Below are positions 1 through 64,000 of a DNA stretch of 64,000 bases, piece after piece. The DNA comes from Rhabdothermincola salaria. GTDB taxonomy: Bacteria > Actinomycetota > Acidimicrobiia > Acidimicrobiales > Acidimicrobilacustridaceae. The notes below the pieces were generated by a model. That model worked only from the letters and a program-made list of their open reading frames with translations. It made no database searches and was not told the DNA's origin. Where the stretch lies: positions 930,001 through 994,000 of the forward strand of contig NZ_JAJQXW010000001.1 of the NCBI RefSeq assembly GCF_021246445.1, in the 5' to 3' direction. Made by a program: the position numbers and the translations under genes. Within the stretch, counting starts at the first letter, position 1, and every line of letters starts with the position of its first letter.

Positions 1-784
1 CCGGCGCCTCCACGTCATCATCGGTGACGCCAACCTCTCCGAGGTGGCCACGTTCTTGAAGGTCGGCACCACCGCCCTCGTGCTGGCCATGATCGAGGAC
101 GACGTCCTACCCCGGCAGTTCGTCTTCGCCACCCCCGTCCCGTCCCTGCGCGCGGTCAGCTACGACCTGGGCCTCTCCACGCCGCTGGCCCTCGCCGACG
201 GCACCACCGTGACCGCCCTCGAGGTGCAGTGGGAGCTCTACGCCCGGGCCCGCAAGTACGCCGACGACGGCGGGCTCGAGGCCGTGGGGGCCGACGTGGG
301 GGCCGAGGTCCTGCGGCGCTGGGAGGCCGTGCTCACCGGGCTCGAGTCCGACCCCATGGCCCTGGCCGGCCAGCTCGACTGGGTGGCCAAGTACCGCCTC
401 GTCGACGCCTATCGCCAGCGCCACGAGCTGGCCTGGGGCGACGCCCGGCTGGCGGCCCTCGACCTGCAGTACCACGACCTGCGCCCGGACCGCTCGCTCG
501 CCGCCCGCGTCGGGCTCGAGCGCCTGACCACCGATCAGGAGGTCGACGCGGCGATGACCGAGCCACCCACCGACACCCGGGCGTACTTCCGCGGGAAGTG
601 CCTGCAGAAGTACGCCGACGACGTGGTCGCGGCCAACTGGGACTCCATGGTGTTCGACATCGGCAGCGAGCCGCTGCGTCGGGTCCCGATGATGGAACCC
701 TCCCGCGGAACCGAGGCCCACGTGGGTAGCGTGATCCGAGACAGCGACACCTCCGCCGAGCTCCTCGAGCGGTTGGGTTCCTGA
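1..784 (+). CDS. dop: Dop, Pup deamidase/depupylase (5' end missing)
   Basis: C-terminal part (about 260 residues) of Dop, the carboxylate-amine-ligase-fold enzyme that deamidates the C-terminal Gln of Pup and also removes Pup from substrates. The reading frame is open from the first bases of the window, so the start lies upstream. The segment RRLHVIIGDANLSEVATFLK closely matches [20 protein letters not shown] of the paralogous PafA encoded at 2650-4008. It is Dop rather than a second PafA because it directly precedes pup, as in other actinobacteria, and Pup here ends in Gln and so needs deamidation. The ATP-binding N-terminal part is not visible. Confidence 0.93.
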   Translation, partial: RRLHVIIGDANLSEVATFLKVGTTALVLAMIEDDVLPRQFVFATPVPSLRAVSYDLGLSTPLALADGTTVTALEVQWELYARARKYADDGGLEAVGADVGAEVLRRWEAVLTGLESDPMALAGQLDWVAKYRLVDAYRQRHELAWGDARLAALDLQYHDLRPDRSLAARVGLERLTTDQEVDAAMTEPPTDTRAYFRGKCLQKYADDVVAANWDSMVFDIGSEPLRRVPMMEPSRGTEAHVGSVIRDSDTSAELLERLGS

Positions 785-812
785 CCCCTCTCGAACGAAG
801 GACGACAACGCG

Positions 813-1007
813 ATGGCCGAGCGAGAGCAGATCCGCAAGACCACCACCGAGAAGGCCGACGTCGAGGTCGACGAGGCCCCTGTCAGCACCGAGAAGGGCG
901 AGAAGCTCAAGGCCGAGCTCGACGACCTGCTCGACGAGATCGACGAGGTCCTCGAGACCAACGCCGAGGACTTCGTGCGCAGCTTCGTCCAGAAGGGCGG
1001 GCAGTAG
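813..1007 (+). CDS. pup: Pup, prokaryotic ubiquitin-like protein
   Basis: A 64-residue acidic, mostly disordered protein ending in Gly-Gly-Gln, the hallmark of Pup. The C-terminal Gln must be converted to Glu by Dop before PafA can attach Pup to lysines of target proteins. The central stretch LKAELDDLLDEIDEVLE is the predicted coiled-coil-forming helix that docks on the proteasomal ATPase. The gene lies 28 bp after dop and 38 bp before prcB, in the standard dop-pup-prcBA order. Identification is secure from the C-terminus, size and context. Confidence 0.97.
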   Translation: MAEREQIRKTTTEKADVEVDEAPVSTEKGEKLKAELDDLLDEIDEVLETNAEDFVRSFVQKGGQ

Positions 1008-1045
1008 CCCGCCGGACACCCGGCCCGGCACTAGCCTCGGCGCTC

Positions 1046-1891
1046 GTGACCATGCCGTTCTTCTCACCCCCCGACGACCCCGGACCCGACTTCGCCGGGC
1101 TGTTGCGCCGGTCAGGCCTGGCTCCGGAGGCGCCCACCTCCGACGTCGCCGCCCGGATGCCCATCACCCACGCCACCACCGTGGTCGCCATCCGCTACGC
1201 CGACGGGGTGGTGATGGCCGGTGACCGACGGGCCACGTCCGGCAACCTCATCTCGCACCGAGCCATCGAGAAGGTCTTCCCCGCCGACCGCCACAGCGGG
1301 GTGGCCATCGCCGGTGCCGCCGGACCGGCGATGGAGATGGTCAAGCTCTTCCAGCTGCAGCTCGAGCACTACGAGAAGGTCGAGGGCAGCGCCCTCAGCC
1401 TCGAGGGCAAGGCCAACCAGCTCGGCCAGATGGTGCGGGGCAACCTCGGTGCGGCCCTGCAGGGTCTGGCCGTGGTGCCGCTCTTCGCCGGCTACGACGT
1501 GCTGCGGGGGACCGGCCGGCTCTTCCAGTACGACGTCACCGGCGGTCGCTACGAGGAGTCCAACTTCGCGTCCACCGGTTCGGGCAGCCTCCACGCCGGC
1601 ACGGTGGTCAAGATCGGCTTCCGGGAGGGCCTCGAGCGGGCCCAGGCGCTCGACCTGGCCGTCACCGCGCTGTTCCAGGCCGCGGACGACGATTCGGCCA
1701 CCGGTGGCCCCGACCTGGTGCGCGGCATCTATCCCACCGTCGCCACCATCACCGCCGCCGGGTTCGAGAAGGTGACCGAGGCCGAGATCGCCGAGCGCTT
1801 CGGTGACCTGATCGAGGTCCTCGCCGCCCGCGAGCCCGCCATCCCGGGCCGTCTCCCCGAGACGGGCACCGACACAGGGGACGACGTCTGA
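1046..1891 (+). CDS. prcB: PrcB, proteasome beta subunit (catalytic)
   Basis: Catalytic subunit of the 20S proteasome, 281 residues from the GTG start; an in-frame ATG at 1052 is an alternative. The first 43 residues look like the autocleaved propeptide: THATTVVAIRYADG matches the mycobacterial HGTTIVALKYPGG, putting the N-terminal nucleophile at Thr44. GDRRATSGNLIS supplies the usual Asp and Arg, and DDDSATGGPDLVRGIYP is a conserved beta-subunit signature. The stop codon overlaps the prcA start by one base (TGATG), so the two subunits are probably translationally coupled and made in equal amounts. Confidence 0.96.
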   Translation: MTMPFFSPPDDPGPDFAGLLRRSGLAPEAPTSDVAARMPITHATTVVAIRYADGVVMAGDRRATSGNLISHRAIEKVFPADRHSGVAIAGAAGPAMEMVKLFQLQLEHYEKVEGSALSLEGKANQLGQMVRGNLGAALQGLAVVPLFAGYDVLRGTGRLFQYDVTGGRYEESNFASTGSGSLHAGTVVKIGFREGLERAQALDLAVTALFQAADDDSATGGPDLVRGIYPTVATITAAGFEKVTEAEIAERFGDLIEVLAAREPAIPGRLPETGTDTGDDV

Positions 1892-2619
1892 TGAGCATGC
1901 CCTTCTACGTCGCCCCCGAGCAGGTCATGAAGGACCGGGCCGACTACGCCCGCAAGGGCATCGCCCGGGGCCGCTCGTTGGCGGCCGTCGTCTACGCCGA
2001 CGGCATCCTGGTGGCGGCCGAGAACCCGTCCTCGACGCTGCGCAAGGTCAGCGAGATCTACGACCGCATCGCCTTCGCTGGTGTCGGCAAGTACAACGAG
2101 TTCGACCAGCTGCGCATCGCGGGGGTGCGGGCCGCGGACCTCAAGGGCTATGCCTACAGCCGCGAGGACGTCGACGCCCGCAGCCTGGCCAACAACTACG
2201 CCTCCATCCTCGGCCAGGTCTTCACCCACGAGATGAAGCCGATGGAGGTCGAGATCCTGGTGGCCGAGGTGAGCGCCGAGCCCGCCGGCGACCAGCTGTT
2301 CCACATCCTCTACGACGGCACGGTCATGGACGAGAACCGCTACACGGTGCTCGGCGGCGAAGCCGAGGCCATCGCCACCCGCCTGGGCGAGCTCTGGAGC
2401 GACGGTCTCGACCTCCAGGGCGCGGTGCGCGCCGCTGTGGCCGCGCTGGGCGGCCCCGACCGGGCGCTCGGACCCGACGAGCTCGAAGTGGCCCTCCTCG
2501 AGCGCACCACCCGGCGGCGGGCCTTCCGCCGCGTCGAGCGGCACGAGCTCCTCTCGTTGCTGCCCGCGGTCGAGGCGACCGCCGATCCGGCGGGGGCGCC
2601 GGCCGAGGGTGGCGACTGA
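1891..2619 (+). CDS. prcA: PrcA, proteasome alpha subunit
   Basis: Alpha subunit of the 20S proteasome, 242 residues. The N-terminus, MSMPFYVAPEQVMKDRADYA then RKGIARGRS, is the gate-forming alpha-type segment of actinobacterial PrcA. It has no N-terminal Thr nucleophile, as expected for the non-catalytic outer ring. The C-terminal tail is Ala/Gly/Glu-rich and probably flexible. It starts on the last base of the prcB stop and is followed 30 bp later by pafA. Confidence 0.96.
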   Translation: MSMPFYVAPEQVMKDRADYARKGIARGRSLAAVVYADGILVAAENPSSTLRKVSEIYDRIAFAGVGKYNEFDQLRIAGVRAADLKGYAYSREDVDARSLANNYASILGQVFTHEMKPMEVEILVAEVSAEPAGDQLFHILYDGTVMDENRYTVLGGEAEAIATRLGELWSDGLDLQGAVRAAVAALGGPDRALGPDELEVALLERTTRRRAFRRVERHELLSLLPAVEATADPAGAPAEGGD

Positions 2620-2649
2620 CCCTGCCCGTCGGTCGGTAGCGTGCCCTGC

Positions 2650-4008
2650 ATGGAGCGACGGATCTTCGGTCTCGAGAACGAGTACGGGGTCACCTGCACG
2701 CTCCGCGGCCAGCGGCGCCTCAGCCCCGACGAGGTGGCGCGCTACCTGTTCCGCCGGGTCGTCTCCTGGGGCCGCTCCTCCAACGTGTTCCTGGCCAACG
2801 GGGCGAGGCTGTACCTCGACGTGGGCTCGCACCCCGAGTACGCCACGCCGGAGTGCGACTCGATCCACGATCTGGTCGTGCACGACAAGGCGGGCGAGCG
2901 CATCCTCGAACAGCTCCTCACCAGCGCCGAGCAGCGCCTGGCCGAGGAGGGCATCAAGGGCGACATCTACCTGTTCAAGAACAACACCGACTCCGCCGGC
3001 AACTCCTATGGATGCCACGAGAACTACCTGACCTCCCGCCACGACGACTTCACCCACTACGCCGACGCGCTCATCCCGTTCCTGGTCAGCCGCCAGATCT
3101 ACGCCGGCGCCGGCAAGGTGCTGCAGACGGCCCGCGGCGCCATGTTCTGCATCTCCCAGCGAGCCGAGCACATCTGGGAGGGCGTCTCGTCGGCCACCAC
3201 CCGAAGCCGGCCGATCATCAACACCCGCGACGAGCCCCACGCCGACGCCGAGCGCTACCGACGCCTCCACGTGATCGTGGGCGACTCCAACATGAGCGAG
3301 TCGGCCACCTTCTTGAAGGTCGGAGCCACTGCCGTGCTGCTGCGCATGCTCGAGGAACCCAACGTCGTGCTGCGCGACATGACGCTCGAGAACCCCATCC
3401 GGGCCATCCGCGAGATCAGCCACGACATCACCTGCACCCGCAAGGTGCGCCTGGCCAACGGCCGGGAGGCCAGCGCGCTCGAGATCCAATCCGAGTACCT
3501 CGAGCGGGCCCTCAAGTACGCGGAGCGGCGCGATCTGTCACCGCTGGAGGTGCAGGCCCTCAACATGTGGGAGCACGCCCTCACCCAGATCGAGAAGGAC
3601 CCTCTCGGCCTGGACCGAGAGGCCGACTGGGTCGTGAAGTACAAGCTGGTCGAGGCCTACCGGGCCAAGAACGACCTGGCGCTGAGCCACCCTCGGGTCT
3701 CGCTGCTCGACCTGCAGTACCACGACGTGAGCCGCAGCCGGGGCGTGTTCTACAAGCTCCAGGATCGCGGCCTGGTCGATCGCATGTGCACCGATGCCGA
3801 GATCGACGAGGCCGTCGACACCCCGCCGCAGACCACCCGGGCCCGGCTGCGCGGCGAGTTCATCCGACGGGCCAAGGAGCGCAAGCGCGACTACACCGTC
3901 GACTGGGTGCACCTGAAGCTGAACGACCAAGCGCAGCGAACCGTCTTGTGCAAGGACCCCTTCAAGAGCCACGACGAGCGCGTCGAGAAGCTCATCGCCT
4001 CCCTCTGA
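2650..4008 (+). CDS. pafA: PafA, Pup-protein ligase
   Basis: Pup ligase, 452 residues from the ATG at 2650; an in-frame GTG at 2641 would add only three residues. The start [15 protein letters not shown] is the typical PafA N-terminus, with the Glu residues that bind Mg-ATP. The enzyme phosphorylates the C-terminal Glu of Pup and joins it to substrate lysines. It belongs to the glutamine synthetase/gamma-glutamyl-cysteine ligase fold and is a paralog of the partial Dop at the left edge. It is followed 10 bp later by pafB, so the ligase and the DNA-damage regulator genes form one unit. Confidence 0.96.
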
Positions 4009-4018
4009 GCTCACGACC

Positions 4019-4987
4019 ATGGCCACCAGCGACAAGCTCGAACGGATGATGAACCTGGCGGCGGCGCTGCTCGCCGCCGAGCGACCCGTCACCGCAGCCT
4101 GGATCGCCGAGCGGGTGGCCGGCTACCCCTCCGACAAGGTCGCGTTCCGCAAGGCGTTCGAGCGCGACAAGGCCGAGCTGCGCGACCTCGGTGTCCCCAT
4201 CACCGTCGAGGAGATCCCCGACTCGTACCCGCCCGACACCGGATACCGGATCGACCGGGCCGCGTACGAGCTCCCCGACCCCGGGCTGGCCCCCGACGAG
4301 CTCGCCGCGCTGCGTCTGGCGCTGCAAGCAGTCCGCCTCGGCGACGACGATGCCGGCTCCGACGGCACCGAGGCCCTCTGGAAGCTGGGTGGCGTCGTGC
4401 GCGACGACCACCACCCGCTCCCGCAGGCCACCGTGGCCTCGTTGCCCGCCGATCCGGCGCTGGTCCCGCTGTTCACCGCGGTCATGGAGCGGCGGACCGT
4501 CACCTTCACCTACGTCACCTCGCAGGGGGGGCAAGAGCGCGTCGTCGATCCCTGGCGCCTCGACAACCGTCGAGGTCGGTGGTACCTCACCGGCCACGAC
4601 CACCTCCGCGAGGGGGAGCGCAACTTCCGCCTCGACCGCATCGACGGCCCCGTCGAGCTCGGTGGCCCCGGAGCCTTCGAACGACCGGCCGCCCGGGTCG
4701 AGGGCGGACCCGGTCAGCCCTGGCTGTACGGCGACGGCGAGCCGGTCGTCGCCGAGCTCCTCGTCGACGCCGACCGGGCCCGGTGGGCCCGCCAGCAGCT
4801 GGGCGACGACGTCGATGCCACCGACCACCCCGATGGGTCGGTGACCTTCCGGGTCCCGGTCACGTCGTGGCCGGCGTTCCGGGGCTTCGTCCTGAGCTTC
4901 CTCGACCGCGCCGAGCTGGTCGGCCCGGACGCGTTGCGCCGCGACCTGGTCGCCTGGGTGGGCGCGCTCGCCGGTGAGGCGTCGTGA
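4019..4987 (+). CDS. pafB: PafB, WYL-domain transcriptional regulator
   Basis: A 322-residue DeoR/WYL-type regulator. Residues about 5-60 form a winged helix-turn-helix (KLERMMNLAAALLAAERPVT). The middle holds the WYL domain, with VDPWRLDNRRGRWYLTGHD and FRLDRIDG. In mycobacteria PafB and PafC act together as the PafBC activator of the LexA-independent DNA-damage response; the WYL domain is thought to sense single-stranded nucleic acid. Overlap with pafC by 4 bp (GTGA) supports equimolar synthesis of the pair. Function is inferred from family and synteny. Confidence 0.92.
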   Translation: MATSDKLERMMNLAAALLAAERPVTAAWIAERVAGYPSDKVAFRKAFERDKAELRDLGVPITVEEIPDSYPPDTGYRIDRAAYELPDPGLAPDELAALRLALQAVRLGDDDAGSDGTEALWKLGGVVRDDHHPLPQATVASLPADPALVPLFTAVMERRTVTFTYVTSQGGQERVVDPWRLDNRRGRWYLTGHDHLREGERNFRLDRIDGPVELGGPGAFERPAARVEGGPGQPWLYGDGEPVVAELLVDADRARWARQQLGDDVDATDHPDGSVTFRVPVTSWPAFRGFVLSFLDRAELVGPDALRRDLVAWVGALAGEAS

Positions 4988-5943
4988 CCGCCCGGACCCC
5001 CCGCCTCACCGCCACCGAACGCCTCCGACGCATGCTGGCGATCGTCCCCTGGGTGGCGGCCCAGGACGACGGCGCCACCATCGACGAGATCTGTGCCCGC
5101 TTCGACCTCGACCGGGGCCAGCTGCAGGACTGCCTCGACACCGCGTTCATGGTGGGCCTGCACCCCTACACGCCCGATGCCCTGATCGACGTCATCCTCG
5201 ATGGCGACCGGGTCCGGCTGCGCCTCCCGGACTTCTTCACCCGCCCCCTCCGGCTCACCGCCGAGCAGGCGCTGGCCCTGCTGGCCGCCGGACGTTCCCT
5301 GCTCAACGTCCCCGGCGCCGACCGCGACGGGCCTCTGGCCCGAGGTCTCGAGAAGCTCTCGTCCACCATGGGCGGCGACGCCGGCGCCCTCGTCGACGTC
5401 GAGCTGGGGGAGGGCGCCGGGTCGGTGCTGCCCCGGTTGCAGGTGGCCGTCGGCGAGCACCGCCGGCTGGCCCTCGACTACTACAGCTACGGGCGCGACG
5501 AGCTCACCCACCGCGAGGTCGACCCCTGGCGCGTGCACGCCGAGCAGGGACGCTGGTACCTCGAGGGCTGGTGCCACCTCAGCGACGACGTCCGTGTCTT
5601 CCGGGTGGACCGCATCGCCGAGGCGACGGTGCTCGAGGAGACCTTCGAGCCACCCCCCGACCCCCGTCCCGTCGAGGTGTTCCGACCCGGTCCCGACGAT
5701 CCTCGCGTCACCCTCGACCTGGCCCCGGAGGCCCGTTGGGTGGCCGAGCAGTACCCGGTCGAGGAGATCGAGGAGCTGGCATCCGGGGGCCTGCGCGTCA
5801 CCCTGGCCGTCGTGGCCCGGCCGTGGCTCGAGCGCCTGTTGGTGCGCCTCGGGCCCGAGGCCACCGTGGTCGCCGCCCCGGAGGACCTCGGCGACGTCGC
5901 CGGCACCGCCGCCCGCCGGGTCCTCAGCCGGTACGGCGGGTAG
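4984..5943 (+). CDS. pafC: PafC, WYL-domain transcriptional regulator
   Basis: A 319-residue partner and paralog of PafB. The N-terminal winged helix is followed by a WYL domain (REVDPWRVHAEQGRWYLEGW, then RVFRVDRIAE) and a WCX-like C-terminal extension. The GTG start overlaps the pafB TGA. In some actinobacteria the two halves are fused into one polypeptide; here they are separate. It is expected to form a heterodimer with PafB and turn on DNA-repair genes after damage. Confidence 0.92.
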   Translation: MTARTPRLTATERLRRMLAIVPWVAAQDDGATIDEICARFDLDRGQLQDCLDTAFMVGLHPYTPDALIDVILDGDRVRLRLPDFFTRPLRLTAEQALALLAAGRSLLNVPGADRDGPLARGLEKLSSTMGGDAGALVDVELGEGAGSVLPRLQVAVGEHRRLALDYYSYGRDELTHREVDPWRVHAEQGRWYLEGWCHLSDDVRVFRVDRIAEATVLEETFEPPPDPRPVEVFRPGPDDPRVTLDLAPEARWVAEQYPVEEIEELASGGLRVTLAVVARPWLERLLVRLGPEATVVAAPEDLGDVAGTAARRVLSRYGG

Positions 5944-6002
5944 GCTCACCGAGCCGTGCTCTTGTTCGTCCCCCCTCTCGCCGACGTCTCCGTGGTCCCG
6001 CG

Positions 6003-6647
6003 GTGACCGTGTCGCCGCCACCCGAACACCCGGTCGCGGGGGGCCCGCTGCCGCCACCGGCCGAAGCCCCTCGGCGTGGGCTCGCCAAGCTCCTCGGCCC
6101 GGTCGGCGCCAACATCGCCGAGTGGCTCGTGGTCATCGTGGGCGCCGTCGTGCTGGCCCTCGTGATCAAGGCCTTCGTGCTGCAGGCCTTCTTCATCCCG
6201 TCGTTGTCGATGGCCTCGACCCTCGAAGAGGGCGATCGGGTGCTGGTCAACAAGCTGTCCTACACGTTCGGCGACGTCTCCCGAGGCGACATCGTGGTGT
6301 TCGAACGACCTCCCACCGAGACGGCGGGCGAGATCCCGGATCTCATCAAGCGGGTCGTCGGTCTCCCCGGCGAGTCCATCGTCATCAAGGACGACACCGT
6401 CTTCGTCGACGGCCAGGCCCTCGACGAGTCGTACCTCGACCCCGGGGTCGTCACCAGCACGGCCACCACGCCGCTGAGCTGCAGCGACGCCGACCCCTGC
6501 CTCGTCCCGCCCGGCCACGTCTGGGTCATGGGCGACAACCGTCCGGACTCCAAGGACAGCCGGTTCTTCGGGCCCATCACCGAGTCCAGCATCGTGGGCG
6601 AGTCCTTCGTGAGGGTCTGGCCCCTCGGGCGCTTCTCCTTCTTCTGA
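6003..6647 (+). CDS. lepB: Signal peptidase I
   Basis: Type I signal peptidase, about 214 residues from the GTG at 6003 (GTG at 6009 also possible). A Pro-rich cytoplasmic N-terminus leads into one transmembrane helix (about residues 40-60). The catalytic Ser is in FIPSLSMASTL (about Ser69) and the general-base Lys in DLIKRVVGLPGE (about Lys116). GDNRPDSKDSRFFGPI is conserved box D/E. It releases exported Sec and Tat proteins from the membrane. It follows pafC by about 60 bp and probably shares its transcript. Confidence 0.94.
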   Translation: MTVSPPPEHPVAGGPLPPPAEAPRRGLAKLLGPVGANIAEWLVVIVGAVVLALVIKAFVLQAFFIPSLSMASTLEEGDRVLVNKLSYTFGDVSRGDIVVFERPPTETAGEIPDLIKRVVGLPGESIVIKDDTVFVDGQALDESYLDPGVVTSTATTPLSCSDADPCLVPPGHVWVMGDNRPDSKDSRFFGPITESSIVGESFVRVWPLGRFSFF

Positions 6648-6720
6648 TCCAGCCGTCGGCGGGCCGATCGGCCGGCAGCGACCAGGTCCGGTCGTCCGGC
6701 GCCGGCTCGGCCAGGTCGGA

Positions 6721-7428
6721 TCAGGCGCGCGCGTGGATCCTCGCCATCATGCGGTCGACGTGGTCGGAGAACACGCCGTCGATGCCGGTGTCGAGCAGGT
6801 TGTCGATGGTGCGGTCGAACTGCACGTCCCATCCGAGGGCCAGCATCTCGAAGCGGTGCACGAGGGCCACGAGACCCCCGGTCCAGTCGCTGTGGTGCAG
6901 GTTGACGGCGTCGAGGCCGGCCGCCGCCGCCCGGGCCACATGACGCTCGGCGCCTCCCTCCATCCGCTTGAGACGGGTCGAGTCGACCAGCTTGACACTG
7001 GGGGAGAGGGCCCTCCAGGTAGCCGCCAGCTCCCAATCGGGATGGCACAGCCAGAGGCGCTCCTCGGCGCCCACGTCACGGGCGCTGGCCACCAGCTCGG
7101 CCGCGACCGCCTCGTCCTTGACGTCGACGGAGAGCTCGAAGTCGGTGCCGCAGTCGGCGTAGAGCTCGGCCAACGTGACCAGGTGCCCGGGGAGCTCGTC
7201 GCGGCGGTGGGCGGCGATGGGCCGGCGGCGCATCCGCCCGCCCACGACCCCGTCGTGGTCGAGCACGGCCTGGCCGTCGGCGCTCGACCAGGCGTCGGTC
7301 TCCAGGCCCGTGGCCCCCAGCCGCAGCGCCAGGCGGAACGCCTCGAGGGTGTTGTCGGCGGCGTGGGCCCGGGCGCCGCGATGGGCGAAGCCGATCGGAG
7401 GGCGTCGAACCGAGGCGAATCGAGGCAC
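6721..7428 (-). CDS. Glycerophosphodiester phosphodiesterase family protein
   Basis: About 235 residues from a GTG at 7428, which precedes the conserved core by 12 residues; longer in-frame extensions lack a family match. The N-terminal GFAHRGARAHAADNTLEAF is the GDPD signature (catalytic His-Arg, Asn-Thr), followed by GLETDAWSSADGQAVLDHD, which supplies the metal ligands Glu/Asp and the second catalytic His. It would hydrolyse glycerophosphodiesters to glycerol-3-phosphate and an alcohol. No signal peptide is seen, so it is probably cytoplasmic. It is one of only three minus-strand genes left of the dif-like site. Confidence 0.87.
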   Translation of the reverse strand: MPRFASVRRPPIGFAHRGARAHAADNTLEAFRLALRLGATGLETDAWSSADGQAVLDHDGVVGGRMRRRPIAAHRRDELPGHLVTLAELYADCGTDFELSVDVKDEAVAAELVASARDVGAEERLWLCHPDWELAATWRALSPSVKLVDSTRLKRMEGGAERHVARAAAAGLDAVNLHHSDWTGGLVALVHRFEMLALGWDVQFDRTIDNLLDTGIDGVFSDHVDRMMARIHARA

Positions 7429-7557
7429 CCCGCGAGCATGCCCGGCGGCACCCTGCTCCAGCCATTCGGCCCACGCGTCGCGCTCAAGCGAGCGCTCCTC
7501 GTGGCCGAGAACAACCATGGGTCCACAAGGGGCCGACACGACGAGGAGCACGACGAA

Positions 7558-7908
7558 ATGGCGACCATCCGAGCGACCTGCCCCACCTGTGGCGACGTGG
7601 AGCTCAGCACGGCCGACGTGCAGGTACGGGTCAGCGCCACCGAGCGCCGCAGCAGCTACGCCTTCGTCTGCCCACGCTGCGAGACGACCGTCGTCAAGCC
7701 CGCCGAACCGCGCACGATCGACCTGCTCCTGGCCTCCGGCGTCGCCTACGAGCTGTCGATGCCGACGGTCGAGGTGGCCGACCACGAGGCCGGCGGGGCG
7801 CCCATCACCTCGGCGGAGCTCCAGGGCTTCCAGAGCCTGCTCGGCGACGACGACGAGCTGTGGGCGGCGTTCGATGCCGCCGAGAGCCAGGATCGTCGCC
7901 GCCGCTGA
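7558..7908 (+). CDS. Small zinc-ribbon protein, function unknown
   Basis: A 116-residue protein with two Cys pairs, CPTC near residue 8 and CPRC near residue 40, spaced like a zinc ribbon. The rest is acidic and ends in Gln-Asp-(Arg)4. The start is the ATG at 7558. It is divergent from the GDPD gene and precedes tatB. I do not recognise a named family; a role in nucleic-acid or protein binding is only a guess from the zinc ribbon. Confidence 0.75.
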   Translation: MATIRATCPTCGDVELSTADVQVRVSATERRSSYAFVCPRCETTVVKPAEPRTIDLLLASGVAYELSMPTVEVADHEAGGAPITSAELQGFQSLLGDDDELWAAFDAAESQDRRRR

Positions 7909-7913
7909 TCGTC

Positions 7914-7929
7914 GGGCCCGAAGGGGCCC
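7914..7929 (+). terminator. Short GC hairpin after the zinc-ribbon gene
   Basis: A perfect 6-bp inverted repeat (GGGCCC, 4-nt loop, GGGCCC) begins 6 bp after the stop of the zinc-ribbon gene and ends 30 bp before the tatB start. No U-tract follows, which is common in high-GC actinobacteria. It may be a weak terminator or a 5' leader hairpin for tatB. Confidence 0.4.
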
Positions 7930-7959
7930 TCGGAGGCGACGGCGCTAGGATTTGTCGCT

Positions 7960-8292
7960 GTGTTCAACGTCGGTGGTGGAGAGATCCTCGTCATCCTCCT
8001 CATCGCGCTCCTCTTCCTCGGCCCCGAACGGATGCCCGACGCCGCCAAGAAGCTGGGGCGCTTCCTCGGGGAGGCCCGTCGCATGACGGCCGGCTTCCAG
8101 GAGGAGGTCCGCAGCGCCATGGACCTGAGCGGCACCGATGACGCGGTGCAGCGTTCCGATGCCGGTCCCCGGCTCATCGGGCCACCCCCCGAGCCCACCG
8201 CCCCCCGCACACCGGAGGGTCCGGCCGACGACGGTGACGCGACCGAGGTCTCGCCCCCGGGCGACGGTCGCGACGACTCCAGTGCGGCCTGA
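7960..8292 (+). CDS. tatB: Sec-independent translocase protein TatA/TatB family
   Basis: A 110-residue protein with one short N-terminal transmembrane helix (ILVILLIALLFLG), the hinge GPERMPDAAKKLG, an amphipathic helix and a Pro/Asp-rich disordered tail. This is the TatA/TatB architecture; the Pro in the hinge and placement directly before tatC favour TatB, but TatA cannot be excluded because some actinobacteria place tatA here. With TatC it forms the receptor for twin-arginine signal peptides. The start is GTG at 7960. Confidence 0.87.
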   Translation: MFNVGGGEILVILLIALLFLGPERMPDAAKKLGRFLGEARRMTAGFQEEVRSAMDLSGTDDAVQRSDAGPRLIGPPPEPTAPRTPEGPADDGDATEVSPPGDGRDDSSAA

Positions 8293-8304
8293 CCCCCGGG
8301 GCCG

Positions 8305-9093
8305 GTGGTGAGCGCCAACCCCGACGCCGAGCCGCGCACGACCAGCGGCCACATGACGATCTGGGAGCACATCGCCGAGCTCCGCTCCCGCCTCATCAAG
8401 GTCATGATCGCCGTGGGACTGGGTGCGATCCTGGGGTGGATCCTGTTCCCCTGGGTGTTCGACATCCTGCAGACGCCGTTCCGCGACCTCGTCGAGAACC
8501 GGGGTGGCCGGATCGTGGCCAACGCCCCGCTCCAGGCCTTCAGCACCCGCCTCAAGGTCGCGGGCTACCTCGGCATCGTGTTCGCCATGCCGGTCATCCT
8601 CTGGCAGCTCTGGCGCTTCGTCACGCCGGGCCTGTACCCCCACGAGAAGAAGTACGCAATCCCGTTCACGGTGACGTCGCTGGTGCTCTTCGCGCTCGGG
8701 GCGTCGCTGGCCTACTACACCTTGAACCCGGCGCTCGAGTTCCTCATCGGGGTCGGCGGCGACGACATCGAGCCGTACTACACCGTCGACAGCTACATCA
8801 TGTTGATCGTCTGGATGATGATCGGCTTCGGCATCGGCTTCGAGGTCCCGGTGCTGCTCGTGGCCCTCCAGATGGTGGGCATCCTCACCCCCCGCAAGCT
8901 GCTGAGCTGGTGGCGCATCGCCATCGTGCTCAACGTCGTCGCCGCGGCGGTCATCACCCCCAGCGGCGATCCGATCACCATGATGGCGCTGGCGGTGCCG
9001 ATGACCGTCCTCTACCTCATGAGCATCGGTGTGGGCGCGCTGTTCCTCCGGTTGCGGCGCCGAAAGGCCGAGCGAGCCGGCACCGCGGCGTGA
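8305..9093 (+). CDS. tatC: TatC, twin-arginine translocase core
   Basis: A 262-residue integral membrane protein with six predicted helices. MTIWEHIAELRSRLIK is the conserved N-terminal TatC motif (the Glu binds the RR signal peptide). The start may be GTG at 8305 or 8308, or ATG at 8353, which lies directly before that motif. It is followed by helY with a 4-bp GTGA overlap. The tat-helY arrangement also occurs in mycobacteria. Confidence 0.94.
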   Translation: MVSANPDAEPRTTSGHMTIWEHIAELRSRLIKVMIAVGLGAILGWILFPWVFDILQTPFRDLVENRGGRIVANAPLQAFSTRLKVAGYLGIVFAMPVILWQLWRFVTPGLYPHEKKYAIPFTVTSLVLFALGASLAYYTLNPALEFLIGVGGDDIEPYYTVDSYIMLIVWMMIGFGIGFEVPVLLVALQMVGILTPRKLLSWWRIAIVLNVVAAAVITPSGDPITMMALAVPMTVLYLMSIGVGALFLRLRRRKAERAGTAA

Positions 9094-11354
9094 CCACCCC
9101 GACCGGGCGGGCCTTCTCGCTCGACCCCTTCCAGATCGAGGCCATCGCCGCCATCGACGACGGCCGATCGGTGCTGGTCAGCGCCCCCACCGGTTCCGGC
9201 AAGACCGTCGTGGCCGAGCACGCCGTCGCCCGGACCCTCGCCGAGGGCGGGCGGGCCTTCTACACCACCCCGATCAAGGCCCTGTCGAACCAGAAGTACC
9301 ACGACCTGGTCCGCCGGCACGGCGTCGACCAGGTCGGTCTGCTCACCGGCGACACCTCGGTCAACGGTGACGCCCCGGTCGTGGTGATGACGACCGAGGT
9401 GCTGCGCAACATGATCTACAGCCGGTCGTCGGCGCTCGACGGCCTGGCCTGGGTCGTCCTCGACGAGGTCCACTACCTCCAGGACACCTATCGGGGCCCG
9501 GTGTGGGAGGAGGTCATCGTGCACCTCCCCGTCGGCGTCCGCCTGGTGTGCCTGTCGGCCACCGTCTCGAACGCGACGGAGCTGGCCCACTGGATCGAGA
9601 CGGTCCGTGGTCCCACGCATGTGGTGGTGGAGGAGACCCGCCCGGTCACCCTCGACAACTGGTACCTGGTCGAGGACCGGCTCCACGGCACCCTCGACCG
9701 CCTCCCGACCCTCGTCGGGGGACGAGCCAACCCCGACGGGAGCCGCTACGACGCCGAGCCGTCCCGACCCGATGCCCGTCGGGGCCGCGGACGGCCTCGC
9801 CGCCGGCATGCCACCCCCCGGCGAACCGACGTCGTCGGCCTGTTGGCCGACGACAGCCTCCTGCCCGCCATCTACTTCATCTTCTCCCGGGCCGCGTGCG
9901 ACGACGCCGTCACCGCCTCCATGGCCGCCGGGCTGCGCTTCACCGACGATGCCGAACGGTCGCGGATCCGCACCATCGTCGACCGCCACGTCGCCGGGCT
10001 CTCCGACGCCGACCTGGCCGTGCTCGACCACGACCAGTGGCGCCACGCCCTCGAATGCGGGGTGGCCGCCCACCACGCCGGCATGGTGCCTCCGTTCAAG
10101 GAGGCCGTGGAGGCCTGCTTCGTGGAGGGCCTGGTCAAGGTGGTGTTCGCCACCGAGACCCTCGCCCTCGGCATCAACATGCCGGCCCGCACGGTGGTCA
10201 TCGAGAAGCTCACCAAGTTCACCGGCGAACGCCACGAGTTCCTCACGCCCGGGCAGTACACCCAGCTCACCGGAAGGGCGGGGCGACGCGGCATCGACGA
10301 CCACGGCCACGCCGTCGTGCTCTGGTCGCCGTTCGTCACCTTCGGCGAGGTGGCGGGCCTGGCGGCCAGCCGCAGCTTCCGCCTCACCAGTGCCTTCCGC
10401 CCGACGTACAACATGGCCGCGAACCTCGTGCGTCGCTACGGCGCCGACGAGGCCCACCGGCTGCTCAACCTCAGCTTCGCCCAGTACCAGGCCGACGCCG
10501 AGGTGGTGCGGGTGCAGCACCGGCTCCAGCGCCGCCGGGCCGACCTCGAGCGAGCGATCGAGAAGCTGCACGGGGGTGGGCTGAAGGGGGCCGCCCGCGA
10601 CCGGGCCCACCGCCAGGTGGATCGCACCGAACGCGACGTCGCCCACCTCGAACACCAGGTCCGGGGTCGCACCGACACGCTGGTCGACCACTTCGACCGG
10701 GTCCTGCAGATGCTCGAGGCGTGGGGCCACCTCGACGGCTGGGCCCTGACCCGCCGCGGCGAGCAGCTGGTGCGCATCTACCACGAGACCGACCTGCTGG
10801 TCGCCGAGGCCCTCGAGGAAGGCCTCTTCGACGGCATCGACGCCCCCACCCTCGCCGGCCTCGCCTCCGGGTTCGTGTACGAGTCGCGCCAGTCCGGCCC
10901 CGATCTCGAGGCTTGGTTCCCCACCCGCGCCGTCGCCCACCGGGCCCACCAGCTCGACCAGCTCGCCGTCGAGATCGGTCGCGACGAGGCCCAGCTGGGC
11001 CTGCCCGTCACCCGCACCCCGGACTGGGGCTTCTTCGCCCTCGCCCACGCCTGGGCGGCGGGCGACGACCTGGTCCACGTGCTCGGCGAGGACGAGCTGT
11101 CGGGGGGCGACTTCGTCCGCACCATCCGCCAGCTGCTCGACCTCCTACGCCAGTTGGGGGAGGCCGCCGCCGACCCCACGACCGCGGCGACGGCGCGGTC
11201 CGCCGCCGACCTCGTCCACCGCGGTGTGGTGGCCGCCTCGTCGGCGATCACCACCGGTGACGACACCGACGACGCCACGGGGGGAGGCGACGACGAGACC
11301 GCCGGCGCCCCCGACCGGGGGGTCGACGGGGTGGCCGAGGACACCGGCCGATGA
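9090..11354 (+). CDS. helY: HelY-type DEVH-box RNA/DNA helicase (Ski2/Mtr4-like)
   Basis: A superfamily 2 helicase of 754 residues. Walker A is APTGSGKT at about residues 32-39, the DEVH box lies in VVLDEVHYLQD, motif III is SATVS, and motif VI is QLTGRAGRRGID. The helicase core is followed by an arch/coil-rich segment (RADLERAIEKL..., RTERDVAHLEHQ-like) and a DSHCT-type C-terminal domain. It is somewhat shorter than mycobacterial HelY (about 900 residues). Start and end overlap neighbours by 4 bp, so it sits in a tight tatB-tatC-helY-lipid-kinase-like operon. The true substrate is unknown; related eukaryotic enzymes unwind RNA for decay. Confidence 0.9.
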   Translation: MTTPTGRAFSLDPFQIEAIAAIDDGRSVLVSAPTGSGKTVVAEHAVARTLAEGGRAFYTTPIKALSNQKYHDLVRRHGVDQVGLLTGDTSVNGDAPVVVMTTEVLRNMIYSRSSALDGLAWVVLDEVHYLQDTYRGPVWEEVIVHLPVGVRLVCLSATVSNATELAHWIETVRGPTHVVVEETRPVTLDNWYLVEDRLHGTLDRLPTLVGGRANPDGSRYDAEPSRPDARRGRGRPRRRHATPRRTDVVGLLADDSLLPAIYFIFSRAACDDAVTASMAAGLRFTDDAERSRIRTIVDRHVAGLSDADLAVLDHDQWRHALECGVAAHHAGMVPPFKEAVEACFVEGLVKVVFATETLALGINMPARTVVIEKLTKFTGERHEFLTPGQYTQLTGRAGRRGIDDHGHAVVLWSPFVTFGEVAGLAASRSFRLTSAFRPTYNMAANLVRRYGADEAHRLLNLSFAQYQADAEVVRVQHRLQRRRADLERAIEKLHGGGLKGAARDRAHRQVDRTERDVAHLEHQVRGRTDTLVDHFDRVLQMLEAWGHLDGWALTRRGEQLVRIYHETDLLVAEALEEGLFDGIDAPTLAGLASGFVYESRQSGPDLEAWFPTRAVAHRAHQLDQLAVEIGRDEAQLGLPVTRTPDWGFFALAHAWAAGDDLVHVLGEDELSGGDFVRTIRQLLDLLRQLGEAAADPTTAATARSAADLVHRGVVAASSAITTGDDTDDATGGGDDETAGAPDRGVDGVAEDTGR

Positions 11355-11962
11355 CCATCCGCAAGGGCGAGGCGTGGGGCGCCCCTGGGGCTCTGCCGGC
11401 CGACGGGGTCCTGGTGCACAGCGACGCCCAGGCACGCGAGGTGGTGACGGAGGCGCGACGTCGCGGTGACCCGATCCCCACCCTGGGCCTGCTCGGCGGC
11501 GACCTCTGTCGCACCCTGGGCGGCAAGGGCGACGTCGAGCGCCTGCGATCGGCGGACGCCATGACCTTCCCCGTCGACCTCGGCGCCGCCCTGGTCGACG
11601 GCCACCTCCACTGGTTCGTGGCCCACCTCGTCGCTCGCCGCTCGTGGTGGTTCGGGCGGGTGATCGCCGTGATGAACGCCCAGTGGCACGGCCGCTGGGA
11701 TCTCGGCCCCCGTTCCCACCCCGACGACGGACTGCTCGACATCACCGACGCCACCATGGCCCTCGGAGACCGGTGGAAGGCGTGGCGGAGGCTTCCCACG
11801 GGGACACACCTGCCGCACCCCTCGCTGCGAACGACGCGCACCGCGGCCGCCACCTTCGATCTCGAGCCCGCCCTCACGGTGCACCTCGACGGTCGAGCCG
11901 TCGGACGGGCCCGCACCCTGGCGGTGAGGATCGAGCCCGATGCCCTCACCGTCGTCGTGTGA
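11351..11962 (+). CDS. Diacylglycerol/sphingolipid-kinase-like protein, N-terminally reduced
   Basis: A 203-residue protein resembling the C-terminal half of YegS/DgkB lipid kinases. NAQWHGRWDLGPRSHPDDGL followed by LDI corresponds to the conserved region ending in PDDGLLDV, and the C-terminal VHLDGRAVGRARTLAVRIEP matches the usual VDGE...V.V.P sandwich strand. The N-terminal nucleotide-binding part is short, and where kinases have GGDGT followed by a conserved Asn this protein has LGLLGGDLCRTLGG. It overlaps helY by 4 bp. It may be a non-catalytic lipid-kinase relative; activity is doubtful. Confidence 0.65.
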   Translation: MTIRKGEAWGAPGALPADGVLVHSDAQAREVVTEARRRGDPIPTLGLLGGDLCRTLGGKGDVERLRSADAMTFPVDLGAALVDGHLHWFVAHLVARRSWWFGRVIAVMNAQWHGRWDLGPRSHPDDGLLDITDATMALGDRWKAWRRLPTGTHLPHPSLRTTRTAAATFDLEPALTVHLDGRAVGRARTLAVRIEPDALTVVV

Positions 11963-12026
11963 CCCGCCGCCCGGTCCGGACGGGCCGCCTGGGGCGTCGG
12001 TCAGAGCGGGAGGTAGCGTCAGGGCG

Positions 12027-13208
12027 ATGGACGTGCGTGAGCTGAAGGACCAGGTGTGCGCCGAGATCGATCGGCGGGCCGGCCAGCTGATCGGGGTCTC
12101 CCACGACATCCACGCCCACCCCGAGGAGAACTTCGAGGAGCACCACGCCCACGACCTGCTGACCACGGTGCTCGAGGAGGCCGGCCTCGACACCACCCGT
12201 GCGGCCTACGGCCTCGAGACCGCCTTCGACGCCCGCCGCGGCGAGGGCGGGCCCACCGTGGCGGTGATGCTCGAGTACGACGCCCTGCCCGGCCTGGGCC
12301 ACGCCTGCGGGCACAACATCATCGCCGCCGCCGGCCTCGGCGCAGGGTTGGCCGCGGCCACGGTGGCCGAGCGCCTCGGCGGGTCCCTCCGGGTGCTCGG
12401 CACCCCGGCCGAGGAGGGAGGGGGCGGCAAGGTGCTGATGACGGCCGCCGGCGCCCTCGACGGCGTCGACGCCGCCTTGATGGTCCATCCCGCCGACCAC
12501 GACCTGCGCCAGATGACCACCATCGCCATCCAGCGCCTGCGCGTGGCCTACGCCGGTGAGGCCGCACACGCCGCGGCCTTCCCGTGGAACGGCCGCAACG
12601 CCCTCGACGCAGCCGTGCTCGGCTACAACGCGGTCGCCGCGCTGCGCCAGCACATCCGGCCCGACGAGCGCATCCATGGCGTCTTCACCGACGGTGGCGA
12701 CAAGCCCAACATCGTGCCGGCCCACGCCGCCATGCTCTGGTACGTGCGCTCGGGCACCCTGGAGCGCCTCCAACCGCTCAAGAGCAGGGTGCTCGACGCC
12801 CTGCGCAGCGGGGCCATGGCCACCGGTTGTGACGTCACCCACGAGTGGCTCGAGCCGGCGTACGCCGAGCTGCGCAGCAACACGCGTCTCGAGGACCTCT
12901 ACGCCGCCAACTCCGCCCACCTGGGCCGACTGTTGCTCGACCCGGAGGAGGGCCTGCAGGTGTGCGGCAGCACCGACATGGGCAACGTCTCCCAGGAGGT
13001 GCCGAGCATCCACCCGATGATCGCCGTGGCCCCCGAGGGCGTGAGCATCCACACCCCCGAGTTCGCCCACTTCGCGGCGGGTCCCGAGGGCGATGCGGCC
13101 GTGCTCGACGGCGCCAAGGCCATGGCCATGACCATCGTCGACCTCTGGGCTCGTCCCGGGATCCTCACCGAGGACGGCCCCGCAAGCCGTGACGATGGCC
13201 CCCGCTAG
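12027..13208 (+). CDS. M20-family amidohydrolase/peptidase
   Basis: A 393-residue zinc hydrolase of the M20D type (aminoacylase/AbgA-B-like). EYDALPGLGHACGHNIIAAA carries metal-binding Asp and His, and GTPAEEGGGGKVLM carries the Glu pair (general base and metal ligand). The middle part (HAAAFPWNGRNALDAAVLGY) is the dimerisation/lid domain. Such enzymes cleave N-acyl or peptide bonds of small amides; the exact substrate cannot be read from sequence. The start is the ATG at 12027. It appears to have its own transcript, with 64 bp separating it from the previous gene. Confidence 0.88.
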   Translation: MDVRELKDQVCAEIDRRAGQLIGVSHDIHAHPEENFEEHHAHDLLTTVLEEAGLDTTRAAYGLETAFDARRGEGGPTVAVMLEYDALPGLGHACGHNIIAAAGLGAGLAAATVAERLGGSLRVLGTPAEEGGGGKVLMTAAGALDGVDAALMVHPADHDLRQMTTIAIQRLRVAYAGEAAHAAAFPWNGRNALDAAVLGYNAVAALRQHIRPDERIHGVFTDGGDKPNIVPAHAAMLWYVRSGTLERLQPLKSRVLDALRSGAMATGCDVTHEWLEPAYAELRSNTRLEDLYAANSAHLGRLLLDPEEGLQVCGSTDMGNVSQEVPSIHPMIAVAPEGVSIHTPEFAHFAAGPEGDAAVLDGAKAMAMTIVDLWARPGILTEDGPASRDDGPR

Positions 13209-13250
13209 GGTCCGCGGCCAGACCTCGGGCACGCCGTACGCTCGCCGCCC

Positions 13251-14858
13251 GTGAGCCTCTACGTCGCCGAGGAGTTCACCGCGGAGGAGGCGGACGTCCT
13301 CCGGCGGTACTTCACCAACCTGTACGACCCCGTGTTCGCCCTCGTGAACCTGCCCGAGGTCGTCAAGGGAGCGCTGTTCGCCCGCTACTCGCGCTCACCG
13401 AAGAGCCTGCGACGTCTGTTCCTCGACGAGTTCGTGGGCGAGCTGGACATCACCGGAGACGCCTCGATCGACGCCACCGTGGGCCTCCGGCGGGCCGAGG
13501 AGCTCTACGACCGCGTCTTCTTCGAGTACGGCGACGACTCCGTCGCCCAGCTCGGTGGCGTGCACCTGGCCTGCGAGCAGGCCTCGAACCTGTTGACCAA
13601 GGTGCTCGAGTGGGGACGCCTCATGTCCTACCTCGAGCAGTCCACCCGCTACATCGCCTACGACAGCCGCATCGGGGGCCGCTACCGCTACCACCGGCCG
13701 GCCGGCGTGATGCAGTCCCGGCAGGCCACTCGCTACATCGGCGACATGGACCGGATGTTCGACACCTATGCCGAGCTGTTGCCGGTGGTGGTCGACCACC
13801 TGCGCGACACCGTGCCCAAGGACCCGGCCGACAGCGACTTCGTCTACCGCCAGGCGATCCGGGCCAAGGCGTTCGACTCCCTCCGAGGCCTGCTGCCCGC
13901 CTCCTCGCTGTCCAACGTCGGCATCTACGGCACCGGTCAGGGCTACGAGCAGCTGCTGTTGCGCATGCGGTCCCATCCGCTGCCCGAGGCCCGCCACTAC
14001 GCCGACCTCATGCTCACCGAGCTGCGCAAGGTCATCCCGTCGTTCCTCAAGCGGGTCGACCTCGACGACCGGGGGGTGGCGTGGAGCCGATACCTGGAGT
14101 CCAGCCGGGAGCAGATGGAGGACCTCGCCGATCGATTGTTCCCCGCCGGCACCGACCTGGAGCCGGCTCCGGTCGTCACCCTCGTCGACTTCGACCCCGA
14201 CGCCGAGGTCAAGCTCGTCGCCAGTGCCCTCTATCCGTTCGTCTCGCTGCCCGAGAGCCAGATAGAGGCCCGGGTGCGGGCCATGGGGGCCGACGAGCGC
14301 CTGGCCGTCCTGAGGGCCTACGAGGGCGACCGGGCCAACCGGCGCCACAAGCCGGGCCGAGCGCTCGAGCGTCCGACGTACCGTTTCGACGTCCTGGCCG
14401 ACTACGGGGCGTTCCGCGACCTGCAGCGCCATCGGATGCTCACCATCGAGTGGCAGGCCCTGACCCCCCGTCACGGCTACACGCGACCCGAGGCCGTCGA
14501 CACCGCCGGGGTGGGGGCGCGCTTCGACGACGCCATGGACCGCTCCGCCGCCCTCTACGACGCCCTGGTCCCCGACGTCCCGTCCGAGGCCTCCTACGCC
14601 GTCGCCCTGGCCTACAAGGTCCGGTTCGTCATGCAGATGAACGCTCGCGAGGCGATGCACCTCATCGAGCTGCGCACCACCCCCCAGGGGCACCCCGCCT
14701 ACCGCCTGGTGGGCCAGGAGATGCACCGCCTGATCGAAGAACAGGCCGGTCACAGCGCCGTCGCCGAGATGATGCGCTTCGTCGACCACTCCGCCGAAGC
14801 CGAGCTCGAACGGCTGCACGCCGAGCGCCGAGCCGAGGCTCGCCGAGAAACCTCCTGA
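13251..14858 (+). CDS. Double-length ThyX-like protein (FAD-dependent thymidylate synthase family)
   Basis: A 535-residue protein made of two ThyX-like halves. The N-terminal half carries WGRLMSYLEQSTRYIAYD (about residues 121-138), aligning with the ThyX segment RHRLASYSQQSQRYV except that RHR reads WGR. The C-terminal half carries LQRHRMLTIEWQALTPRHGY (RHR at about 393-395), keeping RHR but with Thr where ThyX has the first conserved Ser. Classical ThyX is 220-260 residues and a homotetramer with active sites between subunits, so a fused pair could form split sites. Whether it methylates dUMP is unknown. No thyA was seen in the window. Confidence 0.82.
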   Translation: MSLYVAEEFTAEEADVLRRYFTNLYDPVFALVNLPEVVKGALFARYSRSPKSLRRLFLDEFVGELDITGDASIDATVGLRRAEELYDRVFFEYGDDSVAQLGGVHLACEQASNLLTKVLEWGRLMSYLEQSTRYIAYDSRIGGRYRYHRPAGVMQSRQATRYIGDMDRMFDTYAELLPVVVDHLRDTVPKDPADSDFVYRQAIRAKAFDSLRGLLPASSLSNVGIYGTGQGYEQLLLRMRSHPLPEARHYADLMLTELRKVIPSFLKRVDLDDRGVAWSRYLESSREQMEDLADRLFPAGTDLEPAPVVTLVDFDPDAEVKLVASALYPFVSLPESQIEARVRAMGADERLAVLRAYEGDRANRRHKPGRALERPTYRFDVLADYGAFRDLQRHRMLTIEWQALTPRHGYTRPEAVDTAGVGARFDDAMDRSAALYDALVPDVPSEASYAVALAYKVRFVMQMNAREAMHLIELRTTPQGHPAYRLVGQEMHRLIEEQAGHSAVAEMMRFVDHSAEAELERLHAERRAEARRETS

Positions 14859-14981
14859 CCCTCGCGCGGCACCGGCGAGAACCTCGGGTAGAAACCAAGG
14901 GGCCGGATCTGCCTATCATCCGCCGCACCAACCCCCCTTCGCCGTGTGCGGGAACACCGGCGACCCGATGCCGAGGACGAG

Positions 14982-15491
14982 ATGGCTGACGACGACGTGA
15001 TCGACGACGAGGACCTGGACGACGAGGAGCTCGAGGGCGACGACCTCGAGACCGACGAGGACCTCGGCGACGACCTCGAGACCGACGAGGTCGTCGAGAC
15101 CGACGACTCGGAGGGTTCCGACGACACCGACGAGAGCAAAGAGGACGACGACGCACCGGCCAAGGCGAAGGCCAAGCGCGAGGACGACGACGACGAGGAC
15201 GAAGAGGTCGATCCCGACGACGTCGAAGCCGACCTCGACGAGATCTTGAAGGTGCGCATCGCGGCGGCCGAGGACGACGACGACGAGGACGAAGAGGCCG
15301 CCCCCGAACCTCGTCCGACCGGCGACGTCGCCGAAGGCGTCACGCCTCGCAAGGCCCACGAGTTCACGTGCACCGGCTGCTTCTTGGTGGTCAACCCGAG
15401 CCAGTTCGGTCCGCCCTCCAGCATGACCTGTCCGGTCGGGGAGGCCGACTGCCCGGCGATCGAGCGACTCCAGCGAGAGATGGTGAGCTGA
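14982..15491 (+). CDS. Acidic DUF4193-like protein
   Basis: A 169-residue protein with a highly acidic, repetitive N-terminal 120 residues (runs of Asp/Glu) and a conserved C-terminal module: DLDEILKVRIAAAEDDDDE and then HEFTCTGCFLVVNPSQFG. This layout matches the actinobacterial DUF4193 family, where a Cys-rich ribbon follows an acidic tail; here the Cys residues are CTGC, a Cys at CPVG and one at DCPA. The start is the ATG at 14982; an in-frame GTG at 14946 would add 12 residues. Function unknown. It is 3 bp from the next gene. Confidence 0.75.
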   Translation: MADDDVIDDEDLDDEELEGDDLETDEDLGDDLETDEVVETDDSEGSDDTDESKEDDDAPAKAKAKREDDDDEDEEVDPDDVEADLDEILKVRIAAAEDDDDEDEEAAPEPRPTGDVAEGVTPRKAHEFTCTGCFLVVNPSQFGPPSSMTCPVGEADCPAIERLQREMVS

Positions 15492-15494
15492 TCC

Positions 15495-16103
15495 ATGGCC
15501 GACGAGCGCCGCGACGACGACACCCCCCGTTCCCCGGTCGATCAGGTCGTCGACTACTGCGTGCTCGCTCCTCTCGGGTTCGCGCTCGAGGCCCGCTCAC
15601 TGCTGCCCACCTTCATCGAGCGGGGCCGCTCCCAGGTGGGCGTGGCCAAGATGGTCGGAGAGTTCGCGGTGAAGTGGGGGAGCACCCGGGTCGAGTCGGC
15701 GGTGGTCGACGCCCAGGAGCAGGCGATGGGCCTGCTCCGCCTCACCGGCCTGGCCCCGCTCGACGAGCGCGAGCGGGGCCACGACGACGCACGGGCGCGG
15801 TCCGAGCCCGCCGATGCCGACGATCGACCCCCCCTCGAACCGGGCTCGATCGGGACCGTCTCGGTGGCCCCCTCCGACGCTCACCCGGTCGAGGCCGGCG
15901 TGGTCGACGAGGGGGGACCGTCGATCGAGGTCGACTCGTTGGCCATCCCCGACTACGACAACCTGTCGGCGTCGCAGGTCCTGCCCCGCCTCGACGGCCT
16001 CGAACCGAGCGAGCTCGAGGCAGTGGGGCGCTACGAGCGGGACCATCGCGGGCGCAAGACGATCCTCAACCGGGTGGCTCAACTCGAACACCCCGACGGC
16101 TGA
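15495..16103 (+). CDS. Conserved hypothetical protein
   Basis: A 202-residue protein of unknown function. The N-terminal third (VDQVVDYCVLAPLGFALEAR and on) is hydrophobic-amphipathic, the middle is Asp/Glu/Pro-rich and probably disordered, and the C-terminus (PDYDNLSASQVLPRLDGLEP then SELEAVGRYERDHRGRKTIL) is a compact helical domain that recurs in actinobacterial proteins. It lies 3 bp after the DUF4193-like gene and just before a GNAT gene, so these are probably co-transcribed. Confidence 0.65.
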   Translation: MADERRDDDTPRSPVDQVVDYCVLAPLGFALEARSLLPTFIERGRSQVGVAKMVGEFAVKWGSTRVESAVVDAQEQAMGLLRLTGLAPLDERERGHDDARARSEPADADDRPPLEPGSIGTVSVAPSDAHPVEAGVVDEGGPSIEVDSLAIPDYDNLSASQVLPRLDGLEPSELEAVGRYERDHRGRKTILNRVAQLEHPDG

Positions 16104-16107
16104 CACC

Positions 16108-16575
16108 GTGCACGCCGCCCGCCAGGCCACTCGTCACGACCTCGGGGTGCTGGTGGCCCTCGCCGAGGCCGCCGTCGGCGAGCTCGCCCCCCTGCGCGGC
16201 GGCGACACGTGGGCCCGCACGGTCGGGCGCCGACCGCCCCTCGAGCCGCCCCTGTCGACGGCCCTCGACGATCCCGGCCATCTGGTCGTGTGCGGCACCC
16301 TCGACGGTTGCGTCGTGGGCTACGCCACCGCCCGGGTCGATGGCCTCGACGACGGTTCACGGTTGGCCACGCTCGACGACATCTACGTGCTGCCCGACGC
16401 CCGCCACGTCGGGGTCGGCGAGGCCATGATGGACCTCGTGGTCGAGTGGGCGGGTGCCGAGGGCGCCTTCGGCATCGACGCGCTGGCCCTGCCCGGCATG
16501 CGCGACACCAAGAACTTCTTCGAGCGCTTCGGTCTCGTGGCCCGGGCCATCGTCGTTCACCGACGCCTGTCGTGA
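16108..16575 (+). CDS. GNAT-family N-acetyltransferase
   Basis: A 155-residue acetyltransferase-fold protein starting at GTG 16108, 4 bp after the preceding stop. The core LDDIYVLPDARHVGVGEAMM corresponds to motif A, where the acetyl-CoA pyrophosphate loop is normally Q/RxxGxG/A; here it reads ARHVGVG. The C-terminal DTKNFFERFGLVARAIVVHR is motif B, with the typical Phe-Phe-Glu-Arg-Phe-Gly. The acceptor substrate is unknown. The stop overlaps the next start (GTGA). Confidence 0.82.
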   Translation: MHAARQATRHDLGVLVALAEAAVGELAPLRGGDTWARTVGRRPPLEPPLSTALDDPGHLVVCGTLDGCVVGYATARVDGLDDGSRLATLDDIYVLPDARHVGVGEAMMDLVVEWAGAEGAFGIDALALPGMRDTKNFFERFGLVARAIVVHRRLS

Positions 16576-16988
16576 CGGCCCGGCCCGAGCTCAGCGTGGC
16601 CGCCGTCGTCGTGCACGACGGCATGCTGCTGGTGGTGCGCAGGGGCCACGGCCCGGCGGCGGGGGAGTGGTCCGTGCCCGGCGGTCGGGTCGAGCACGGC
16701 GAGACGCTGGCCGAGGCCGTGGTGCGCGAGGTCGCCGAGGAGACTGGGCTCGAGTGCATCTGCGGAGAGCTGCTGGGGTGGGTCGAGGTCCTCGACGACC
16801 GGGCCGAGGGACACCACCACGTGATCCTCGACTTCGTGGCGACGGTGCTCGACCACAGGGAACCACGGGCGGGCGACGACGCCGCCGAGGCGGCGTGGGT
16901 GCCACTCGGCGACGTCGCCCAGCTCAACCTGGTCGACGGCCTCGCCGAGTTCCTCCACGACAACGGGGTCCTCGACACGATCGTGTGA
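16572..16988 (+). CDS. NUDIX hydrolase
   Basis: A 138-residue protein with a complete Nudix box at about residues 38-60: G, x5, E44, x7, then REVAEETGL. The fold binds Mg and hydrolyses nucleoside diphosphates linked to another moiety; family membership does not fix the substrate. It overlaps the GNAT gene by 4 bp. A strong hairpin at 17013-17039 follows it. Confidence 0.9.
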   Translation: MTARPELSVAAVVVHDGMLLVVRRGHGPAAGEWSVPGGRVEHGETLAEAVVREVAEETGLECICGELLGWVEVLDDRAEGHHHVILDFVATVLDHREPRAGDDAAEAAWVPLGDVAQLNLVDGLAEFLHDNGVLDTIV

Positions 16989-17012
16989 CGAGGACCGTGG
17001 GCCCGACGCGCC

Positions 17013-17039
17013 CGGCCCCGGCTCGCAGAGCCGGGGCCG
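17013..17039. terminator. Bidirectional hairpin terminator
   Basis: A perfect 12-bp stem (CGGCCCCGGCTC, 3-nt loop, GAGCCGGGGCCG) sits between the convergent ends of the NUDIX gene (stop 16988) and the enoyl-CoA hydratase gene (stop 17073). The position and symmetry suit a terminator serving both strands; there is no U-tract. Confidence 0.75.
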
Positions 17040-17072
17040 TCGCGGGTGGGGTCGCCGTGGTGTCGTCGACCC

Positions 17073-17834
17073 TCAGCGGCCCTTCCACTCGGGTGGGCGC
17101 TTCTCGATGAACGCCTCGAGGCCCTCCTTGGTGTCCTCGGAGCCCAGGACACGTCCGAAGGCGTCACCCGTGGCCTTCTTGATGGTGGCCTCGTCCTCCC
17201 AGTCGGCCATCAGGACCAGGTCGCGGCTCTCCCACACCGACAGCGGGGCGTTGGCGGCGATGGTCTCGGCCATGGCCATGGCGCCCTCGAGAGCCTGACC
17301 GGGCTCGGTCACCCGGTTGACCATGCCCAGCTGGTAGGCCCGCTCGGCGGTGAGGTTCTCGGCGGTGAGGGCCACCTCGAGGGCCACGTTCTTGCCGACC
17401 AGCTTGGGGAGGCGGTAGAGGCCGCCACCGGCTGCCACCAGGTTGCGCTTCACCTCGGCGAGCCCGAAGGCGGCCTGGGTGGACGCCACGATCATGTCGC
17501 ACGCCAGCGCGATCTCACATCCGCCGGCAGTGGCCAGCCCGTCGATGGCGGCGATGATCGGCTTGCGGCGCTGCCGGTCCACGATGCCGCCGAACCCTCC
17601 CTTGGCGGTGGCCAGCTCGGCGGCCTTGCCGCTGTTGATGGCCTTCAGATCGGCGCCGGCGCAGAAGACCGGCCCGTTGGCGGCCAGGACGGCGACCCAG
17701 ACGTCGGGGTCGGCCTCGAGCGTGTCGAGGTGAGCGTCCATCGCCTGGGCCACATCACCGTTGATGGCGTTGCGGGCTTCAGGGCGGTTCAGGGTGAGCA
17801 GGGCGACGTGGCCCCGCACTTCGTAGTCAACCAT
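17073..17834 (-). CDS. Enoyl-CoA hydratase/isomerase (crotonase) family protein
   Basis: A 253-residue crotonase. The oxyanion-hole segments are FCAGADLKAI and AIDGLATAGGCEIALACDM. In AFGLAEVKRNLVAAGGGLYR the Glu is at the position of the first catalytic Glu of hydratases; the second catalytic Glu of classical hydratases (in the KEIGMG-type motif) appears replaced by NLVAAGGG, so the exact reaction is uncertain. The start is the ATG at 17834. It acts in fatty-acid or related acyl-CoA metabolism. It stands alone, antisense to the surrounding genes. Confidence 0.88.
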   Translation of the reverse strand: MVDYEVRGHVALLTLNRPEARNAINGDVAQAMDAHLDTLEADPDVWVAVLAANGPVFCAGADLKAINSGKAAELATAKGGFGGIVDRQRRKPIIAAIDGLATAGGCEIALACDMIVASTQAAFGLAEVKRNLVAAGGGLYRLPKLVGKNVALEVALTAENLTAERAYQLGMVNRVTEPGQALEGAMAMAETIAANAPLSVWESRDLVLMADWEDEATIKKATGDAFGRVLGSEDTKEGLEAFIEKRPPEWKGR

Positions 17835-17930
17835 GGGGCCGACCTTAGCCAGGGCTGAACGAGCGGGGCGTACGACGAAGACCGCATCGACCGCCTCGTC
17901 GACCAGCGAAGGTAGGATCGCCCCACACCC

Positions 17931-18116
17931 ATGACGAGCTCCGCATCCTCCCGGCGGCCCCTCGAGTGCCCCTACTGCAACGACTGCGAGGTCGAGCGCC
18001 TCTTCCTCGCCTCGTTCGGCCTCGACTCCTGCCAGTGCGGCTCGTGCGGCGCCCGTTGGGACCAGGACGCTCGCAGCGGCCAGTACCGCGGCCGGGCCAG
18101 CCGCACGTGGATCTGA
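17931..18116 (+). CDS. 61-residue zinc-ribbon protein
   Basis: A tiny protein with CPYCNDC near the N-terminus and CQCGSCGARW in the middle, giving two Cys pairs of zinc-ribbon type. A preceding AT-richer stretch and the 4-bp gap to the HAD gene (18121) support a real gene co-transcribed with it. I know of no named family; function unknown. Confidence 0.65.
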   Translation: MTSSASSRRPLECPYCNDCEVERLFLASFGLDSCQCGSCGARWDQDARSGQYRGRASRTWI

Positions 18117-18120
18117 CGAC

Positions 18121-18693
18121 GTGACCGAGGTCCTCACGGGACGCGACCTGGTCGTGTTCGACCTCGACGGGACCCTGCTCGACTCCGACGCCGCCCTGCT
18201 GGCCCCGTTCGCCGAGATGGGGGTCGATCTCAGCGACGTGCGCATGGGATCGGTGGTGGGCGCGGAGTGCGAGCGGCTGGGTGTCTCCGTCGACGAGTAC
18301 GTGGCCCGCTACGACACCGAGGTGGTGCAGCCGTTCGCCGGTGTCGAGGACGTGCTGGCCTGCGTGCCGCGGTGGGCGGTGTGCTCCAACAAGCACCCGA
18401 TCTCCGGGCGGGCCGAACTGGCCCGCCTCGGCTGGCAGCCCGAGGTGGCCATGTTCACCGACGCCTTCGCCGGCGCCCCCAAGGAGGTGGGCCCGGTGCT
18501 CGATCGCCTCGGAGTCGACGCCGACCGGGCCGTCTTCGTGGGCGACACCTCCCACGACCGGGCCACGGCGTCGCGGGCCGGGGTCCCGTTCGTCCTCGCC
18601 GGCTGGAACCCCCGGGCCCAACCCGGCCCCGGGGACATCGTGGCGCGGCGCCCCGAAGAGCTGCTGGTCGTGCTCGGACTCGACGCCGTCTAA
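18121..18693 (+). CDS. HAD-superfamily phosphatase
   Basis: A 190-residue haloacid-dehalogenase-type hydrolase. Motif I is VVFDLDGTLLDSD (Asp14 nucleophile, Asp16 acid/base), motif II is VCSNKHP, motif III contributes APKEVGP, and motif IV is FVGDTSHD. The cap domain is a small helical insert after motif I, like phosphoglycolate phosphatases and PpaX. Substrate not predictable. GTG start at 18121. Confidence 0.88.
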   Translation: MTEVLTGRDLVVFDLDGTLLDSDAALLAPFAEMGVDLSDVRMGSVVGAECERLGVSVDEYVARYDTEVVQPFAGVEDVLACVPRWAVCSNKHPISGRAELARLGWQPEVAMFTDAFAGAPKEVGPVLDRLGVDADRAVFVGDTSHDRATASRAGVPFVLAGWNPRAQPGPGDIVARRPEELLVVLGLDAV

Positions 18694-18717
18694 CGCAGCC
18701 GGCTCACGCCGGGTGGG

Positions 18718-20433
18718 TCACTCGCCGGTGGTCGTGTCCGGCCCGGGCTCGGGGGCGGTCTCCGCGGCAGGCTCGGCCGCGGTCTCCGCGGCAGGCTCGG
18801 CCGCGGTCTCCGCGGCAGGCTCGGCCGCGGTCTCCGCGGCAGGCTCGGCCGCGGTCTCCGCGGCAGGCTCGGCAGCGGTCTCCGCGGCAGGCTCGGAGGC
18901 AGTGGGAGGCACGGACGGCGACGAGTCGCCTTCGGCCGGCGCCGCCCCGGCGCCGAGGGTCCCTGCGGGCTGCTCGCCGGCATCGAGCGTGCCGGCCGGC
19001 TGCTCGCCGGCATCGAGGCTCGCCGGCGCCGCCGCACCGGGCTCGAGGCTGGGCGGCGCGTCCGAGGGCGCCGGGGGAGCGGTGGCACCCTCCGCCGGAG
19101 CCTGGTCGGGAGCCACGGGGCGATCCTCGACGGGAGCCTCCGGGGCGGCCCCCGCGGCCGGGGCGGGCGGAGGCGGCTTGCGAGGCCCGCCCTTGCCCTT
19201 GGCCCGGGGCCGTCCGGGACGGGCCGACTTCGGCGCCTGGGGCGGCGCCTCGACACCGAACTGGGCGGCGATCTGCGGCACCCGCGACGCCGCCTTCTTG
19301 ACGGCGGCGAGGAGCTCGTCGGTGGGCTCGGCGGGGACGGCCTGGGCCGTCACCTGGGATCGCACCGGCGAGTAGGCCACCGCATCGATGACCGTGGCGA
19401 AGCGGTCGGGACCGGTCTCGGCGGTCATCGACGTCCCCGCGGCCTCCACCAGGCGGGTGGCCAGCTCGGCGGGGAAGGGGGCGCCGGCCTTGGGCGGTCG
19501 CGAGCTCAGTCGCAGCGCCCGCACGGAGCGGCCCTCGCGCAACATCTCGTCGATCTCGGCCAACCAGGCGGCGTGTTCGGCATCGACCCGCTCGGTGAGG
19601 GCGGTGCGGAGCTGCTCGGCGAGCTGACGGCTCTCCTCGTCACGGGCCCCCGCATCGGCGGCCACGACCACGGAGCGCAGGTCGCGCAGGTCGAGCTCGG
19701 CCACCTCGGCCAGGGCCGCCTCGGCCTTGTCGCGCCACTCGGCGGCGCGCAGGGCGGGCATCAGGTCCTCGGCCATGGCCAGCAGGGGAGAAGCGCTGAT
19801 CTCGGGCTTGCCCTCGGCGATGTTGGTCTCGTTCTGCTTCTCGACGGCCTGGCGCACGGCCGGGATGCCACCCCGGAGCACCTGCTCGGCGACGGGCCGC
19901 TGCTCCTCGGGAAGGGCGGCCAACGCCTCGTTGCGATGCACCCGGCCGGCCCGGAGCCGCTTGGGCTTGGGCTTGGGCTCGGGAGCCGGACGCTCGGGGC
20001 GGGGACGATCGCTGCGTCCGCCGCGCTCACGCCGTTCGCCGCTGCGGTCGCCGCGGTCCCCTCGACTGCGCTCGCCCTCGGGGCGGTCGCGCCGACCGCG
20101 ACCCTCGCGTCGATCACCGTCGCGGCCTCGCCGCTCGCCGCGCCCCTTGGGGGCGAGGGTGGTGGTGACCAGCTGCTCGTCGCGCCGGGGCGGGCCGAGG
20201 ATCTCGAGGCGCTCGGGCTCCTTGCGGGCCCCCTTGGGCGGGAGCACGGCCGTGATCACGATGCCGTCGATCAAGAAGTCGGCATCGGCGCGCACGACGT
20301 CGCCGACCTTGGCGCCGTCGTAGAGCAGGGTGCCGTCGAGATCCCCCTTGGGCTGCTTGGCCCCGGCGGCACGCCAGGTCCAGGTGCCGTCGTCACGGGT
20401 GCTGGTGAGCTCGACTTCGATCCTGCGAGACAT
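18718..20433 (-). CDS. Large low-complexity protein with RG-rich and PAAETAAE-repeat regions
   Basis: A 571-residue protein, here called hypothetical. Residues about 1-85 form a beta-rich, OB/S1-like module (MSRRIEVELTSTRDDGTWTW, GDVVRADADFLIDGIVI). Residues about 90-160 are very Arg/Gly/Asp-rich, with RGDRGDRSGERRERGG-type text as in RNA-binding tails. Residues about 160-400 are helical (NEALAALPEEQRPVAEQVLRG). The last 170 are Ala/Pro/Glu low complexity with tandem repeats. Together this suggests RNA or ribonucleoprotein binding, but that is inference. It is single and divergent from the phosphatase gene at 20519. Confidence 0.7.
   Translation of the reverse strand: MSRRIEVELTSTRDDGTWTWRAAGAKQPKGDLDGTLLYDGAKVGDVVRADADFLIDGIVITAVLPPKGARKEPERLEILGPPRRDEQLVTTTLAPKGRGERRGRDGDRREGRGRRDRPEGERSRGDRGDRSGERRERGGRSDRPRPERPAPEPKPKPKRLRAGRVHRNEALAALPEEQRPVAEQVLRGGIPAVRQAVEKQNETNIAEGKPEISASPLLAMAEDLMPALRAAEWRDKAEAALAEVAELDLRDLRSVVVAADAGARDEESRQLAEQLRTALTERVDAEHAAWLAEIDEMLREGRSVRALRLSSRPPKAGAPFPAELATRLVEAAGTSMTAETGPDRFATVIDAVAYSPVRSQVTAQAVPAEPTDELLAAVKKAASRVPQIAAQFGVEAPPQAPKSARPGRPRAKGKGGPRKPPPPAPAAGAAPEAPVEDRPVAPDQAPAEGATAPPAPSDAPPSLEPGAAAPASLDAGEQPAGTLDAGEQPAGTLGAGAAPAEGDSSPSVPPTASEPAAETAAEPAAETAAEPAAETAAEPAAETAAEPAAETAAEPAAETAPEPGPDTTTGE
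18755..18898. repeat. Six tandem copies of a 24-bp unit in coding sequence
   Basis: Six near-identical 24-bp units start at 18755, 18779, 18803, 18827, 18851 and 18875. Each encodes the octapeptide PAAETAAE on the minus strand, in the C-terminal tail of the 18718-20433 gene. Because the unit is a multiple of three, copy changes keep the frame. Nearby, at about 18950-19020, a shorter 30-bp duplication encodes LDAGEQPAGT twice plus a decayed copy. Confidence 0.92.
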
Positions 20434-20518
20434 AGGTCTGACACGCTACCGCAGCCGACCGCAGCGCTCGACCGCTCGCCCCGGTGACCCGAGCCCCGCA
20501 CCCTATGCTCGTCGGGCG

Positions 20519-21226
20519 ATGAGCACCCCCGACGGCGAGACGCCCGAGTTCGACCAGCGACCCTTCAGCGCGCCGGCCGGCGCCACCGAGGTGCTGCTGG
20601 TGCGCCATGGCCAGTCGGCACCGTTCCGCCCCGGTGCGCCGTTCGCCCTGGTCGACGGACAGGGAGACCCGCCGCTGTCGGACTTCGGCCGGTGGCAGGC
20701 CGATCGGATCGCCGAGCGCCTCGCCGGCGAGTCCGTCGACGCCGTGTACGTCACCACCCTGCGGCGCACGGTGGAGACCATCGCCCCGCTGGTCGATCGC
20801 GTCGGCGTCGAGGCCCGGGTCGAGCCCGATCTGCGCGAGGTCCACCTCGGGGAGTGGGAGGGAGGCCTGTTCCGCCAGAAGGTGGCCGAAGGCCACCCGG
20901 CCCTGGCCCGGATGGACCGTGACCAGGACTGGGGGGCCATCCCGGGGGCCGAGCCGGTGGCCGCGCTGCGGGCCCGGGTACGGGGCGCCATCGAGCGGAT
21001 CCACGCAGCCCACCCCGACCAGCGGGTGGTGGCCGTGAGCCATGGCGGGGCCATCGGCGCGGTGCTGGCGGAGGCCAGCGGGTCGCGGTCGCTGGCCTTC
21101 TCGGGCGCCGACAACGCGTCGATCAGCCACCTGGTCATCCTCGGCGACCGCTGGATCGTGCGGCGCTTCAACGACACCGGCCATCTGGCCGGAGAGCTCT
21201 CGACCCGTCCCGACCAGCTCACCTGA
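20519..21226 (+). CDS. Histidine phosphatase (phosphoglycerate-mutase-like)
   Basis: A 235-residue branch-1 histidine phosphatase. The catalytic signature is LLVRHGQS (Arg29-His30-Gly31), the second His lies in VVAVSHGGAIG, and DLREVHLGEWEGG provides the catalytic Glu region. It resembles the cobalamin-pathway and broad-specificity phosphatases of this fold, but no substrate can be assigned. The ATG at 20519 is preceded by a divergent promoter region shared with the low-complexity gene. It is the last plus-strand gene before the dif-like site. Confidence 0.9.
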   Translation: MSTPDGETPEFDQRPFSAPAGATEVLLVRHGQSAPFRPGAPFALVDGQGDPPLSDFGRWQADRIAERLAGESVDAVYVTTLRRTVETIAPLVDRVGVEARVEPDLREVHLGEWEGGLFRQKVAEGHPALARMDRDQDWGAIPGAEPVAALRARVRGAIERIHAAHPDQRVVAVSHGGAIGAVLAEASGSRSLAFSGADNASISHLVILGDRWIVRRFNDTGHLAGELSTRPDQLT

Positions 21227-21780
21227 CCCACCGACCCCACCCGTGGCTGTCGGGTCAGCGCGTCGGGGGGGCGTCCACACCCCGCCAGGTTGCGGATTCT
21301 CGAGGTGCACGGGGCACGATCCGGACGACGACCGATCCCTCCGGAGTGCCGATAATCCTCGTTATGTCTAGTTATCCCGGTCAGTGCCCGGGTGGCGCCG
21401 CCGCCGACCTGACCGGCGCCGACATCGGCTCACCACCCCACCACGAACGGGTCATCACGCTGCGCCCCTCACGCCGCGAGCGCACTGGCTCCTGACGCCG
21501 TGCCTCGGCCGGATGCGAGACCAGGCCGAGACATCCGTCGCCGAGGGGCCCCGCCCCGCCGACCACGGCTGGGGGCCGAGGCCGGTGGGTGCCCGTGGAC
21601 GCCCGCGACAGCCCACCGCAGGACCGCCTCGCCGGGGCGCTCGAGCACAGACCGGCTCCTCCGCCCGAGGGCACCACAATCCGGCCATAACGTCACCTGA
21701 CGCAATGACCGCAGCTGGTGGCGCGCCCCCCGTGGTGTGGGCGCGGCACCGCTCAGCGATCCCGTCGCTAGGTTGACCCC
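21227..21780. other. 554-bp gene-free gap containing the dif-like site
   Basis: No convincing gene is present; open frames here have no family resemblance. The gap is long for this gene-dense region. At its centre, 21345-21372 is AT-richer than its surroundings and matches dif. The right half (21480-21780) is GC-rich and featureless, apart from being upstream of the metalloprotease lipoprotein at 21781. Confidence 0.7.
21345..21372. other. dif: dif-like XerC/XerD recombination site
   Basis: A 28-bp element with the 11-6-11 layout of dif: left arm AGTGCCGATAA, central TCCTCG, right arm TTATGTCTAGT. The E. coli arms are GGTGCGCATAA and TTATGTTAAAT; the published actinobacterial consensus, from memory, contains CCGATAAT and TTATGTC followed by AAGT. 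Agreement is 8 of 11 in each arm with E. coli. Gene orientation reverses around it as expected at a terminus. It would resolve chromosome dimers with XerCD activated by FtsK. No experimental data are available to me. Confidence 0.8.
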
Positions 21781-22881
21781 ATGCACCCCGGCCGATCACG
21801 CCGGCCGGGCCGAGCGCCCCGGCCCACACCTCGGTGGTCGGCGCTGGTGGTGGCCGGGCTCGCCGTCGTCGCCGCGTGCGCCGGCCCCGCCCAACCCACC
21901 GCGGTGGCCCCCACCAGCCAGGTGACCACCGCCAGCACCACGACCACGACCACGGGCCCCCGTGCCCCTCTCGAGGCCAGCGCGGCCGTCGCCGACGCCG
22001 TCACCGAGGCGGCCGAGGCCAACGGCCTGGTGCGCTGGCCGTCAGGGCGCCTCACGGTCACGGTCAGGGGCTCCATCACCCCCCGGGACTCCGAGATCCT
22101 CTCCGCCGCCGCCGCCGAGCTCGGCGCGGCCGCCGACCTCGTGCTCGAGGTGGGCTCGCACCCCGATCCCGACATCGACGTGCTGTTCGCACCACGGCCG
22201 GAGTGGCCCGCAGACCTCCAGGAGATCACCGATCACGTCCTCGGCGTCACCCGATCCACGTGGACGGGCGACGGCCTGCTCACCGAGGTCCGGGTGGCGA
22301 TCGACTCCAGCATCGGCCAGGCCGCCCGCAACGAGACCATCGTCCACGAGCTCGTGCACGCACTGGGGATCGGCCACGTCGCCTGCCCGACCTCCATCGT
22401 CCACGGCGGCGGCGAGGGTGCCCCTGGTTGGTCGCTGTCGCCCCTCGACCGTGACCTCGTGCGCACCTGGTACGCGCCCGAGCTGTCCCCCGGCGATGAC
22501 GCCGCCGCCGTCCGAGCCGACCTGGTGGTCGTGACGGGCGGACCCGAGTGCGAGGCGCCCGGCCTCGAGGCGGCCGAGACCCCCGAGGGCACCCTGTGGT
22601 GCGAGCTCACCGAGGGCGCCAGCCGACCGTGCGTCGTGGTCGACGGCCTGGGCGCCGAACCGGCTGTGCCGTTCGGCGCCGCCGCCGAGTGGTGGGTGAT
22701 GGACGGCATCGTCTTCGATCACGATCCCGACCGGTACGAGGCGTTCGTCTTCGAAGGCCGCCGCCTGCTGTGCGAGCGCACGCTCGAGGGACGCTGGCCG
22801 TGCCAGTTCACCGAGGGGCCGGGCCCGTTGACCGGCGTCGACGCCTGGACCGACGGCGACCTCGTCTACGACGCCCCCTGA
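21781..22881 (+). CDS. Secreted lipoprotein with HExxHxxGxxH metalloprotease motif
   Basis: A 366-residue predicted lipoprotein. The N-terminus is Arg-rich, with a hydrophobic helix ending in a lipobox-like AACAG (Cys about residue 37) and then a Thr-rich linker of the type found in surface proteins. HELVHALGIGH at residues 189-199 is a metzincin-type zinc site with three His and the catalytic Glu. The C-terminal 150 residues contain four further Cys (for example CEAPG, LWCELTEG, RPCVVV, LLCERT), perhaps disulfide-bonded. Substrate unknown. Its end overlaps the convergent gene by 16 bp. Confidence 0.82.
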   Translation: MHPGRSRRPGRAPRPTPRWSALVVAGLAVVAACAGPAQPTAVAPTSQVTTASTTTTTTGPRAPLEASAAVADAVTEAAEANGLVRWPSGRLTVTVRGSITPRDSEILSAAAAELGAAADLVLEVGSHPDPDIDVLFAPRPEWPADLQEITDHVLGVTRSTWTGDGLLTEVRVAIDSSIGQAARNETIVHELVHALGIGHVACPTSIVHGGGEGAPGWSLSPLDRDLVRTWYAPELSPGDDAAAVRADLVVVTGGPECEAPGLEAAETPEGTLWCELTEGASRPCVVVDGLGAEPAVPFGAAAEWWVMDGIVFDHDPDRYEAFVFEGRRLLCERTLEGRWPCQFTEGPGPLTGVDAWTDGDLVYDAP

Positions 22882-23309
22882 GCGATCGCACCCGGTGGTC
22901 GGACGTCGGGATCCTCGGCCCCGGTGCGGGGCTCGATCCACACCTCGGCGAGCGGTCGGGCGTTCTCCTGCAGCCAGGCCAGGGCTTCGGCCACCTCCCG
23001 CGGGTCCGAGGATCGCTCGAGGTCGCGCTCGACGTCCTCGAGCGCGGCCTGCAGGCAGTACAGCCGGCCCTGGAGGTCCTCGAGCCGTTCACGATCGACG
23101 ATGACGTCGGCGTCGCCGAGGCCGTGGGCCCCGGCGAGCTTGCGGGCCAGGTACGCCTGCTGGCGACACCCGGCCCGGCAGTAGCGCCGCGGACGCCCCG
23201 CACCGCGGCGCTCGGGCAGGTTGCGGCCGCACCAACGGCACCGCCGCGCCGGATCGCTCCCCTGTCGGCCGGGACCCGGCCCCGCGCTGGATTCCGTCAC
23301 CTGACGCAA
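22866..23309 (-). CDS. Zinc-finger-like conserved hypothetical protein
   Basis: A 147-residue protein with CRWCGRNLPERRGAGRPRRYC and then CRQQAYLARK, a four-Cys motif resembling a treble-clef zinc finger with a basic helix. The C-terminal half is helical and acidic (LEDLQGRLYCLQAALEDVER). The type is widespread in actinobacteria without known function; DNA binding is plausible. Its end overlaps the metalloprotease gene. Confidence 0.68.
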   Translation of the reverse strand: MRQVTESSAGPGPGRQGSDPARRCRWCGRNLPERRGAGRPRRYCRAGCRQQAYLARKLAGAHGLGDADVIVDRERLEDLQGRLYCLQAALEDVERDLERSSDPREVAEALAWLQENARPLAEVWIEPRTGAEDPDVRPPGAIAQGAS

Positions 23310-23346
23310 TCTAGCGGCGGGGTCGGGTCCCGTGGGTGATCCCCGA

Positions 23347-24552
23347 TCAGCCGGTGAAACGGGGCGTCACCACCACACCTGGCCCCGACGGGGTCGGCGC
23401 GGTGCTCGCCGGAGCGACCTCGGTGGTCGTGCTCGTCGTGCTCGTCGTGGTGGTGGTGCTGGCGGGGGGCGGCGGTGGCACCGGCAGCGGGAACGGGGCC
23501 AGGGCCAGACCCCACACCCCCTGGTAGGTGGCGAACACGTCGGCGAAGCCGTCGCTGAAGGGCGACGACAGGGCTCCGGCATCGGCGCCCGAGGCGATGA
23601 CCCAGGTCTCCAGCGACACGAGGGGGTCCTGGCCCCCGACCGCCCACTCGCCCAACGGCTCGCCGAGCGCCACCAGGGCCTGCAGGACCACGGCGGTCGA
23701 GTTCGGGTCGGCGCCGAAGCTCAACAGGTCGAAGGCGAAGCCGCCGCGGTGGGTGCCGTCGTCCTCCTGGAGCTGGCTGAAGAAGGTGCCCGGGTCGGTG
23801 TCGAGCAGCCCCAGCGCGTCCGTGGCCGCCAGGGCCTGCACCGCGAAGGAGGTGTTGTTGCTGTCCGGGCTCAGGTACTCGGGATCACCGACGACCACGC
23901 AGTCGGCCAGCCCGGCACCCTCCGGCGCCCGGTATCCCTGCCAGCCCCCGAGGGTCTCGGCCGGCCCTTCACCGGCACCGCACTGCTGGTCGGCGAGCCA
24001 TCCGAGCGAGCCGGCCGGGACGGTCTCGCCGGCCGCGACCAGGCCGAGCACGGCCAGCGACTGCAGCGTCGCGGACGAATAGGAGTCGGGGACACCGAAC
24101 AGGCCGGTCTCGGATACCTCGTAGGTGGCCAGCGTCCGCCCGACGAGATCGGTGCCGGGTGACCCGAAGGCCCGGGGGTCGCGCTCGGTGGCGACGGCCA
24201 GCATGGTGAGGTAGCCGAGTCGACCCGGGTTGTCGACGCCCCCCACCACGGCGTAGTCGTCGACACGGGCCTCCAGGTAGCCCATGGCGGCGTCGAGCGC
24301 CTCGGGCTGCGTGCCGGTGGTGGCCAACGACAAGGCCACGTTCACCGTCCAGCTCACGGAGGGCACGCCGGGGTCGTAGGGGTTCTCCACCGACCCGTCG
24401 GGACCCACGAGGCCGGCCAACCAGGCGGTGGCCGGCCCGGCCGCCGGCGACGACGCCGAGGTGGGGCTGGGCACGACCAGCGCGCCGAGCACGGCGGCGA
24501 TCGTGACGACGACCACCAAGAGGCGTCGTCGGGTCGGGTGCAACAGGGTCAT
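23347..24552 (-). CDS. Secreted prenyltransferase/squalene-cyclase-like alpha-barrel protein under B12 riboswitch
   Basis: A 401-residue exported protein. An N-terminal signal peptide (RRRLLVVVVTIAAVLGALVV, then PSPTSASS) is followed by repeats of the alpha/alpha-toroid type, in which blocks such as SYSSATLQSLAVLGLVAAG and NNTSFAVQALAATDALGLL recur. It ends with a Pro-rich and Thr/Ser-rich tail (TTTTTSTTSTTTEV) like a wall-spanning linker. The fold is shared with animal intrinsic factor/transcobalamin and squalene cyclases, but no catalytic DxDD motif is seen. A cobalamin riboswitch lies upstream on the same strand, which argues for a corrinoid-related role such as surface binding of B12. That role is inference. 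Confidence 0.78.
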   Translation of the reverse strand: MTLLHPTRRRLLVVVVTIAAVLGALVVPSPTSASSPAAGPATAWLAGLVGPDGSVENPYDPGVPSVSWTVNVALSLATTGTQPEALDAAMGYLEARVDDYAVVGGVDNPGRLGYLTMLAVATERDPRAFGSPGTDLVGRTLATYEVSETGLFGVPDSYSSATLQSLAVLGLVAAGETVPAGSLGWLADQQCGAGEGPAETLGGWQGYRAPEGAGLADCVVVGDPEYLSPDSNNTSFAVQALAATDALGLLDTDPGTFFSQLQEDDGTHRGGFAFDLLSFGADPNSTAVVLQALVALGEPLGEWAVGGQDPLVSLETWVIASGADAGALSSPFSDGFADVFATYQGVWGLALAPFPLPVPPPPPASTTTTTSTTSTTTEVAPASTAPTPSGPGVVVTPRFTG

Positions 24553-24679
24553 GGGGATCCTCGATCGGTCGGGGCGGACGAGACGCCTCCCCCGCTCCCC
24601 CACGCTCGGCCCGCTCGACCGACTCGCAGATTCCCGGGCTCGGCACCGCAGTCCGCGACGGTGCATGCAGAGCTCTCGT

Positions 24680-24790
24680 GACCGGTCAGGTGATCCGACT
24701 CGCCGAGGGTCACCCCTCGACACACGGTTGCGGGACAGCGCCGGACTCTCACCGGACTTCCCCTCACCGGGCACGTGTTCGTGTAGCGCT
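24680..24790 (-). ncRNA. Cobalamin (B12) riboswitch
   Basis: Read on the minus strand, this leader contains the hallmark blocks of the cobalamin riboswitch core: GTGCCCGGTGAGGGGAAGTC, then GGTGAGAGTCCGGCGCTG, then the highly conserved TCCCGCAACCGTGTG, and finally AGTCGGATCACCTGACC for the closing region. It is about 130 bases upstream of the 24552 start. A further inverted repeat (GCACCG ... CGGTGC, + strand 24642-24664) lies between it and the gene and may be the expression platform. Binding of adenosylcobalamin normally lowers expression. Ends are approximate. Confidence 0.93.
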
Positions 24791-24895
24791 CGCCATCCGA
24801 GCACGCCCGCCCACCCGCCGTCAACCACGCTCCTACACTCGGGACCGAGACGGGGCTCGGGGGATCGACCCCACCCTCGAGGCGAGGAGGCTGCG

Positions 24896-25693
24896 ATGGG
24901 CGACCACACCACGAACGACGAGCTCTTCGACGAACGCAAGCCGCTGCTCTACACCCCGGCGACCTTCGACGACCCCGCCGCCGAGCGGCGCCACCGCCAG
25001 GAGCGCCTCGCCGCCGCCTTCCGCCTCTTCGGCCGGTTTGGCTTCGGGGAGGGCGTGGCCGGGCACATCACGGTGCGCGACCCCGAGTTCGACGACCGCT
25101 TCTGGCTCAACCCCTTCGGCATGGACTTCCGGCTGATCCGCACCTCGGACCTGGTGTGCGTCGACCACGAGGGGCGGATCGTCCACGGCGACCACGCCAT
25201 CAACCAGGCGGCGTTCGCCATCCACTCCCAGGTGCACGCCGCCCGTCCCGACGTGGTGGCCGCCGCCCACACCCACTCCGTCCACGGCAAGGCCTTCTCG
25301 TCACTCGGTCGCCTGCTCGACCCGATCACCCAGGACGCGTGCGCCTTCTACGGCGACCACGTGCTGTTCGACGACTTCACCGGCGTCGTGCTCGACCCCA
25401 TGGAGGGCAAGCGCATCGCGGCCGCCCTCGGTGACCACAAGGCCGCCATCCTGCGCAACCACGGGCTGCTCACCGTCGGCCATTCCGTCGACGAGGCAGC
25501 GTGGTGGTTCATCACCATGGAGCGCACCTGTCAGGCCCAGCTGCTGGCCATGGCCGCCGGCGACCCCATCTCGATCGACGCCGACGCCGCCGCCCTCACC
25601 CAGACCCAGGTTGGCGGTCACTTCGCCGGCTGGTTCTCCTTCCAGCCCCTCCACGAGGTGATCGTGCGAGAGCAGCCCGACCTGCTCGACTGA
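24896..25693 (+). CDS. Class II aldolase/adducin-family protein
   Basis: A 265-residue protein of the class II aldolase/adducin fold. EGVAGHITVRDPEFDDRFWL and AAAHTHSVHGKAFSSLG carry the metal-binding His-x-His pair, and AILRNHGLLTVGHSVDEAAW the third His. The N-terminal extension and the WFSFQPLHEVIVREQPDLLD end are typical of uncharacterised adducin-like proteins. Reaction unknown; the family includes fuculose-phosphate aldolase and decarboxylases. The start is the ATG at 24896, divergent from the B12 riboswitch. Confidence 0.87.
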   Translation: MGDHTTNDELFDERKPLLYTPATFDDPAAERRHRQERLAAAFRLFGRFGFGEGVAGHITVRDPEFDDRFWLNPFGMDFRLIRTSDLVCVDHEGRIVHGDHAINQAAFAIHSQVHAARPDVVAAAHTHSVHGKAFSSLGRLLDPITQDACAFYGDHVLFDDFTGVVLDPMEGKRIAAALGDHKAAILRNHGLLTVGHSVDEAAWWFITMERTCQAQLLAMAAGDPISIDADAAALTQTQVGGHFAGWFSFQPLHEVIVREQPDLLD

Positions 25694-25775
25694 CGCCGCC
25701 CACCGGCGCCCGCGCGGTCACCGGTCGACGCTTCGGGGGTTGTACCCTCGTCGCACAACCGACGCCGACCACCGC

Positions 25776-25970
25776 GTGCGGGAGAGACCCGGTCGCGGCC
25801 CTCGGGCCACGGCCGGGCGCCGAAGGAGCAACCGCCCCGGAAACTCTCAGGCACCCGTACCGCACGCACCAGGCAACTCTGGAGAGCAGCCTCGCGAGGG
25901 GCTCACCGACGGGGAAGGTCACGACGCCCACGGGCGCCGGGCGAAAACTCTCAGGTCCAACGACAGAGCG
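25776..25970 (+). ncRNA. Tandem glycine riboswitch
   Basis: Two glycine aptamers in a row. The first (about 25776-25867) begins GCGGGAGAGACCC, has CGCCGAAGGAGCAA and ends with AAACTCTCAGGCACC. The second (about 25873-25970) begins CTCTGGAGAGCAG, has GACGGGGAAGGTC and ends with AAACTCTCAGGTCCAACGAC. Both show the conserved GGAGAG and AAACTCTCAGG elements. It lies about 50 bases before gcvP and should switch on glycine cleavage when glycine is abundant. Confidence 0.95.
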
Positions 25971-26020
25971 GGGTCCCCCACCCGATCCGGCGCGCCCGCC
26001 GGCACCGAGAGGACCCGACC

Positions 26021-28936
26021 GTGACCGACGCCCCACCCCCCACCGGCCTCCGCCTGAGCGACCTCGACGACGCCCGCGCCTTCGTGGACCGCCACGTCGG
26101 GCCCGACGCCGGCGACGTGGCCACCATGCTCGAGCAGCTGGGCCTCGAGTCGCTCGACGCCCTCCTCGACGCCGTGGTGCCCTCGTCGATCCGCGACGAC
26201 GCCCCGTTGCAGCTGCCCCCGGCGCGCTCCGAGCCCGAGGTGACCGCCGCCCTCCGGACCCTGGCCGACGCCAACACCGTGCGCACCTCCCTCATCGGCA
26301 CGGGCTGGTACGCCACCGTGACGCCCCCGGTCATCCGCCGCAACGTGCTCGAGAACCCGGCCTGGTACACCGCCTACACGCCCTACCAGCCCGAGATCAG
26401 CCAGGGCCGCCTCGAGGCGCTGCTCACGTACCAGACCATGGTCTGCGACCTCACCGGCACCGAGCTCACCAATGCGTCGATGCTCGACGAGGCGACCGCC
26501 GCGGCCGAGGGCATGGCGCTCGTGCACCGGGTGAACCCCAAGGCCGGCTCGGTGTTCGTGGTCGACCCCGACACCCACCCCCAGACCGTCTCGGTGGTGC
26601 AGACCCGGGCCGAGCCGCTCGGGCTCGAGGTCGTGGTCGCCGACCCGGCCGCACCGCTGCCCGACGGCACCTTCGGTGTCCTGGTCTCCCACCCGGGCTC
26701 CAGCGGAGAGCTCCGTCCGCTGGAGCCGGTCATCGCCGCGGCCCACGAGGCCGGAGCGCTGGTCGTCGTCGCCACCGACCTGCTGGCCTGCTGTGTGATG
26801 ACCCCGCCCGGAGAGCTGGGGGCCGACGTCGTGGTCGGCTCCTCCCAGCGCTTCGGTGTGCCCATGGGGTTCGGGGGCCCGAGCGCCGGCTTCCTGGCCA
26901 CCCGGGAGTCCTACAAGCGCACCCTGCCCGGCCGGCTGGTGGGGGTGTCGGTCGACGCCGCCGGTCGTCCGGCCTACCGGCTGGCCCTGCAGACCCGTGA
27001 ACAGCACATCCGCCGCGAGAAGGCCACGTCGAACATCTGCACCGCCCAGGTGCTGCTCGCCGTCATGGCCGGGATGTACGCCGTCTGGCACGGCCCCGAG
27101 GGCCTGGCCCGGATCGCCACCCGGGTGCACCGCCTCACCAGCGTCCTGGCCGCCGGCCTCCGGACGGCCGGCGCCGACGTCGTCACCACCGCCTTCTTCG
27201 ACACCCTCACCGTGCGGGTCCCGGGCCGGGCCTCCAGCGTGCTGACGGCCGCCCGGGACCTCGACCTCGAGCTGAGGTCGATCGACGACGACCACGTCGG
27301 GCTCAGCCTCGACGAGACCTCGACCATCGCGACCGTCGAGGCGGTCTGGGCTGCCTTCGGTGTCACCGACGCCCCGGACGTCACGGCCGTCGATGCCGCC
27401 ACCGCCGATGCGCTCCCCACCGAGCAACGCCGTACCAGCGAGTTCTGCACCCACCCGGTCTTCCACACCCATCGCAGCGAGACCGAGATGCTGCGCTACC
27501 TGCGCCGGTTGGCCGACGCCGACCTGGCCCTCGACCGGGCCATGATCCCCCTCGGCTCGTGCACCATGAAGCTCAACGCCACCACCGAGATGGAACCCAT
27601 CTCCTGGCCCGGCTTCGCCGACCTGCACCCCTACGCCCCCGCCACCGACGCCCAGGGCTACCGCACCCTCACCGACGACCTCGAGCGCTGGTTGTGCGAG
27701 GTCACCGGGTACGACGCCGTCTCGCTGCAGCCCAACGCCGGCTCCCAGGGCGAGTTCGCCGGTCTGCTGGCCATCCGGGCCTGGCACCGCAGCCGGGGCG
27801 AGGAGCACCGCGACGTGTGCCTCATCCCCGCCTCGGCCCACGGCACCAACGCCGCCAGCGCCGCCATGGCCGGCATGCGCGTGGCCGTCGTGGCCTGCGA
27901 CACCGACGGCAACGTCGATCTCGACGACCTCCGCACCGTCCTCGCCACCCACGCCGACCGGGTGGCCGCCCTCATGGTCACCTACCCGTCGACCCACGGC
28001 GTGTTCGAGGAGGCCATCGGTGACATCTGCGCAGCCGTCCACGACGCCGGCGGCCAGGTCTACCTCGACGGGGCCAACCTCAACGCCCTGGTCGGCGTGG
28101 CCAAGCCCGGCCGGTTCGGCGCCGACGTGAGCCACCTCAACCTCCACAAGACGTTCTGCATCCCCCACGGCGGCGGCGGTCCCGGCGTGGGGCCGGTGGC
28201 GGTCCGCTCCCACCTGGCGCCGTTCCTGCCGTCACACCCCGTGGTCGCCGCCGCCGGGCCGACCGGAACCGACGGGCACGACGCACCCATCGGCGCGGTG
28301 TCGGCCGCCCCGTGGGGGTCGGCCGGGATCCTGCCCATCCCCTGGGCCTACGTGGCCCTCATGGGTCCCGACGGCCTGCGCCACGCCACTGCGGTGGCCA
28401 TCCTGAGCGCCAACTACGTGGCCCGACGCCTCGGCGAGGCCTACCCCATCCTCTACAGCGGTCGCCACGGCCTGGTGGCCCACGAGTGCATCCTCGACCT
28501 GCGACCCATCACCAAGGCCACCGGCATCACCGTCGACGACGTGGCCAAGCGCCTGATCGACTACGGCTTCCACGCGCCGACCATGTCGTTCCCGGTGGCC
28601 GGCACGTTGATGGTCGAGAGCACCGAGAGCGAGAGCCTGCTCGAGCTCGACCGCTTCTGCGACGCCATGCTCGCCATCCGCGCCGAGATCGAGCAGGTGG
28701 CCTCGGGGGCGTGGCCGGCCGACGACAACCCACTGCTCAACGCCCCGCACCCGGCCGCCGACGTGGCCGACGACGAGTGGACCCACCCCTACCCGCGTCG
28801 CCTGGCGGGATGGCCCGCCGGCGGCACCGCTCGCCTGGGGAAGTACTGGCCGCCGGTGAGCCGGATCGACGGCGCCTACGGAGATCGCAACGTGGTGTGC
28901 TCGTGCCCACCGGTGGAGGCCTTCGCCGACGTCTGA
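26021..28936 (+). CDS. gcvP: Glycine dehydrogenase (decarboxylating), P-protein
   Basis: A 971-residue P-protein of the long, single-chain type. It decarboxylates glycine and passes the aminomethyl group to lipoyl-GcvH. The PLP Lys is in [20 protein letters not shown] (about Lys710). N-terminal FVDRHVGPD and the Gly-rich HPGSSGEL segment fit the paired domains. The GTG start at 26021 follows the tandem riboswitch. Its T-protein partner is convergent at 28967-30076 and the H-protein is at 34092-34472, so the system is split over three transcripts. Confidence 0.96.
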
Positions 28937-28966
28937 GCCCGACGGGCGCTCACCCGCGGCGAGGGG

Positions 28967-30076
28967 TCACAGGGCGCTGGCGCCCTTCGAGGCCCGGCTG
29001 TCGACGAACGGCAGCGGGACCACCCGGGCCGCCACGGCAGTGCCACGCACGTCGATCGCCAGCTCGTCGCCCTCCACCGTCTCGGGGGGCAGGAAGGCCA
29101 ACGCGATCCCGTGGCCCAGCACGGGAGAGAAGTTCCCGCTCGTCACGGCCCCGACCGTCTCGCCGCCACGGAGCACCGGCTGCCCCTCGCGGGGCGGGCG
29201 CCGACCCTCGGTGGCCAGGCCCCGGAGCCGGCGGCCCGGTCCGGCGTCGCGTTCGACCTCGAGCGGATCGCGTCCCCGGAACGGCCCCTTCTCCCAGGCC
29301 ACGACCCACCCGAGGTTGGCCTGCAGGGGGGTGATGCCCGGGCCCAGCTCGTGACCGTGCAGGGGCAGGCCGGCCTCCAGGCGCAACGTGTCGCGCGCGC
29401 CGAGGCCCGCCGGCTCGATGCCGGCAGCCACGAGGGCGTCGAACAGGCCCCCGGCATCGAGGGCCGGGACGGCGATCTCGAGGCCGTCCTCGCCGGTGTA
29501 GCCGGTGCCCGCCACGGTCAGATCGATCCCCTCCCACTCGACGGAGGCGACCGCGAAGCGCCGGACGCGAGCGGCGGCGGGCACGACCTGCGCCAGACGC
29601 TCGCGCGCCTTGGGGCCCTGGACGGCCAACACGGCGCGCTCGGCGGTGACGTCGGTCGCCGTCACCTCAGCACCCAGGGCGGCAGCCTCCTCGGCCAGCG
29701 CCCGCGTGACCCCCTCGGTGTTCGAGGCGTTGGGCATCACGTCGAAGGTCTCCGGCCCCACCCAGAACACGATGATGTCGTCGACGACGGACGCGTCGTG
29801 GGCGTCGAGCAGGTGGGTGTACTGCGCCCGCCCCGGATCGATGCGGGTGAGGTCGTTGGTCAGAGCCCGCTGCAGGGTGAGGAGGGCACCGGGGCCGGCC
29901 ACCCGCACCGTGCCGAGGTGGGACACGTCGAACACGACGGCCCCGTGCCGGCACGCCCGGTGCTCGGCCAGGGTGCCCTCCGGGTAGGACAGCGGCATCT
30001 CCCAGCCCCCGAAGGGCACCATCTTGGCGTCGAGGGCACGGTGGGTGGCGTCGAGGGGCGAGCGGCGATCGGTCAC
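28967..30076 (-). CDS. gcvT: Aminomethyltransferase, glycine cleavage T-protein
   Basis: A 369-residue T-protein that transfers the methylene group to tetrahydrofolate and releases ammonia. The N-terminus MVPFGGWEMPLSYPEGTLAEHRACRHGAVVFD-like text is diagnostic, with FDVSHLGTV following, and GYTGEDGLEIAVP is the folate-binding motif. It is convergent with gcvP (30 bp between stops), so it is not controlled by the glycine riboswitch on the plus strand unless indirectly. Confidence 0.94.
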   Translation of the reverse strand: MTDRRSPLDATHRALDAKMVPFGGWEMPLSYPEGTLAEHRACRHGAVVFDVSHLGTVRVAGPGALLTLQRALTNDLTRIDPGRAQYTHLLDAHDASVVDDIIVFWVGPETFDVMPNASNTEGVTRALAEEAAALGAEVTATDVTAERAVLAVQGPKARERLAQVVPAAARVRRFAVASVEWEGIDLTVAGTGYTGEDGLEIAVPALDAGGLFDALVAAGIEPAGLGARDTLRLEAGLPLHGHELGPGITPLQANLGWVVAWEKGPFRGRDPLEVERDAGPGRRLRGLATEGRRPPREGQPVLRGGETVGAVTSGNFSPVLGHGIALAFLPPETVEGDELAIDVRGTAVAARVVPLPFVDSRASKGASAL

Positions 30077-30161
30077 CCGTCGACCCTACCCCTGGGCTCG
30101 CTCCCGCTCCCGCTCCCGCTCCCCCGCCCGGCCCGAGGCCACCCACCCCGGGCCGACATCC

Positions 30162-30920
30162 TCATTGCGGAGGCGGGGCCAGCGGGCCGCGGGCGGTGAG
30201 TCGTTCCACCCACGTGGAGGCCACCTCGACCTCTCCCCCGTCGCCGCCCCAGCCCACCAGGAGACCCTCGGCGAGCGAGCGGGCGAGCGGCGCGGCGCGG
30301 AACAGGTGGCGGTCGAGGGGTGCCAGCCGATCGAGGCGGAGCACCCCGAGCAGCGACGCGTGCCAGACGAGGGCACGCGCCACGGGGTCGCCGGGCTGGA
30401 GGCTCTGGTGGTCGACGGCGTCACCCAGACGCCCGACCACCGGGTCGAGGACTCGGTGGACCACGGGCAGCAGCTCGCCGGCGAGGGCCCGCTCGAGCGG
30501 CGGGGCGGTCGGAGGCGCCTCGCCGAGCAGCTCGCGGACGAGGGCGACCTCGTCGGGGTAGACGACGGCGGCGGCGGCCAGGAAGCCGGCGTGGGCGAGG
30601 AGCTCCACGAGAGGACGGGTGCTGTCCTCGACGTCCTCGGTGGCGAGGTCCTCGTCCCACCGGGCCCGACCGGCCCGGTACGAGTGCTCGAGCGTCGCCA
30701 CCGCTTCGGCCTGGAGCCCGGCCAGCAGGGCCGCCTTGGAGGCGAAGGCGGTGTAGAGGGTGCCGACGGCGCAGTCGAGCTGGTCGGCGACGGCCTGCAT
30801 CGTGACCCCGGCCAGGCCCTCGCGGTCGATGACCGCGCCGGCCGCAGCCAGGATCCGCTGCCGCTTCAGCTCCCGGGTGCGCTCACGCCGGTCGTCGGGG
30901 ACGACCTTCAGATGAACCAT
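30162..30920 (-). CDS. TetR-family regulator
   Basis: A 252-residue regulator. The N-terminal helix-turn-helix is QRILAAAGAVIDREGLAGVT, MQAVADQLDCAVGTLYTAF and ASKAALLAGL. The C-terminal ligand domain matches no family I can name. The start is assigned to the ATG at 30920; another ATG at 30944 would read through the operator. The palindrome at 30911-30945 covers this start, so the protein is probably autorepressed. No obvious target gene is adjacent. Confidence 0.85.
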   Translation of the reverse strand: MVHLKVVPDDRRERTRELKRQRILAAAGAVIDREGLAGVTMQAVADQLDCAVGTLYTAFASKAALLAGLQAEAVATLEHSYRAGRARWDEDLATEDVEDSTRPLVELLAHAGFLAAAAVVYPDEVALVRELLGEAPPTAPPLERALAGELLPVVHRVLDPVVGRLGDAVDHQSLQPGDPVARALVWHASLLGVLRLDRLAPLDRHLFRAAPLARSLAEGLLVGWGGDGGEVEVASTWVERLTARGPLAPPPQ

Positions 30921-30945
30921 GTTCACAGTATGAACGTGGTTCATC
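30911..30945. promoter_or_regulatory. TetR operator palindrome over the tetR start
   Basis: GATGAACCATGTTCA and TGAACGTGGTTCATC are inverted copies differing at one base, separated by 5 bases (CAGTA). The span of 35 bp is a typical TetR-dimer site. It covers the first codons of the regulator at 30920 and the region just upstream, consistent with strong autorepression. Confidence 0.82.
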
Positions 30946-31123
30946 TCACCGGCGCGGATGGTTCCCCCCGAACGGGGTCACGCCCCGTCGTCCGTCCGCC
31001 GGGCCAGCGGTCGTCATCTGGCCTCTGGGCCGAGACCGACGGACCGGTGCACCCGTCGGCCGGAACCGGCGGCGCTCGTCGCCCCCCCCGACGCCCCTCC
31101 CCTCCCCCGCGTGTCACGCGGCA

Positions 31124-31149
31124 CCGCCGATCCCGGACGGGATCGGCGG
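31124..31149 (-). terminator. Hairpin at the end of the gcvH-garA-ftsR operon
   Basis: An 11-bp perfect stem (CCGCCGATCCC, 4-nt loop, GGGATCGGCGG) lies about 50 bp downstream of the minus-strand MerR gene stop at 31198 and upstream of the TetR gene. It is the likely terminator of the long minus-strand transcript from gcvH. Confidence 0.7.
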
Positions 31150-31197
31150 ATCAGCGAGCGAGGGGCGGCGCGGGGCGGCGACGGAGGGGTGGGGCGA

Positions 31198-31668
31198 TCA
31201 GGACCCGGCGGCCAGCGACGTGACGGTGGCCCCGGCCGATGTGGTGGGGTGCAGCTCGTGGATGCGGGCATCGACCTCGTCGCGCACGCCGCCCAGGGCG
31301 AGGATGTTGAGCACGCCCTGGCCCTTCTTCACCAGGTCGATGAGCTCGCCGTCGTCCTGGATCACCACCGAGGAGCTGCCCTGGATCACCAGGTTGGCGG
31401 TGGTGATGTCGGCACCGAGGTGGTCGCGCAGGTAGCCGAAGACGTCGCGGACGTTCTCGAGCTTGATCCCGGCGTCGAGGAGGCTCTTGACGACCTTCAA
31501 CTCGAGCAGGTCGGTGTAGCTGTAGCGGCGGCGGCTGCCGCTCCCGGCGGCGTCGACGAGCGAGGGCCTCACCAGGTCGGTGCGGGCCCAGTAGTCGAGC
31601 TGGCGATAGCTGATCCCCACGATCTCTGCGGCCTTGGCGCCGCTGAAGCCCTCGTCCTTGGTGCTCAT
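31198..31668 (-). CDS. MerR-family regulator (Rv1830/ResR-type by position)
   Basis: A 156-residue MerR-type protein. The N-terminal winged helix is KAAEIVGISYRQLDYWARTD, with RRRYSYTDLLELKVVKSLLD next; the C-terminal domain contains VIQGSSSVVIQDDGELIDLV. Gene order after ftsR and a DUF151 gene matches M. tuberculosis Rv1828-Rv1829-Rv1830. Rv1830 has been named ResR/McdR and linked to growth and drug tolerance; transferring that function is inference. A 194-bp leader upstream suggests its own promoter. Confidence 0.82.
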   Translation of the reverse strand: MSTKDEGFSGAKAAEIVGISYRQLDYWARTDLVRPSLVDAAGSGSRRRYSYTDLLELKVVKSLLDAGIKLENVRDVFGYLRDHLGADITTANLVIQGSSSVVIQDDGELIDLVKKGQGVLNILALGGVRDEVDARIHELHPTTSAGATVTSLAAGS

Positions 31669-31862
31669 CGTTGCTCCTCGAGGGCCCGTGCCCGGTGGGT
31701 GATCACGCTCACGTGGAGGGTGACAGGGCCTCTGGCTCCACCTGAGGTCGTCATGACAGCGGTGAAACTACGCCCGTGAGAGCTGGAGGGTACGACGTGC
31801 GGGACGCCCGGTCAACGATCGCCGCCGTTCGGCCACGGAAGGGCCGGGCCCGGAGGGACCGC

Positions 31863-32360
31863 TCAGGAGGCGAAGTCGTCCGGGTTCACCGAGTCGATGA
31901 ACTCCCGGAACTGCTCCACGACGTCCTCGCCCCCGGCCTCGTCGCCGTCCTCGTCGACCTCTTCGGGCAACCCGGCCTCGTCGAGGAGCTCCTCGGTGGC
32001 GAAGATGGGGCACTCCACCCGCAGGGCCAACGCCATGGCGTCGGAGGGACGGCTCGACACCTGCACCCGGCGATCGCCGGTCTGGAGGTGGAGGTCGGCG
32101 TAGAAGGTGCCCTCCTCGAGGTGGGTGATCACCACCCGCTCGACCACGGCCCCGAGCTCGGCGACGACGTCGCGCATCAGGTCGTGGGTCATGGGGCGCT
32201 GGGTCACCACGCCGTCGAGGGCGAAGGCGATGGCGGCCGCTTCGGGTTGGCCGATGAAGATCGGCAGCAGCCGGTGCTCGCCCTCGCGCTCACGCAGCAC
32301 GACGACGGGGATGTTGCCGGGCAACTCGATGCGAACGGCGACCAACTCCATCTCGACCAT
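31863..32360 (-). CDS. DUF151/bifunctional-nuclease-family protein
   Basis: A 165-residue protein starting at ATG 32360. VVVLREREGEHRLLPIFIGQ, PEAAAIAFALDGVV, RPMTHDLMRD and SSRPSDAMALALRVECPIFA are conserved DUF151 positions. The plant homolog has nuclease activity, and the Thermotoga structure is known; bacterial function is not established. The C-terminus is acidic. It sits in the ftsR-DUF151-MerR order conserved across actinobacteria. Confidence 0.9.
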   Translation of the reverse strand: MVEMELVAVRIELPGNIPVVVLREREGEHRLLPIFIGQPEAAAIAFALDGVVTQRPMTHDLMRDVVAELGAVVERVVITHLEEGTFYADLHLQTGDRRVQVSSRPSDAMALALRVECPIFATEELLDEAGLPEEVDEDGDEAGGEDVVEQFREFIDSVNPDDFAS

Positions 32361-32453
32361 CCTTCGCACCCTACCGGGCCGGGGCGGCACCGGGACCGCC
32401 CAATCCGGTCCGATGCGCGGGCCGGGGTGGTGGGTCGGTCGGGTCGAGGGCCC

Positions 32454-33599
32454 TCAGGCGCGCCCGAGGTACTCGCGCAGCGCGGCGCGCACCATGGCCG
32501 CCCGGAGATCGTCGGCCAGCTCGGCGAGGTCCTCGAGCATCTCGACCGCCTCCTGCCGGGCCGCCGGTCGACGTTGCTTGAGCAACGGGGTGATGAGCTG
32601 CTCGAACAACCCGGCCTCGCGCTCGGCGGCCACCTTGTACATGCGCAGGTGGCGGGGCTCGATGCCGTAGCGGCCGAAGCTGACGGCCAGGCGGGCCACG
32701 ATGAGCGCGTCCTCGTCGTAGTAGTCGACCGAGCCCATGGTGCGGGCCCCGAGCAGCCCGTAGCGCTCCAGCTCCCCCAGTTGCCTGGGGGTGAGACCGG
32801 TGGCCGCGCACAGGTCGTCGAGCGACAGCGTCACCGACGCGTCGTCGGCCAGGCGGATCGGGGCGTCGTCGTCGGAGTCGTCGGGCTCGGCGGGCGGCAC
32901 CTCGTCGCCCGGCGTGTGCCCGGTGGGGTGACGACGTCGACCCCGGCGGGCCCGCTCGGCAGGGGTCGAGGCGCTCTCGGGGGCCTCGACCAGGCGGGCG
33001 ACGGCCCGGGCCCGGTCGTGGTCGTCGGGCTCGGCGTCATCGCTGGCGTCGCCGAGCGCCGGGTGCCCGGTCGGCTCGTCGTCGATCACCACACCGGCCC
33101 GACGCAGCAACGTGAGGGGGGCTCGGGCGGGTTCGGGTGCATCGGCCGTGGACCCGGGCCCCTCGTCGGCGGAGGGCTCCGGTGGTTCGTCGACGGTGGC
33201 GGGCACCACCTGGGCCTCTGCGGGCTCGGTGACCTCGGTGACCTCGGAGGACTCCGGGGCCGATGCCTGGTCACCCACGGGCGGTGAGCCGGGTGCGGGG
33301 GCGCCGTCCGCGGCCAGGGGCAGGACGCCCTCCGGCGACCCGTCACCGAGGTCGCCGGCCGCCAGACGGTCCTTGATGACCTTGAGGGGCAGGAAGTGGT
33401 CGCGCTGCTGGGTCAGGATCCAACGCAGCCGGTCGATGTCGGTGTCGTGGAACTTGCGGTAGCCCGACGGGGTGCGCTCGGGGTCGAGCAGGCCCTGGCT
33501 CTCGAGGAAGCGGATCTTGGAGATGGTGATGTCGGGGAAGTCCGGCTGCAGCAGCGTCAGGACCTCACCGATCGAGAGGTGGGTGCGGTCGGCGCCCAT
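32454..33599 (-). CDS. ftsR: FtsR-like MerR-family regulator
   Basis: A 381-residue protein. The N-terminal MerR helix-turn-helix (LSIGEVLTLLQPDFPDITIS, KIRFLESQGLLDPERTPSGY) is followed by a long Pro/Ser/Asp-rich linker and a second MerR-like C-terminal domain (DDLCAATGLTPRQLGELERY, YYDEDALIVARLAV). In Corynebacterium FtsR binds the ftsZ promoter and controls cell division. The linker is longer than usual. Start overlaps the garA stop by one base (ATGA). Confidence 0.85.
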   Translation of the reverse strand: MGADRTHLSIGEVLTLLQPDFPDITISKIRFLESQGLLDPERTPSGYRKFHDTDIDRLRWILTQQRDHFLPLKVIKDRLAAGDLGDGSPEGVLPLAADGAPAPGSPPVGDQASAPESSEVTEVTEPAEAQVVPATVDEPPEPSADEGPGSTADAPEPARAPLTLLRRAGVVIDDEPTGHPALGDASDDAEPDDHDRARAVARLVEAPESASTPAERARRGRRRHPTGHTPGDEVPPAEPDDSDDDAPIRLADDASVTLSLDDLCAATGLTPRQLGELERYGLLGARTMGSVDYYDEDALIVARLAVSFGRYGIEPRHLRMYKVAAEREAGLFEQLITPLLKQRRPAARQEAVEMLEDLAELADDLRAAMVRAALREYLGRA

Positions 33600-34090
33600 C
33601 ACTCCTCGCCGGCACCCTGGAAGAACACCAGCTTGAACTTGCCGATCTGCACCTCGTCGCCGTTGGCCAGCGGTGCCTCCTCGATGCGCTCCCGGTTGAG
33701 GTAGGTGCCGTTGAGCGAGCCGGTGTCGCAGACCATGTAGTGGTCGTCGTCGTCGCGCCGGAACTCGGCGTGGCGACGCGAGACGGTGATGTCGTCGAGG
33801 AAGATGTTGCTGTCGGGGTGCCGGCCGGCCGTCGTGCAGGCGGTCTCGAGGGCGTAGCGGCTCCCTGCCTTCGGCCCCCGCTTGACGACCAGCACGCCGG
33901 TGTCGCGGGGGACCTCCTCGAGGTCGAGCGCGACGTCGTCTTCGACCGGGTCGGCGGGGGCCGACGGGTGGAAGGTGATCGTGGTGTTCTCCGGTGCGAC
34001 GGTCTCGAGGATCGCGCCACACGACGAGCAGAAGTTCGACCCGAGTGGGTTGCGGTGCCCGCAGTTGTTGCAGAAGACCTCGCTCACCAC
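33599..34090 (-). CDS. garA: GarA-like FHA protein with N-terminal zinc ribbon
   Basis: A 163-residue protein. Residues about 7-24 form a zinc ribbon (CNNCGHRNPLGSNFCSSC). A threonine pair in ENTTITF (about 36-37) matches the phosphosite ETT of GarA, and the C-terminal half is an FHA domain (AGRHPDSNIFLDDITVSRRH, GSLNGTYLN). In mycobacteria GarA is phosphorylated by PknB/PknG and controls 2-oxoglutarate metabolism; the zinc ribbon is an addition relative to mycobacterial GarA. Start GTG at 34090 (or 34087). Confidence 0.87.
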   Translation of the reverse strand: MVSEVFCNNCGHRNPLGSNFCSSCGAILETVAPENTTITFHPSAPADPVEDDVALDLEEVPRDTGVLVVKRGPKAGSRYALETACTTAGRHPDSNIFLDDITVSRRHAEFRRDDDDHYMVCDTGSLNGTYLNRERIEEAPLANGDEVQIGKFKLVFFQGAGEE

Positions 34091-34091
34091 G

Positions 34092-34472
34092 TCACCCCTC
34101 GATCAACCGCCGGTACGCGTCGCCGTCGAGCAGGCCGTCGAGCTGCTCGGGGTCGCTCACCTCGATGACGCAGATCCACCCGTCGCCGTAGGGGTCGTCG
34201 TTGAGCCGCTCGGGCGCATCGTCGAGGCCCTGGTTGACCTCGACCACGACTCCGGCCACAGGGGCGTAGATGTCCGACACGGACTTGGTGGACTCGACCT
34301 CGCTGACCTTGGCGGCCGCGTCCACCGTGGCCCCCTGCTCGGGCACCTCGACGTACACGACATCGCCGAGCGCGTCCTGGGCGTAGTCGGTGATGCCGAC
34401 GCGGACACGGTCGCCCTCCACTCGAACCCACTCGTGGTCGGTGGAGTAGCGCAGGTCCTCCGGGATCAACAT
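34092..34472 (-). CDS. gcvH: Glycine cleavage H-protein
   Basis: A 126-residue H-protein. The lipoylation site is VESTKSVSD, with Lys63. The start MLIPEDLRYSTDHEWVRVEG is typical. It shuttles the aminomethyl group from GcvP to GcvT. It is the first gene of the minus-strand gcvH-garA-ftsR-DUF151-MerR group, 1 bp before garA. Upstream, at 34473-34527, there is a short leader. Confidence 0.95.
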   Translation of the reverse strand: MLIPEDLRYSTDHEWVRVEGDRVRVGITDYAQDALGDVVYVEVPEQGATVDAAAKVSEVESTKSVSDIYAPVAGVVVEVNQGLDDAPERLNDDPYGDGWICVIEVSDPEQLDGLLDGDAYRRLIEG

Positions 34473-34527
34473 GGCCGCACGCTACCCGATCCGCCGAACC
34501 CTCGACACGAGGATGAGACTTGCCGCC

Positions 34528-37014
34528 TCACCGCACCATCTGGCGGATCCGACGGGCGTACTCCTCGGCCAGGCGACGGGCGGAGTCCGCCGAGGAGCCT
34601 TCGGCCCAGATGTGGGTGACCGGCTCCTCGGGGTCGGGCAGGGCGAGGGCCCACCCGCCGTCGTGGAGCACCTTGACGCCGTCGACGAGCACGAGGTCGC
34701 GGTCCTTGCTCTGCTCCATGAGCGTGCGCATCACCGCCCCCTTCTGATCCCACGGGGTGACCACGGTGTCGTGGACCACGTGCACGCGAGGGAGCCCGGC
34801 CACCACGTCGGACAGCTTCCGTTCGTGGAAGGCCATCAGGTCGAGGACCTTCACGAGGGTCGCGGCCGCGTCGAACCCCGGCATGAAGCCGGGGAGGATG
34901 AAGTTGCCGGACTGGTTGCCCGCGAAGCCCACCCCGGCCTCGGTGGCGGCGTCCATGAGGGCCGGGTTGGAGAGCTTGGTCCAGCGGATCTTGATGCCGT
35001 GCTCCTCGAGGATGCGCACCGCGGCCTGCGAGGTGTTCACCGGCAGGGCCACCCGGTCGCCGAAGAGCGTGCCGGGCAGCAGCGTCAGCAACGAGAGCAG
35101 GCTCTCGGAATGGGTGAGGACGTGGCCCTCGTCGTCGACCAGGCGCAGCTGCTCGCCATCGGGGTCGATCACCGCGCCGAGCTGGCTGCCGGAGCTGCGG
35201 ACCAGGTCGGCGACGGCGGTGGCGTGCCCGTCGAGGTCGTCGCGCAGCACTCCGGCGGTGGAGATGAACGGGTTGACGGCGAGCACCTCGAGGCCGAGCT
35301 TCGACAGCACGTTGGGCATGGCGAAGGACGCCGAGCCGTAGGCGTAGTCGATCACGACCTTGGAGCGGGCGGCTCGGATGCGGCTCATGTCGACGGTGGC
35401 ACCGAGGGCGTCGGCGTAGTGCTCGAGGGCCCGGGAGGCGAAGCCGATGTCGCCGATCTCGCCCGGGAAGACCCGGCGGAAGTCCTGGCGGGCGTAGAGG
35501 CGTTCGATCTTGCGTTGCACGTCCTCGGTGATGTCGAGCCCGTCCTCGTCGAAGAAGCGCACCGCCACGGATTGCGGGTCGCCCTTCACCAGGCGCACGG
35601 TGAGGCCACCGCGGATGTTCGGACGGCGCATCACGAAGCGGGTCACCGGGACCGACGCCACCTCGAGGTCCTCGACGTTGATCCCCACGCTGTTGAGTCC
35701 GGCCATCAGCGCCCGCTTGAGCATGCGGGACGAGCGGCTGGAGTCACGGGAGGTGACGACGGTGGTGCCCTTCTTGAGCAGACCGCCGTAGGCCATGGCC
35801 ACCCGCACCGCGAACTCGGGGGTGATGTCGACGTTGGCCAACCCCGACGCGCCGATCCGGCCGAACAGGCTGCGGGCGCCACGCGACTCCCACACGATCG
35901 ACTCGTTGACGACGGCGCCGGGCTCGACGGTCTTGAAGGCGTAGACCTTCACCCCCGAGCCCAGGCTGGCTTCCTCGCCGAGGAAGCACTCGTCGCCGAT
36001 GACCACGCCCTCCTCGGTGCGCACCCCCTTGCGCAGGTCGCACGAGCGACCCACCACGGTGCCCCGCAGGCGCACGGCCTCGCCGAGGTAGGCGTTGTCG
36101 TTCACGACCGTGCGCTCGAGGAAGGCGTCGTTGCGCACGCGGACGTTGGCGCCGAGCACCGAGTACTCCCCGATCACGGCGCCGGCCTCGATGCGGCAGT
36201 TCTCCCCGATCACGGCGGGCCCGGCGATGGTGGCATCGGGGTTCACCTCGGCGTTCTCCGCCAGCCAGACGCCCGGACGTATCTCGAACCCGGGGATCTC
36301 CACCTCCACCTTGCGGTCGAGGATGTCCTTGTGGGCCCGCACGTAGGCCTCGAGCGTGCCCACGTCCTCCCAGTACCCCTCGGTGATGGCACCGAAGAGT
36401 GGCTTGCCCTCGGCGAGGAGCTTCGGGAACACCTCGCTGGAGAAGTCGACCGAGCGATCGGGCTCGATGTAGTCGAAGATCTCCGGTTCGAGCACGAACA
36501 TGCCCGTGTTGATGGTGTCGCTGAAGACCTGCCCCCACGTGGGCTTCTCGAGGAACCGCTCGATGCTGCCGTCCTCACGGGTGATCACGATGCCGAACTC
36601 GAGCGGGTTGTCGACGTGGGCCAGTCCGATGGTGGCCATCGCCTGGTTCGCCTCGTGGACGTCGATGATGGCGGAGAGGTCCACATCGGTGAGCACGTCG
36701 CCGGAGATCACCAGGAAGCGCTCGGTGAGGTGCTCCATGGCGTTGCGCACCGAGCCGGCGGTCCCGAGGGGGGTCTCCTCGGTGGCGTAGGCGATCTTCA
36801 CGCCGAAGTCGGAGCCGTCGCCGAAGTAGTCGCGGATGGCGTTGGCCATGAAGGCCACCGTCACCACGATCTCGTCGATGCCGTGGCGCTTGAGCAGGTC
36901 GATGACGTGCTCCATCATCGGCCGGTTGACCAGGGGCAGGAGCGGCTTCGGAGCGTTGGAGGTGAGGGGCCGGAGCCGGGTTCCCTCGCCACCCGCCATG
37001 ATGACCGCCTTCAT
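34528..37014 (-). CDS. Nucleotidyltransferase fused to a degenerate phosphomannomutase domain
   Basis: An 828-residue fusion. Residues 1-240 are a sugar-nucleotidyltransferase ([20 protein letters not shown], then GTAGSVRN and FLEKP motifs), residues about 250-370 are left-handed beta-helix repeats, and residues about 380-828 are an alpha-D-phosphohexomutase-like domain. The phosphoserine loop (TASHNP) is replaced by [20 protein letters not shown], so mutase activity is doubtful. It probably makes GDP-mannose or another NDP-sugar. It follows gcvH transcriptionally on the same strand with its own upstream space. Confidence 0.85.
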
Positions 37015-37068
37015 GAACGTCCTCCCTCGGCGCAGGTGCCGCCCCACGGCGGCCTGATGCCTGCGAAC

Positions 37069-37761
37069 CTACCCTGCCCGGGCGGCTCGGCCCTCCCGCA
37101 GGGCGCGGATCCCGGCCGGGACGTACATCACCGCCGCGTAGTAGCTGAGGACGAGGCCCGGGACGGCGAAGGCCCAGGCCATCACCGCGGCCTCGTCGGC
37201 CCACCACATGGTGCTGGCTCCGGCGAGGAACAGCGGGAAGGCGAACATCAAGGCGAACGTGCCGGCCTTGCCGAACCAGGTGACGTCGATCCGAACGGCA
37301 CCCAGCGCGGCCAGCGTGAGGGTGGCACCGGCCACCAGTCCCTCGCGGACCAGCACGGCGACGCACAACCACAGCGGGGCGGCGCCGTCGATGATGATGG
37401 CCACGATGGCGACGAAGAACAGCAGGCGGTCCGCCACCGGGTCGAGCACCTTCCCGAGCGTCGACACCTGGTGCCAGCGGCGGGCGATGTACCCGTCGAC
37501 CCAGTCGGTTGCCCCGAGTCCGGCGAGCAGCCAGGCGGCCGCGCCCTGGTCCCCCTGGCCGAGCAGCAGCCACACGAAAACGGGGAGCAGCGCCAGGCGG
37601 ACGAAGGTGATGACGTTGGGCACGGTGACGATGCGGTCCTCCCCGGCCACGTCGTCGCGGTGGACCTCGATGGCGTGCTTCTCGGAGGCGGCCTGGGCGC
37701 TGACCGGGCGTGCGCCGCGTCGCACGGGGTCCGGAGGCGGGGACGCGGGCATGGTTCGCAC
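37069..37761 (-). CDS. pgsA: CDP-alcohol phosphatidyltransferase (PgsA-like)
   Basis: A 230-residue membrane enzyme with the CDP-alcohol motif D(x)2DG(x)2AR(x)8G(x)3D(x)3D, found as DWVDGYIARRWHQVSTLGKV followed by LDPVAD. Several transmembrane helices follow a cytoplasmic N-terminus of about 45 residues. It probably makes phosphatidylglycerophosphate or a related lipid such as phosphatidylinositol phosphate. The start is ATG at 37761 or 37752; the divergent HIT gene begins only 17 bp away. Confidence 0.85.
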   Translation of the reverse strand: MRTMPASPPPDPVRRGARPVSAQAASEKHAIEVHRDDVAGEDRIVTVPNVITFVRLALLPVFVWLLLGQGDQGAAAWLLAGLGATDWVDGYIARRWHQVSTLGKVLDPVADRLLFFVAIVAIIIDGAAPLWLCVAVLVREGLVAGATLTLAALGAVRIDVTWFGKAGTFALMFAFPLFLAGASTMWWADEAAVMAWAFAVPGLVLSYYAAVMYVPAGIRALREGRAARAG

Positions 37762-37778
37762 TCTACGATCACCGTCCC

Positions 37779-38183
37779 ATGACCACGATCTTCACCAAGA
37801 TCCTCACCGGCGAGCTCCCGGGGCGCTTCGTCCACCGTGACGAGACCTGTGCCGCCTTCCTCACCATCGCCCCCATCACGAAGGGCCACACCCTCGTCGT
37901 CCCCGTCGCCGAGGTCGACCACTGGACCGATCTCGACGACGAGGTGGTCGCCCACCTCATGGTGGTGGCCAAGAAGGTCGGCGAGGCCCAGAAGCGGGCC
38001 TTCGGCGCCGATCGGGTGGCCCTGATGATCGCCGGGCTGGAGGTGCCCCACACCCACCTGCACGTGCTGCCCATCCGCAGCGAGCGCGACATGGACTTCG
38101 CCAAGGCCCAGGGCGACGTCCCGGCCGAGGAGCTCGACGCCGTCGCCGATGCACTGCGGGCCGAGGTGGAGCGCGGGCAGTAG
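37779..38183 (+). CDS. HIT-family nucleotide-binding protein
   Basis: A 134-residue HIT protein. The histidine triad is HTHLHVLP (His91, His93, His95). The N-terminus MTTIFTKILTGELPGRFVHR is characteristic. These enzymes hydrolyse nucleoside phosphoramidates or AMP-linked compounds. It lies back-to-back with pgsA with almost no intergenic space, so promoter elements must overlap coding sequence or transcripts are leaderless. Confidence 0.92.
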   Translation: MTTIFTKILTGELPGRFVHRDETCAAFLTIAPITKGHTLVVPVAEVDHWTDLDDEVVAHLMVVAKKVGEAQKRAFGADRVALMIAGLEVPHTHLHVLPIRSERDMDFAKAQGDVPAEELDAVADALRAEVERGQ

Positions 38184-38196
38184 GACGGCTCGCCCG

Positions 38197-38940
38197 TCAG
38201 AGCAGGCTGGACTGCCCGGGGAGCTCACCCTCCGGGACCGGGTCGACCTCGTCGACGAGGTGGGCGCCCTTGTTGCGCACGTTGTTGACCTCGGTGCTCA
38301 CCGGTCGCAGGGCCACCAACGAGGGCGGCGCCGGCACCAGGAGCCGCCCGAGGACCTCGAGATCGTGCACGTCGGGGTCGAGCCAGGTGTCCCACTGCGA
38401 CCGGGGCAGGATGACCGGCATCCGGTCGTGGACCGGACGCACCGTCTCGTTGGGCTCGCCGGTGATGATCGTGCACGACCGCAGCGACCCCCCGCCGGCC
38501 TCACGCTCGGCGTCCGAGGCGCCGGGGTCACGCCACACCTCCCAGAGGCCGGCGAACGCCAACGGCTCGCCGTCGGGTCGGTGGATGTAGACGGGTTGCT
38601 TGCGCTTCTGGCCCGGGACGGCCTTCCACTCGTAGAAGCCGTCGGCCGGGACCAGGCACCGCCGCTTCTGGAAGGCCGGCTTGAACGCCCCCTTCGACGC
38701 GAGGGTCTCGGCTCGGGCGTTGATCATCCGGTTGCCCACCGACGGGTCCTTGGCCCAACGCGGCACCAGGCCCCAGTGCATGGGGGTGACCCGCCGGGTC
38801 CGGCCGTCGGCGAGCACGACGTAGACGTCGTTGGTCGGGGCCACGTTGTAGCTGGGTTCGAGGGCCGCTTCGGGGGCTTCGGCATCGAAGTACCGAGCGA
38901 TCTCCCCGGGCGGGGAGGCAGAGACGAAGCGGCCGCACAT
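38197..38940 (-). CDS. SRAP/YedK-type abasic-site-processing protein
   Basis: A 247-residue SRAP-domain protein. Cys2 at MCGRFVSASP is the catalytic residue that forms a thiazolidine link to abasic sites in single-stranded DNA; PSYNVAPTNDVYVV provides the conserved Asn, RMINARAETLAS the DNA-binding loop, and ADGFYEWK the catalytic Glu. It protects abasic sites during replication. Monocistronic, convergent with the HIT gene. Confidence 0.93.
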   Translation of the reverse strand: MCGRFVSASPPGEIARYFDAEAPEAALEPSYNVAPTNDVYVVLADGRTRRVTPMHWGLVPRWAKDPSVGNRMINARAETLASKGAFKPAFQKRRCLVPADGFYEWKAVPGQKRKQPVYIHRPDGEPLAFAGLWEVWRDPGASDAEREAGGGSLRSCTIITGEPNETVRPVHDRMPVILPRSQWDTWLDPDVHDLEVLGRLLVPAPPSLVALRPVSTEVNNVRNKGAHLVDEVDPVPEGELPGQSSLL

Positions 38941-38980
38941 GGTCGTGACGGTAGTGGCCCGGGGCGGGACCGCAAGGGGG

Positions 38981-40558
38981 TCAGGCGGGGTCGACGTCGG
39001 CGTCGGTGAAGCCGACCTCGGGGCGCAACGTCGGGAACAAGATGACCTCTCGGATGCTCTCCACGCCGGCCAGCAGCATCACCAGGCGATCGATGCCCAT
39101 GCCCATCCCACCGGCCGGGGGCATGCCGTACTCCAGGGCCCGGATGTAGTCGAGATCGACGTCGGCGGCCTCGGGGTCGCCGGCGGCCTTGTGGGCCGCC
39201 TCCTCGCGGAACCGGGCCAGCTGCTCGGCGGGGTCGTTGAGCTCGCTGTAGGCGTTGGCCAGCTCGCGACCGTCGACGATCACCTCGAAGCGCTCGACCA
39301 ACGTCGGGTCGTCTCGATGGGGCTTGGCCAGCGGCGACGTCTCGCGAGGGTGGTCGAGCACGACCGTCGGTTCCACCACCTTGGGCTCGACCAGCTCGTC
39401 GTAGACCTCGTGGGTGCAGCGCCCCGCGCCCCACGAGTCGTCCCAGGCCAGGCCCAGGCCGTCGAGGACGGCACGCGCCTCCGCCACCGGCATGGCCGGG
39501 TGGATGTCGACGCCGACGGTCTCGGCGATGAGCTCGACCATGGTGACCCTGCGCCACGGTCCGGCCAGCTCGATCGTGCGTCCCCGGCACTCCACGGTGG
39601 TGGTGCCGTTGGCGGCCTGGGCGGCCGCCCCCACCAGCGCCTCGGTGAGCTCGATCATCTCGTTGTAGTCACCGAAGGCCTCGTAGGCCTCGAGCATGGT
39701 GAACTCGGGGTTGTGGCGGGTGTCGATGCCCTCGTTGCGGAACACGCGGCCGATCTCGAAGACCCGTTCGAACCCGCCCACCAGGAGCCGCTTGAGCGGG
39801 AGCTCGAGGGCGATGCGCAGGTAGGTGTCGAGATCGAGGGCGTTGTAGTGGGTGACGAACGGCCGGGCCGTGGCCCCGCCCTGTTGGAGGTGCAGCATCG
39901 GCGTCTCCACCTCGAGGTACTCCCGCTGGCGCAGCACCGCGCGGACGGCATCGACCGCGGCGACGCGCACCTCGAACACCCGCCGAGCGTCGGGGTTGAC
40001 GGTGAGGTCGACGTAGCGCTGACGAAAGCGCGTGTCCACGTCGGACAGGCCCTTCCACTTGTCCGGGAGGGGCCGGACCGCCTTGGAGAGCAGGACGAAG
40101 TCGGTCACCTTGACCGACAGCTCGCCCTTCCTGGTCACCATGACCGTGCCCTCGACCCCGACCCAGTCGCCTCGATCGAGGTCGTTGAAGTCGGGCATCC
40201 GCTCCTTGCCGAGCACCCCGGCGGACACGAACAGCTGCACCTCCCCGGAACGGTCTCGCAGCTGACCGAAGGTGAGGCGCCCCTGTTCCCGCTTGAGCAT
40301 CAAGCGGCCGGCGACGCGCACCTCGACGTCGGTCTCCACCCCGTCCTCGAGGCCCTCGAACTCGGCCCGCAGCTCCCCGATGGTGCGGTCGCGGTCGAAG
40401 CGGTAGGGGTAGGGATCGATCCCGCGCTCGCGCAGGGCGGCCACCTTGTCCAGGCGCTGCGCCCGGATCGACGCCCTCTCGACCGCCGCCTCGGCGTCGC
40501 TGAGCTCCTCGACGACCTCGGCGTCGTCGGCGCCGCTCGTGGTGGCATCGGGGGTCAT
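38981..40558 (-). CDS. lysS: Lysyl-tRNA synthetase, class II
   Basis: A 525-residue class II synthetase that charges tRNA-Lys. An N-terminal OB fold (VRVAGRLMLKREQGRLTFGQ, LRDRSGEVQLFVS) precedes the catalytic domain with motif 2 (VFRNEGIDTRHNPEFTMLEA) and motif 3 (GMGIDRLVML). The ATG at 40558 is chosen; the preceding 270 bases have no domain match. A long leader (40559-40833) separates it from the divergent mscS. Confidence 0.94.
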   Translation of the reverse strand: MTPDATTSGADDAEVVEELSDAEAAVERASIRAQRLDKVAALRERGIDPYPYRFDRDRTIGELRAEFEGLEDGVETDVEVRVAGRLMLKREQGRLTFGQLRDRSGEVQLFVSAGVLGKERMPDFNDLDRGDWVGVEGTVMVTRKGELSVKVTDFVLLSKAVRPLPDKWKGLSDVDTRFRQRYVDLTVNPDARRVFEVRVAAVDAVRAVLRQREYLEVETPMLHLQQGGATARPFVTHYNALDLDTYLRIALELPLKRLLVGGFERVFEIGRVFRNEGIDTRHNPEFTMLEAYEAFGDYNEMIELTEALVGAAAQAANGTTTVECRGRTIELAGPWRRVTMVELIAETVGVDIHPAMPVAEARAVLDGLGLAWDDSWGAGRCTHEVYDELVEPKVVEPTVVLDHPRETSPLAKPHRDDPTLVERFEVIVDGRELANAYSELNDPAEQLARFREEAAHKAAGDPEAADVDLDYIRALEYGMPPAGGMGMGIDRLVMLLAGVESIREVILFPTLRPEVGFTDADVDPA

Positions 40559-40833
40559 GGGGGCTCCTAGCAGCAGACGACGGCGGCGAGCGCGACGGCG
40601 GGGTGCCGACGGGCACCCCGCAGCGCAGATCTGGTCGGGGGCGCCCAGTCGAGCCGCACCCTCGGTCGGATCGACACTATCGGATGGCGACCGGACCCCG
40701 AGGTGGGGGTTCGCTCCGCTCGGGAGGGGTAGGACCTCGTCAACACCGCTCCCACCCGGGGGCGACCGACGCCTGTCCGAGCCCCACCCTGGAGGGTGAA
40801 CCCCGTGGCCCAGCCGATGCCGACCCTGCTGCC

Positions 40834-41832
40834 ATGACCCACCGGTGGCTGCTCGCCCAGGCCGGCGACGAGATCGCCGACGTGCAGGAACAAGCCCAGA
40901 GCTGGATCGACCGAGCCGTCGATTCACTGCCCCGCATCGGCATCGCCGTCGGGGTGCTCCTCGTCATGTGGGGGGTCTCGGTCGGCGTCCGCCACCTGCT
41001 CGCCTACCGCTGGCGGCGCACGCGGACGCCCAGCTTCGCCGCCGTCATGTCCCGACTGGTCGGCTGGGTGATCGTCGGGCTGGGGATGTTGGTCGCCCTC
41101 GTTGTCGGCTTCCCGAGCATCGATCCCGTCGACATGGTCGCCGGCCTCGGCATCGTCTCGGTCGCGGCCGGCTTCGCCTTCCAGGACATCTTGTCCAACC
41201 TGTTGGCCGGTCTGCTCCTCATCGTCCGCCAGCCCTTCATCTCGGGCGATCAGATCGAGGTCGACGACCACCACGGCACCGTCGAGGGCATCACCATCCG
41301 GGAGACCTCGATCACCACGTTCGACGGCCGCCGCGTCCTCATCCCCAACCGCGACGTCTACCAGGGGGCGGTCGTCATCCAGACCGCGCACCCGGCGGTG
41401 CGCAGCGAGCTGACCGTCGGTTGCAGCTACGACGACGACCTCGAGGTGGTGACGGCCACGGCCCTGACGGCCCTGCGTTCGTGCCCCGGCGTCCTTCGCG
41501 AGCCACCTCCGGAGGCGTTGCTGTGCGAGTTCGGGGAGTCGACGATCACCCTCGAGCTCTGGTTCTGGAGCGACCCGCACCAGATCGAGGTCCGCCGCAC
41601 CCAGCACCAGGTGGTGCTGGCGACGAAGGCCGCCTTCGACCGAGCCGGGCTCTCCATGCCCTGGCCGATCGTCACCTTGCAGGCCGGGCCGTCGATGAGC
41701 AGAGCCCTGGGCGATGCGCCGGATGCGGCCGGGGACGACGATCCCCGTGATCGGGACGACGCGGGACCTTCACCGTCGGCCCCGGGGGGCGACCCGGGTC
41801 AGGACAGCGAGGTGGCGAACAGGCCGTCGTAG
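40834..41832 (+). CDS. Small MscS-type mechanosensitive channel
   Basis: A 332-residue channel with three transmembrane helices followed by the MscS beta domain. The pore helix region reads GIVSVAAGFAFQDILSNLLA. After it comes FISGDQIEVDDHHGTVEGIT (upper beta domain) and IPNRDVYQGAVVIQ. The C-terminus is Asp/Pro-rich. It opens under membrane tension. A second, larger paralog lies at 44536-46371. Its end overlaps the convergent acyl-CoA-dehydrogenase-like gene by 34 bp. Confidence 0.9.
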   Translation: MTHRWLLAQAGDEIADVQEQAQSWIDRAVDSLPRIGIAVGVLLVMWGVSVGVRHLLAYRWRRTRTPSFAAVMSRLVGWVIVGLGMLVALVVGFPSIDPVDMVAGLGIVSVAAGFAFQDILSNLLAGLLLIVRQPFISGDQIEVDDHHGTVEGITIRETSITTFDGRRVLIPNRDVYQGAVVIQTAHPAVRSELTVGCSYDDDLEVVTATALTALRSCPGVLREPPPEALLCEFGESTITLELWFWSDPHQIEVRRTQHQVVLATKAAFDRAGLSMPWPIVTLQAGPSMSRALGDAPDAAGDDDPRDRDDAGPSPSAPGGDPGQDSEVANRPS

Positions 41833-42950
41833 GCGAGACCCCACGGTGGACGGAGGAAGCCGAGGGCGCGCACGTCCTCGAACCAGTGAGCGAAGGGCGA
41901 CCGTTGCGAATAGGTCCCTCCCCCGAGGACCCGACCAAGGCGGCGCACGACGTCCTCGGCCAGCTCGGCCCCTGCCTGCTTGGCCCGCAGCGCCCCGTGG
42001 ATGGCGACGGTGGGGTCTCCCGTCTCCGTCGCCCGGACGCCACCCTCGAAGGCCTGGACCATGAGCCAGTGCTCAGTCTCGGCTCGAGTCCACTCCACCT
42101 GCTCGTAGGCGCGGAGGTCCTGCGCCTTGGCGGCGATCGTCGGACGCGCGGTGGCCACCGCCTCGTCGACAAGACCCAGGATCACGGCCGTGAACAGGCA
42201 CGAGATGTAGGCCCCGCTGTTCTGCGTCAGGTCGCTGAGCGGTCCGGGGTACGCCGCTCGGACGGCTGGCGCCCCCTCGAGGTCCATGGCGTGGCTCTGG
42301 GTGGCCTTCATGCCGGTCCCGTCCCACTCGGCGAGGAGGCGCATGCCGCCGGATCCGTCCCAGGAGCGGTCGCTCGTGTCGAGGACGAACAGCGACGGGC
42401 TGTCCTCGCCCTCTGCGACCGCGGTCGTGACCATGAAGTCGGCGATGCCCGAGCCGCTCCCGAAGTGCTTCTGACCCACCAGGCGATAGCCGTGTCCCGG
42501 CAGGCCCACGTCGACCGCCGGATCGGGCGTCGCAACCGTCCGCGTCCTCGAGATGTCGCCGCCACTGCCGGGCTCGGACGTGATCGTGCCCCACTGGGAC
42601 CCGGACACGGCTGATGCGAAGACGGCCCGTCGCTGCTCGGCCCACTCCGATGCGTCCCCCTCTGCGGTCGCCGCCCAGTAGGCGAGGACGGCGGGGTGCA
42701 TGGCGGCCACCAGCGCCACGGCGGGGTCGGCCCCGCCCAGATCTCGCAAGGCACCGGCCAAGGGGCGAACGGAGCGGACGACGTCCTCGAAGCCCCCACC
42801 GGCGACGACCGGCGCACACGCGGCGAGGAAGCCGGCGTCGGCCAGGGCGCGGAAGTCGGCAGGGTCGAGGTGGCGGCGGGTGAGGCGTTCGGCTCGTTGC
42901 TCGCGCCACTCGGTCGCGAGCGGTGCGACGGCGGCCTGCAACTCGGACAT
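41799..42950 (-). CDS. Acyl-CoA-dehydrogenase-family flavoprotein
   Basis: A 383-residue acyl-CoA-dehydrogenase-fold protein from the ATG at 42950 (a GTG at 42971 would add seven residues). AVSGSQWGTITSEPGSGGDI and GYRLVGQKHFGSGSGIADFM are the FAD-binding beta-domain positions, and the C-terminal helices include GRVLGGGTYSQRSPFAHWFE. No typical catalytic Glu position can be assigned. Substrate unknown. Overlaps mscS by 34 bp at its 3' end. Confidence 0.82.
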   Translation of the reverse strand: MSELQAAVAPLATEWREQRAERLTRRHLDPADFRALADAGFLAACAPVVAGGGFEDVVRSVRPLAGALRDLGGADPAVALVAAMHPAVLAYWAATAEGDASEWAEQRRAVFASAVSGSQWGTITSEPGSGGDISRTRTVATPDPAVDVGLPGHGYRLVGQKHFGSGSGIADFMVTTAVAEGEDSPSLFVLDTSDRSWDGSGGMRLLAEWDGTGMKATQSHAMDLEGAPAVRAAYPGPLSDLTQNSGAYISCLFTAVILGLVDEAVATARPTIAAKAQDLRAYEQVEWTRAETEHWLMVQAFEGGVRATETGDPTVAIHGALRAKQAGAELAEDVVRRLGRVLGGGTYSQRSPFAHWFEDVRALGFLRPPWGLAYDGLFATSLS

Positions 42951-43264
42951 GGCGACCACGACATCCTCCACGACAGATCGTCATCCGACCGCTCCCAGCG
43001 TGCTCGCTCGGCATCGACCTGTCCACGACCAGCGTCGGGGATCGGCCCGCTCGACTCTCACCCGGCCCCCTCGTCGCCGCTTTCCGGCGACCTCGGAGCC
43101 CAGCGACCGCCCGCCGGGGCGGGCGCCGTTCGAGCCGATCTGGCAAAGGAGATGACCCAGGACCCTGGTGAGGACGGGTGCCGGGATCGACAGTCGAAGT
43201 AGGCGACCGGCCCTTCCGCCGTCCGAGCGGGCGGCGCTGGTCGACGCAGTGTCGGAGGTGCATC

Positions 43265-44044
43265 ATGCGCGCCCGCCCATCCGCCCGGGGTTCCCTGACC
43301 GAGCGTCAGGCAAGGGGTGGCGGCGCACCCTCGGCGGTTCGCTCCCACCGCTGGCGCCGACCCGGGCTGTTCGCCCTGCTCGTGCTCTCGCTCCTCGTTG
43401 TCGCCTCGTGCGACCCCAACCCCTACCAGGGGTCGCCGGACGGCCCCCAGCTGACCATCGTCGGCGACAGCCTCGTCTGTGACATCGAACGCCAGGCCAA
43501 CGACCGCTTCCTCTACGAGGGCTGGCACGTGTCGGTCACCGCGCTCGGCGGGTACACGGTGCAGGACCACGAGGGCACGATCCGCAAGGTCGCGGCCACG
43601 AACCCACAGGTCGTGGTGATTGCGCTGGGCGCCAACGACATCCGCGAGATCAGCGAGGGGCTGCAGACCTACGACGAGTACCGCCGCGACGTGCGCGTGA
43701 CCCTCGACATCCTGCGCAACGTGCCGTTCCTCGTCTGGGTGGGTGTGACCACCACCAACGGCTACTGGGGGCCCGACGGGGACCACCGGGTCGTAGGACC
43801 GTGGATCAACCTCATCACCGTGGTCGAGCTGGCCGCATCCGGGCGGGTCCCGGGTACGACGCTCTACGCCGACTGGGCCAGCGAGTCGGCTGGACGGATG
43901 GACTACTTCGTCGCTCCGGGGAACGTGCACCACTCGGCGCTGGGCTGCGCGGCCTACCTCGACCTCATCGATCGTGCGGCCGCCTCGTTCCCGGGAAGCC
44001 CCATACAGCGGCCGCTGGACTCGGTGAGCGTCGGCCCTGGTTGA
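43265..44044 (+). CDS. SGNH/GDSL-type hydrolase lipoprotein, truncated by nonsense stop
   Basis: A 259-residue predicted lipoprotein. The N-terminal helix (RPGLFALLVLSLLVVASC) ends in a lipobox Cys. IVGDSLVCDIERQAN carries the block I Ser, ALGANDIRE the block III Asn-Asp pair, and VAPGNVHHSALGC the Asp/His-type C-terminal block. It probably hydrolyses esters, such as cell-wall or lipid acyl groups. The frame runs into a TGA at 44042-44044, after which the same frame continues into a recognisable C-terminal domain, so the protein is shorter than the apparent ancestor. Confidence 0.82.
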   Translation: MRARPSARGSLTERQARGGGAPSAVRSHRWRRPGLFALLVLSLLVVASCDPNPYQGSPDGPQLTIVGDSLVCDIERQANDRFLYEGWHVSVTALGGYTVQDHEGTIRKVAATNPQVVVIALGANDIREISEGLQTYDEYRRDVRVTLDILRNVPFLVWVGVTTTNGYWGPDGDHRVVGPWINLITVVELAASGRVPGTTLYADWASESAGRMDYFVAPGNVHHSALGCAAYLDLIDRAAASFPGSPIQRPLDSVSVGPG

Positions 44045-44320
44045 GCGCGGATCGTCGGGTGGGCGGCCGACCCCGACAGCACGACGACCGACATCCACCT
44101 CTACGTCGACAACCGTTGGGGCGGAGCGTTCACCGCCGACCGCCATCGCCCCGACGTGGCGCTCGCCCTCCCCCAGTTCGGGGCGTACCGGGGCTTCGAC
44201 GTGACCTTCCCGGTGTCGTCGGGACCGCACACGATCTGCGTGTAGGCCATCGACCAGGGCCCCGATGCGCCGAACCTGCTGGTGGCGTGCCGTGAGACCT
44301 GGGTGTCATCGGCTGGCTGA
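44045..44320 (+). pseudogene. Detached C-terminal domain of the SGNH lipoprotein
   Basis: In frame with the preceding gene, this stretch encodes RIVGWAADPDSTTTDIHLYV and GAYRGFDVTFPVSSGPHTIC, a domain that recurs at the ends of secreted actinobacterial proteins (GWA.DPD ... H.Y.D ... GFD ... HTVCVYA). Two stop codons interrupt it: TGA at 44042-44044, where Gly would be expected (GGA to TGA), and TAG at 44243-44245, where Tyr would be expected (TAC to TAG). The final stop is 44318-44320. Confidence 0.78.
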
Positions 44321-44535
44321 GCCGCCGACCGGTGGTGCCGCCACACATGGGGTGGCCGCCCCGGCCTTCGATCTGCACAAGCGGGCCGGCAGCCCTCTGA
44401 CCAACCCGCTCGTCGAATGGAGCCTCCGCGTCGTCTTGGCCTGTGCGCAGGTCTCGCGGACGGCTCCCCCCCCCCTCCGGTCCCACGGGATTCGACCATC
44501 AGGCGATGCGCGGCAGCCGGCGCGGCGGCAGGCCC

Positions 44536-46371
44536 TCACCGGTGCGCCGCCGACGTGGCGACGCTCCCGTCGTGGCCGCCGAGGAGTTCGCTGTCTCGAC
44601 GTTTGGACAGGCCTGCGTCATCGGTGAGGTAGGTCGTGGTGGAGGGGAAGGCGAATCCGCTGCCGGCGGCTTCGATGATCTCGTGGATCAGCAACAGCAG
44701 CTCCTGCTGCACTTCGGTGAACACGCTGTACCTGTCGGTGCCGATGTGGGCGCGGACTTCGATGTCGATCGACGACGCCCCGAACCCGCAGACGCGCACC
44801 CGTGGGAAGTCCGTCTTGTCGAGCACCATGGGGTGAGATCGGAATCGGGCATCGATCGCGCTGACGATCGTCCGCAGTTGGTCGACCGTGGTTTCGTATC
44901 GCACACCTACCGTGTGGACGAAGAGGATGTGGTTACGCTCGCTGTAGTTGGTCACCTTGGCCCGACTGAGGTCGGCGTTCGGCAAGGTCACCTGGGTGTC
45001 ATCCAACCGTCGAATCCGCGTCGATCGTGGGCCGATCGCCTCGACGGTGCCGAACTCGTCGTCGACTCGAATGTCGTCGTGGACCCGGAACGGCTTGTCC
45101 AGATACACGGTGATGCCGCCGAGCAGATTCTCGAGTGTGCTCGTCGCCGCGAGTCCCACGGCGAGGCCGGCGACGCCGGCGCCAACCCCCAGCCCGATGG
45201 TTGGGACCCCGACGCGGGACAAGCCCATGAGTGCGAGAGAGAACGCGCCACCGAGACTGACCACCTTGGCGAGGAGGCGCAACAGGTGTGCGTCGATGCT
45301 CTCGTCGCGGATCGCCGGCGTGGCGATGATCCATTCGACGGCGAGCTTGGTGACGACCCAGAACGCCCAAGCCATCGACGCCCAGATCACCAACGTCACG
45401 AGGACATTGGCGATGGTTGCGGCGTTGCCGCTGTGGTTGACCTGCTCGTCCATGAATCGCCGAGCGACCCCGATCAGGATGAGCAGTAGGACCGGCGTCG
45501 TCAGCTGGTGCACGTACCCGCTGAGTGTGCCTGGTGTGCCCCGGCTCCCGACCCACCGCTGCCAGAGCCCGATGGTCACTACGACCAAGCCGAGGACGAC
45601 CACGTCGACGATCAACTTCCACAGCGGCGAGCCGAGAAAGTCGCGGTCGAACCCATCCGGGAGAGAATCGACGAGGGAGCGCGGTACGAGATGGCCTGTG
45701 AAATTGGCCTCCTCCTGAACCCAGTTGCGGACCTCCACCTCCTCGTTGGGCGGGAGACCGTCGACGTCCTTGCGCCAACCGGGGAGCCGGGAGACGGTCT
45801 CTGCGGAGAAGACGTAGTCGTCGGCGCGCGCTCCCTCGTCGACGCGCGTGATCTTGATCTCCGTCCCCGGCAGCGTGTAGCCCGTGATTCCACCGCCGGT
45901 GAAGAGGAACGGAGCGTCGGTTTCGGGGAACGTGAACTCTTCGGTTGCCCGAGCGGCAGCCTCGACCTCTGCGGCGTCGGGGATCTCGTCGACAGCCGGT
46001 GGCGGGATGCGGTTCAGGATGTCAGCCAGGCTGGTGAAGGAGACCACGATCGCCTCGCCCTGATTCGCTTCGGACACCTCGGAGAAGTCGAACAGCTGCT
46101 CGGTCCTCTCCAGCGCCGAGTCGAACGCCGCTTGGTTTGCTTCGGAGCGGTCCTGCTCGTACGTGAGCAGGAGTTCTTCGAGGAGTTCGACCTGTGCCAC
46201 GAACGACAGATAAGTGGCCTGCGGGCTTGACGTGTCCAGCGGCTCCAGCGGGTTCTCCTGCGCGTGCGCGGGAGACGGGCCGAGCAGGACTGCGGCGATC
46301 ACGGCCAGCGCCGCCACGATCGTCACCCGGCGTGCCGAACCCACCGGCCCCATGATCTGCCGTCGAGTCAT
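44536..46371 (-). CDS. Large MscS-family channel with secreted N-terminal domain
   Basis: A 611-residue protein. A signal peptide (RRVTIVAALAVIAAVLLGPS, PAHAQ) leads into an extracytoplasmic domain of about 200 residues, then four to five transmembrane helices and the MscS core (GLGVGAGVAGLAVGLAATST, LENLLGGITVYLDKPFRVHD). The ATG at 46371 is chosen because it fits the signal peptide; ATG 46437 is an alternative. GC content looks lower and codon choice less biased than its neighbours. A possible late acquisition beside tRNA-Pro. Confidence 0.85.
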   Translation of the reverse strand: MTRRQIMGPVGSARRVTIVAALAVIAAVLLGPSPAHAQENPLEPLDTSSPQATYLSFVAQVELLEELLLTYEQDRSEANQAAFDSALERTEQLFDFSEVSEANQGEAIVVSFTSLADILNRIPPPAVDEIPDAAEVEAAARATEEFTFPETDAPFLFTGGGITGYTLPGTEIKITRVDEGARADDYVFSAETVSRLPGWRKDVDGLPPNEEVEVRNWVQEEANFTGHLVPRSLVDSLPDGFDRDFLGSPLWKLIVDVVVLGLVVVTIGLWQRWVGSRGTPGTLSGYVHQLTTPVLLLILIGVARRFMDEQVNHSGNAATIANVLVTLVIWASMAWAFWVVTKLAVEWIIATPAIRDESIDAHLLRLLAKVVSLGGAFSLALMGLSRVGVPTIGLGVGAGVAGLAVGLAATSTLENLLGGITVYLDKPFRVHDDIRVDDEFGTVEAIGPRSTRIRRLDDTQVTLPNADLSRAKVTNYSERNHILFVHTVGVRYETTVDQLRTIVSAIDARFRSHPMVLDKTDFPRVRVCGFGASSIDIEVRAHIGTDRYSVFTEVQQELLLLIHEIIEAAGSGFAFPSTTTYLTDDAGLSKRRDSELLGGHDGSVATSAAHR

Positions 46372-46784
46372 CGGCGAAGCCGCGCCGAACTGATCGGTCT
46401 CGAGGCGTTCCTGACCACGAAGGAGATTGTGACTCATGGGAGCCGTGGCGCCGAAACCCGGCTTCGCCGACGAGGAGCAACGACGGGCGAGCGAATCGCC
46501 GAGCTGAACAGCGAGGTCGACCAGCTCCCCCGTCTGCTCATCTCGAACCGAGCGGTTCATGACCTGCACCTCGAGACCGTGTGCCCACGGCAGTGCGAGA
46601 CCGTCGACGTCTCCGTCGACGACGAGGTTGGATCGATCAGTCCCCGCAGCGTGCTCGAGCTGACGCATGCCCAGCGACACCGGCGGGACAAGGGGCTCAC
46701 AGGACGGTGTCGACAGACCGTTGACATCGGGCTGTTTCGGGGGCCGAGGCCGCCGCCCCTGCGGGCGGCTGACCTGCGGAATGT
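46372..46784. other. 413-bp gap between the MscS gene and tRNA-Pro
   Basis: No gene I can support. An open frame on the minus strand runs on from mscS through this gap and even into the tRNA, but shows no family match and is probably accidental. A hairpin at 46752-46769 is listed separately. The remainder holds the likely promoter of the channel gene. Confidence 0.55.
46752..46769 (-). terminator. Hairpin downstream of tRNA-Pro
   Basis: Seven-base perfect stem (GCCGCCC, 4-nt loop, GGGCGGC) located 16 bases past the tRNA 3' end in the direction of tRNA transcription. Likely the tRNA transcript terminator. Confidence 0.55.
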
Positions 46785-46862
46785 TGGTCGGGCTGGCGGG
46801 ATTCGAACCCACGACCTTCGGTCCCCCAGACCGACGCGCTAACCAAGCTGCGCCACAGCCCG
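46785..46862 (-). tRNA. tRNA-Pro (anticodon GGG)
   Basis: A full cloverleaf on the minus strand, 78 nt including an encoded CCA. The acceptor stem is CGGGCTG paired with CAGCCCG; the anticodon loop reads CTGGGGG, giving anticodon GGG, which reads CCC/CCU proline codons. The T loop GTTCGAATC is present. It is transcribed toward the large MscS gene and lies 13 bp from the end of the monooxygenase gene. Confidence 0.96.
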
Positions 46863-46875
46863 TGGAGGCGACACC

Positions 46876-48420
46876 CTAGCCGTCTCGCGCCACGGTCTCC
46901 GAATCGGCCGATCGGGCCCCGACCGCACCGGGACCGGCCCGGCGCACCTCGTGGGCCCCGGGGTCGAAGCGCCGGGTGCGCCACCAGTAGGACAGGGTGG
47001 ATCCGGGCCACAGGGTGTCCACCCGACCATCGGCGGAGCGGTACCAGCTGTCGCAGCCCGACGCCCACACCGTGCCCCGCATGCGGCGCTGCACGTCGGC
47101 GTAGGCCTCGGCCTGCACGTCGGCTCGCACCTCCACCACGTCGGCGTCCGCGCGTCGGAGGTGATCGAGCGCCGTGACCGCGTGGTGGAGCTGGGCCTCG
47201 ATCATGAAGACGATCGAGTTGTGCCCGAGACCGGTGCTGGGGCCGGCGAGCAGGAACAGGTTGGGGAAACCGGCGACGGTGATGCCGAGGTGGGTGGCGG
47301 CCCCGTCGCGCCACGCCTCCGAGAGCTCCACCCCACCCCGGCCCACGACCCGCATGGGCGCGAGGAAGTCCGTGGCGGCGAACCCGGTGCCGAGGATCAA
47401 CGTGTCCGCCGGGTGGTCGACGCCGTCGACCGTGCGCACCCCGGTGGCGGTCACCTGTTGGATGGGGTCGGTGACGAGCTCGACGTCGGAGCGGGCCAGC
47501 GTGGGGTACCAGTCGTCGGAGATGAGGAGCCGCTTGCACCCCGGCGTGATGGTGGGGGTGACCGCGGCCCGCAACGAGGGATCGTGGATGGACTCGGCGA
47601 TGTGCTCGGTGCCCATCCGTCTCACCCGGTCGGTGACGCGAGGGTGGCCGAGGAAGGCCAGCACCAGCAGCTCTTGACGGGCGTAGATCCGCCAGCGGTG
47701 CAGCCGTTGCAGGACCGGGACCCGTCGGTAGAGCCGCCGCTTCCAGCCCGGCACGGGCCGATCCTCTCGCCCCACGACCCACGGTGCGGTGCGCTGGAAC
47801 ACCGTGACCAGCGAGGCCACCGGGGCGATCTCGGGCACGAACTGCACGGCGCTGGCGCCGGTGCCCACGACCGCCACTCGTTCGCCGGTCAGATCGTGGG
47901 CGTGGTCCCAGCGAGCCGAGTGGAACACGGTGCCCTCGAAGTCGCCGAGGCCGGGGAGCTCGGGCACGTGGGGCTGCGACAACGGGCCGGTGCCGTTGAG
48001 GACCACGTCGGCCACGAGCACCTCACCATCAGCGGTGTGGACCGCCCACGTGCCGTCGTGGTCGTCCCAGACCATCTCCGTCACGGTGGTGGCGAACCGG
48101 ATCCGTCGGCGCAGGTCGTGGCGGTCGGTCGTGCGCTGCAGGTAGGCCTGGATCTCGGGCTGGCGGGGATAGGCCCGGGTCCAGTCCGGGTTCGGTTCGA
48201 AGGAGAACGAGTAGAGGTGGCTCGGGATGTCGCAGGCGCAACCCGGATAGGTGTTGTCCCTCCAGGTGCCGCCCACCTCGTCCGCCGCCTCCAGGACCAC
48301 CACGTCGTCGTGGCCGGCCGCCACCAGCTCGATGGCGGCGCCGAGCCCGGCGAAGCCGGCGCCGATCACCACGATGCGCAGTGGCCGCCTCCTCGGGCGT
48401 CCGGTCAGCTCAGGAACCAC
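46876..48420 (-). CDS. Flavin-containing/Baeyer-Villiger-type monooxygenase
   Basis: A 514-residue two-Rossmann flavoprotein. The FAD motif is VVIGAGFAGLGAAIEL, the Baeyer-Villiger fingerprint FxGxxxHxxxW(P/D) is FEGTVFHSARWD, and the NADPH motif is VVGTGASAVQFVPEIA. GTWRDNTYPGCACD is typical of this subclass. It would insert oxygen into ketones or oxidise soft nucleophiles. The GTG at 48420 is chosen; it overlaps the stop of the small membrane gene (48405) by 16 bases, suggesting translational coupling. Confidence 0.9.
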   Translation of the reverse strand: MVPELTGRPRRRPLRIVVIGAGFAGLGAAIELVAAGHDDVVVLEAADEVGGTWRDNTYPGCACDIPSHLYSFSFEPNPDWTRAYPRQPEIQAYLQRTTDRHDLRRRIRFATTVTEMVWDDHDGTWAVHTADGEVLVADVVLNGTGPLSQPHVPELPGLGDFEGTVFHSARWDHAHDLTGERVAVVGTGASAVQFVPEIAPVASLVTVFQRTAPWVVGREDRPVPGWKRRLYRRVPVLQRLHRWRIYARQELLVLAFLGHPRVTDRVRRMGTEHIAESIHDPSLRAAVTPTITPGCKRLLISDDWYPTLARSDVELVTDPIQQVTATGVRTVDGVDHPADTLILGTGFAATDFLAPMRVVGRGGVELSEAWRDGAATHLGITVAGFPNLFLLAGPSTGLGHNSIVFMIEAQLHHAVTALDHLRRADADVVEVRADVQAEAYADVQRRMRGTVWASGCDSWYRSADGRVDTLWPGSTLSYWWRTRRFDPGAHEVRRAGPGAVGARSADSETVARDG

Positions 48421-48605
48421 TGCACGCCCTCGACGACCCGCCACCCCAGGTAGAGGACCAGCGCCACCACGAGCACCCAGAAGTGCCACGGCGCCCGGCC
48501 GGACTTCGGTGGCTCGGCGATGGGACGACCACAGGTCGGGCACGCGCCGTCCGGGGGCATGGAGTTCGGGCTCCAGAACTTGTCGCAGTCCTCACAGAAC
48601 GGCAA
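48405..48605 (-). CDS. 66-residue zinc-ribbon membrane protein
   Basis: A tiny protein with CEDC and CPTC Cys pairs near the N-terminus and one C-terminal transmembrane helix (WHFWVLVVALVLYLGWRVVE). The type is common in actinobacteria without known function. It immediately precedes the monooxygenase gene and overlaps it by 16 bp. Confidence 0.7.
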   Translation of the reverse strand: MPFCEDCDKFWSPNSMPPDGACPTCGRPIAEPPKSGRAPWHFWVLVVALVLYLGWRVVEGVQWFLS

Positions 48606-48667
48606 GGGGACCTCGTTGCGGGGGGTGTCCGGCGACGCGCACCGGGCCCGATGCCGGGCCCGAGGCT

Positions 48668-49744
48668 TCAGGTCCGTCGGATGGCGAGGATGGCGACGTC
48701 ATCTTGCAGGGGTCCGCTCGAGAAGTCGCTGGCCGCCTCGAGCAGGGACTTGCACAGTACGTCGGGCCCCGCCCCGGGATCACGTCTGACGATCTGGGCG
48801 ATGCGGTCCTCGCCGAACAGGTGCTCGCCATCTCGGACCTCCGACAGGCCGTCGGTGTAGAGCAGGCAGAGATCGCCGGGTTCGAGGGTGACCTCACGAC
48901 TGGTGAACTCCGCGCCGGCGTCGAGCATCAAGATGGGGCCGGTGGCCCGCAGGGGGCGCAGGTCGCGGTCGTGCCACATCCACGCCGCGGGATGTCCCGC
49001 CGACGCGAAGCGCAGCGTGCCGGCGGCGGTGTCGAACACCACGACGCACAGCGAGATGAACTCCTCGGGCCCCCCGACGGCGGTGATCTGGGCGTTGAGC
49101 TCCTCGAGCGCCTGGGCCGGATCGCGGTACTGGCGCAGGAAGACCCGCAACAGGTACTTGGCCTGGAAGGCGGTGATCGCCGGTTCGATCCCGTGCCCCG
49201 ACACGTCGCCGATCACGGCCGCCATGCGGGTCGGGCTCAACCGGATCAGGTCGTAGAAGTCACCGGCCATGAGGCCGTCACCGGGCTGGTAGACCCGGCC
49301 GATCTCGAACCCCTCGAAGGCGGGCAGGCTCTCGGGGGCGAGACGTTCGGCCCAGCGGCGGGGGGCCAGCTCGTCCTGGGTCAGCACCTCTTGGGCCCGC
49401 CGTTCGAGCTCGCTGCGGGCCTGCGCCACCCGCGCCTCGGCGACGAAGTTGCGGCCGAGCACCACCGAGACGATGGCCGGCACGGCGAGCGCGAACAGGG
49501 CCAGGGACTCGAAGCGGCCGGCCCGCCAGGCGAAGACCAGCGCCACGCCGGCGATGAGCAGGTAGGTGGCCGAGGACAGGGCGTCCTTACGGAAGTCGGA
49601 TCGCACCAGGGTGAGCGTCTCGGGATCACCCTCGGCGTTCTCGAGGCGGCGCAGCTGGCGCAGCCGATAGCGCGCCGACCGGGCCCACACCACGGCCGCC
49701 ACCAAGCCGGCCAACGTCACGACGACGAGGAGGGGCTGGTCCAT
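48668..49744 (-). CDS. Membrane SpoIIE/PP2C-type phosphatase
   Basis: A 358-residue protein. The N-terminal 110 residues contain three hydrophobic helices (PLLVVVTLAGLVAAVVWA, SATYLLIAGVALVFAWRAGR, SLALFALAVPAIVSVVLGR), then a coiled segment (AQARSELERRAQEVLTQ) and a PP2C/SpoIIE domain with GDFYDLIRL, VIGDVSGHGIEP and LLYTDGLSE metal-binding motifs. Probably a regulatory Ser/Thr phosphatase acting on an anti-sigma-factor antagonist; the input to the membrane part is unknown. Single gene between der and the zinc-ribbon gene. Confidence 0.88.
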   Translation of the reverse strand: MDQPLLVVVTLAGLVAAVVWARSARYRLRQLRRLENAEGDPETLTLVRSDFRKDALSSATYLLIAGVALVFAWRAGRFESLALFALAVPAIVSVVLGRNFVAEARVAQARSELERRAQEVLTQDELAPRRWAERLAPESLPAFEGFEIGRVYQPGDGLMAGDFYDLIRLSPTRMAAVIGDVSGHGIEPAITAFQAKYLLRVFLRQYRDPAQALEELNAQITAVGGPEEFISLCVVVFDTAAGTLRFASAGHPAAWMWHDRDLRPLRATGPILMLDAGAEFTSREVTLEPGDLCLLYTDGLSEVRDGEHLFGEDRIAQIVRRDPGAGPDVLCKSLLEAASDFSSGPLQDDVAILAIRRT

Positions 49745-49810
49745 ACGGCAGCGAGCGTAGTGCCGGGGTGTGACCCCCATCGGCCCCACCACGCAGCGTG
49801 GCGGGCCGGC

Positions 49811-51253
49811 TCAGTCGCGCTTGCGGACCCGCATCTTGATGGGGGTGGCCCCCATGTCGAACGCCTCGCGCAGGGAACGCTCGAGGTAGCGCAGGTACGA
49901 CGCCGGCATCTCCTTGTTGGCGAACAAGGTGAAGGTGGGCGGGTCGGTGGCGCCCTGGGTGGCGTAGAGCACCCGGGCGCCGTGAGGGGCCGGCTGTGAG
50001 GCCTGCGCGGCGCGGATCACCTGGTTGACCTTCCGGGTGGGAACCCGACGGTGGTAGTCCTCGATGGTTCCCGCCAGCGCCGGGAGCATCCGGTGCACGC
50101 CCTTGCCGGTGAGGGCGCTGATCTTGAGCACCGGAGCCTCGCCGACGAAGTGGAGGCGTTGGCTGATCTGATAGCCGATCTCGTCGCGCTGCTCGGCGTC
50201 GAGCAGCTCCCACTTGTTGAGCACCACCACGATCGGACAGCCCGCGGCGTCGATGCGCTCGGCCAGGCGCTGGTCCTGGGCGGTGATCCCGATGGTGGCG
50301 TCGATGACGAGCAGGGCGACGTCGGAACGGTCGATCGCCTGCAGGGCCCGCACGAGGGAGTAGTACTCGGTGCCCTCGTCGATCCGGGCCCGGCGTCGCA
50401 TGCCGGCGGTGTCGACGAAGCGCACCGGCCCGTCCGGGGTCTCGACCACGGTGTCGACGGCGTCGCGGGTGGTGCCCGGCATGTCGTGGACGACCGAGCG
50501 GTCGTCGCCGATCAACCGGTTGAACAACGTGGACTTGCCGACGTTGGGTCGTCCCACGATGGAGACGGAGAAGACCTTGTCCTTCTCGTCGACGGGGCCG
50601 ACGTCGTCGTCGGGCTCGTCCGGGGCGGGAGGCAGGAGGTCCACGAGCAGATCGAGCATGTCGCCGGTCCCCCGGCCGTGCAGGGCGCTCACGGGCAGCG
50701 GGTCCCCCACGCCGAGGTTGAGCAGCTCCCAGATGGCGGCCTCACGGTTGGTGTCGTCGACCTTGTTGGCGACCAACAGCACCGGGCGGGCGTTGCGCCG
50801 CAGGATGGCCGCGACCCGGCTGTCCTCCTCGGTGATGCCGACGGTGGCGTCGACGACGAACAGCACGGCGTCGGCGTCGGCGATGGCCTTCTCGGACTGG
50901 CGGGACACCTTCTCGTCGAGGGTGCTGCCCCCGGGCATCCATCCGCCCGTGTCGACCAGCCGGAACTCGCGACCCCGCCAGTCGGCGACGATCTCCTTGC
51001 GGTCCCGGGTCACGCCCGGTCGCTCCTCGACGATCGCCTCGCGCCGCCCCAGGATCCGGTTGAACAACGTGGACTTGCCCACGTTGGGCCGCCCCACGAC
51101 CGCCACGACCGGGAGCTCGGAGCTGGCCGGCGCCAGGGCGTCGGCGCCGTCGAGGTCGGCCTGGCGGTCGGCCTCGGTGTCGTAGGGGTCGGCGAAGGGA
51201 TCGAGGACCTCGTCGTCGTGGTCGGGTGGGGTCGGGCTGGGGTCGTCGATCAT
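49811..51253 (-). CDS. der: GTPase Der (EngA), 50S assembly factor
   Basis: A 480-residue protein with two tandem GTPase domains, each with GRPNVGKSTLFNR (first at about residues 54-66) followed by DTGGW or DTAGM switch motifs and NKVD or NKWE specificity motifs, then a C-terminal KH-like domain. An acidic 45-residue extension precedes the first domain. Der is essential for 50S ribosome maturation. Starts 4 bp inside the end of the DUF512 gene. Confidence 0.96.
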   Translation of the reverse strand: MIDDPSPTPPDHDDEVLDPFADPYDTEADRQADLDGADALAPASSELPVVAVVGRPNVGKSTLFNRILGRREAIVEERPGVTRDRKEIVADWRGREFRLVDTGGWMPGGSTLDEKVSRQSEKAIADADAVLFVVDATVGITEEDSRVAAILRRNARPVLLVANKVDDTNREAAIWELLNLGVGDPLPVSALHGRGTGDMLDLLVDLLPPAPDEPDDDVGPVDEKDKVFSVSIVGRPNVGKSTLFNRLIGDDRSVVHDMPGTTRDAVDTVVETPDGPVRFVDTAGMRRRARIDEGTEYYSLVRALQAIDRSDVALLVIDATIGITAQDQRLAERIDAAGCPIVVVLNKWELLDAEQRDEIGYQISQRLHFVGEAPVLKISALTGKGVHRMLPALAGTIEDYHRRVPTRKVNQVIRAAQASQPAPHGARVLYATQGATDPPTFTLFANKEMPASYLRYLERSLREAFDMGATPIKMRVRKRD

Positions 51254-52632
51254 CGTTCCTCCAGGGCGCGCCGCAGGGCGATGCCGTCGGTGGCGACGAT
51301 CTCGACGGGGCGGGGCAGGTCGGCTGGGCTCGTACCGTCGAGGAAGTAGCCCTGCGAGAGGCACACGTCGGGCAAGAGGTAGCGGTGGGTCTCGGGTTGG
51401 TCGGCGAGCACGCGGGCCAGGTCGGCGCCCACCATGAGGCCGGCGACGCCGGTGTTGCCGCCGAAGAACTCGTTCTCGACGGGGACGATCCGCACGTCGT
51501 CGCGGCCGAACCCCTCGACGAGGGGCCCCAGCACAGCGGCGCCGTAGACCCCGGTGAGGATCCCGACGGGCGCTCCCCGGCGGGGGCGCAGACGCACGGA
51601 GGCGCCGCTGTCGCCCCCGGCGGCCCCGCTGGCGCGAGGGGCGCGGTAGCCCTCGGCGGGTGCCCCGTCGACCCAGGCGAAGAACCCCGACGCCACCCCG
51701 GTCGGCTCGGCCACCCGGCCGGTGAACTCCTGCTCGAAGGTGCGGGCCATCCCGACCCCGTCCTCGTGCATGGGGAAGCCCTCGTAGGCCTCGGCCTCGG
51801 GGAAGGGCGCCTCGGCGAGCAGGTAGTACTCGTCGGCCGCGAAGACCAGCCGCCGACCCAGGGTGGCGCGGTAGACCTCCTGCCAGTCGTGCACCGCGTC
51901 GAGCACGGCGGCGGCCTCGGCGAGGGTGTGGGGCCGCATCCCCGGCTCGGGGTTGTAGCGGCTCACGCCGAGGGGCACCACGCACAGCGACGCCAGCTCG
52001 GGGTACCGGTCGAGCACCCCGGCGAAGGTGTCGTCGAGGATCGCCCCGTCGTTGCGCCCCGGGCACACCACGACCTGGCCGTGGACCTCGATGCCGTGGT
52101 CGAGCAGTGCCCGGAGCCATCGCAGGCTGGTCGCCCCCCGCCGGTTGCGCAGCATCTCGGCGCGGACCTCGGGATCGGTGGCGTGGATGGAGACGTGCAG
52201 TGGGCCGAGGCCCTCGGTGATCACGCGCTCGAGGTCGGCCTCGGTGAAGCGGGTCAGGGTGGTGAAGTTCCCGTAGAGGAAGGACAGGCGGTAGTCGTCG
52301 TCCTTGAGGTAGAGGCTCTTTCGCAGTCCCGGCGGCAACTGGTAGATGAAGCAGAACTCGCAGTGGTTGTCGCAGGTGCGCACCTGATCGAACAGGGCCG
52401 ACTCGATCTCGGCGCCCAGAGGCTCTCCGGCGCCCTTCACCACCTCGAGTTGCAGCGCCAACCCGCCACGGCCGACCTCGAGGTCGAGCTCGGGCTCGTC
52501 GGCCAGCAACCGGTAGGCGATGACGTCGCGCGGCACCTCGCCGTTGAGCGACAGGATCTCGTCACCCGGCAGCACCCCGGCCCGAGCGGCCGGCGACGCG
52601 GGCGCGACGGCGACGACACGGGGCGTGGACAT
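51250..52632 (-). CDS. PDZ-radical-SAM-like DUF512 protein
   Basis: A 460-residue protein with an N-terminal PDZ domain (about residues 1-65: ARAGVLPGDEILSLNGEVPR) and a radical-SAM-like barrel with the Cys motif CDNHCEFCFIYQ (Cx3Cx2C), followed by the DUF512 C-terminal domain (GYRAPRAS..., TGVYGAAVLGPLVEGFG). The family is conserved in clostridia and actinobacteria next to der; function unknown. Its end overlaps der by 4 bp. Confidence 0.88.
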   Translation of the reverse strand: MSTPRVVAVAPASPAARAGVLPGDEILSLNGEVPRDVIAYRLLADEPELDLEVGRGGLALQLEVVKGAGEPLGAEIESALFDQVRTCDNHCEFCFIYQLPPGLRKSLYLKDDDYRLSFLYGNFTTLTRFTEADLERVITEGLGPLHVSIHATDPEVRAEMLRNRRGATSLRWLRALLDHGIEVHGQVVVCPGRNDGAILDDTFAGVLDRYPELASLCVVPLGVSRYNPEPGMRPHTLAEAAAVLDAVHDWQEVYRATLGRRLVFAADEYYLLAEAPFPEAEAYEGFPMHEDGVGMARTFEQEFTGRVAEPTGVASGFFAWVDGAPAEGYRAPRASGAAGGDSGASVRLRPRRGAPVGILTGVYGAAVLGPLVEGFGRDDVRIVPVENEFFGGNTGVAGLMVGADLARVLADQPETHRYLLPDVCLSQGYFLDGTSPADLPRPVEIVATDGIALRRALEER

Positions 52633-52714
52633 GGCTGCCGAGGCTACCGGCGCCCCTGGCCAGACACGCATTCCCGCCCGTTCGGTGACACGCCGCCGCC
52701 GATACCCTGCGACC

Positions 52715-53776
52715 ATGGATGCAGCCTCACCCACCGCCGGTGCCACCGGTGTGCAGACCGTGCTCCTGGCCGCTCCCCGTGGCTTCTGCGCCGGCGTCGA
52801 GATGGCGATCAAGGCCCTGGCCTGGATGGTGCGGGCCTTCGAGCCGCCGGTCTACTGCTACCACGAGATCGTCCACAACCAGAAGGTGGTCCGCCGCTTC
52901 GAGGACCTGGGCGTCGTGTTCGTCGACGACATCGCCGACGTGCCGCCGGGTCGACCGGTCATGCTGTCGGCCCACGGGTCGGCGCCCGAGGTGGTGGCGG
53001 CGGCCCAGGCCAACGGCGGCTACGTCGTCGACGCCGTCTGCCCCCTGGTGACGAAGGTCCACCACGAGGTCAAGGTCCGCGCCGGGAAGGGCTACCACAT
53101 CGTCTACGTGGGCCACGAGGGGCACGAGGAGGCCGAGGGAACCATGGCGGTCGCCCCCGAGGCCATCCACCGCGTCGAATCGGTCGAGGAGGTCGACGCC
53201 CTCCCCCGCTTCGACGGACCCGTCGCCCTGCTGGCCCAGACCACGCTGAGCCACCGCGACTGGGCCGGCGTCCTCGACGCCACCCGTGAGCGGTTTCCCG
53301 AGCTGTGGATGCCGGGCCGCTCCGACCTCTGCTTCGCCACCACCAACCGCCAGTCGGCGTTGATGGAGATCGCCCCCAGCTGCGATGCGGTGGTCGTCAT
53401 CGGTTCGGCCAACTCGTCCAACACCCGGGCGTTGGAGTCGCTGGCCCGCGCCGCCGGCTGTGCGCGGGTCTACCGGGTGAACGGGCCCGATGAGGTACCC
53501 GACGACCTGCACGGCACGGTCGGGGTCACGGCCGGGGCATCGGCCCCCGAGGAGCTCGTCGAGACCGTGATCGCCCGCCTGGCCCCCGCTCGAGGCGTCC
53601 AGGAGGTGCGCATCACCACCGAGGACGAGTACTTCCCACCGCCTCGCAACCTCCGCGACCTGCTGTCGAGCGTCGACACCGCGGCCGGGTTCCTGCTCGG
53701 GGGTCCCACGCAGGATCGGCCGCCGGTCAACGATCGCCTGGTCGCGGCCAGCGAGGTGCTCGCCAGGCTCGGCTGA
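52715..53776 (+). CDS. ispH: IspH/LytB, HMBPP reductase
   Basis: A 353-residue [4Fe-4S] enzyme, last step of the MEP isoprenoid pathway, making IPP and DMAPP from HMBPP. Cluster Cys are in RGFCAGV (Cys25), AVCPLVTKVH and LCFATTNRQ; HEIVHN and HGHE-like VGHEGHEEAEGT match the substrate-binding His. Divergent from the DUF512 gene. Probable co-transcription with the downstream HD gene. Confidence 0.95.
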   Translation: MDAASPTAGATGVQTVLLAAPRGFCAGVEMAIKALAWMVRAFEPPVYCYHEIVHNQKVVRRFEDLGVVFVDDIADVPPGRPVMLSAHGSAPEVVAAAQANGGYVVDAVCPLVTKVHHEVKVRAGKGYHIVYVGHEGHEEAEGTMAVAPEAIHRVESVEEVDALPRFDGPVALLAQTTLSHRDWAGVLDATRERFPELWMPGRSDLCFATTNRQSALMEIAPSCDAVVVIGSANSSNTRALESLARAAGCARVYRVNGPDEVPDDLHGTVGVTAGASAPEELVETVIARLAPARGVQEVRITTEDEYFPPPRNLRDLLSSVDTAAGFLLGGPTQDRPPVNDRLVAASEVLARLG

Positions 53777-53849
53777 TCCCGCCGGCGGTGTCCTCGGGCC
53801 GACCCGCCCGACGGTGACGTCGGACGTGTCCGATGGCACACTGGGCGAC

Positions 53850-54404
53850 ATGCCCGCCACCTTCACCCGCATGGACGAGTCGACCCTCGAGGACTGGATG
53901 GAGATCGGCGCGGCCACGTCGGCCAACCAGGGCCGCGTGGCCGAGCGGATGCTCGAGCTGTTGCGCGCCCTGTCCAGCATCACCGACGGGTTCGGCACCG
54001 ATCAGCTCACCCACTGCCTGCAGACGGCCACCCTCGCCGAACGGGCCGGCGCCGACGACGACGTCGTCTTCGCGGCGCTGATGCACGACGTGGGCAAGGC
54101 GATCAGCGTGCCCAACCACCCGGCGATCTCCGCGGAGATGATCAAGCCCTACGTGCGGCCCGAGGTCTACGCCATGATCCGCGTCCACCAGGACTTCCAG
54201 GGTCGCCACTACTACGCCCACTTCGGCGGCGACCCCGATGCCCGCGACGCCCACCGGGCCGAGCTCAGCGACCAGGAGTGGGCGTTGGCGGAGCGCTTCG
54301 CCGACGAGTGGGACCAGGTGGCCTTCGACCCGGAGTACGACACCTTGCCGCTCGAGCACTTCGAGCCGCTGGTGCGCCAGGTCACCGCCCAGGCCCGCAT
54401 GTAG
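53850..54404 (+). CDS. HD-domain oxygenase-like/phosphohydrolase protein
   Basis: A 184-residue protein of the HD superfamily. THCLQTATLAERAGADDDVV and FAALMHDVGKAISVP hold the conserved His, His-Asp and later His of the metal site. This small type includes mixed-valent di-iron oxygenases related to PhnZ and inositol oxygenase, as well as hydrolases; which applies is unknown. The ATG at 53850 is preferred; a GTG at 53814 would add 12 residues. Confidence 0.78.
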   Translation: MPATFTRMDESTLEDWMEIGAATSANQGRVAERMLELLRALSSITDGFGTDQLTHCLQTATLAERAGADDDVVFAALMHDVGKAISVPNHPAISAEMIKPYVRPEVYAMIRVHQDFQGRHYYAHFGGDPDARDAHRAELSDQEWALAERFADEWDQVAFDPEYDTLPLEHFEPLVRQVTAQARM

Positions 54405-54443
54405 CGACCCCGGGCCCGAGCCGGACGGCCCGAGGAGCCGGCG

Positions 54444-55622
54444 TCAGAGGCCCCGGTGGTCCTCGGCCAGGCCGAGCAGCACCTGAGCCGATTCGAGGTA
54501 GGTCTTCTCGCTGATGAAGGCGTGCTGGGTGCCCGTGTAGATGTCGCGGAAGGCCCGCTCGAGCCGGCTGCCCTCACGGATCGCCGTGGTGCCGGCAGCG
54601 AGGTGGCACCACTGCGCCACCTCGCGGCTGGCCTCCGTGGCGTAGGTGGCAGCGATGCGCATGTCGGCGCGCATCCTGGGCGTGAGGGGTTCCCCGGCGG
54701 TCACGGCCGCCTCGGCGGTGGTGAAGGCGTCGAGGACCAGCAGGCGGGCGGCCCGCCACATGCCGGTGTGGTGGGCGAAGTTGCGCTGGAAGGTCTGGCG
54801 GTTGGCCAGGGTCTCCATGTCGCTCATGCGGACCTTGCTCAGGGCCAGCTCGGCGACGTCGTCGAGCATGCTCTGGGCCACGCCCAGCGCCCAGCCGGCA
54901 TGTCCGGCCGCGGTGATGGCCATGAGGCCCATGCGGAACGCCGGCCCCTCGCCCCGGTGAGGGGTGCGCTCGAAGAGGTTGAACACCCGGTGCTCGGGCA
55001 CGAACGTGTCGGTGGTGTTGTAGTCGTAGGAGCCGGTGCCCTTCAGGCCCTGGACGTGCCAGCCGTCGGTGAAGGTCAGGTCCTCGCGTGGGAACACGCC
55101 GGCGAGGAGCTGCACCTGGCCGTCGTCGTCGAGGACGATCTCACCGTCGTCCATCGGGAGGAAGCCGGCGCAGACCCAGGCCGAGTGGCCGGTCCCGGAC
55201 CCGAAGTTCCACGAGCCGCTCACCCGGTAGCCGCCGTCGACCTTGACGCCCTGGCCGTTGGGGGCGAACTGCCCACCGAGGGTGACCCGCTCGGACAGGT
55301 CGCCGAACACCTCGTCGAAGCCCTCGTCGGGCAGGTAGGCCGCGGTCGCCGCCGCCGACGGCAGGTTGGCGATGCCGATCCAGCCGAAGGAGCCGTCGAG
55401 CCAGGCCATCTGCTGCCAGGTCGCCAGCATCTCGGCGAAGCCCGGTTCGCTCCCCCCGGCCGGCGCCGGGTTCATGTGGCGCATGAGACCGGTGTCCCAC
55501 ATGGCCTCCACGATCGGCGCGGTCATGGTGCGGGCGGCCTCGGCGGCCCCCGCCTGCTCGGTCACCACGTCGGCCATGGCCGCCACGAGGTCGGTGCCGG
55601 TGTCCCCCAGAGTCATCGTCAT
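54444..55622 (-). CDS. Flavin-dependent monooxygenase, HsaA/DszC-like (acyl-CoA dehydrogenase fold)
   Basis: A 392-residue protein of the acyl-CoA-dehydrogenase fold. GGYRVSGSWNFGSGTGHSAW resembles the flavin-entry loop of HsaA-type hydroxylases, and MWRAARLLVLDAFTTAEAAV forms a helix of the C-terminal bundle. These group D enzymes use reduced flavin from a partner reductase; no reductase gene is adjacent. Not a classical acyl-CoA dehydrogenase because the catalytic Glu position is not evident. Start ATG 55622. Confidence 0.8.
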   Translation of the reverse strand: MTMTLGDTGTDLVAAMADVVTEQAGAAEAARTMTAPIVEAMWDTGLMRHMNPAPAGGSEPGFAEMLATWQQMAWLDGSFGWIGIANLPSAAATAAYLPDEGFDEVFGDLSERVTLGGQFAPNGQGVKVDGGYRVSGSWNFGSGTGHSAWVCAGFLPMDDGEIVLDDDGQVQLLAGVFPREDLTFTDGWHVQGLKGTGSYDYNTTDTFVPEHRVFNLFERTPHRGEGPAFRMGLMAITAAGHAGWALGVAQSMLDDVAELALSKVRMSDMETLANRQTFQRNFAHHTGMWRAARLLVLDAFTTAEAAVTAGEPLTPRMRADMRIAATYATEASREVAQWCHLAAGTTAIREGSRLERAFRDIYTGTQHAFISEKTYLESAQVLLGLAEDHRGL

Positions 55623-55726
55623 GCCTCGTTTGTAGCCGACAGCGCGCCCCGCCGGCGCACGGCGGCGGCCGATGCCCTGTCGGATCGAGCCCGGGGTCGT
55701 GGCTGGGGTGCCCCCTCCAGACGGGC

Positions 55727-56443
55727 TCAGCCGTGCCGGTTGGGCGACCCGGCCAGCGCCTGGGCCTCGTCGAAGAGCGCCTGGATGGCGACCGCCAGCT
55801 GGCTCGTGACCTCCCGGACGGCCCGACGGGGGACCCGCCCGTTCTCGCCCTTCGGAGGCGGCGTGATGGGGGTGCCGACGACGATCACGATCTTCACCGG
55901 ACGCACCCACTTGGACCCCTTGGCCATGGCCCGCTCGCTCCCGCCGATGCCCACCGGCAGGATCGGCGCACCGGTGCGGCAGGCGACGTAGCTGGGGCCG
56001 TCGAACACCTTGGCGATCTCGGGTCCGCTCTGTCGCGTCCCCTCGGGGAACATCACGAGGGGCTCGCCCCGCTCGATGACGGTCATGGACGCGCGCAGCG
56101 CGTCACGGTCGGCGGTGCCCCGTTCGACGGGGAACCCACCGAGGGAGGTCAGGAACCACCCCCCGAACCTCGAGGTCCACAGCGACTCCTTGCCCATGTA
56201 GCGCAAGCGCCGTCGGGTGATCGGCGCCAGGAGGGGCGTGTCCACGTTGGAGCGGTGGATCGGCGACACGATGAAGGGACCGGTGGCGGGGATGTTCTCG
56301 CGACCATGGACCTCGAGTCGGAACCACAGCCGGGCCCCACCGGCGATGAGGGCTCGCATGACCGCGTAGAAGATCCTCTGCGACCTGCTCAGGTCCTCGC
56401 CGAGCTCGTGTCCGGCCGGGACGTGGAGCTCGCGCCGGGTCAT
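55727..56443 (-). CDS. plsC: 1-acyl-glycerol-3-phosphate acyltransferase family (PlsC-like)
   Basis: A 238-residue membrane-bound acyltransferase with the catalytic H(x)4D box PIHRSNVDTP and the FPEGTR box. It transfers acyl chains to lysophosphatidic acid in phospholipid synthesis. The stop of cmk overlaps its start by 4 bp (56440-56443), so it belongs to the aro-cmk operon. Confidence 0.9.
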   Translation of the reverse strand: MTRRELHVPAGHELGEDLSRSQRIFYAVMRALIAGGARLWFRLEVHGRENIPATGPFIVSPIHRSNVDTPLLAPITRRRLRYMGKESLWTSRFGGWFLTSLGGFPVERGTADRDALRASMTVIERGEPLVMFPEGTRQSGPEIAKVFDGPSYVACRTGAPILPVGIGGSERAMAKGSKWVRPVKIVIVVGTPITPPPKGENGRVPRRAVREVTSQLAVAIQALFDEAQALAGSPNRHG

Positions 56444-57099
56444 CCGAGGCGCTCCAGGATGACGTCGACGATGTCGTCGATGCTCAGGTCGCTGGTGTCG
56501 ACCACGAAGGCCCCGTCGGCCTCACGCAGCGGATCGTGCTCGCGGCCCTGATCCAGGGCATCGCGGCGAGCCAGGTCGGCCGCCACCGTCTCGTAGTCGA
56601 GGTCGGTGACCTCCTTGGAGCGACGGGCCGCTCGCACCTCGGGGGCCGCATCGAGGTACACCTTCAGCGCCGCATCGGGGAACACCACGCTGCCGATGTC
56701 GCGACCCTCCATGACCCCTCCCCCCCGGACCTCGGCCCACTCGCGCTGACGGCGGCGCATCTCACCGCGGACGCGGGGGTTGGCGGCGACCACGCTCACG
56801 GCCCGGGTGACCTCCGGCCCGCGGATCTCGATGGTGGCGTCGACCCCGTCGACCGTCACGGTGCCCTCGGGGCTGACGTCGATGCTGAGCGACTCGGCCA
56901 GGTTGCCCACCACCTCGCCGTCCTCGGGATCGACCCCGCCCCGCAGGGCGGCGAAGGCCACCGAGCGGTACATCGCACCGGTGTCGAGGTAGGGCAGTCC
57001 CACCCGTTCGGCCACCGCTCGGGCCACCGTGGACTTGCCCGATCCGGCGGGGCCGTCGATGGCGATCACCCGCAGCGGGGCCTGGTCGTTCTCGGTCAT
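56440..57099 (-). CDS. cmk: Cytidylate kinase
   Basis: A 219-residue kinase that phosphorylates CMP and dCMP. The P loop is DGPAGSGKST (about residues 15-24), YLDTGAMYRSVA and VMEGRDIGSVVFPDA are CMP-binding motifs, and ARRSKEVTDLDYET is the lid. Overlaps aroA and plsC by 4 bp each. Confidence 0.95.
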   Translation of the reverse strand: MTENDQAPLRVIAIDGPAGSGKSTVARAVAERVGLPYLDTGAMYRSVAFAALRGGVDPEDGEVVGNLAESLSIDVSPEGTVTVDGVDATIEIRGPEVTRAVSVVAANPRVRGEMRRRQREWAEVRGGGVMEGRDIGSVVFPDAALKVYLDAAPEVRAARRSKEVTDLDYETVAADLARRDALDQGREHDPLREADGAFVVDTSDLSIDDIVDVILERLG

Positions 57100-58547
57100 C
57101 GGTCGCTCCCTGCGTGGGGCCGGTCGTCGCCAGGCGGTGGCCGCAGCGATTCCAGCACACTGAAGTAGTCGGGGAAGGTCTTGGCCACGCACCCGGGATC
57201 GGCGATGGCCACGCCGGCGGCCCTCAGTCCGAGCAGGGCGAAGCTCATGGCCATGCGGTGGTCGTCGTAGGTCTGCACCACCGCGGCACGAGGGGCGCCG
57301 GGGCGGATACTGAAGCCGTCGTCGTGCTCGGAGGCATCGATCCCGCAGCGGCGCAGCTCGGAGACGACCGCGGCGATGCGGTCGGTCTCCTTGCCGCGGA
57401 TGAAGCCGATGCCGCGCACCCGCGTGGGCGAGTCGGCGAAGACCGCCACCGCGGCGAGGGTCTGGGCGGTATCGGAGATGTCGGCGAAGTCGGCCTCGAC
57501 GCCGCGCAGGGTGCCGGTGCCTCGGACCTCGATGCCGTCGCGCTCGCGCACCACGGTGGCGCCCATGCGCTCGAGCACGTCCACGAAGGCCACGTCGCCC
57601 TGCAGCGAGTCCGGGTCGAGCCCTTCGACCCGCACCCGTCCGCCGGTGATGGCCGCCGCCGCGAAGAAGTACGACGCCGCCGAGGCGTCGGGCTCCACCG
57701 TGTACGACGCGGCCGCTCGGTAGCCCCAGGGCTCGGAGCGATCGTCCGGCGACGACGGACCAGGCCGGTGGATGACGAAGGTGCGCGCGTCCGGGCGTTC
57801 GACCGGCACGCCGAAGGAGCGCATCACCGCCACCGTCATGTCGAGGTAGGGCACCGACACGGGTGTCGTGGTGAGGCGCACCGTCATGGTGCCCGGAGGG
57901 CCGCACGGGGCGCTCAACAACAGCCCGGAGACGAACTGGCTGGACACGTCGCCCGGCAGGTCGAGCACCTGTGCAGGAGGGATCGGCGCGCTCGTCGCGC
58001 CCCCGCCACCGAGCGAGCTCGCGCCCGACGCCGGCGGGCCGCCCGTGCCCCGCACGGTGACGGGCAGGTGGCCGGGTCGGCCCTCCTCCACCACCTCGGC
58101 CCCCATGGCTCGCAGCGCGTCGAGCACCGGGCCCATGGGACGGGCTCGCAGGGCCTCCGCCCCGTCCAGGCGGTACGGACCGGCGCCCAGCGTCAACATG
58201 GGCAGGACGAAGCGCGACGTGGTGCCCGACAGCCGGGCGTCGAGATCGACGGGGCCATCCGCGATGCGTCCGCCGACACCGTCGACGGTGACCGTGAGGG
58301 TGGGCCGGTCGATGCGCACGTGTGCGCCCAGGCGGGCGATGCAGTCGAGCATGGCCTCGGTGTCGTCGGCGAAGAGCACGCCGGTCAGCACGCTGCGCCC
58401 GGGGGCCAGGGCGGCGGCGACGAGCGCTCGGTTGGTGATGCTCTTGGAGCCGGGCGGGCGCACGACGGCGTCGACCGGGCCCGCGAAGGGCAGCACCTCG
58501 TACGGGTCCGGGAGCGGGGCACCCGGCGGGCTGGCCGCGGCGGTCAT
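57096..58547 (-). CDS. aroA: EPSP synthase (3-phosphoshikimate 1-carboxyvinyltransferase)
   Basis: A 483-residue shikimate-pathway enzyme with PPGSKSITNRALVAAALAPG (phosphate/PEP-binding), LSGTTSRFVLPMLTLGAG, and FIRGKETDRIAAVVSEL with QTYDDHRMAMSFALLGLRAAG catalytic segments. It makes EPSP from shikimate-3-phosphate and PEP. A Gly/Ser-rich insert (GTGGPPASGASSLGGGG) lies near residue 170. It overlaps tyrA and cmk by 4 bp. Confidence 0.96.
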   Translation of the reverse strand: MTAAASPPGAPLPDPYEVLPFAGPVDAVVRPPGSKSITNRALVAAALAPGRSVLTGVLFADDTEAMLDCIARLGAHVRIDRPTLTVTVDGVGGRIADGPVDLDARLSGTTSRFVLPMLTLGAGPYRLDGAEALRARPMGPVLDALRAMGAEVVEEGRPGHLPVTVRGTGGPPASGASSLGGGGATSAPIPPAQVLDLPGDVSSQFVSGLLLSAPCGPPGTMTVRLTTTPVSVPYLDMTVAVMRSFGVPVERPDARTFVIHRPGPSSPDDRSEPWGYRAAASYTVEPDASAASYFFAAAAITGGRVRVEGLDPDSLQGDVAFVDVLERMGATVVRERDGIEVRGTGTLRGVEADFADISDTAQTLAAVAVFADSPTRVRGIGFIRGKETDRIAAVVSELRRCGIDASEHDDGFSIRPGAPRAAVVQTYDDHRMAMSFALLGLRAAGVAIADPGCVAKTFPDYFSVLESLRPPPGDDRPHAGSDR

Positions 58548-59671
58548 GTCAGCACCTGGAGCGTCGCCCGGTGGCCCTGGGCCAGCAACCCGCCGAGCAG
58601 GCGCTCACCGAGAGCCGCCTCGACCAGCAGGATCAGCACGCCCTCGTCACCTTCGACCGAGTGAGCGATCTCGATGTCGGCCACGCTGACGTCGAGCTCG
58701 GTGGCCAGCACCATGATCTCGGCCAGGGCCCCCTTGCGGTCGACGATCGGTACGCGGATCTCGGCCAGGTCCTCCGGACGGCTGAAGCGCGCCGGGAGGG
58801 CCAGTCGAGCGGCCCGGGCTCGTTCGAGCACAGCCACGAGGGCATCCCGGTCGTTGTCGGCGACGACGTCGCGCACCTGGGAGAGCGCGGCGATGAGACG
58901 GCTGAGCTCTTCGACGATCGCCGTGCGGTTCTCGGCGCAGATGTCGGGCCAGATGCCCGGGTGGCCGGCGGCGATGCGGGTCATGTCCCGGAAGCCGCCG
59001 GCCGCGAGCCGCAGCAGCCCCCGGTGCTGCTCGGCCCGCTCGTCGGCCAGGCCCATGAGCGACGCCGCGGTGAGGTGGGGCACGTGGGAGACCACCGCGA
59101 CCATGGTGTCGTGGCGTTCCGGAGGGATGGCCACGACCTCGGCGCCGAAGGTCGTGATGACGCCGCGCACCCGGGCGTAGGCGTCGTCGTCGGTGCCGGC
59201 CACGGGCGTGAGCACCCAGGTGCGGCCCTCGAACAGGTCGGCGCGGGCGCCGTCGACCCCTTCGAGCTCGGACCCGGCCATGGGGTGACCGCCCACGTAG
59301 CGCGGGTCGCCCATGAGGTCGAGCATCGGGGTCTTCACGCTGCCGGCGTCGGTGACCAGTCCCCCGGTGTCGGCCAGGGCCCGCACCACCTCGTCGGCGA
59401 CGGAACCGACCGGCACGGCCACGAAGGTGATGTCGGCGTCCACCGGTCCGTCGGGGGCGAGCGCATCGATCGCCCCTCGGTCGAGGGCCCGATCCAGGGT
59501 GGCTCGGTCACGGTCGCGACCGAGCACGAACCACCCGGCTCGCCGCAGGGCCAGAGCGATCGAGCCGCCCACCAGACCGGTGCCCACCACCAGGGCTCGT
59601 CGCCCCGCCGACGCGGGTGTCACCGGCCCGTCTTCGTCGGGGGCCGCTGCGGACCCGGACACGGTGGCCAC
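58544..59671 (-). CDS. tyrA: Prephenate dehydrogenase with C-terminal ACT domain
   Basis: A 375-residue enzyme of tyrosine synthesis. The NAD(P)-binding motif is VVGTGLVGGSIALALRR, VSHVPHLTAASLMG contributes the catalytic His, and GGHPMAGSELEGVD is a TyrA signature. The C-terminal domain (IRVPIVDRKGALAEIMVLAT, ELDVSVADIEIAHS) is ACT-like and is likely the site of Tyr feedback. GTG start at 59671. The gene lies 1 bp after aroH. Confidence 0.92.
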   Translation of the reverse strand: MATVSGSAAAPDEDGPVTPASAGRRALVVGTGLVGGSIALALRRAGWFVLGRDRDRATLDRALDRGAIDALAPDGPVDADITFVAVPVGSVADEVVRALADTGGLVTDAGSVKTPMLDLMGDPRYVGGHPMAGSELEGVDGARADLFEGRTWVLTPVAGTDDDAYARVRGVITTFGAEVVAIPPERHDTMVAVVSHVPHLTAASLMGLADERAEQHRGLLRLAAGGFRDMTRIAAGHPGIWPDICAENRTAIVEELSRLIAALSQVRDVVADNDRDALVAVLERARAARLALPARFSRPEDLAEIRVPIVDRKGALAEIMVLATELDVSVADIEIAHSVEGDEGVLILLVEAALGERLLGGLLAQGHRATLQVLT

Positions 59672-59672
59672 G

Positions 59673-60041
59673 TCACTCCGGCAGGTCGTCGCGCAGGCCC
59701 GCCGCCCCCTCGAGGTACACGTGACGCAGCTCGTCGCGGGCCCGTTCGGTCGTGAGGTGCATGAGCACCCTGATGCAGCGCTCGGTGGCGTCGACGATGT
59801 CGAGCTCGCGGGCACAGATCAGGGGGATGTCGCCGAACCCGACGTCGCGGGCCGCCGTGGCGGGAAAGACGCTGTGGATGTCATCGGTGGCGGTGAACAG
59901 CACGCTGATGATGTCGTCGTGGTGCACGCCGTTGCGGTCGAGCATGGCCTGGAGCAGCGCGACGGTGCGCGCCCGCACCTGCTCGGCGGTGTCGGCGTCG
60001 ACGGTCGTGGCCCCACGCAGGGCTCTCACAGCGGCGGTCAC
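59673..60041 (-). CDS. aroH: Monofunctional chorismate mutase, AroH class
   Basis: A 122-residue protein of the AroH type. The N-terminal VRALRGATTVDADTAEQVRA segment is diagnostic (Arg of the active site), and IRVLMHLTTE, with Arg, forms the other side. It converts chorismate to prephenate, feeding tyrA next door. GTG start at 60041. Placement of aroH beside tyrA and aroA makes a Phe/Tyr block. Confidence 0.93.
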   Translation of the reverse strand: MTAAVRALRGATTVDADTAEQVRARTVALLQAMLDRNGVHHDDIISVLFTATDDIHSVFPATAARDVGFGDIPLICARELDIVDATERCIRVLMHLTTERARDELRHVYLEGAAGLRDDLPE

Positions 60042-60052
60042 GGCCGGCGAGC

Positions 60053-60829
60053 CTACCCCTGGTCCGGTCGGGGCCCGGCGGCCCGTTCCAGGGCCCGCAC
60101 CTCGTCGTTGGTGAGCTCGCGCCACGTGCCCGGCTTCAGCCGGCGGTCTGACAGAGGGCCGATGCGGGTGCGCACCAACCGGCTGACGGGGTGGCCGATG
60201 GCCTCGCACATGCGCCGCACCTGGCGGTTGCGGCCCTCGTGGATGACGAGCTTGATGATGGACGGGGCCACCAGCGATGCCTGCGCCGGCGCGGTGCGCC
60301 CGTCCTCGAGCTCGACGCCTTCGCGCAGCTGCCGGATGGCCGCACGCGTCGGGGTGCCCTCCACGTGGGCCACGTACTCCTTGTCGACCCCGAACGACGG
60401 GTGCGTGAGGCGATGGGTCAGCTGGCCGTCGTTGGTGAGCAGCAGCAGGCCCTCGGTGTCGAGGTCGAGGCGGCCCACGGGGAAGACACGGGGCTCATCG
60501 GGCACCAGCTCCACGACGGTGGCGCGCCCCTGGGGGTCGTCGGCGGTGGTGACCACCCCTGCCGGCTTGTTCAACAGGTAGTGGACCCGCCCGGCCCTCA
60601 GCCCGACGGGCACACCGTCGACGGCGACGACGTCGGCCTCGGGATCGATGCGGCGGCCGAGTCGGGCGACGTCGCCGTTGACCGTGACGTGGCCACCGGC
60701 GATGAGGTCCTCGCAGGTGCGACGGCTACCCAGCCCGGCCGCCGCCATCACCTTCTGCAGGCGCTCACCCTCGGAGAGCACGGGTGCGGTGCGGCCCGTA
60801 CCATCCGGCGCGGCGCGGTCGTCGGGCAC
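60053..60829 (-). CDS. rluB: 23S rRNA pseudouridine synthase RluB/RsuA family
   Basis: A 258-residue enzyme with an N-terminal S4 domain (ERLQKVMAAAGLGSRRTCED) and a pseudouridine synthase domain with catalytic GRLDLDTEGLLLLTNDG (Asp) and KEYVAHVEG, NRQVRRMCEAIGHPV. In this position (after scpB) it matches the actinobacterial scpA-scpB-rluB-cmk-der order. Confidence 0.92.
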   Translation of the reverse strand: MPDDRAAPDGTGRTAPVLSEGERLQKVMAAAGLGSRRTCEDLIAGGHVTVNGDVARLGRRIDPEADVVAVDGVPVGLRAGRVHYLLNKPAGVVTTADDPQGRATVVELVPDEPRVFPVGRLDLDTEGLLLLTNDGQLTHRLTHPSFGVDKEYVAHVEGTPTRAAIRQLREGVELEDGRTAPAQASLVAPSIIKLVIHEGRNRQVRRMCEAIGHPVSRLVRTRIGPLSDRRLKPGTWRELTNDEVRALERAAGPRPDQG

Positions 60830-60832
60830 GGC

Positions 60833-61504
60833 TCAGCTCTCGCCGTCGAGGAGATCGCCGAGGACGGGACGATCGTCCGACGCACCCGCTGCGCCATCGG
60901 CCCCGGGGCCGTTCGGCCCGGTCGTGGACGGGTCGGGAGCGGCCGCCTCGATGCGCAGCCCGTGCTCGAGGGCCTCGACCACGTCGGCTCCGGGCACGAA
61001 GTCAGCCACCGCCGGGAGGTCGGACAGCGAGTTGAGGCCGAGCTTGTCGAGGAACAGCGGCGTGGTGCCGAACAGCACGGCCTGACCAGGGCCGGGATCG
61101 CGGGCCACCTCGGTGATGTAGCCGCGCTGCTCGAGGGTGCGCACCACGCCGTCGACGCTGACCCCCCGGATGGCGGCGACCTGGGCCCGGCTGATGGGCT
61201 GCTTGTAGGCGACGATGGCGAGCGTCTCGAGGGCGGCCGCCGACAGCTTGGCGGTCTGCCCCTCGAGCACGAAGCGCTCGACGTGGGGCGCCTGATCGGA
61301 GTGGCTCTGGTAGCGCCACCCTCCGGCCACCGGGGCCAGCTCGAAGCCCCGTTCCTGGGACCGGTACTCGTCGGCCAGCTCGGCCAGGGCCTCCTCGACC
61401 TCGCCGACGCCCACGTCGAGGATCTGGGCCAGCACCGTGGCCTGCACCGGCGAGTCGGCCACCATGACCATCGCCTCCAGGGCCCGCTTCACCTCCGCGG
61501 CCAC
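60833..61504 (-). CDS. scpB: Segregation and condensation protein B
   Basis: A 223-residue ScpB: two winged-helix domains (VKRALEAMVMVADSPVQATV, LAQILDVGVGEVEEALAEL, then LAIVAYKQPISRAQVAAIRG) that bind ScpA and SMC. GTG start at 61504, 3 bp after the scpA stop. C-terminal tail is low complexity. Confidence 0.93.
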   Translation of the reverse strand: MAAEVKRALEAMVMVADSPVQATVLAQILDVGVGEVEEALAELADEYRSQERGFELAPVAGGWRYQSHSDQAPHVERFVLEGQTAKLSAAALETLAIVAYKQPISRAQVAAIRGVSVDGVVRTLEQRGYITEVARDPGPGQAVLFGTTPLFLDKLGLNSLSDLPAVADFVPGADVVEALEHGLRIEAAAPDPSTTGPNGPGADGAAGASDDRPVLGDLLDGES

Positions 61505-61507
61505 CCC

Positions 61508-62287
61508 TCAGCCCTCGTAGGTGTCGACGCCGGCGAGGTCGGCCACCGCCATGGCCGGCGAGCCGAGCCACACGATGTCGATGTCGCCGAACGCGGCCGT
61601 CTGGTCGAGCTCCACCAACCCCTGCTTGAACAGCTCGAGCACGGCGAGGAAGCGCACCACGATCTCGATGCGGTCGACCAGGCTCTCGGTGAGGTGGCGG
61701 AACGTGACCCGGCCGGCACGGGGCAGCTCGTCGACGAGCTCGGCCACGGCATCAGTGACGGTGACCTTGATCGAGTGGATGTGGTCCACGCTCACGGCCG
61801 GCTTGGGCTTCGGGGTCATGGCCCGCAGGTACGCCGCCTTGAGGTCCTCGGCGTCGATCCCCGCCAACAGGTCCGGTGTCAGCTCCAGGAAGCGATCGTC
61901 GGGGCCGGCGGTCCTCGGTCGCGAGAGCGACGCAGCGTCGGCCAGCGAGGCGAACACGGCGGCGGCGTCCTTGAACGTCTTGCAGTCGAGCAGACGGGCC
62001 AGGAGCAGGTCGCGCTCCTCCCAGAGGGCGAACTCGTCGTCGAGGTCGACGTCGGCGTCCTCGGGCAGGAGGCGCTTGCACTTGAGCTCCACCAAGGTGG
62101 CGGCGATGAGGAGGAACTCGGTGGTGACCTCGAGGTCGAGGAACTCCATGCGATCGAGCTCGGCCAGGTAGGCGTCGATGATGCGCGACAGCGAGATCTC
62201 GTAGAGGTCGACCTGCTCGCGCAGGATCAGGTGGAGCAGCAGGTCGAAGGGACCCTCGAACACGGGGGTCTGCACCTCATAGGGCAT
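61508..62287 (-). CDS. scpA: Segregation and condensation protein A
   Basis: A 259-residue kleisin. FEGPFDLLLHLILREQVDLY is the N-terminal SMC-neck-binding region; the middle is acidic (EDADVDLDDEFALWEERD), and the C-terminal winged helix ends with VRFLAVLELFKQGLVELDQT. With ScpB and SMC it compacts the chromosome. It is the first gene of the operon; the ATG at 62287 is divergent from the lipoprotein gene at 62384. Confidence 0.94.
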   Translation of the reverse strand: MPYEVQTPVFEGPFDLLLHLILREQVDLYEISLSRIIDAYLAELDRMEFLDLEVTTEFLLIAATLVELKCKRLLPEDADVDLDDEFALWEERDLLLARLLDCKTFKDAAAVFASLADAASLSRPRTAGPDDRFLELTPDLLAGIDAEDLKAAYLRAMTPKPKPAVSVDHIHSIKVTVTDAVAELVDELPRAGRVTFRHLTESLVDRIEIVVRFLAVLELFKQGLVELDQTAAFGDIDIVWLGSPAMAVADLAGVDTYEG

Positions 62288-62383
62288 CGGCCCACGATAG
62301 GCCCGCCACGACGAGGCCCGGTGCACCGCGGTGGAGGTGCCCCTCGTCGCCGCCGGAGGTCTCGCCGCCTACCATCGCGGACG

Positions 62384-63022
62384 ATGCCCACATCGGCCCT
62401 CCACGCCCCGTCCGGACCGACCCCGCCGCCGCCGGGAACCGCCGGACGGCGCCTACGGGGCCGCGTCCTCGTCGGAGCGCTCGTGGTGCTCGGAGCCCTC
62501 GGCGCCTGCTCGTCGGAGCCGGAAGGTCCGCCTCCCGCCGAGGCGGCCGACGTCGTGGCGGGCGGTTTCGGGCTCGGCACCGATGTGCGGCAGTGCCTGC
62601 TCGGGCGTTTCGAGGACGACCCTTCGTCCAGTGTCGCCCTGTCCATCGGTGGGGCCGCCTCGCTGGACGACCGCCGAGCCCTCCAGGACGTGCTCGAGGG
62701 GTGCATCACGCCGGAGGCCCTCGCCGAGGTGATCGCCGCCGGCGCCGGCGCCGGCGTCCCCGGCACCGACGGCGAGCGGCAGGCCTGCCTCGAGCGAGAG
62801 GTCCTGGCCCTCGACCAGGAGCGGCGGTCGCTGCTGCTGGTGGGCCTGGCCCTGTCGGGCGACGGCACGCCCGACCAGCTCGACGTCGACCTGGGCGCGG
62901 TGACCAGCGAGCTGTTCGCGGCCTGCGACGTGGCATTCGACACCGACCCGGGCGACACCGACCCGGGCGACACCGACCCGAGCGACACCACCACCGCTCC
63001 CGGTTCCACCTCCGCACCCTGA
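62384..63022 (+). CDS. Hypothetical lipoprotein with Asp/Thr-rich tail
   Basis: A 212-residue predicted lipoprotein. The N-terminal helix (RGRVLVGALVVLGALGACSS) ends in a lipobox Cys. The mature part is helical with five Cys (for example RQCLLGRFE, EGCITPE, QACLEREV, AACDVAFD). The C-terminus has the near-repeat DTDPGDTDPGDTDPSDTTT, a flexible tether. Related uncharacterised Cys-rich exported proteins occur in Acidimicrobiia. Function unknown. Confidence 0.7.
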   Translation: MPTSALHAPSGPTPPPPGTAGRRLRGRVLVGALVVLGALGACSSEPEGPPPAEAADVVAGGFGLGTDVRQCLLGRFEDDPSSSVALSIGGAASLDDRRALQDVLEGCITPEALAEVIAAGAGAGVPGTDGERQACLEREVLALDQERRSLLLVGLALSGDGTPDQLDVDLGAVTSELFAACDVAFDTDPGDTDPGDTDPSDTTTAPGSTSAP

Positions 63023-63131
63023 CTCCGCCGAGGCCCCGACGGGCGGTCTCGTCCGCAGCCCCCGCCCACGAGCCCGACCGACGGGCAACCCCTTCGGGAG
63101 GGCGTCACCGGCGTCGGTAGCATCGCCCCCC

Positions 63132-64000
63132 ATGACGCGCGTGTTCTCGGGCATCAAGCCCACCGGTCCGGTCCAGCTCGGCAACCTCCTGGGCGCCTTG
63201 CGCCACTGGGTCGCCGACCAGGGCGAGGCCGACACGGTGTTCTGCGTCGTGGACCTCCACGCCTTGACCGTCCCCCAGGACCCCGCCGAGCTGCGCTCGC
63301 GCACCCTCGAGCTGGCCCAGCTCCTCGTCGCCATCGGGATCGACCCGGATCGTTCCACCCTGTTCGTGCAGAGCCACGTGCCCGAACACGCCGAGCTGTC
63401 CTGGATCCTCGAGTGCACCGCCTCGTTCGGCGAGCTGCGCCGCATGACCCAGTTCAAGGACAAGAGCGACGGGGCCGACTTCGTCTCGGCGGGGTTGTTC
63501 ACCTACCCGGCGCTGATGGCAGCCGACATCTTGCTCTACGACACCGACCGGGTGCCGGTGGGCGACGACCAGCGCCAGCACCTCGAGCTCTCCCGCGACC
63601 TGGCCATCCGGTTCAACCACCGCTACGGCGACACGTTCGTCGTCCCCGAGGCGGCGATCCCCAAGGTCGGGGCCCGCGTCATGGACCTGCAGCAGCCGAC
63701 CCGCAAGATGTCGAAGTCGGAGGACTCGCCCCAGGGCACGATCCTGGTGCTCGAACCCCTCGACAGCGTGGCCAAGAAGATCAAGCGGGCCGTCACCGAC
63801 AACGACACCGAGGTCCGCTTCGATCCGGAGGCCAAACCGGGCGTGTCCAACCTGTTGTCCATCCTCGGGGCCTGCACCGGCGAGGACCCCGCCACCGTCG
63901 GGGAGACCTACACCCGCTACGGCGACCTCAAGGCCGCCTGCGCCGAAGCGGTCGTCGAGACGCTGCGCCCCATCCAGGACCGCTTCGCCGAGCTCGCCGC
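63132..64000 (+). CDS. trpS: Tryptophanyl-tRNA synthetase (3' end missing)
   Basis: The first 289 residues of TrpS, running off the window. RVFSGIKPTGPVQLGNLLGA is the HIGH-like ATP-binding region and TRKMSKSEDSPQG the KMSKS loop; DILLYDTDRVPVGDDQRQHL is the tryptophan pocket. It charges tRNA-Trp. The start is the ATG at 63132; an upstream stretch with short repeats ends the previous gene. Confidence 0.95.
   Translation, partial: MTRVFSGIKPTGPVQLGNLLGALRHWVADQGEADTVFCVVDLHALTVPQDPAELRSRTLELAQLLVAIGIDPDRSTLFVQSHVPEHAELSWILECTASFGELRRMTQFKDKSDGADFVSAGLFTYPALMAADILLYDTDRVPVGDDQRQHLELSRDLAIRFNHRYGDTFVVPEAAIPKVGARVMDLQQPTRKMSKSEDSPQGTILVLEPLDSVAKKIKRAVTDNDTEVRFDPEAKPGVSNLLSILGACTGEDPATVGETYTRYGDLKAACAEAVVETLRPIQDRFAELA

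Follow-up and report, generated by a model that had tools for sequence, protein, structure and literature searches.

A riboswitch-controlled secreted toroid protein of Rhabdothermincola salaria as the probable half of a two-piece, transcobalamin-like corrinoid receptor

A 64,000-nucleotide stretch of the Rhabdothermincola salaria genome (the window) carries on its minus strand, at 23347..24552, a gene that we call alpha. Its 401-aa product is assigned as a secreted alpha/alpha-toroid protein on the basis of its translation, its homologs and a match to the NCBIfam model NF053823. A signal peptide region with an approximate end covers residues 1-34 (24451..24552, minus), and the one N-terminal hydrophobic segment (residues 11-29) supports the signal peptide named in the initial annotation of this DNA. 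A hydrophobic N-terminus is common to the aligned alpha homologs. The toroid domain follows at residues 34-355 (23488..24453, minus), delimited by an AlphaFold2 model, a structure match, alignments and a motif scan. The rest consists of a Pro/Thr/Ser-rich linker at residues 356-396 (23365..23487, minus), recognized from its sequence and low pLDDT, and a P-R-F-T-G tail at the C-terminus (23350..23364, minus), a putative surface-sorting tag picked out by conservation and genome-wide enrichment. Nearby, a class II aldolase-like gene (24896-25693) separates the alpha gene from a tandem glycine riboswitch (25769-25976), which lies upstream of a gcvP-like gene (26021-28936). A glycine riboswitch is kept near the alpha gene in many genomes of the same family.

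The 5′ leader of alpha contains an AdoCbl (cobalamin) riboswitch aptamer (24635..24788, minus). The Rfam covariance model RF01482 matches over its full length (1-149) at 24788-24635 on the minus strand with 52.6 bits (E 8.6e-7), above its gathering score of 50, and RF00174 scores 30.1 bits on the same 24635-24788 stretch. A cobalamin riboswitch upstream of a secreted protein, as first proposed for this locus, is thus borne out. From the riboswitch to the alpha ATG at 24552 there are 83 nt, and a GAGGA 5 nt before the ATG (24558..24562, minus) is the likely ribosome-binding site. Local RNA folding of the leader was uninformative (z 1.03), and an expression platform was not discerned by it. The cobalamin and AdoCbl Rfam models find two distinct sites in the whole 3.9 Mb genome, one in the alpha leader and the other at G000:C1:1812771-1812893. 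Across the family, a cobalamin riboswitch match lies directly upstream of the alpha gene, on the same strand, wherever the available sequence extends about 400 nt or more in front of the gene. Some of these matches fall below the gathering score, and the genes with shorter upstream sequence lie at contig ends. Since the genome holds only two such sites and every sufficiently covered alpha gene of the family has a match, the link between riboswitch and alpha is not due to chance.

The family is here taken as Microthrixaceae (Actinobacteriota, Acidimicrobiales), its named relatives being Candidatus Microthrix and Microthrixaceae. Alpha homologs occur in 33 of the 99 relatives searched. Close homologs are present in 31 of 37 Microthrixaceae genomes and are rare and weak elsewhere in the order, and remoter ones occur in Streptomyces, Lapillicoccus, Frankiaceae and other Actinobacteria. 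The contig scan for alpha relatives used the closer homolog set as the query, because the broader alignment was too diverse; no relative was found among the viral contigs searched. Gln190, Cys191 and Cys218 are invariant in alignments of the alpha family. A Pfam search with the alpha protein gave no useful family match. In NCBIfam, the protein matches the SCO2321 family (NF053823) in two stretches with 61.5 bits against a cut-off of 300, which makes it by sequence a distant homolog of that family, below the membership cut-off.

The AlphaFold2 model of the alpha family (m6d40c4081340) is an alpha/alpha toroid, and most of residues 40-355 have a pLDDT of about 98. In VIA-align, human intrinsic factor in complex with cobalamin (2pmv_A) matches the model through its alpha domain with Z 20.5 and an rmsd of 2.8 Å over 238 aa, as expected from the earlier suggestion that the protein resembles animal B12 carriers. 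The same model aligns to squalene-hopene cyclase with Z 23.6 and to Rab geranylgeranyltransferase with Z of about 21, and the alpha-family profile finds squalene-hopene cyclase in the PDB at 5.6e-22, in agreement with the helical repeats of squalene-cyclase and prenyltransferase type that had been read from the sequence. Because cyclases and prenyltransferases have the toroid as well and give slightly higher scores, the fold of alpha is not in itself enough to establish B12 binding. We nonetheless find it extremely unlikely that the toroid is an enzyme (a terpene cyclase, a prenyltransferase or a glycosidase-like protein) that is B12-regulated by happenstance. Squalene-hopene cyclases are its top matches both by structure and by sequence profile, but a motif scan found neither DxDD, the class II cyclase motif, nor DDxxD in alpha, just as initially noted, and DxDD appears in just 2 of 32 alpha homologs. 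The protein is also secreted, and across the phylum its gene lies with genes for a beta-domain protein and for an ECF importer, as described below.

The second cobalamin riboswitch of the R. salaria genome heads a partner operon at G000:C1:1807686-1812893. First after the riboswitch is the gene of a secreted protein, here called beta, that has a transmembrane segment at its C-terminus. It is followed by the genes for EcfT (439 aa), EcfA (542 aa) and, in the S position, a membrane protein of 325 aa. EcfT is encoded by the single CbiQ-type gene of the genome, and EcfA has two ATPase domains (tandem ABC_tran). The predicted ECF-S protein has about six hydrophobic segments and a conserved operon position, and no Pfam match. 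The absence of other B12 genes reported for the alpha locus therefore holds for its immediate neighborhood, where none adjoin alpha, but not for the genome. The R. salaria beta protein is a SCO2322-family homolog (NF040672, 64 bits, E 1.9e-17), scoring below the curated cut-off of 85. Beta occurs in 33 of 37 Microthrixaceae genomes, where it co-occurs with alpha, and is rare and weak elsewhere in the order. A riboswitch accompanies 16-17 of 18 beta genes. About 1 kb past the end of the beta-ECF operon (EcfS ends at L034:2687) lies a gene for a CarH-like regulator with an HTH and a B12-binding domain (L034:705-1610).

The beta family was modelled on a Streptomyces avicenniae member (L110:4065-4523) rather than on the R. 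salaria protein, which is tied to the modelled family by a profile comparison (E 5.4e-33) and a profile search. Beta domains of haptocorrin, intrinsic factor and transcobalamin make up 14 of the 15 top structural matches of this model (Z 9.5-10.4), among them the beta domain of transcobalamin in complex with cyanocobalamin (5np4). The remaining one of the 15 is the Ruminococcus protein 3u7z, and the next match drops to Z 6.2. In terms of predicted structure, the transcobalamin/intrinsic-factor beta domain is the best match to the beta-family fold. This relation was not detected by Pfam, which gave no useful family for 22 beta proteins and 10 beta domains. Antibody light chains that came up in a PDB sequence search with the beta profile aligned mostly to a low-complexity tail and were set aside as noise.

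The host seems to depend on external B12. No match to CbiC/CobH, which acts in B12 synthesis, came up in the 98% complete genome, and two methylmalonyl-CoA mutase genes are present. Together these indicate that R. salaria needs B12 and cannot make it; the auxotrophy is probable, CbiC being the one biosynthesis gene checked. The only FecCD-type permease of the genome was considered as BtuC and dropped, because its locus (L170:4166-8850, with FecCD, substrate-binding and ATPase genes) holds a heme oxygenase. Heme uptake is the likelier role of this FecCD, and the locus is a probable heme uptake locus. The annotation of CbiQ as a cobalt transport protein, which the T subunit matches, and the title of the beta-fold relative 3u7z (putative metal binding protein) raise another reading, in which the substrate of the ECF system is cobalt or some other metal, with alpha and beta as accessory metal-binding proteins. 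We regard this as very unlikely, since with no CbiC found cobalt for B12 synthesis seems unneeded and both accessory proteins match cobalamin-carrier domains.

Outside Microthrixaceae, alpha and beta genes are adjacent in 19 loci. ECF genes follow in 13 of these 19, making a single cluster with alpha and beta. The association of alpha homologs with ECF transport genes, which the initial annotation proposed to look for, is thus found. Upstream of most of the non-family clusters there is a riboswitch match that reaches no more than the gathering score, or else just the cobalamin core motif. Checked across the Microthrixaceae alpha genes and these outside loci, alpha homologs are mostly riboswitch-linked. 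Two outcomes that the initial annotation named as refuting, a fold unlike the toroid and homologs mostly without riboswitches, were therefore not seen. In S. avicenniae, a single ORF (L110:1905-7895) codes for a beta domain, additional repeats and an alpha domain that finishes in an LPxTG-like sequence. This ORF is by its sequence a natural fusion of the alpha and beta halves. CRISPR-like repeats were also seen near it. In Microthrixaceae, the alpha gene has moved away from the beta-ECF genes and has kept its own riboswitch.

Alpha was originally taken to be a stand-alone factor. In that case it would bind corrinoid alone, displayed on the wall or released, and the beta-ECF operon would act independently. 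The separation of alpha from the beta-ECF operon in Microthrixaceae, its own riboswitch and a distant alpha-homolog locus (L043) with no beta nearby all fit such independence. Alpha and beta are, however, adjacent or fused outside Microthrixaceae, and animal carriers sandwich the ligand between both domains (PMC1796856). We therefore consider a stand-alone alpha unlikely. Most likely it is one half of a two-gene receptor, with its beta partner under the second riboswitch.

The R. salaria alpha ends in VVVTPRFTG, with nothing after PRFTG. The Thr/Ser wall linker proposed earlier is present as a Thr/Ser/Pro linker from about residue 356, but the protein ends in PRFTG-COOH, not LPXTG, and lacks the LPXTG-TM-basic form of tail. 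A P-x-[FY]-T-G end is common to almost all Microthrixaceae alpha homologs. Searched as a DNA pattern, PxFTG or PxYTG followed by a stop occurs at 20 sites in the R. salaria genome and at 0 in a reversed control. These sites are the ends of about 20 otherwise unrelated proteins, including a trypsin-like protease, a lipase-like protein, a peptidase, and Gly-rich and repeat proteins (sites L047-L066), with a signal peptide visible wherever the start lay in the examined stretch. In 36 other Microthrixaceae genomes the pattern occurs 512 times, against 26 in the control. Most other Actinobacteriota families sampled show it at about control level, G041 being an exception. Alpha homologs elsewhere have LPxTG plus a transmembrane segment (L118, L119, L121, L127) or SLH domains at the tail position, and this exchange of anchors among homologs suggests a surface-sorting role for PxFTG. 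PxFTG-COOH is possibly an undescribed surface-sorting signal; the open-licence literature searched held nothing relevant on a signal of this kind in the family. If real, it would be a new protein-sorting signal.

That alpha is a secreted, B12-regulated factor with the predicted fold of the intrinsic-factor alpha domain and a putative role in corrinoid capture is well supported. The capture role follows from the fold, the riboswitch linkage and the operon linkage of homologs to ECF and beta genes. Its other half and an importer are under the second B12 riboswitch, and the two halves probably serve to scavenge extracellular B12. Taking these data together, there is a good likelihood that Microthrixaceae have a transcobalamin-like corrinoid receptor that feeds an ECF importer and consists of two pieces, alpha being one of them. 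When cobalamin is scarce, the riboswitch would permit alpha expression, as known AdoCbl riboswitches suggest. Alpha would then be exported and retained on the cell surface or in the wall through the linker and the PxFTG tail. It would join beta, which is tethered to the membrane, and the two would grip a corrinoid between the opening of the toroid and the beta-grasp domain, a step suggested by the folds, the operon linkage and the likeness to intrinsic factor and transcobalamin. Possibly the toroid acts at the wall and the beta domain at the membrane. Uptake of the corrinoid would finally fall to the ECF transporter of the beta operon (T, A and predicted S). A more specific version is tentative, and we would not presume it correct: a split transcobalamin of Actinobacteria, with its toroid on the surface and its beta domain tethered to the membrane, that closes on the corrinoid only when these halves meet and hands it to the ECF importer. 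In Microthrixaceae, the halves would come from separate riboswitch-controlled loci, and the toroid would be displayed by PxFTG-COOH, a new kind of sorting tag in place of the LPXTG or SLH anchors of homologs.

The proposed receptor is like animal intrinsic factor, transcobalamin and haptocorrin in being secreted and in combining a toroid with a beta-grasp-type beta domain, the predicted folds of which match. It differs from them in several ways: the R. salaria halves are two proteins from two loci, with no beta domain in the alpha polypeptide, control is by riboswitch, the partner is a predicted ECF importer and not an endocytic receptor, and alpha and beta of the R. salaria type have no Pfam-level sequence match.

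The initial annotation also suggested an undescribed route of cobalamin capture. The general idea was already predicted in 2007, mainly for Firmicutes (PMC1796856). Burroughs et al. (2007) predicted that bacterial proteins with a toroid and an SLBB domain of transcobalamin beta type scavenge B12, in operons with CbiO/CbiQ-like genes and usually in hosts without key B12 biosynthesis enzymes (PMC1796856). That transcobalamin-like SLBB clade comprised low-GC Gram-positives, planctomycetes and some euryarchaea, the toroid-SLBB proteins were fusions, and riboswitches go unmentioned in the paper (PMC1796856). The R. salaria system shares the secreted toroid and beta parts, the CbiO/CbiQ-like genes and the proposed B12 scavenging, and differs in belonging to Actinobacteria and in having separate polypeptides from split loci with one riboswitch each. 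Compared with the literature searched, what appears new is the actinobacterial version, the division between separate genes and loci, each locus with its own riboswitch, and the structural relation of SCO2322-type proteins to the transcobalamin beta domain, none of which was found in open-licence papers.

The SCO2321 and SCO2322 families (NF053823 and NF040672) likewise have relatives of alpha and beta in an operon with ECF genes. Among the open-licence literature, no paper on the function of SCO2321 or SCO2322 was found. Extracellular B12 capture by Gram-positive bacteria is poorly known, and the toroid, beta, ECF and riboswitch components described here make a concrete candidate system. Because the system is widespread in Actinobacteria, including Streptomyces, genetics should be possible. 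The ECF-type import that we propose resembles that of ECF-CbrT, to which, to our knowledge, no extracellular carrier belongs. ECF-CbrT of Lactobacillus delbrueckii has established ECF-type cobalamin import (PMC5997447). In B12-auxotrophic acI Actinobacteria, an ECF module behind a cobalamin riboswitch has been proposed as a cobalamin transporter (PMC5301498); riboswitch-controlled ECF genes are thus a shared feature, and unlike here, toroid or transcobalamin-like components are not mentioned there. The surface capture of B12 that we propose is also like that of BtuG and BtuH. The folds of these two proteins differ from the toroid and beta-domain folds. BtuG and BtuH of Bacteroides are surface B12-binding Gram-negative lipoproteins that work with BtuB (PMC6143338, PMC10404256).

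The 2007 work also proposed a bacterial origin for the B12 carriers of animals (PMC1796856). Our results bear on this proposal, as the halves are separate here and the order is swapped in some lineages. Unlike the R. salaria alpha, several high-scoring SCO2321-type toroids fit the alpha profile with their halves swapped. In Frankiaceae, it is the halves of the beta domain that stand in reverse order. Judged by profile order and sequence, the toroid (L159, L160, L161, L130, L136, L162) and the beta domain (L118, L119, L121) each appear to have been circularly permuted in different actinobacterial lineages.

Follow-up and report, generated by a model that had tools for sequence, protein, structure and literature searches.

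A GDSL esterase-like lipoprotein gene of Rhabdothermincola salaria with two in-frame stop codons in its C-terminal secreted module

The window analysed here, a 64,000-nucleotide stretch of the Rhabdothermincola salaria genome, carries on its plus strand a reading frame that opens with an ATG at 43265, five bases downstream of a Shine-Dalgarno-like GGAGGT recognised by sequence reading (43254 to 43259), and that meets three stop codons in the same phase. An initial 259 codons (43265 to 44041) lead to a TGA at 44042 to 44044, a further 66 open codons to a TAG at 44243 to 44245, and another 24 codons to a final TGA at 44318 to 44320. The earlier note on this DNA had described a frame that continues past the first TGA and through the TAG without any indel, and reading the frame bears this out, one uninterrupted phase running from 43265 to 44320. 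The first part is predicted to encode a 259 aa SGNH/GDSL_2 lipoprotein, on the basis of a PF13472 match, alignments and an AF2 model; the stretch from 44009 to 44317, within which the first two stops both lie, is a C-terminal secreted module identified by homology and by a family profile. The third stop falls at the expected end of this module, the other copies of which likewise end just past ..GCR(TV). Third-position GC content (GC3) is 0.90 ahead of the first stop, 0.94 after the first and 0.83 after the second, and falls only past the third stop, to 0.65. Scans for promoters and terminators at the esterase locus found nothing.

The locus is flanked by an acyl-CoA dehydrogenase-like and an MscS-like gene. 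Neither has a strong match in the same-genus genome; across the family, the former matches one member and the latter none, the MscS-like searches having been run without a positive control. The 758-codon frame at 44536-46812 overlaps at its 5' end with a tRNA-Pro (ggg) on the minus strand (46785-46862), so that the start of the MscS-like gene most likely lies further downstream.

The GDSL part begins with an N-terminal signal peptide bearing the lipobox VASC, with Cys49 as its cysteine, and matches PF13472 (Lipase_GDSL_2) with E=2.7e-8 and 34.9 bits, above the curated cut-off of 32.9. Ser69 of the GDS motif, Gly95/96, Asn124 and His222 are all present and are invariant in an alignment with the two nearest homologues. 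An AF2 model of this part, of modest pLDDT (64), matches SGNH hydrolases in the PDB, both SGNH esterases and peptidoglycan O-acetyltransferase/esterase domains. Judged from sequence and predicted fold, membership of the SGNH/GDSL fold family appears to be retained, a statement that we do not extend to catalytic activity.

The block V Asp is absent, the only acidic residue of the motif being replaced by Asn220 (PGNVH); the two nearest homologues carry Asp at this place (PGDVH), and more distant homologues carry it one residue earlier. Asn220 is not proof of catalytic death, because a Streptomyces SGNH lipase (S. rimosus) is active with Asn at block V (PMC10779480) and Ser-His dyads are known (PMC9487903). 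In addition, Phe155 and Phe242 occupy positions that hold Cys in the other six homologues inspected, so that a pair of cysteines is missing here, one preceding the VVW strand and the other at the C-terminal end. These three residue differences suggest that constraint on the GDSL part has weakened, without proving inactivity, and with a lost Cys pair and an Asn in place of the local Asp this part may itself be eroding, while it still looks translatable. Faster evolution of the GDSL part than in the paralogue was not found (17 unique changes here against 28 in the paralogue, p = 0.14).

The stretch beyond the first TGA corresponds to a single secreted module, ~95 residues long, whose signature is GW..DPD..RPDV..HGF..C..C. 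It is one of 31 matches in its own genome (best E among the 30 others, 5e-17) and scores mid-family against a profile of the module (110 bits, rank 45 of 124), so the resemblance is not due to chance, and the claim that a recognisable secreted-protein domain lies downstream of the stop holds. The window copy retains GW, DPD, RPD, GF and both Cys. It keeps 20 of 29 conserved columns, a ratio of 0.69 that is identical to that of the module in the intact paralogue, and four of 121 copies retain fewer; it has thus diverged no further than its counterpart there. What sets it apart is the stops, since it alone among the 31 own-genome matches is interrupted, and none of the ~80 matches listed from ten genomes of a phylum sample contains one. 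The two stops occupy unlike columns. That of the TAG is Tyr or Phe in most copies (Tyr in 25 of the 30 others in this genome), whereas that of the TGA is variable (S, G, T, A, Q, R, K, Y and others) and is filled by GGA in no own-genome copy. The suggestion that each stop is one substitution away from its expected codon is therefore borne out for TAC but not for GGA.

In this genome the module is hosted by unrelated secreted enzymes, in which it stands C-terminally or internally and usually as an array of two to five copies; these proteins bear subtilase, GH43, GH25, or VanY plus polysaccharide deacetylase domains. Ten of 296 sampled phylum genomes are positive for the profile at E <= 1e-12, and searches of Pfam and NCBIfam found no model for the module. 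Similarity to a solved amidase domain (8c4d) reaches only E = 0.05 to 0.19, covers part of the amidase and remains a lead rather than a kinship. Elsewhere in the genome (C1:1488450-1493795), GH43 and subtilase genes adjoin, and their C-terminal module arrays are identical or nearly so, which suggests recent duplication or gene conversion. This uncatalogued family, with some 30 own-genome copies on secreted enzymes, is the more useful by-product of the analysis and merits curation.

Two homologues of comparable closeness were found. An intact paralogue in the same genome (C1:641795-642721; 49-55% identity) has both the GDSL domain and the module, free of stops; close by, a short repeat that in one frame reads VAPSPRRP occurs many times in tandem. 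The other (VERC01000212.1, genome G036, the Acidimicrobiia MAG ZLKRG30; 49-50% identity) ends right after the GDSL domain, and G036 was the only one of 60 genomes compared to yield a homologue of that closeness. At 1e-20 the 397 genomes searched within the order yielded no orthologue, and 395 genomes of the class at 1e-15 gave only the paralogue and distant copies from G003. Nor was any orthologue found that shares the stops: among genome contigs a protein query had no match and an alignment query recovered only the G036 contig, and a search of viral contigs for homologues had no match. As to whether relatives lack the downstream domain, the answer is mixed, the G036 homologue being module-free and the own-genome paralogue retaining the module. 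Because both states occur, the module is an optional part, and its loss would be unremarkable; the G036 homologue likewise indicates that a module-free protein exists naturally.

We consider it likely that nonsense mutations truncated a divergent SGNH/GDSL esterase-like paralogue and thereby removed its accessory C-terminal module. Loss of the C-terminal domain had been one of the options raised at the outset, and the in-frame stops, the intact paralogue, the module-free homologue and the changed residues of the GDSL part all speak for it. The gene, for a secreted esterase-like lipoprotein, is a divergent paralogue of the intact gene elsewhere in the genome; translation would now end at the TGA at 44042, giving a lipoprotein without the accessory module, and the remaining module frame, second stop included, would be an untranslated remnant. 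The stops would be recent enough for no frameshift to have built up. That translation terminates at these stops and that function is being lost from the gene are both inferences. What is left of the esterase may be a viable enzyme that does without the module, in the manner of the G036 homologue, or may mark the onset of decay of the whole gene. Against truncation, there is little sign of relaxed constraint beyond the stops and the three residues. If only a few substitutions have accumulated since constraint was lost, a pair of nonsense changes is improbable (P about 0.03 for 10 substitutions and 0.2 for 30), so that error or selection for truncation retains some probability.

Such an error, also among the options raised at the outset, would be a miscalled base or consensus at both codons, the true gene being an intact two-domain lipoprotein. 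The retention of the module's hallmark residues and of coding bias, as in an intact gene, and the single substitution that separates the TAG from the usual Tyr codon are what this reading would predict. It needs, however, two substitution errors that arose independently and each created a stop, within a single 1.05-kb frame in which only 2.8% of possible single substitutions would do so. The assembly also consists of only 7 contigs, with 97.8% completeness. A coding-bias scan of the 64 kb turned up seven other same-frame stops, of which the four examined look like ordinary boundaries between neighbouring genes; with those four of seven candidates examined, no other convincing broken gene was found in the window. 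Moreover, stop errors would not account for the differences in the GDSL part at residues conserved elsewhere, and we regard an error at both codons as unlikely.

A different kind of alternative leaves the sequence as it is and changes its decoding. Ribosomes might pass both TGA and TAG with low frequency, so that a short esterase is accompanied by a rare, module-bearing long form, as in the option of two isoforms raised at the outset. The preservation of the frame and of the module's hallmarks past both stops would fit this, as would a survey in which many bacterial in-frame stops have dN/dS below 1 (PMC7918605), but by the account of that survey such stops tend to be short-lived, on a scale comparable to that of polymorphism. 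With two different stops one after the other, two low rates would be multiplied, and the long form would be very rare. The 45 tRNA genes read include no anticodon for TAG, and TGA is read only by tRNA-Sec, which rules out suppressor tRNAs; shuffled sequences fold as well as the stretch that follows the TGA (z = 0.70); and the stops are shared with no relative, the sole close outside homologue found being itself without the module. Readthrough thus has no positive support, with no suppressor tRNA, no fold and a TAG as second barrier, and we hold it to be quite improbable. We give a similarly slim chance, a shade lower, to a leaky double gate in which the product is mostly a module-free lipoprotein with a rare long form and selection has kept the downstream frame. 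Insertion of selenocysteine at the TGA draws on a tRNA-Sec gene at C2:662646-662737 (70.6 bits, anticodon tca), but there is no Cys among the common residues of the TGA column, no stable hairpin was found after the TGA, and the TAG would be left unexplained; we consider it exceedingly improbable. Apart from this locus, the tRNA-Sec gene indicates that the lineage probably makes selenoproteins.

Truncation by nonsense mutation thus remains our preferred reading, and ordinary gene erosion, rather than a new decoding trick, is the most likely explanation of the locus. As such it illustrates modular erosion, in which an optional secreted module would be lost by nonsense mutation with the enzyme frame still open; its importance would rise only if readthrough were shown.

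Several known systems are instructive by comparison. The stops lie within a conserved bacterial reading frame, as in the cases of suggested readthrough reported by Belinky et al. 2021 (PMC7918605); in that study constraint around in-frame stops was judged from orthologous stops, whereas here there is no stop-sharing orthologue and two different stops stand in series. The gene resembles SGNH/GDSL hydrolases (PF13472) in its GDS Ser, Gly, GxND Asn, block V His and predicted fold, and departs from them in carrying Asn220 at the acidic position of block V and Phe at two otherwise conserved Cys positions. With nonsense-truncated genes and recent pseudogenes it shares in-frame stops without a frameshift, downstream homology that has been kept, and an intact paralogue elsewhere. 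Unlike these, its first 259 codons form an uninterrupted, apparently translatable enzyme, and so the case may be one of domain loss rather than of full gene loss.
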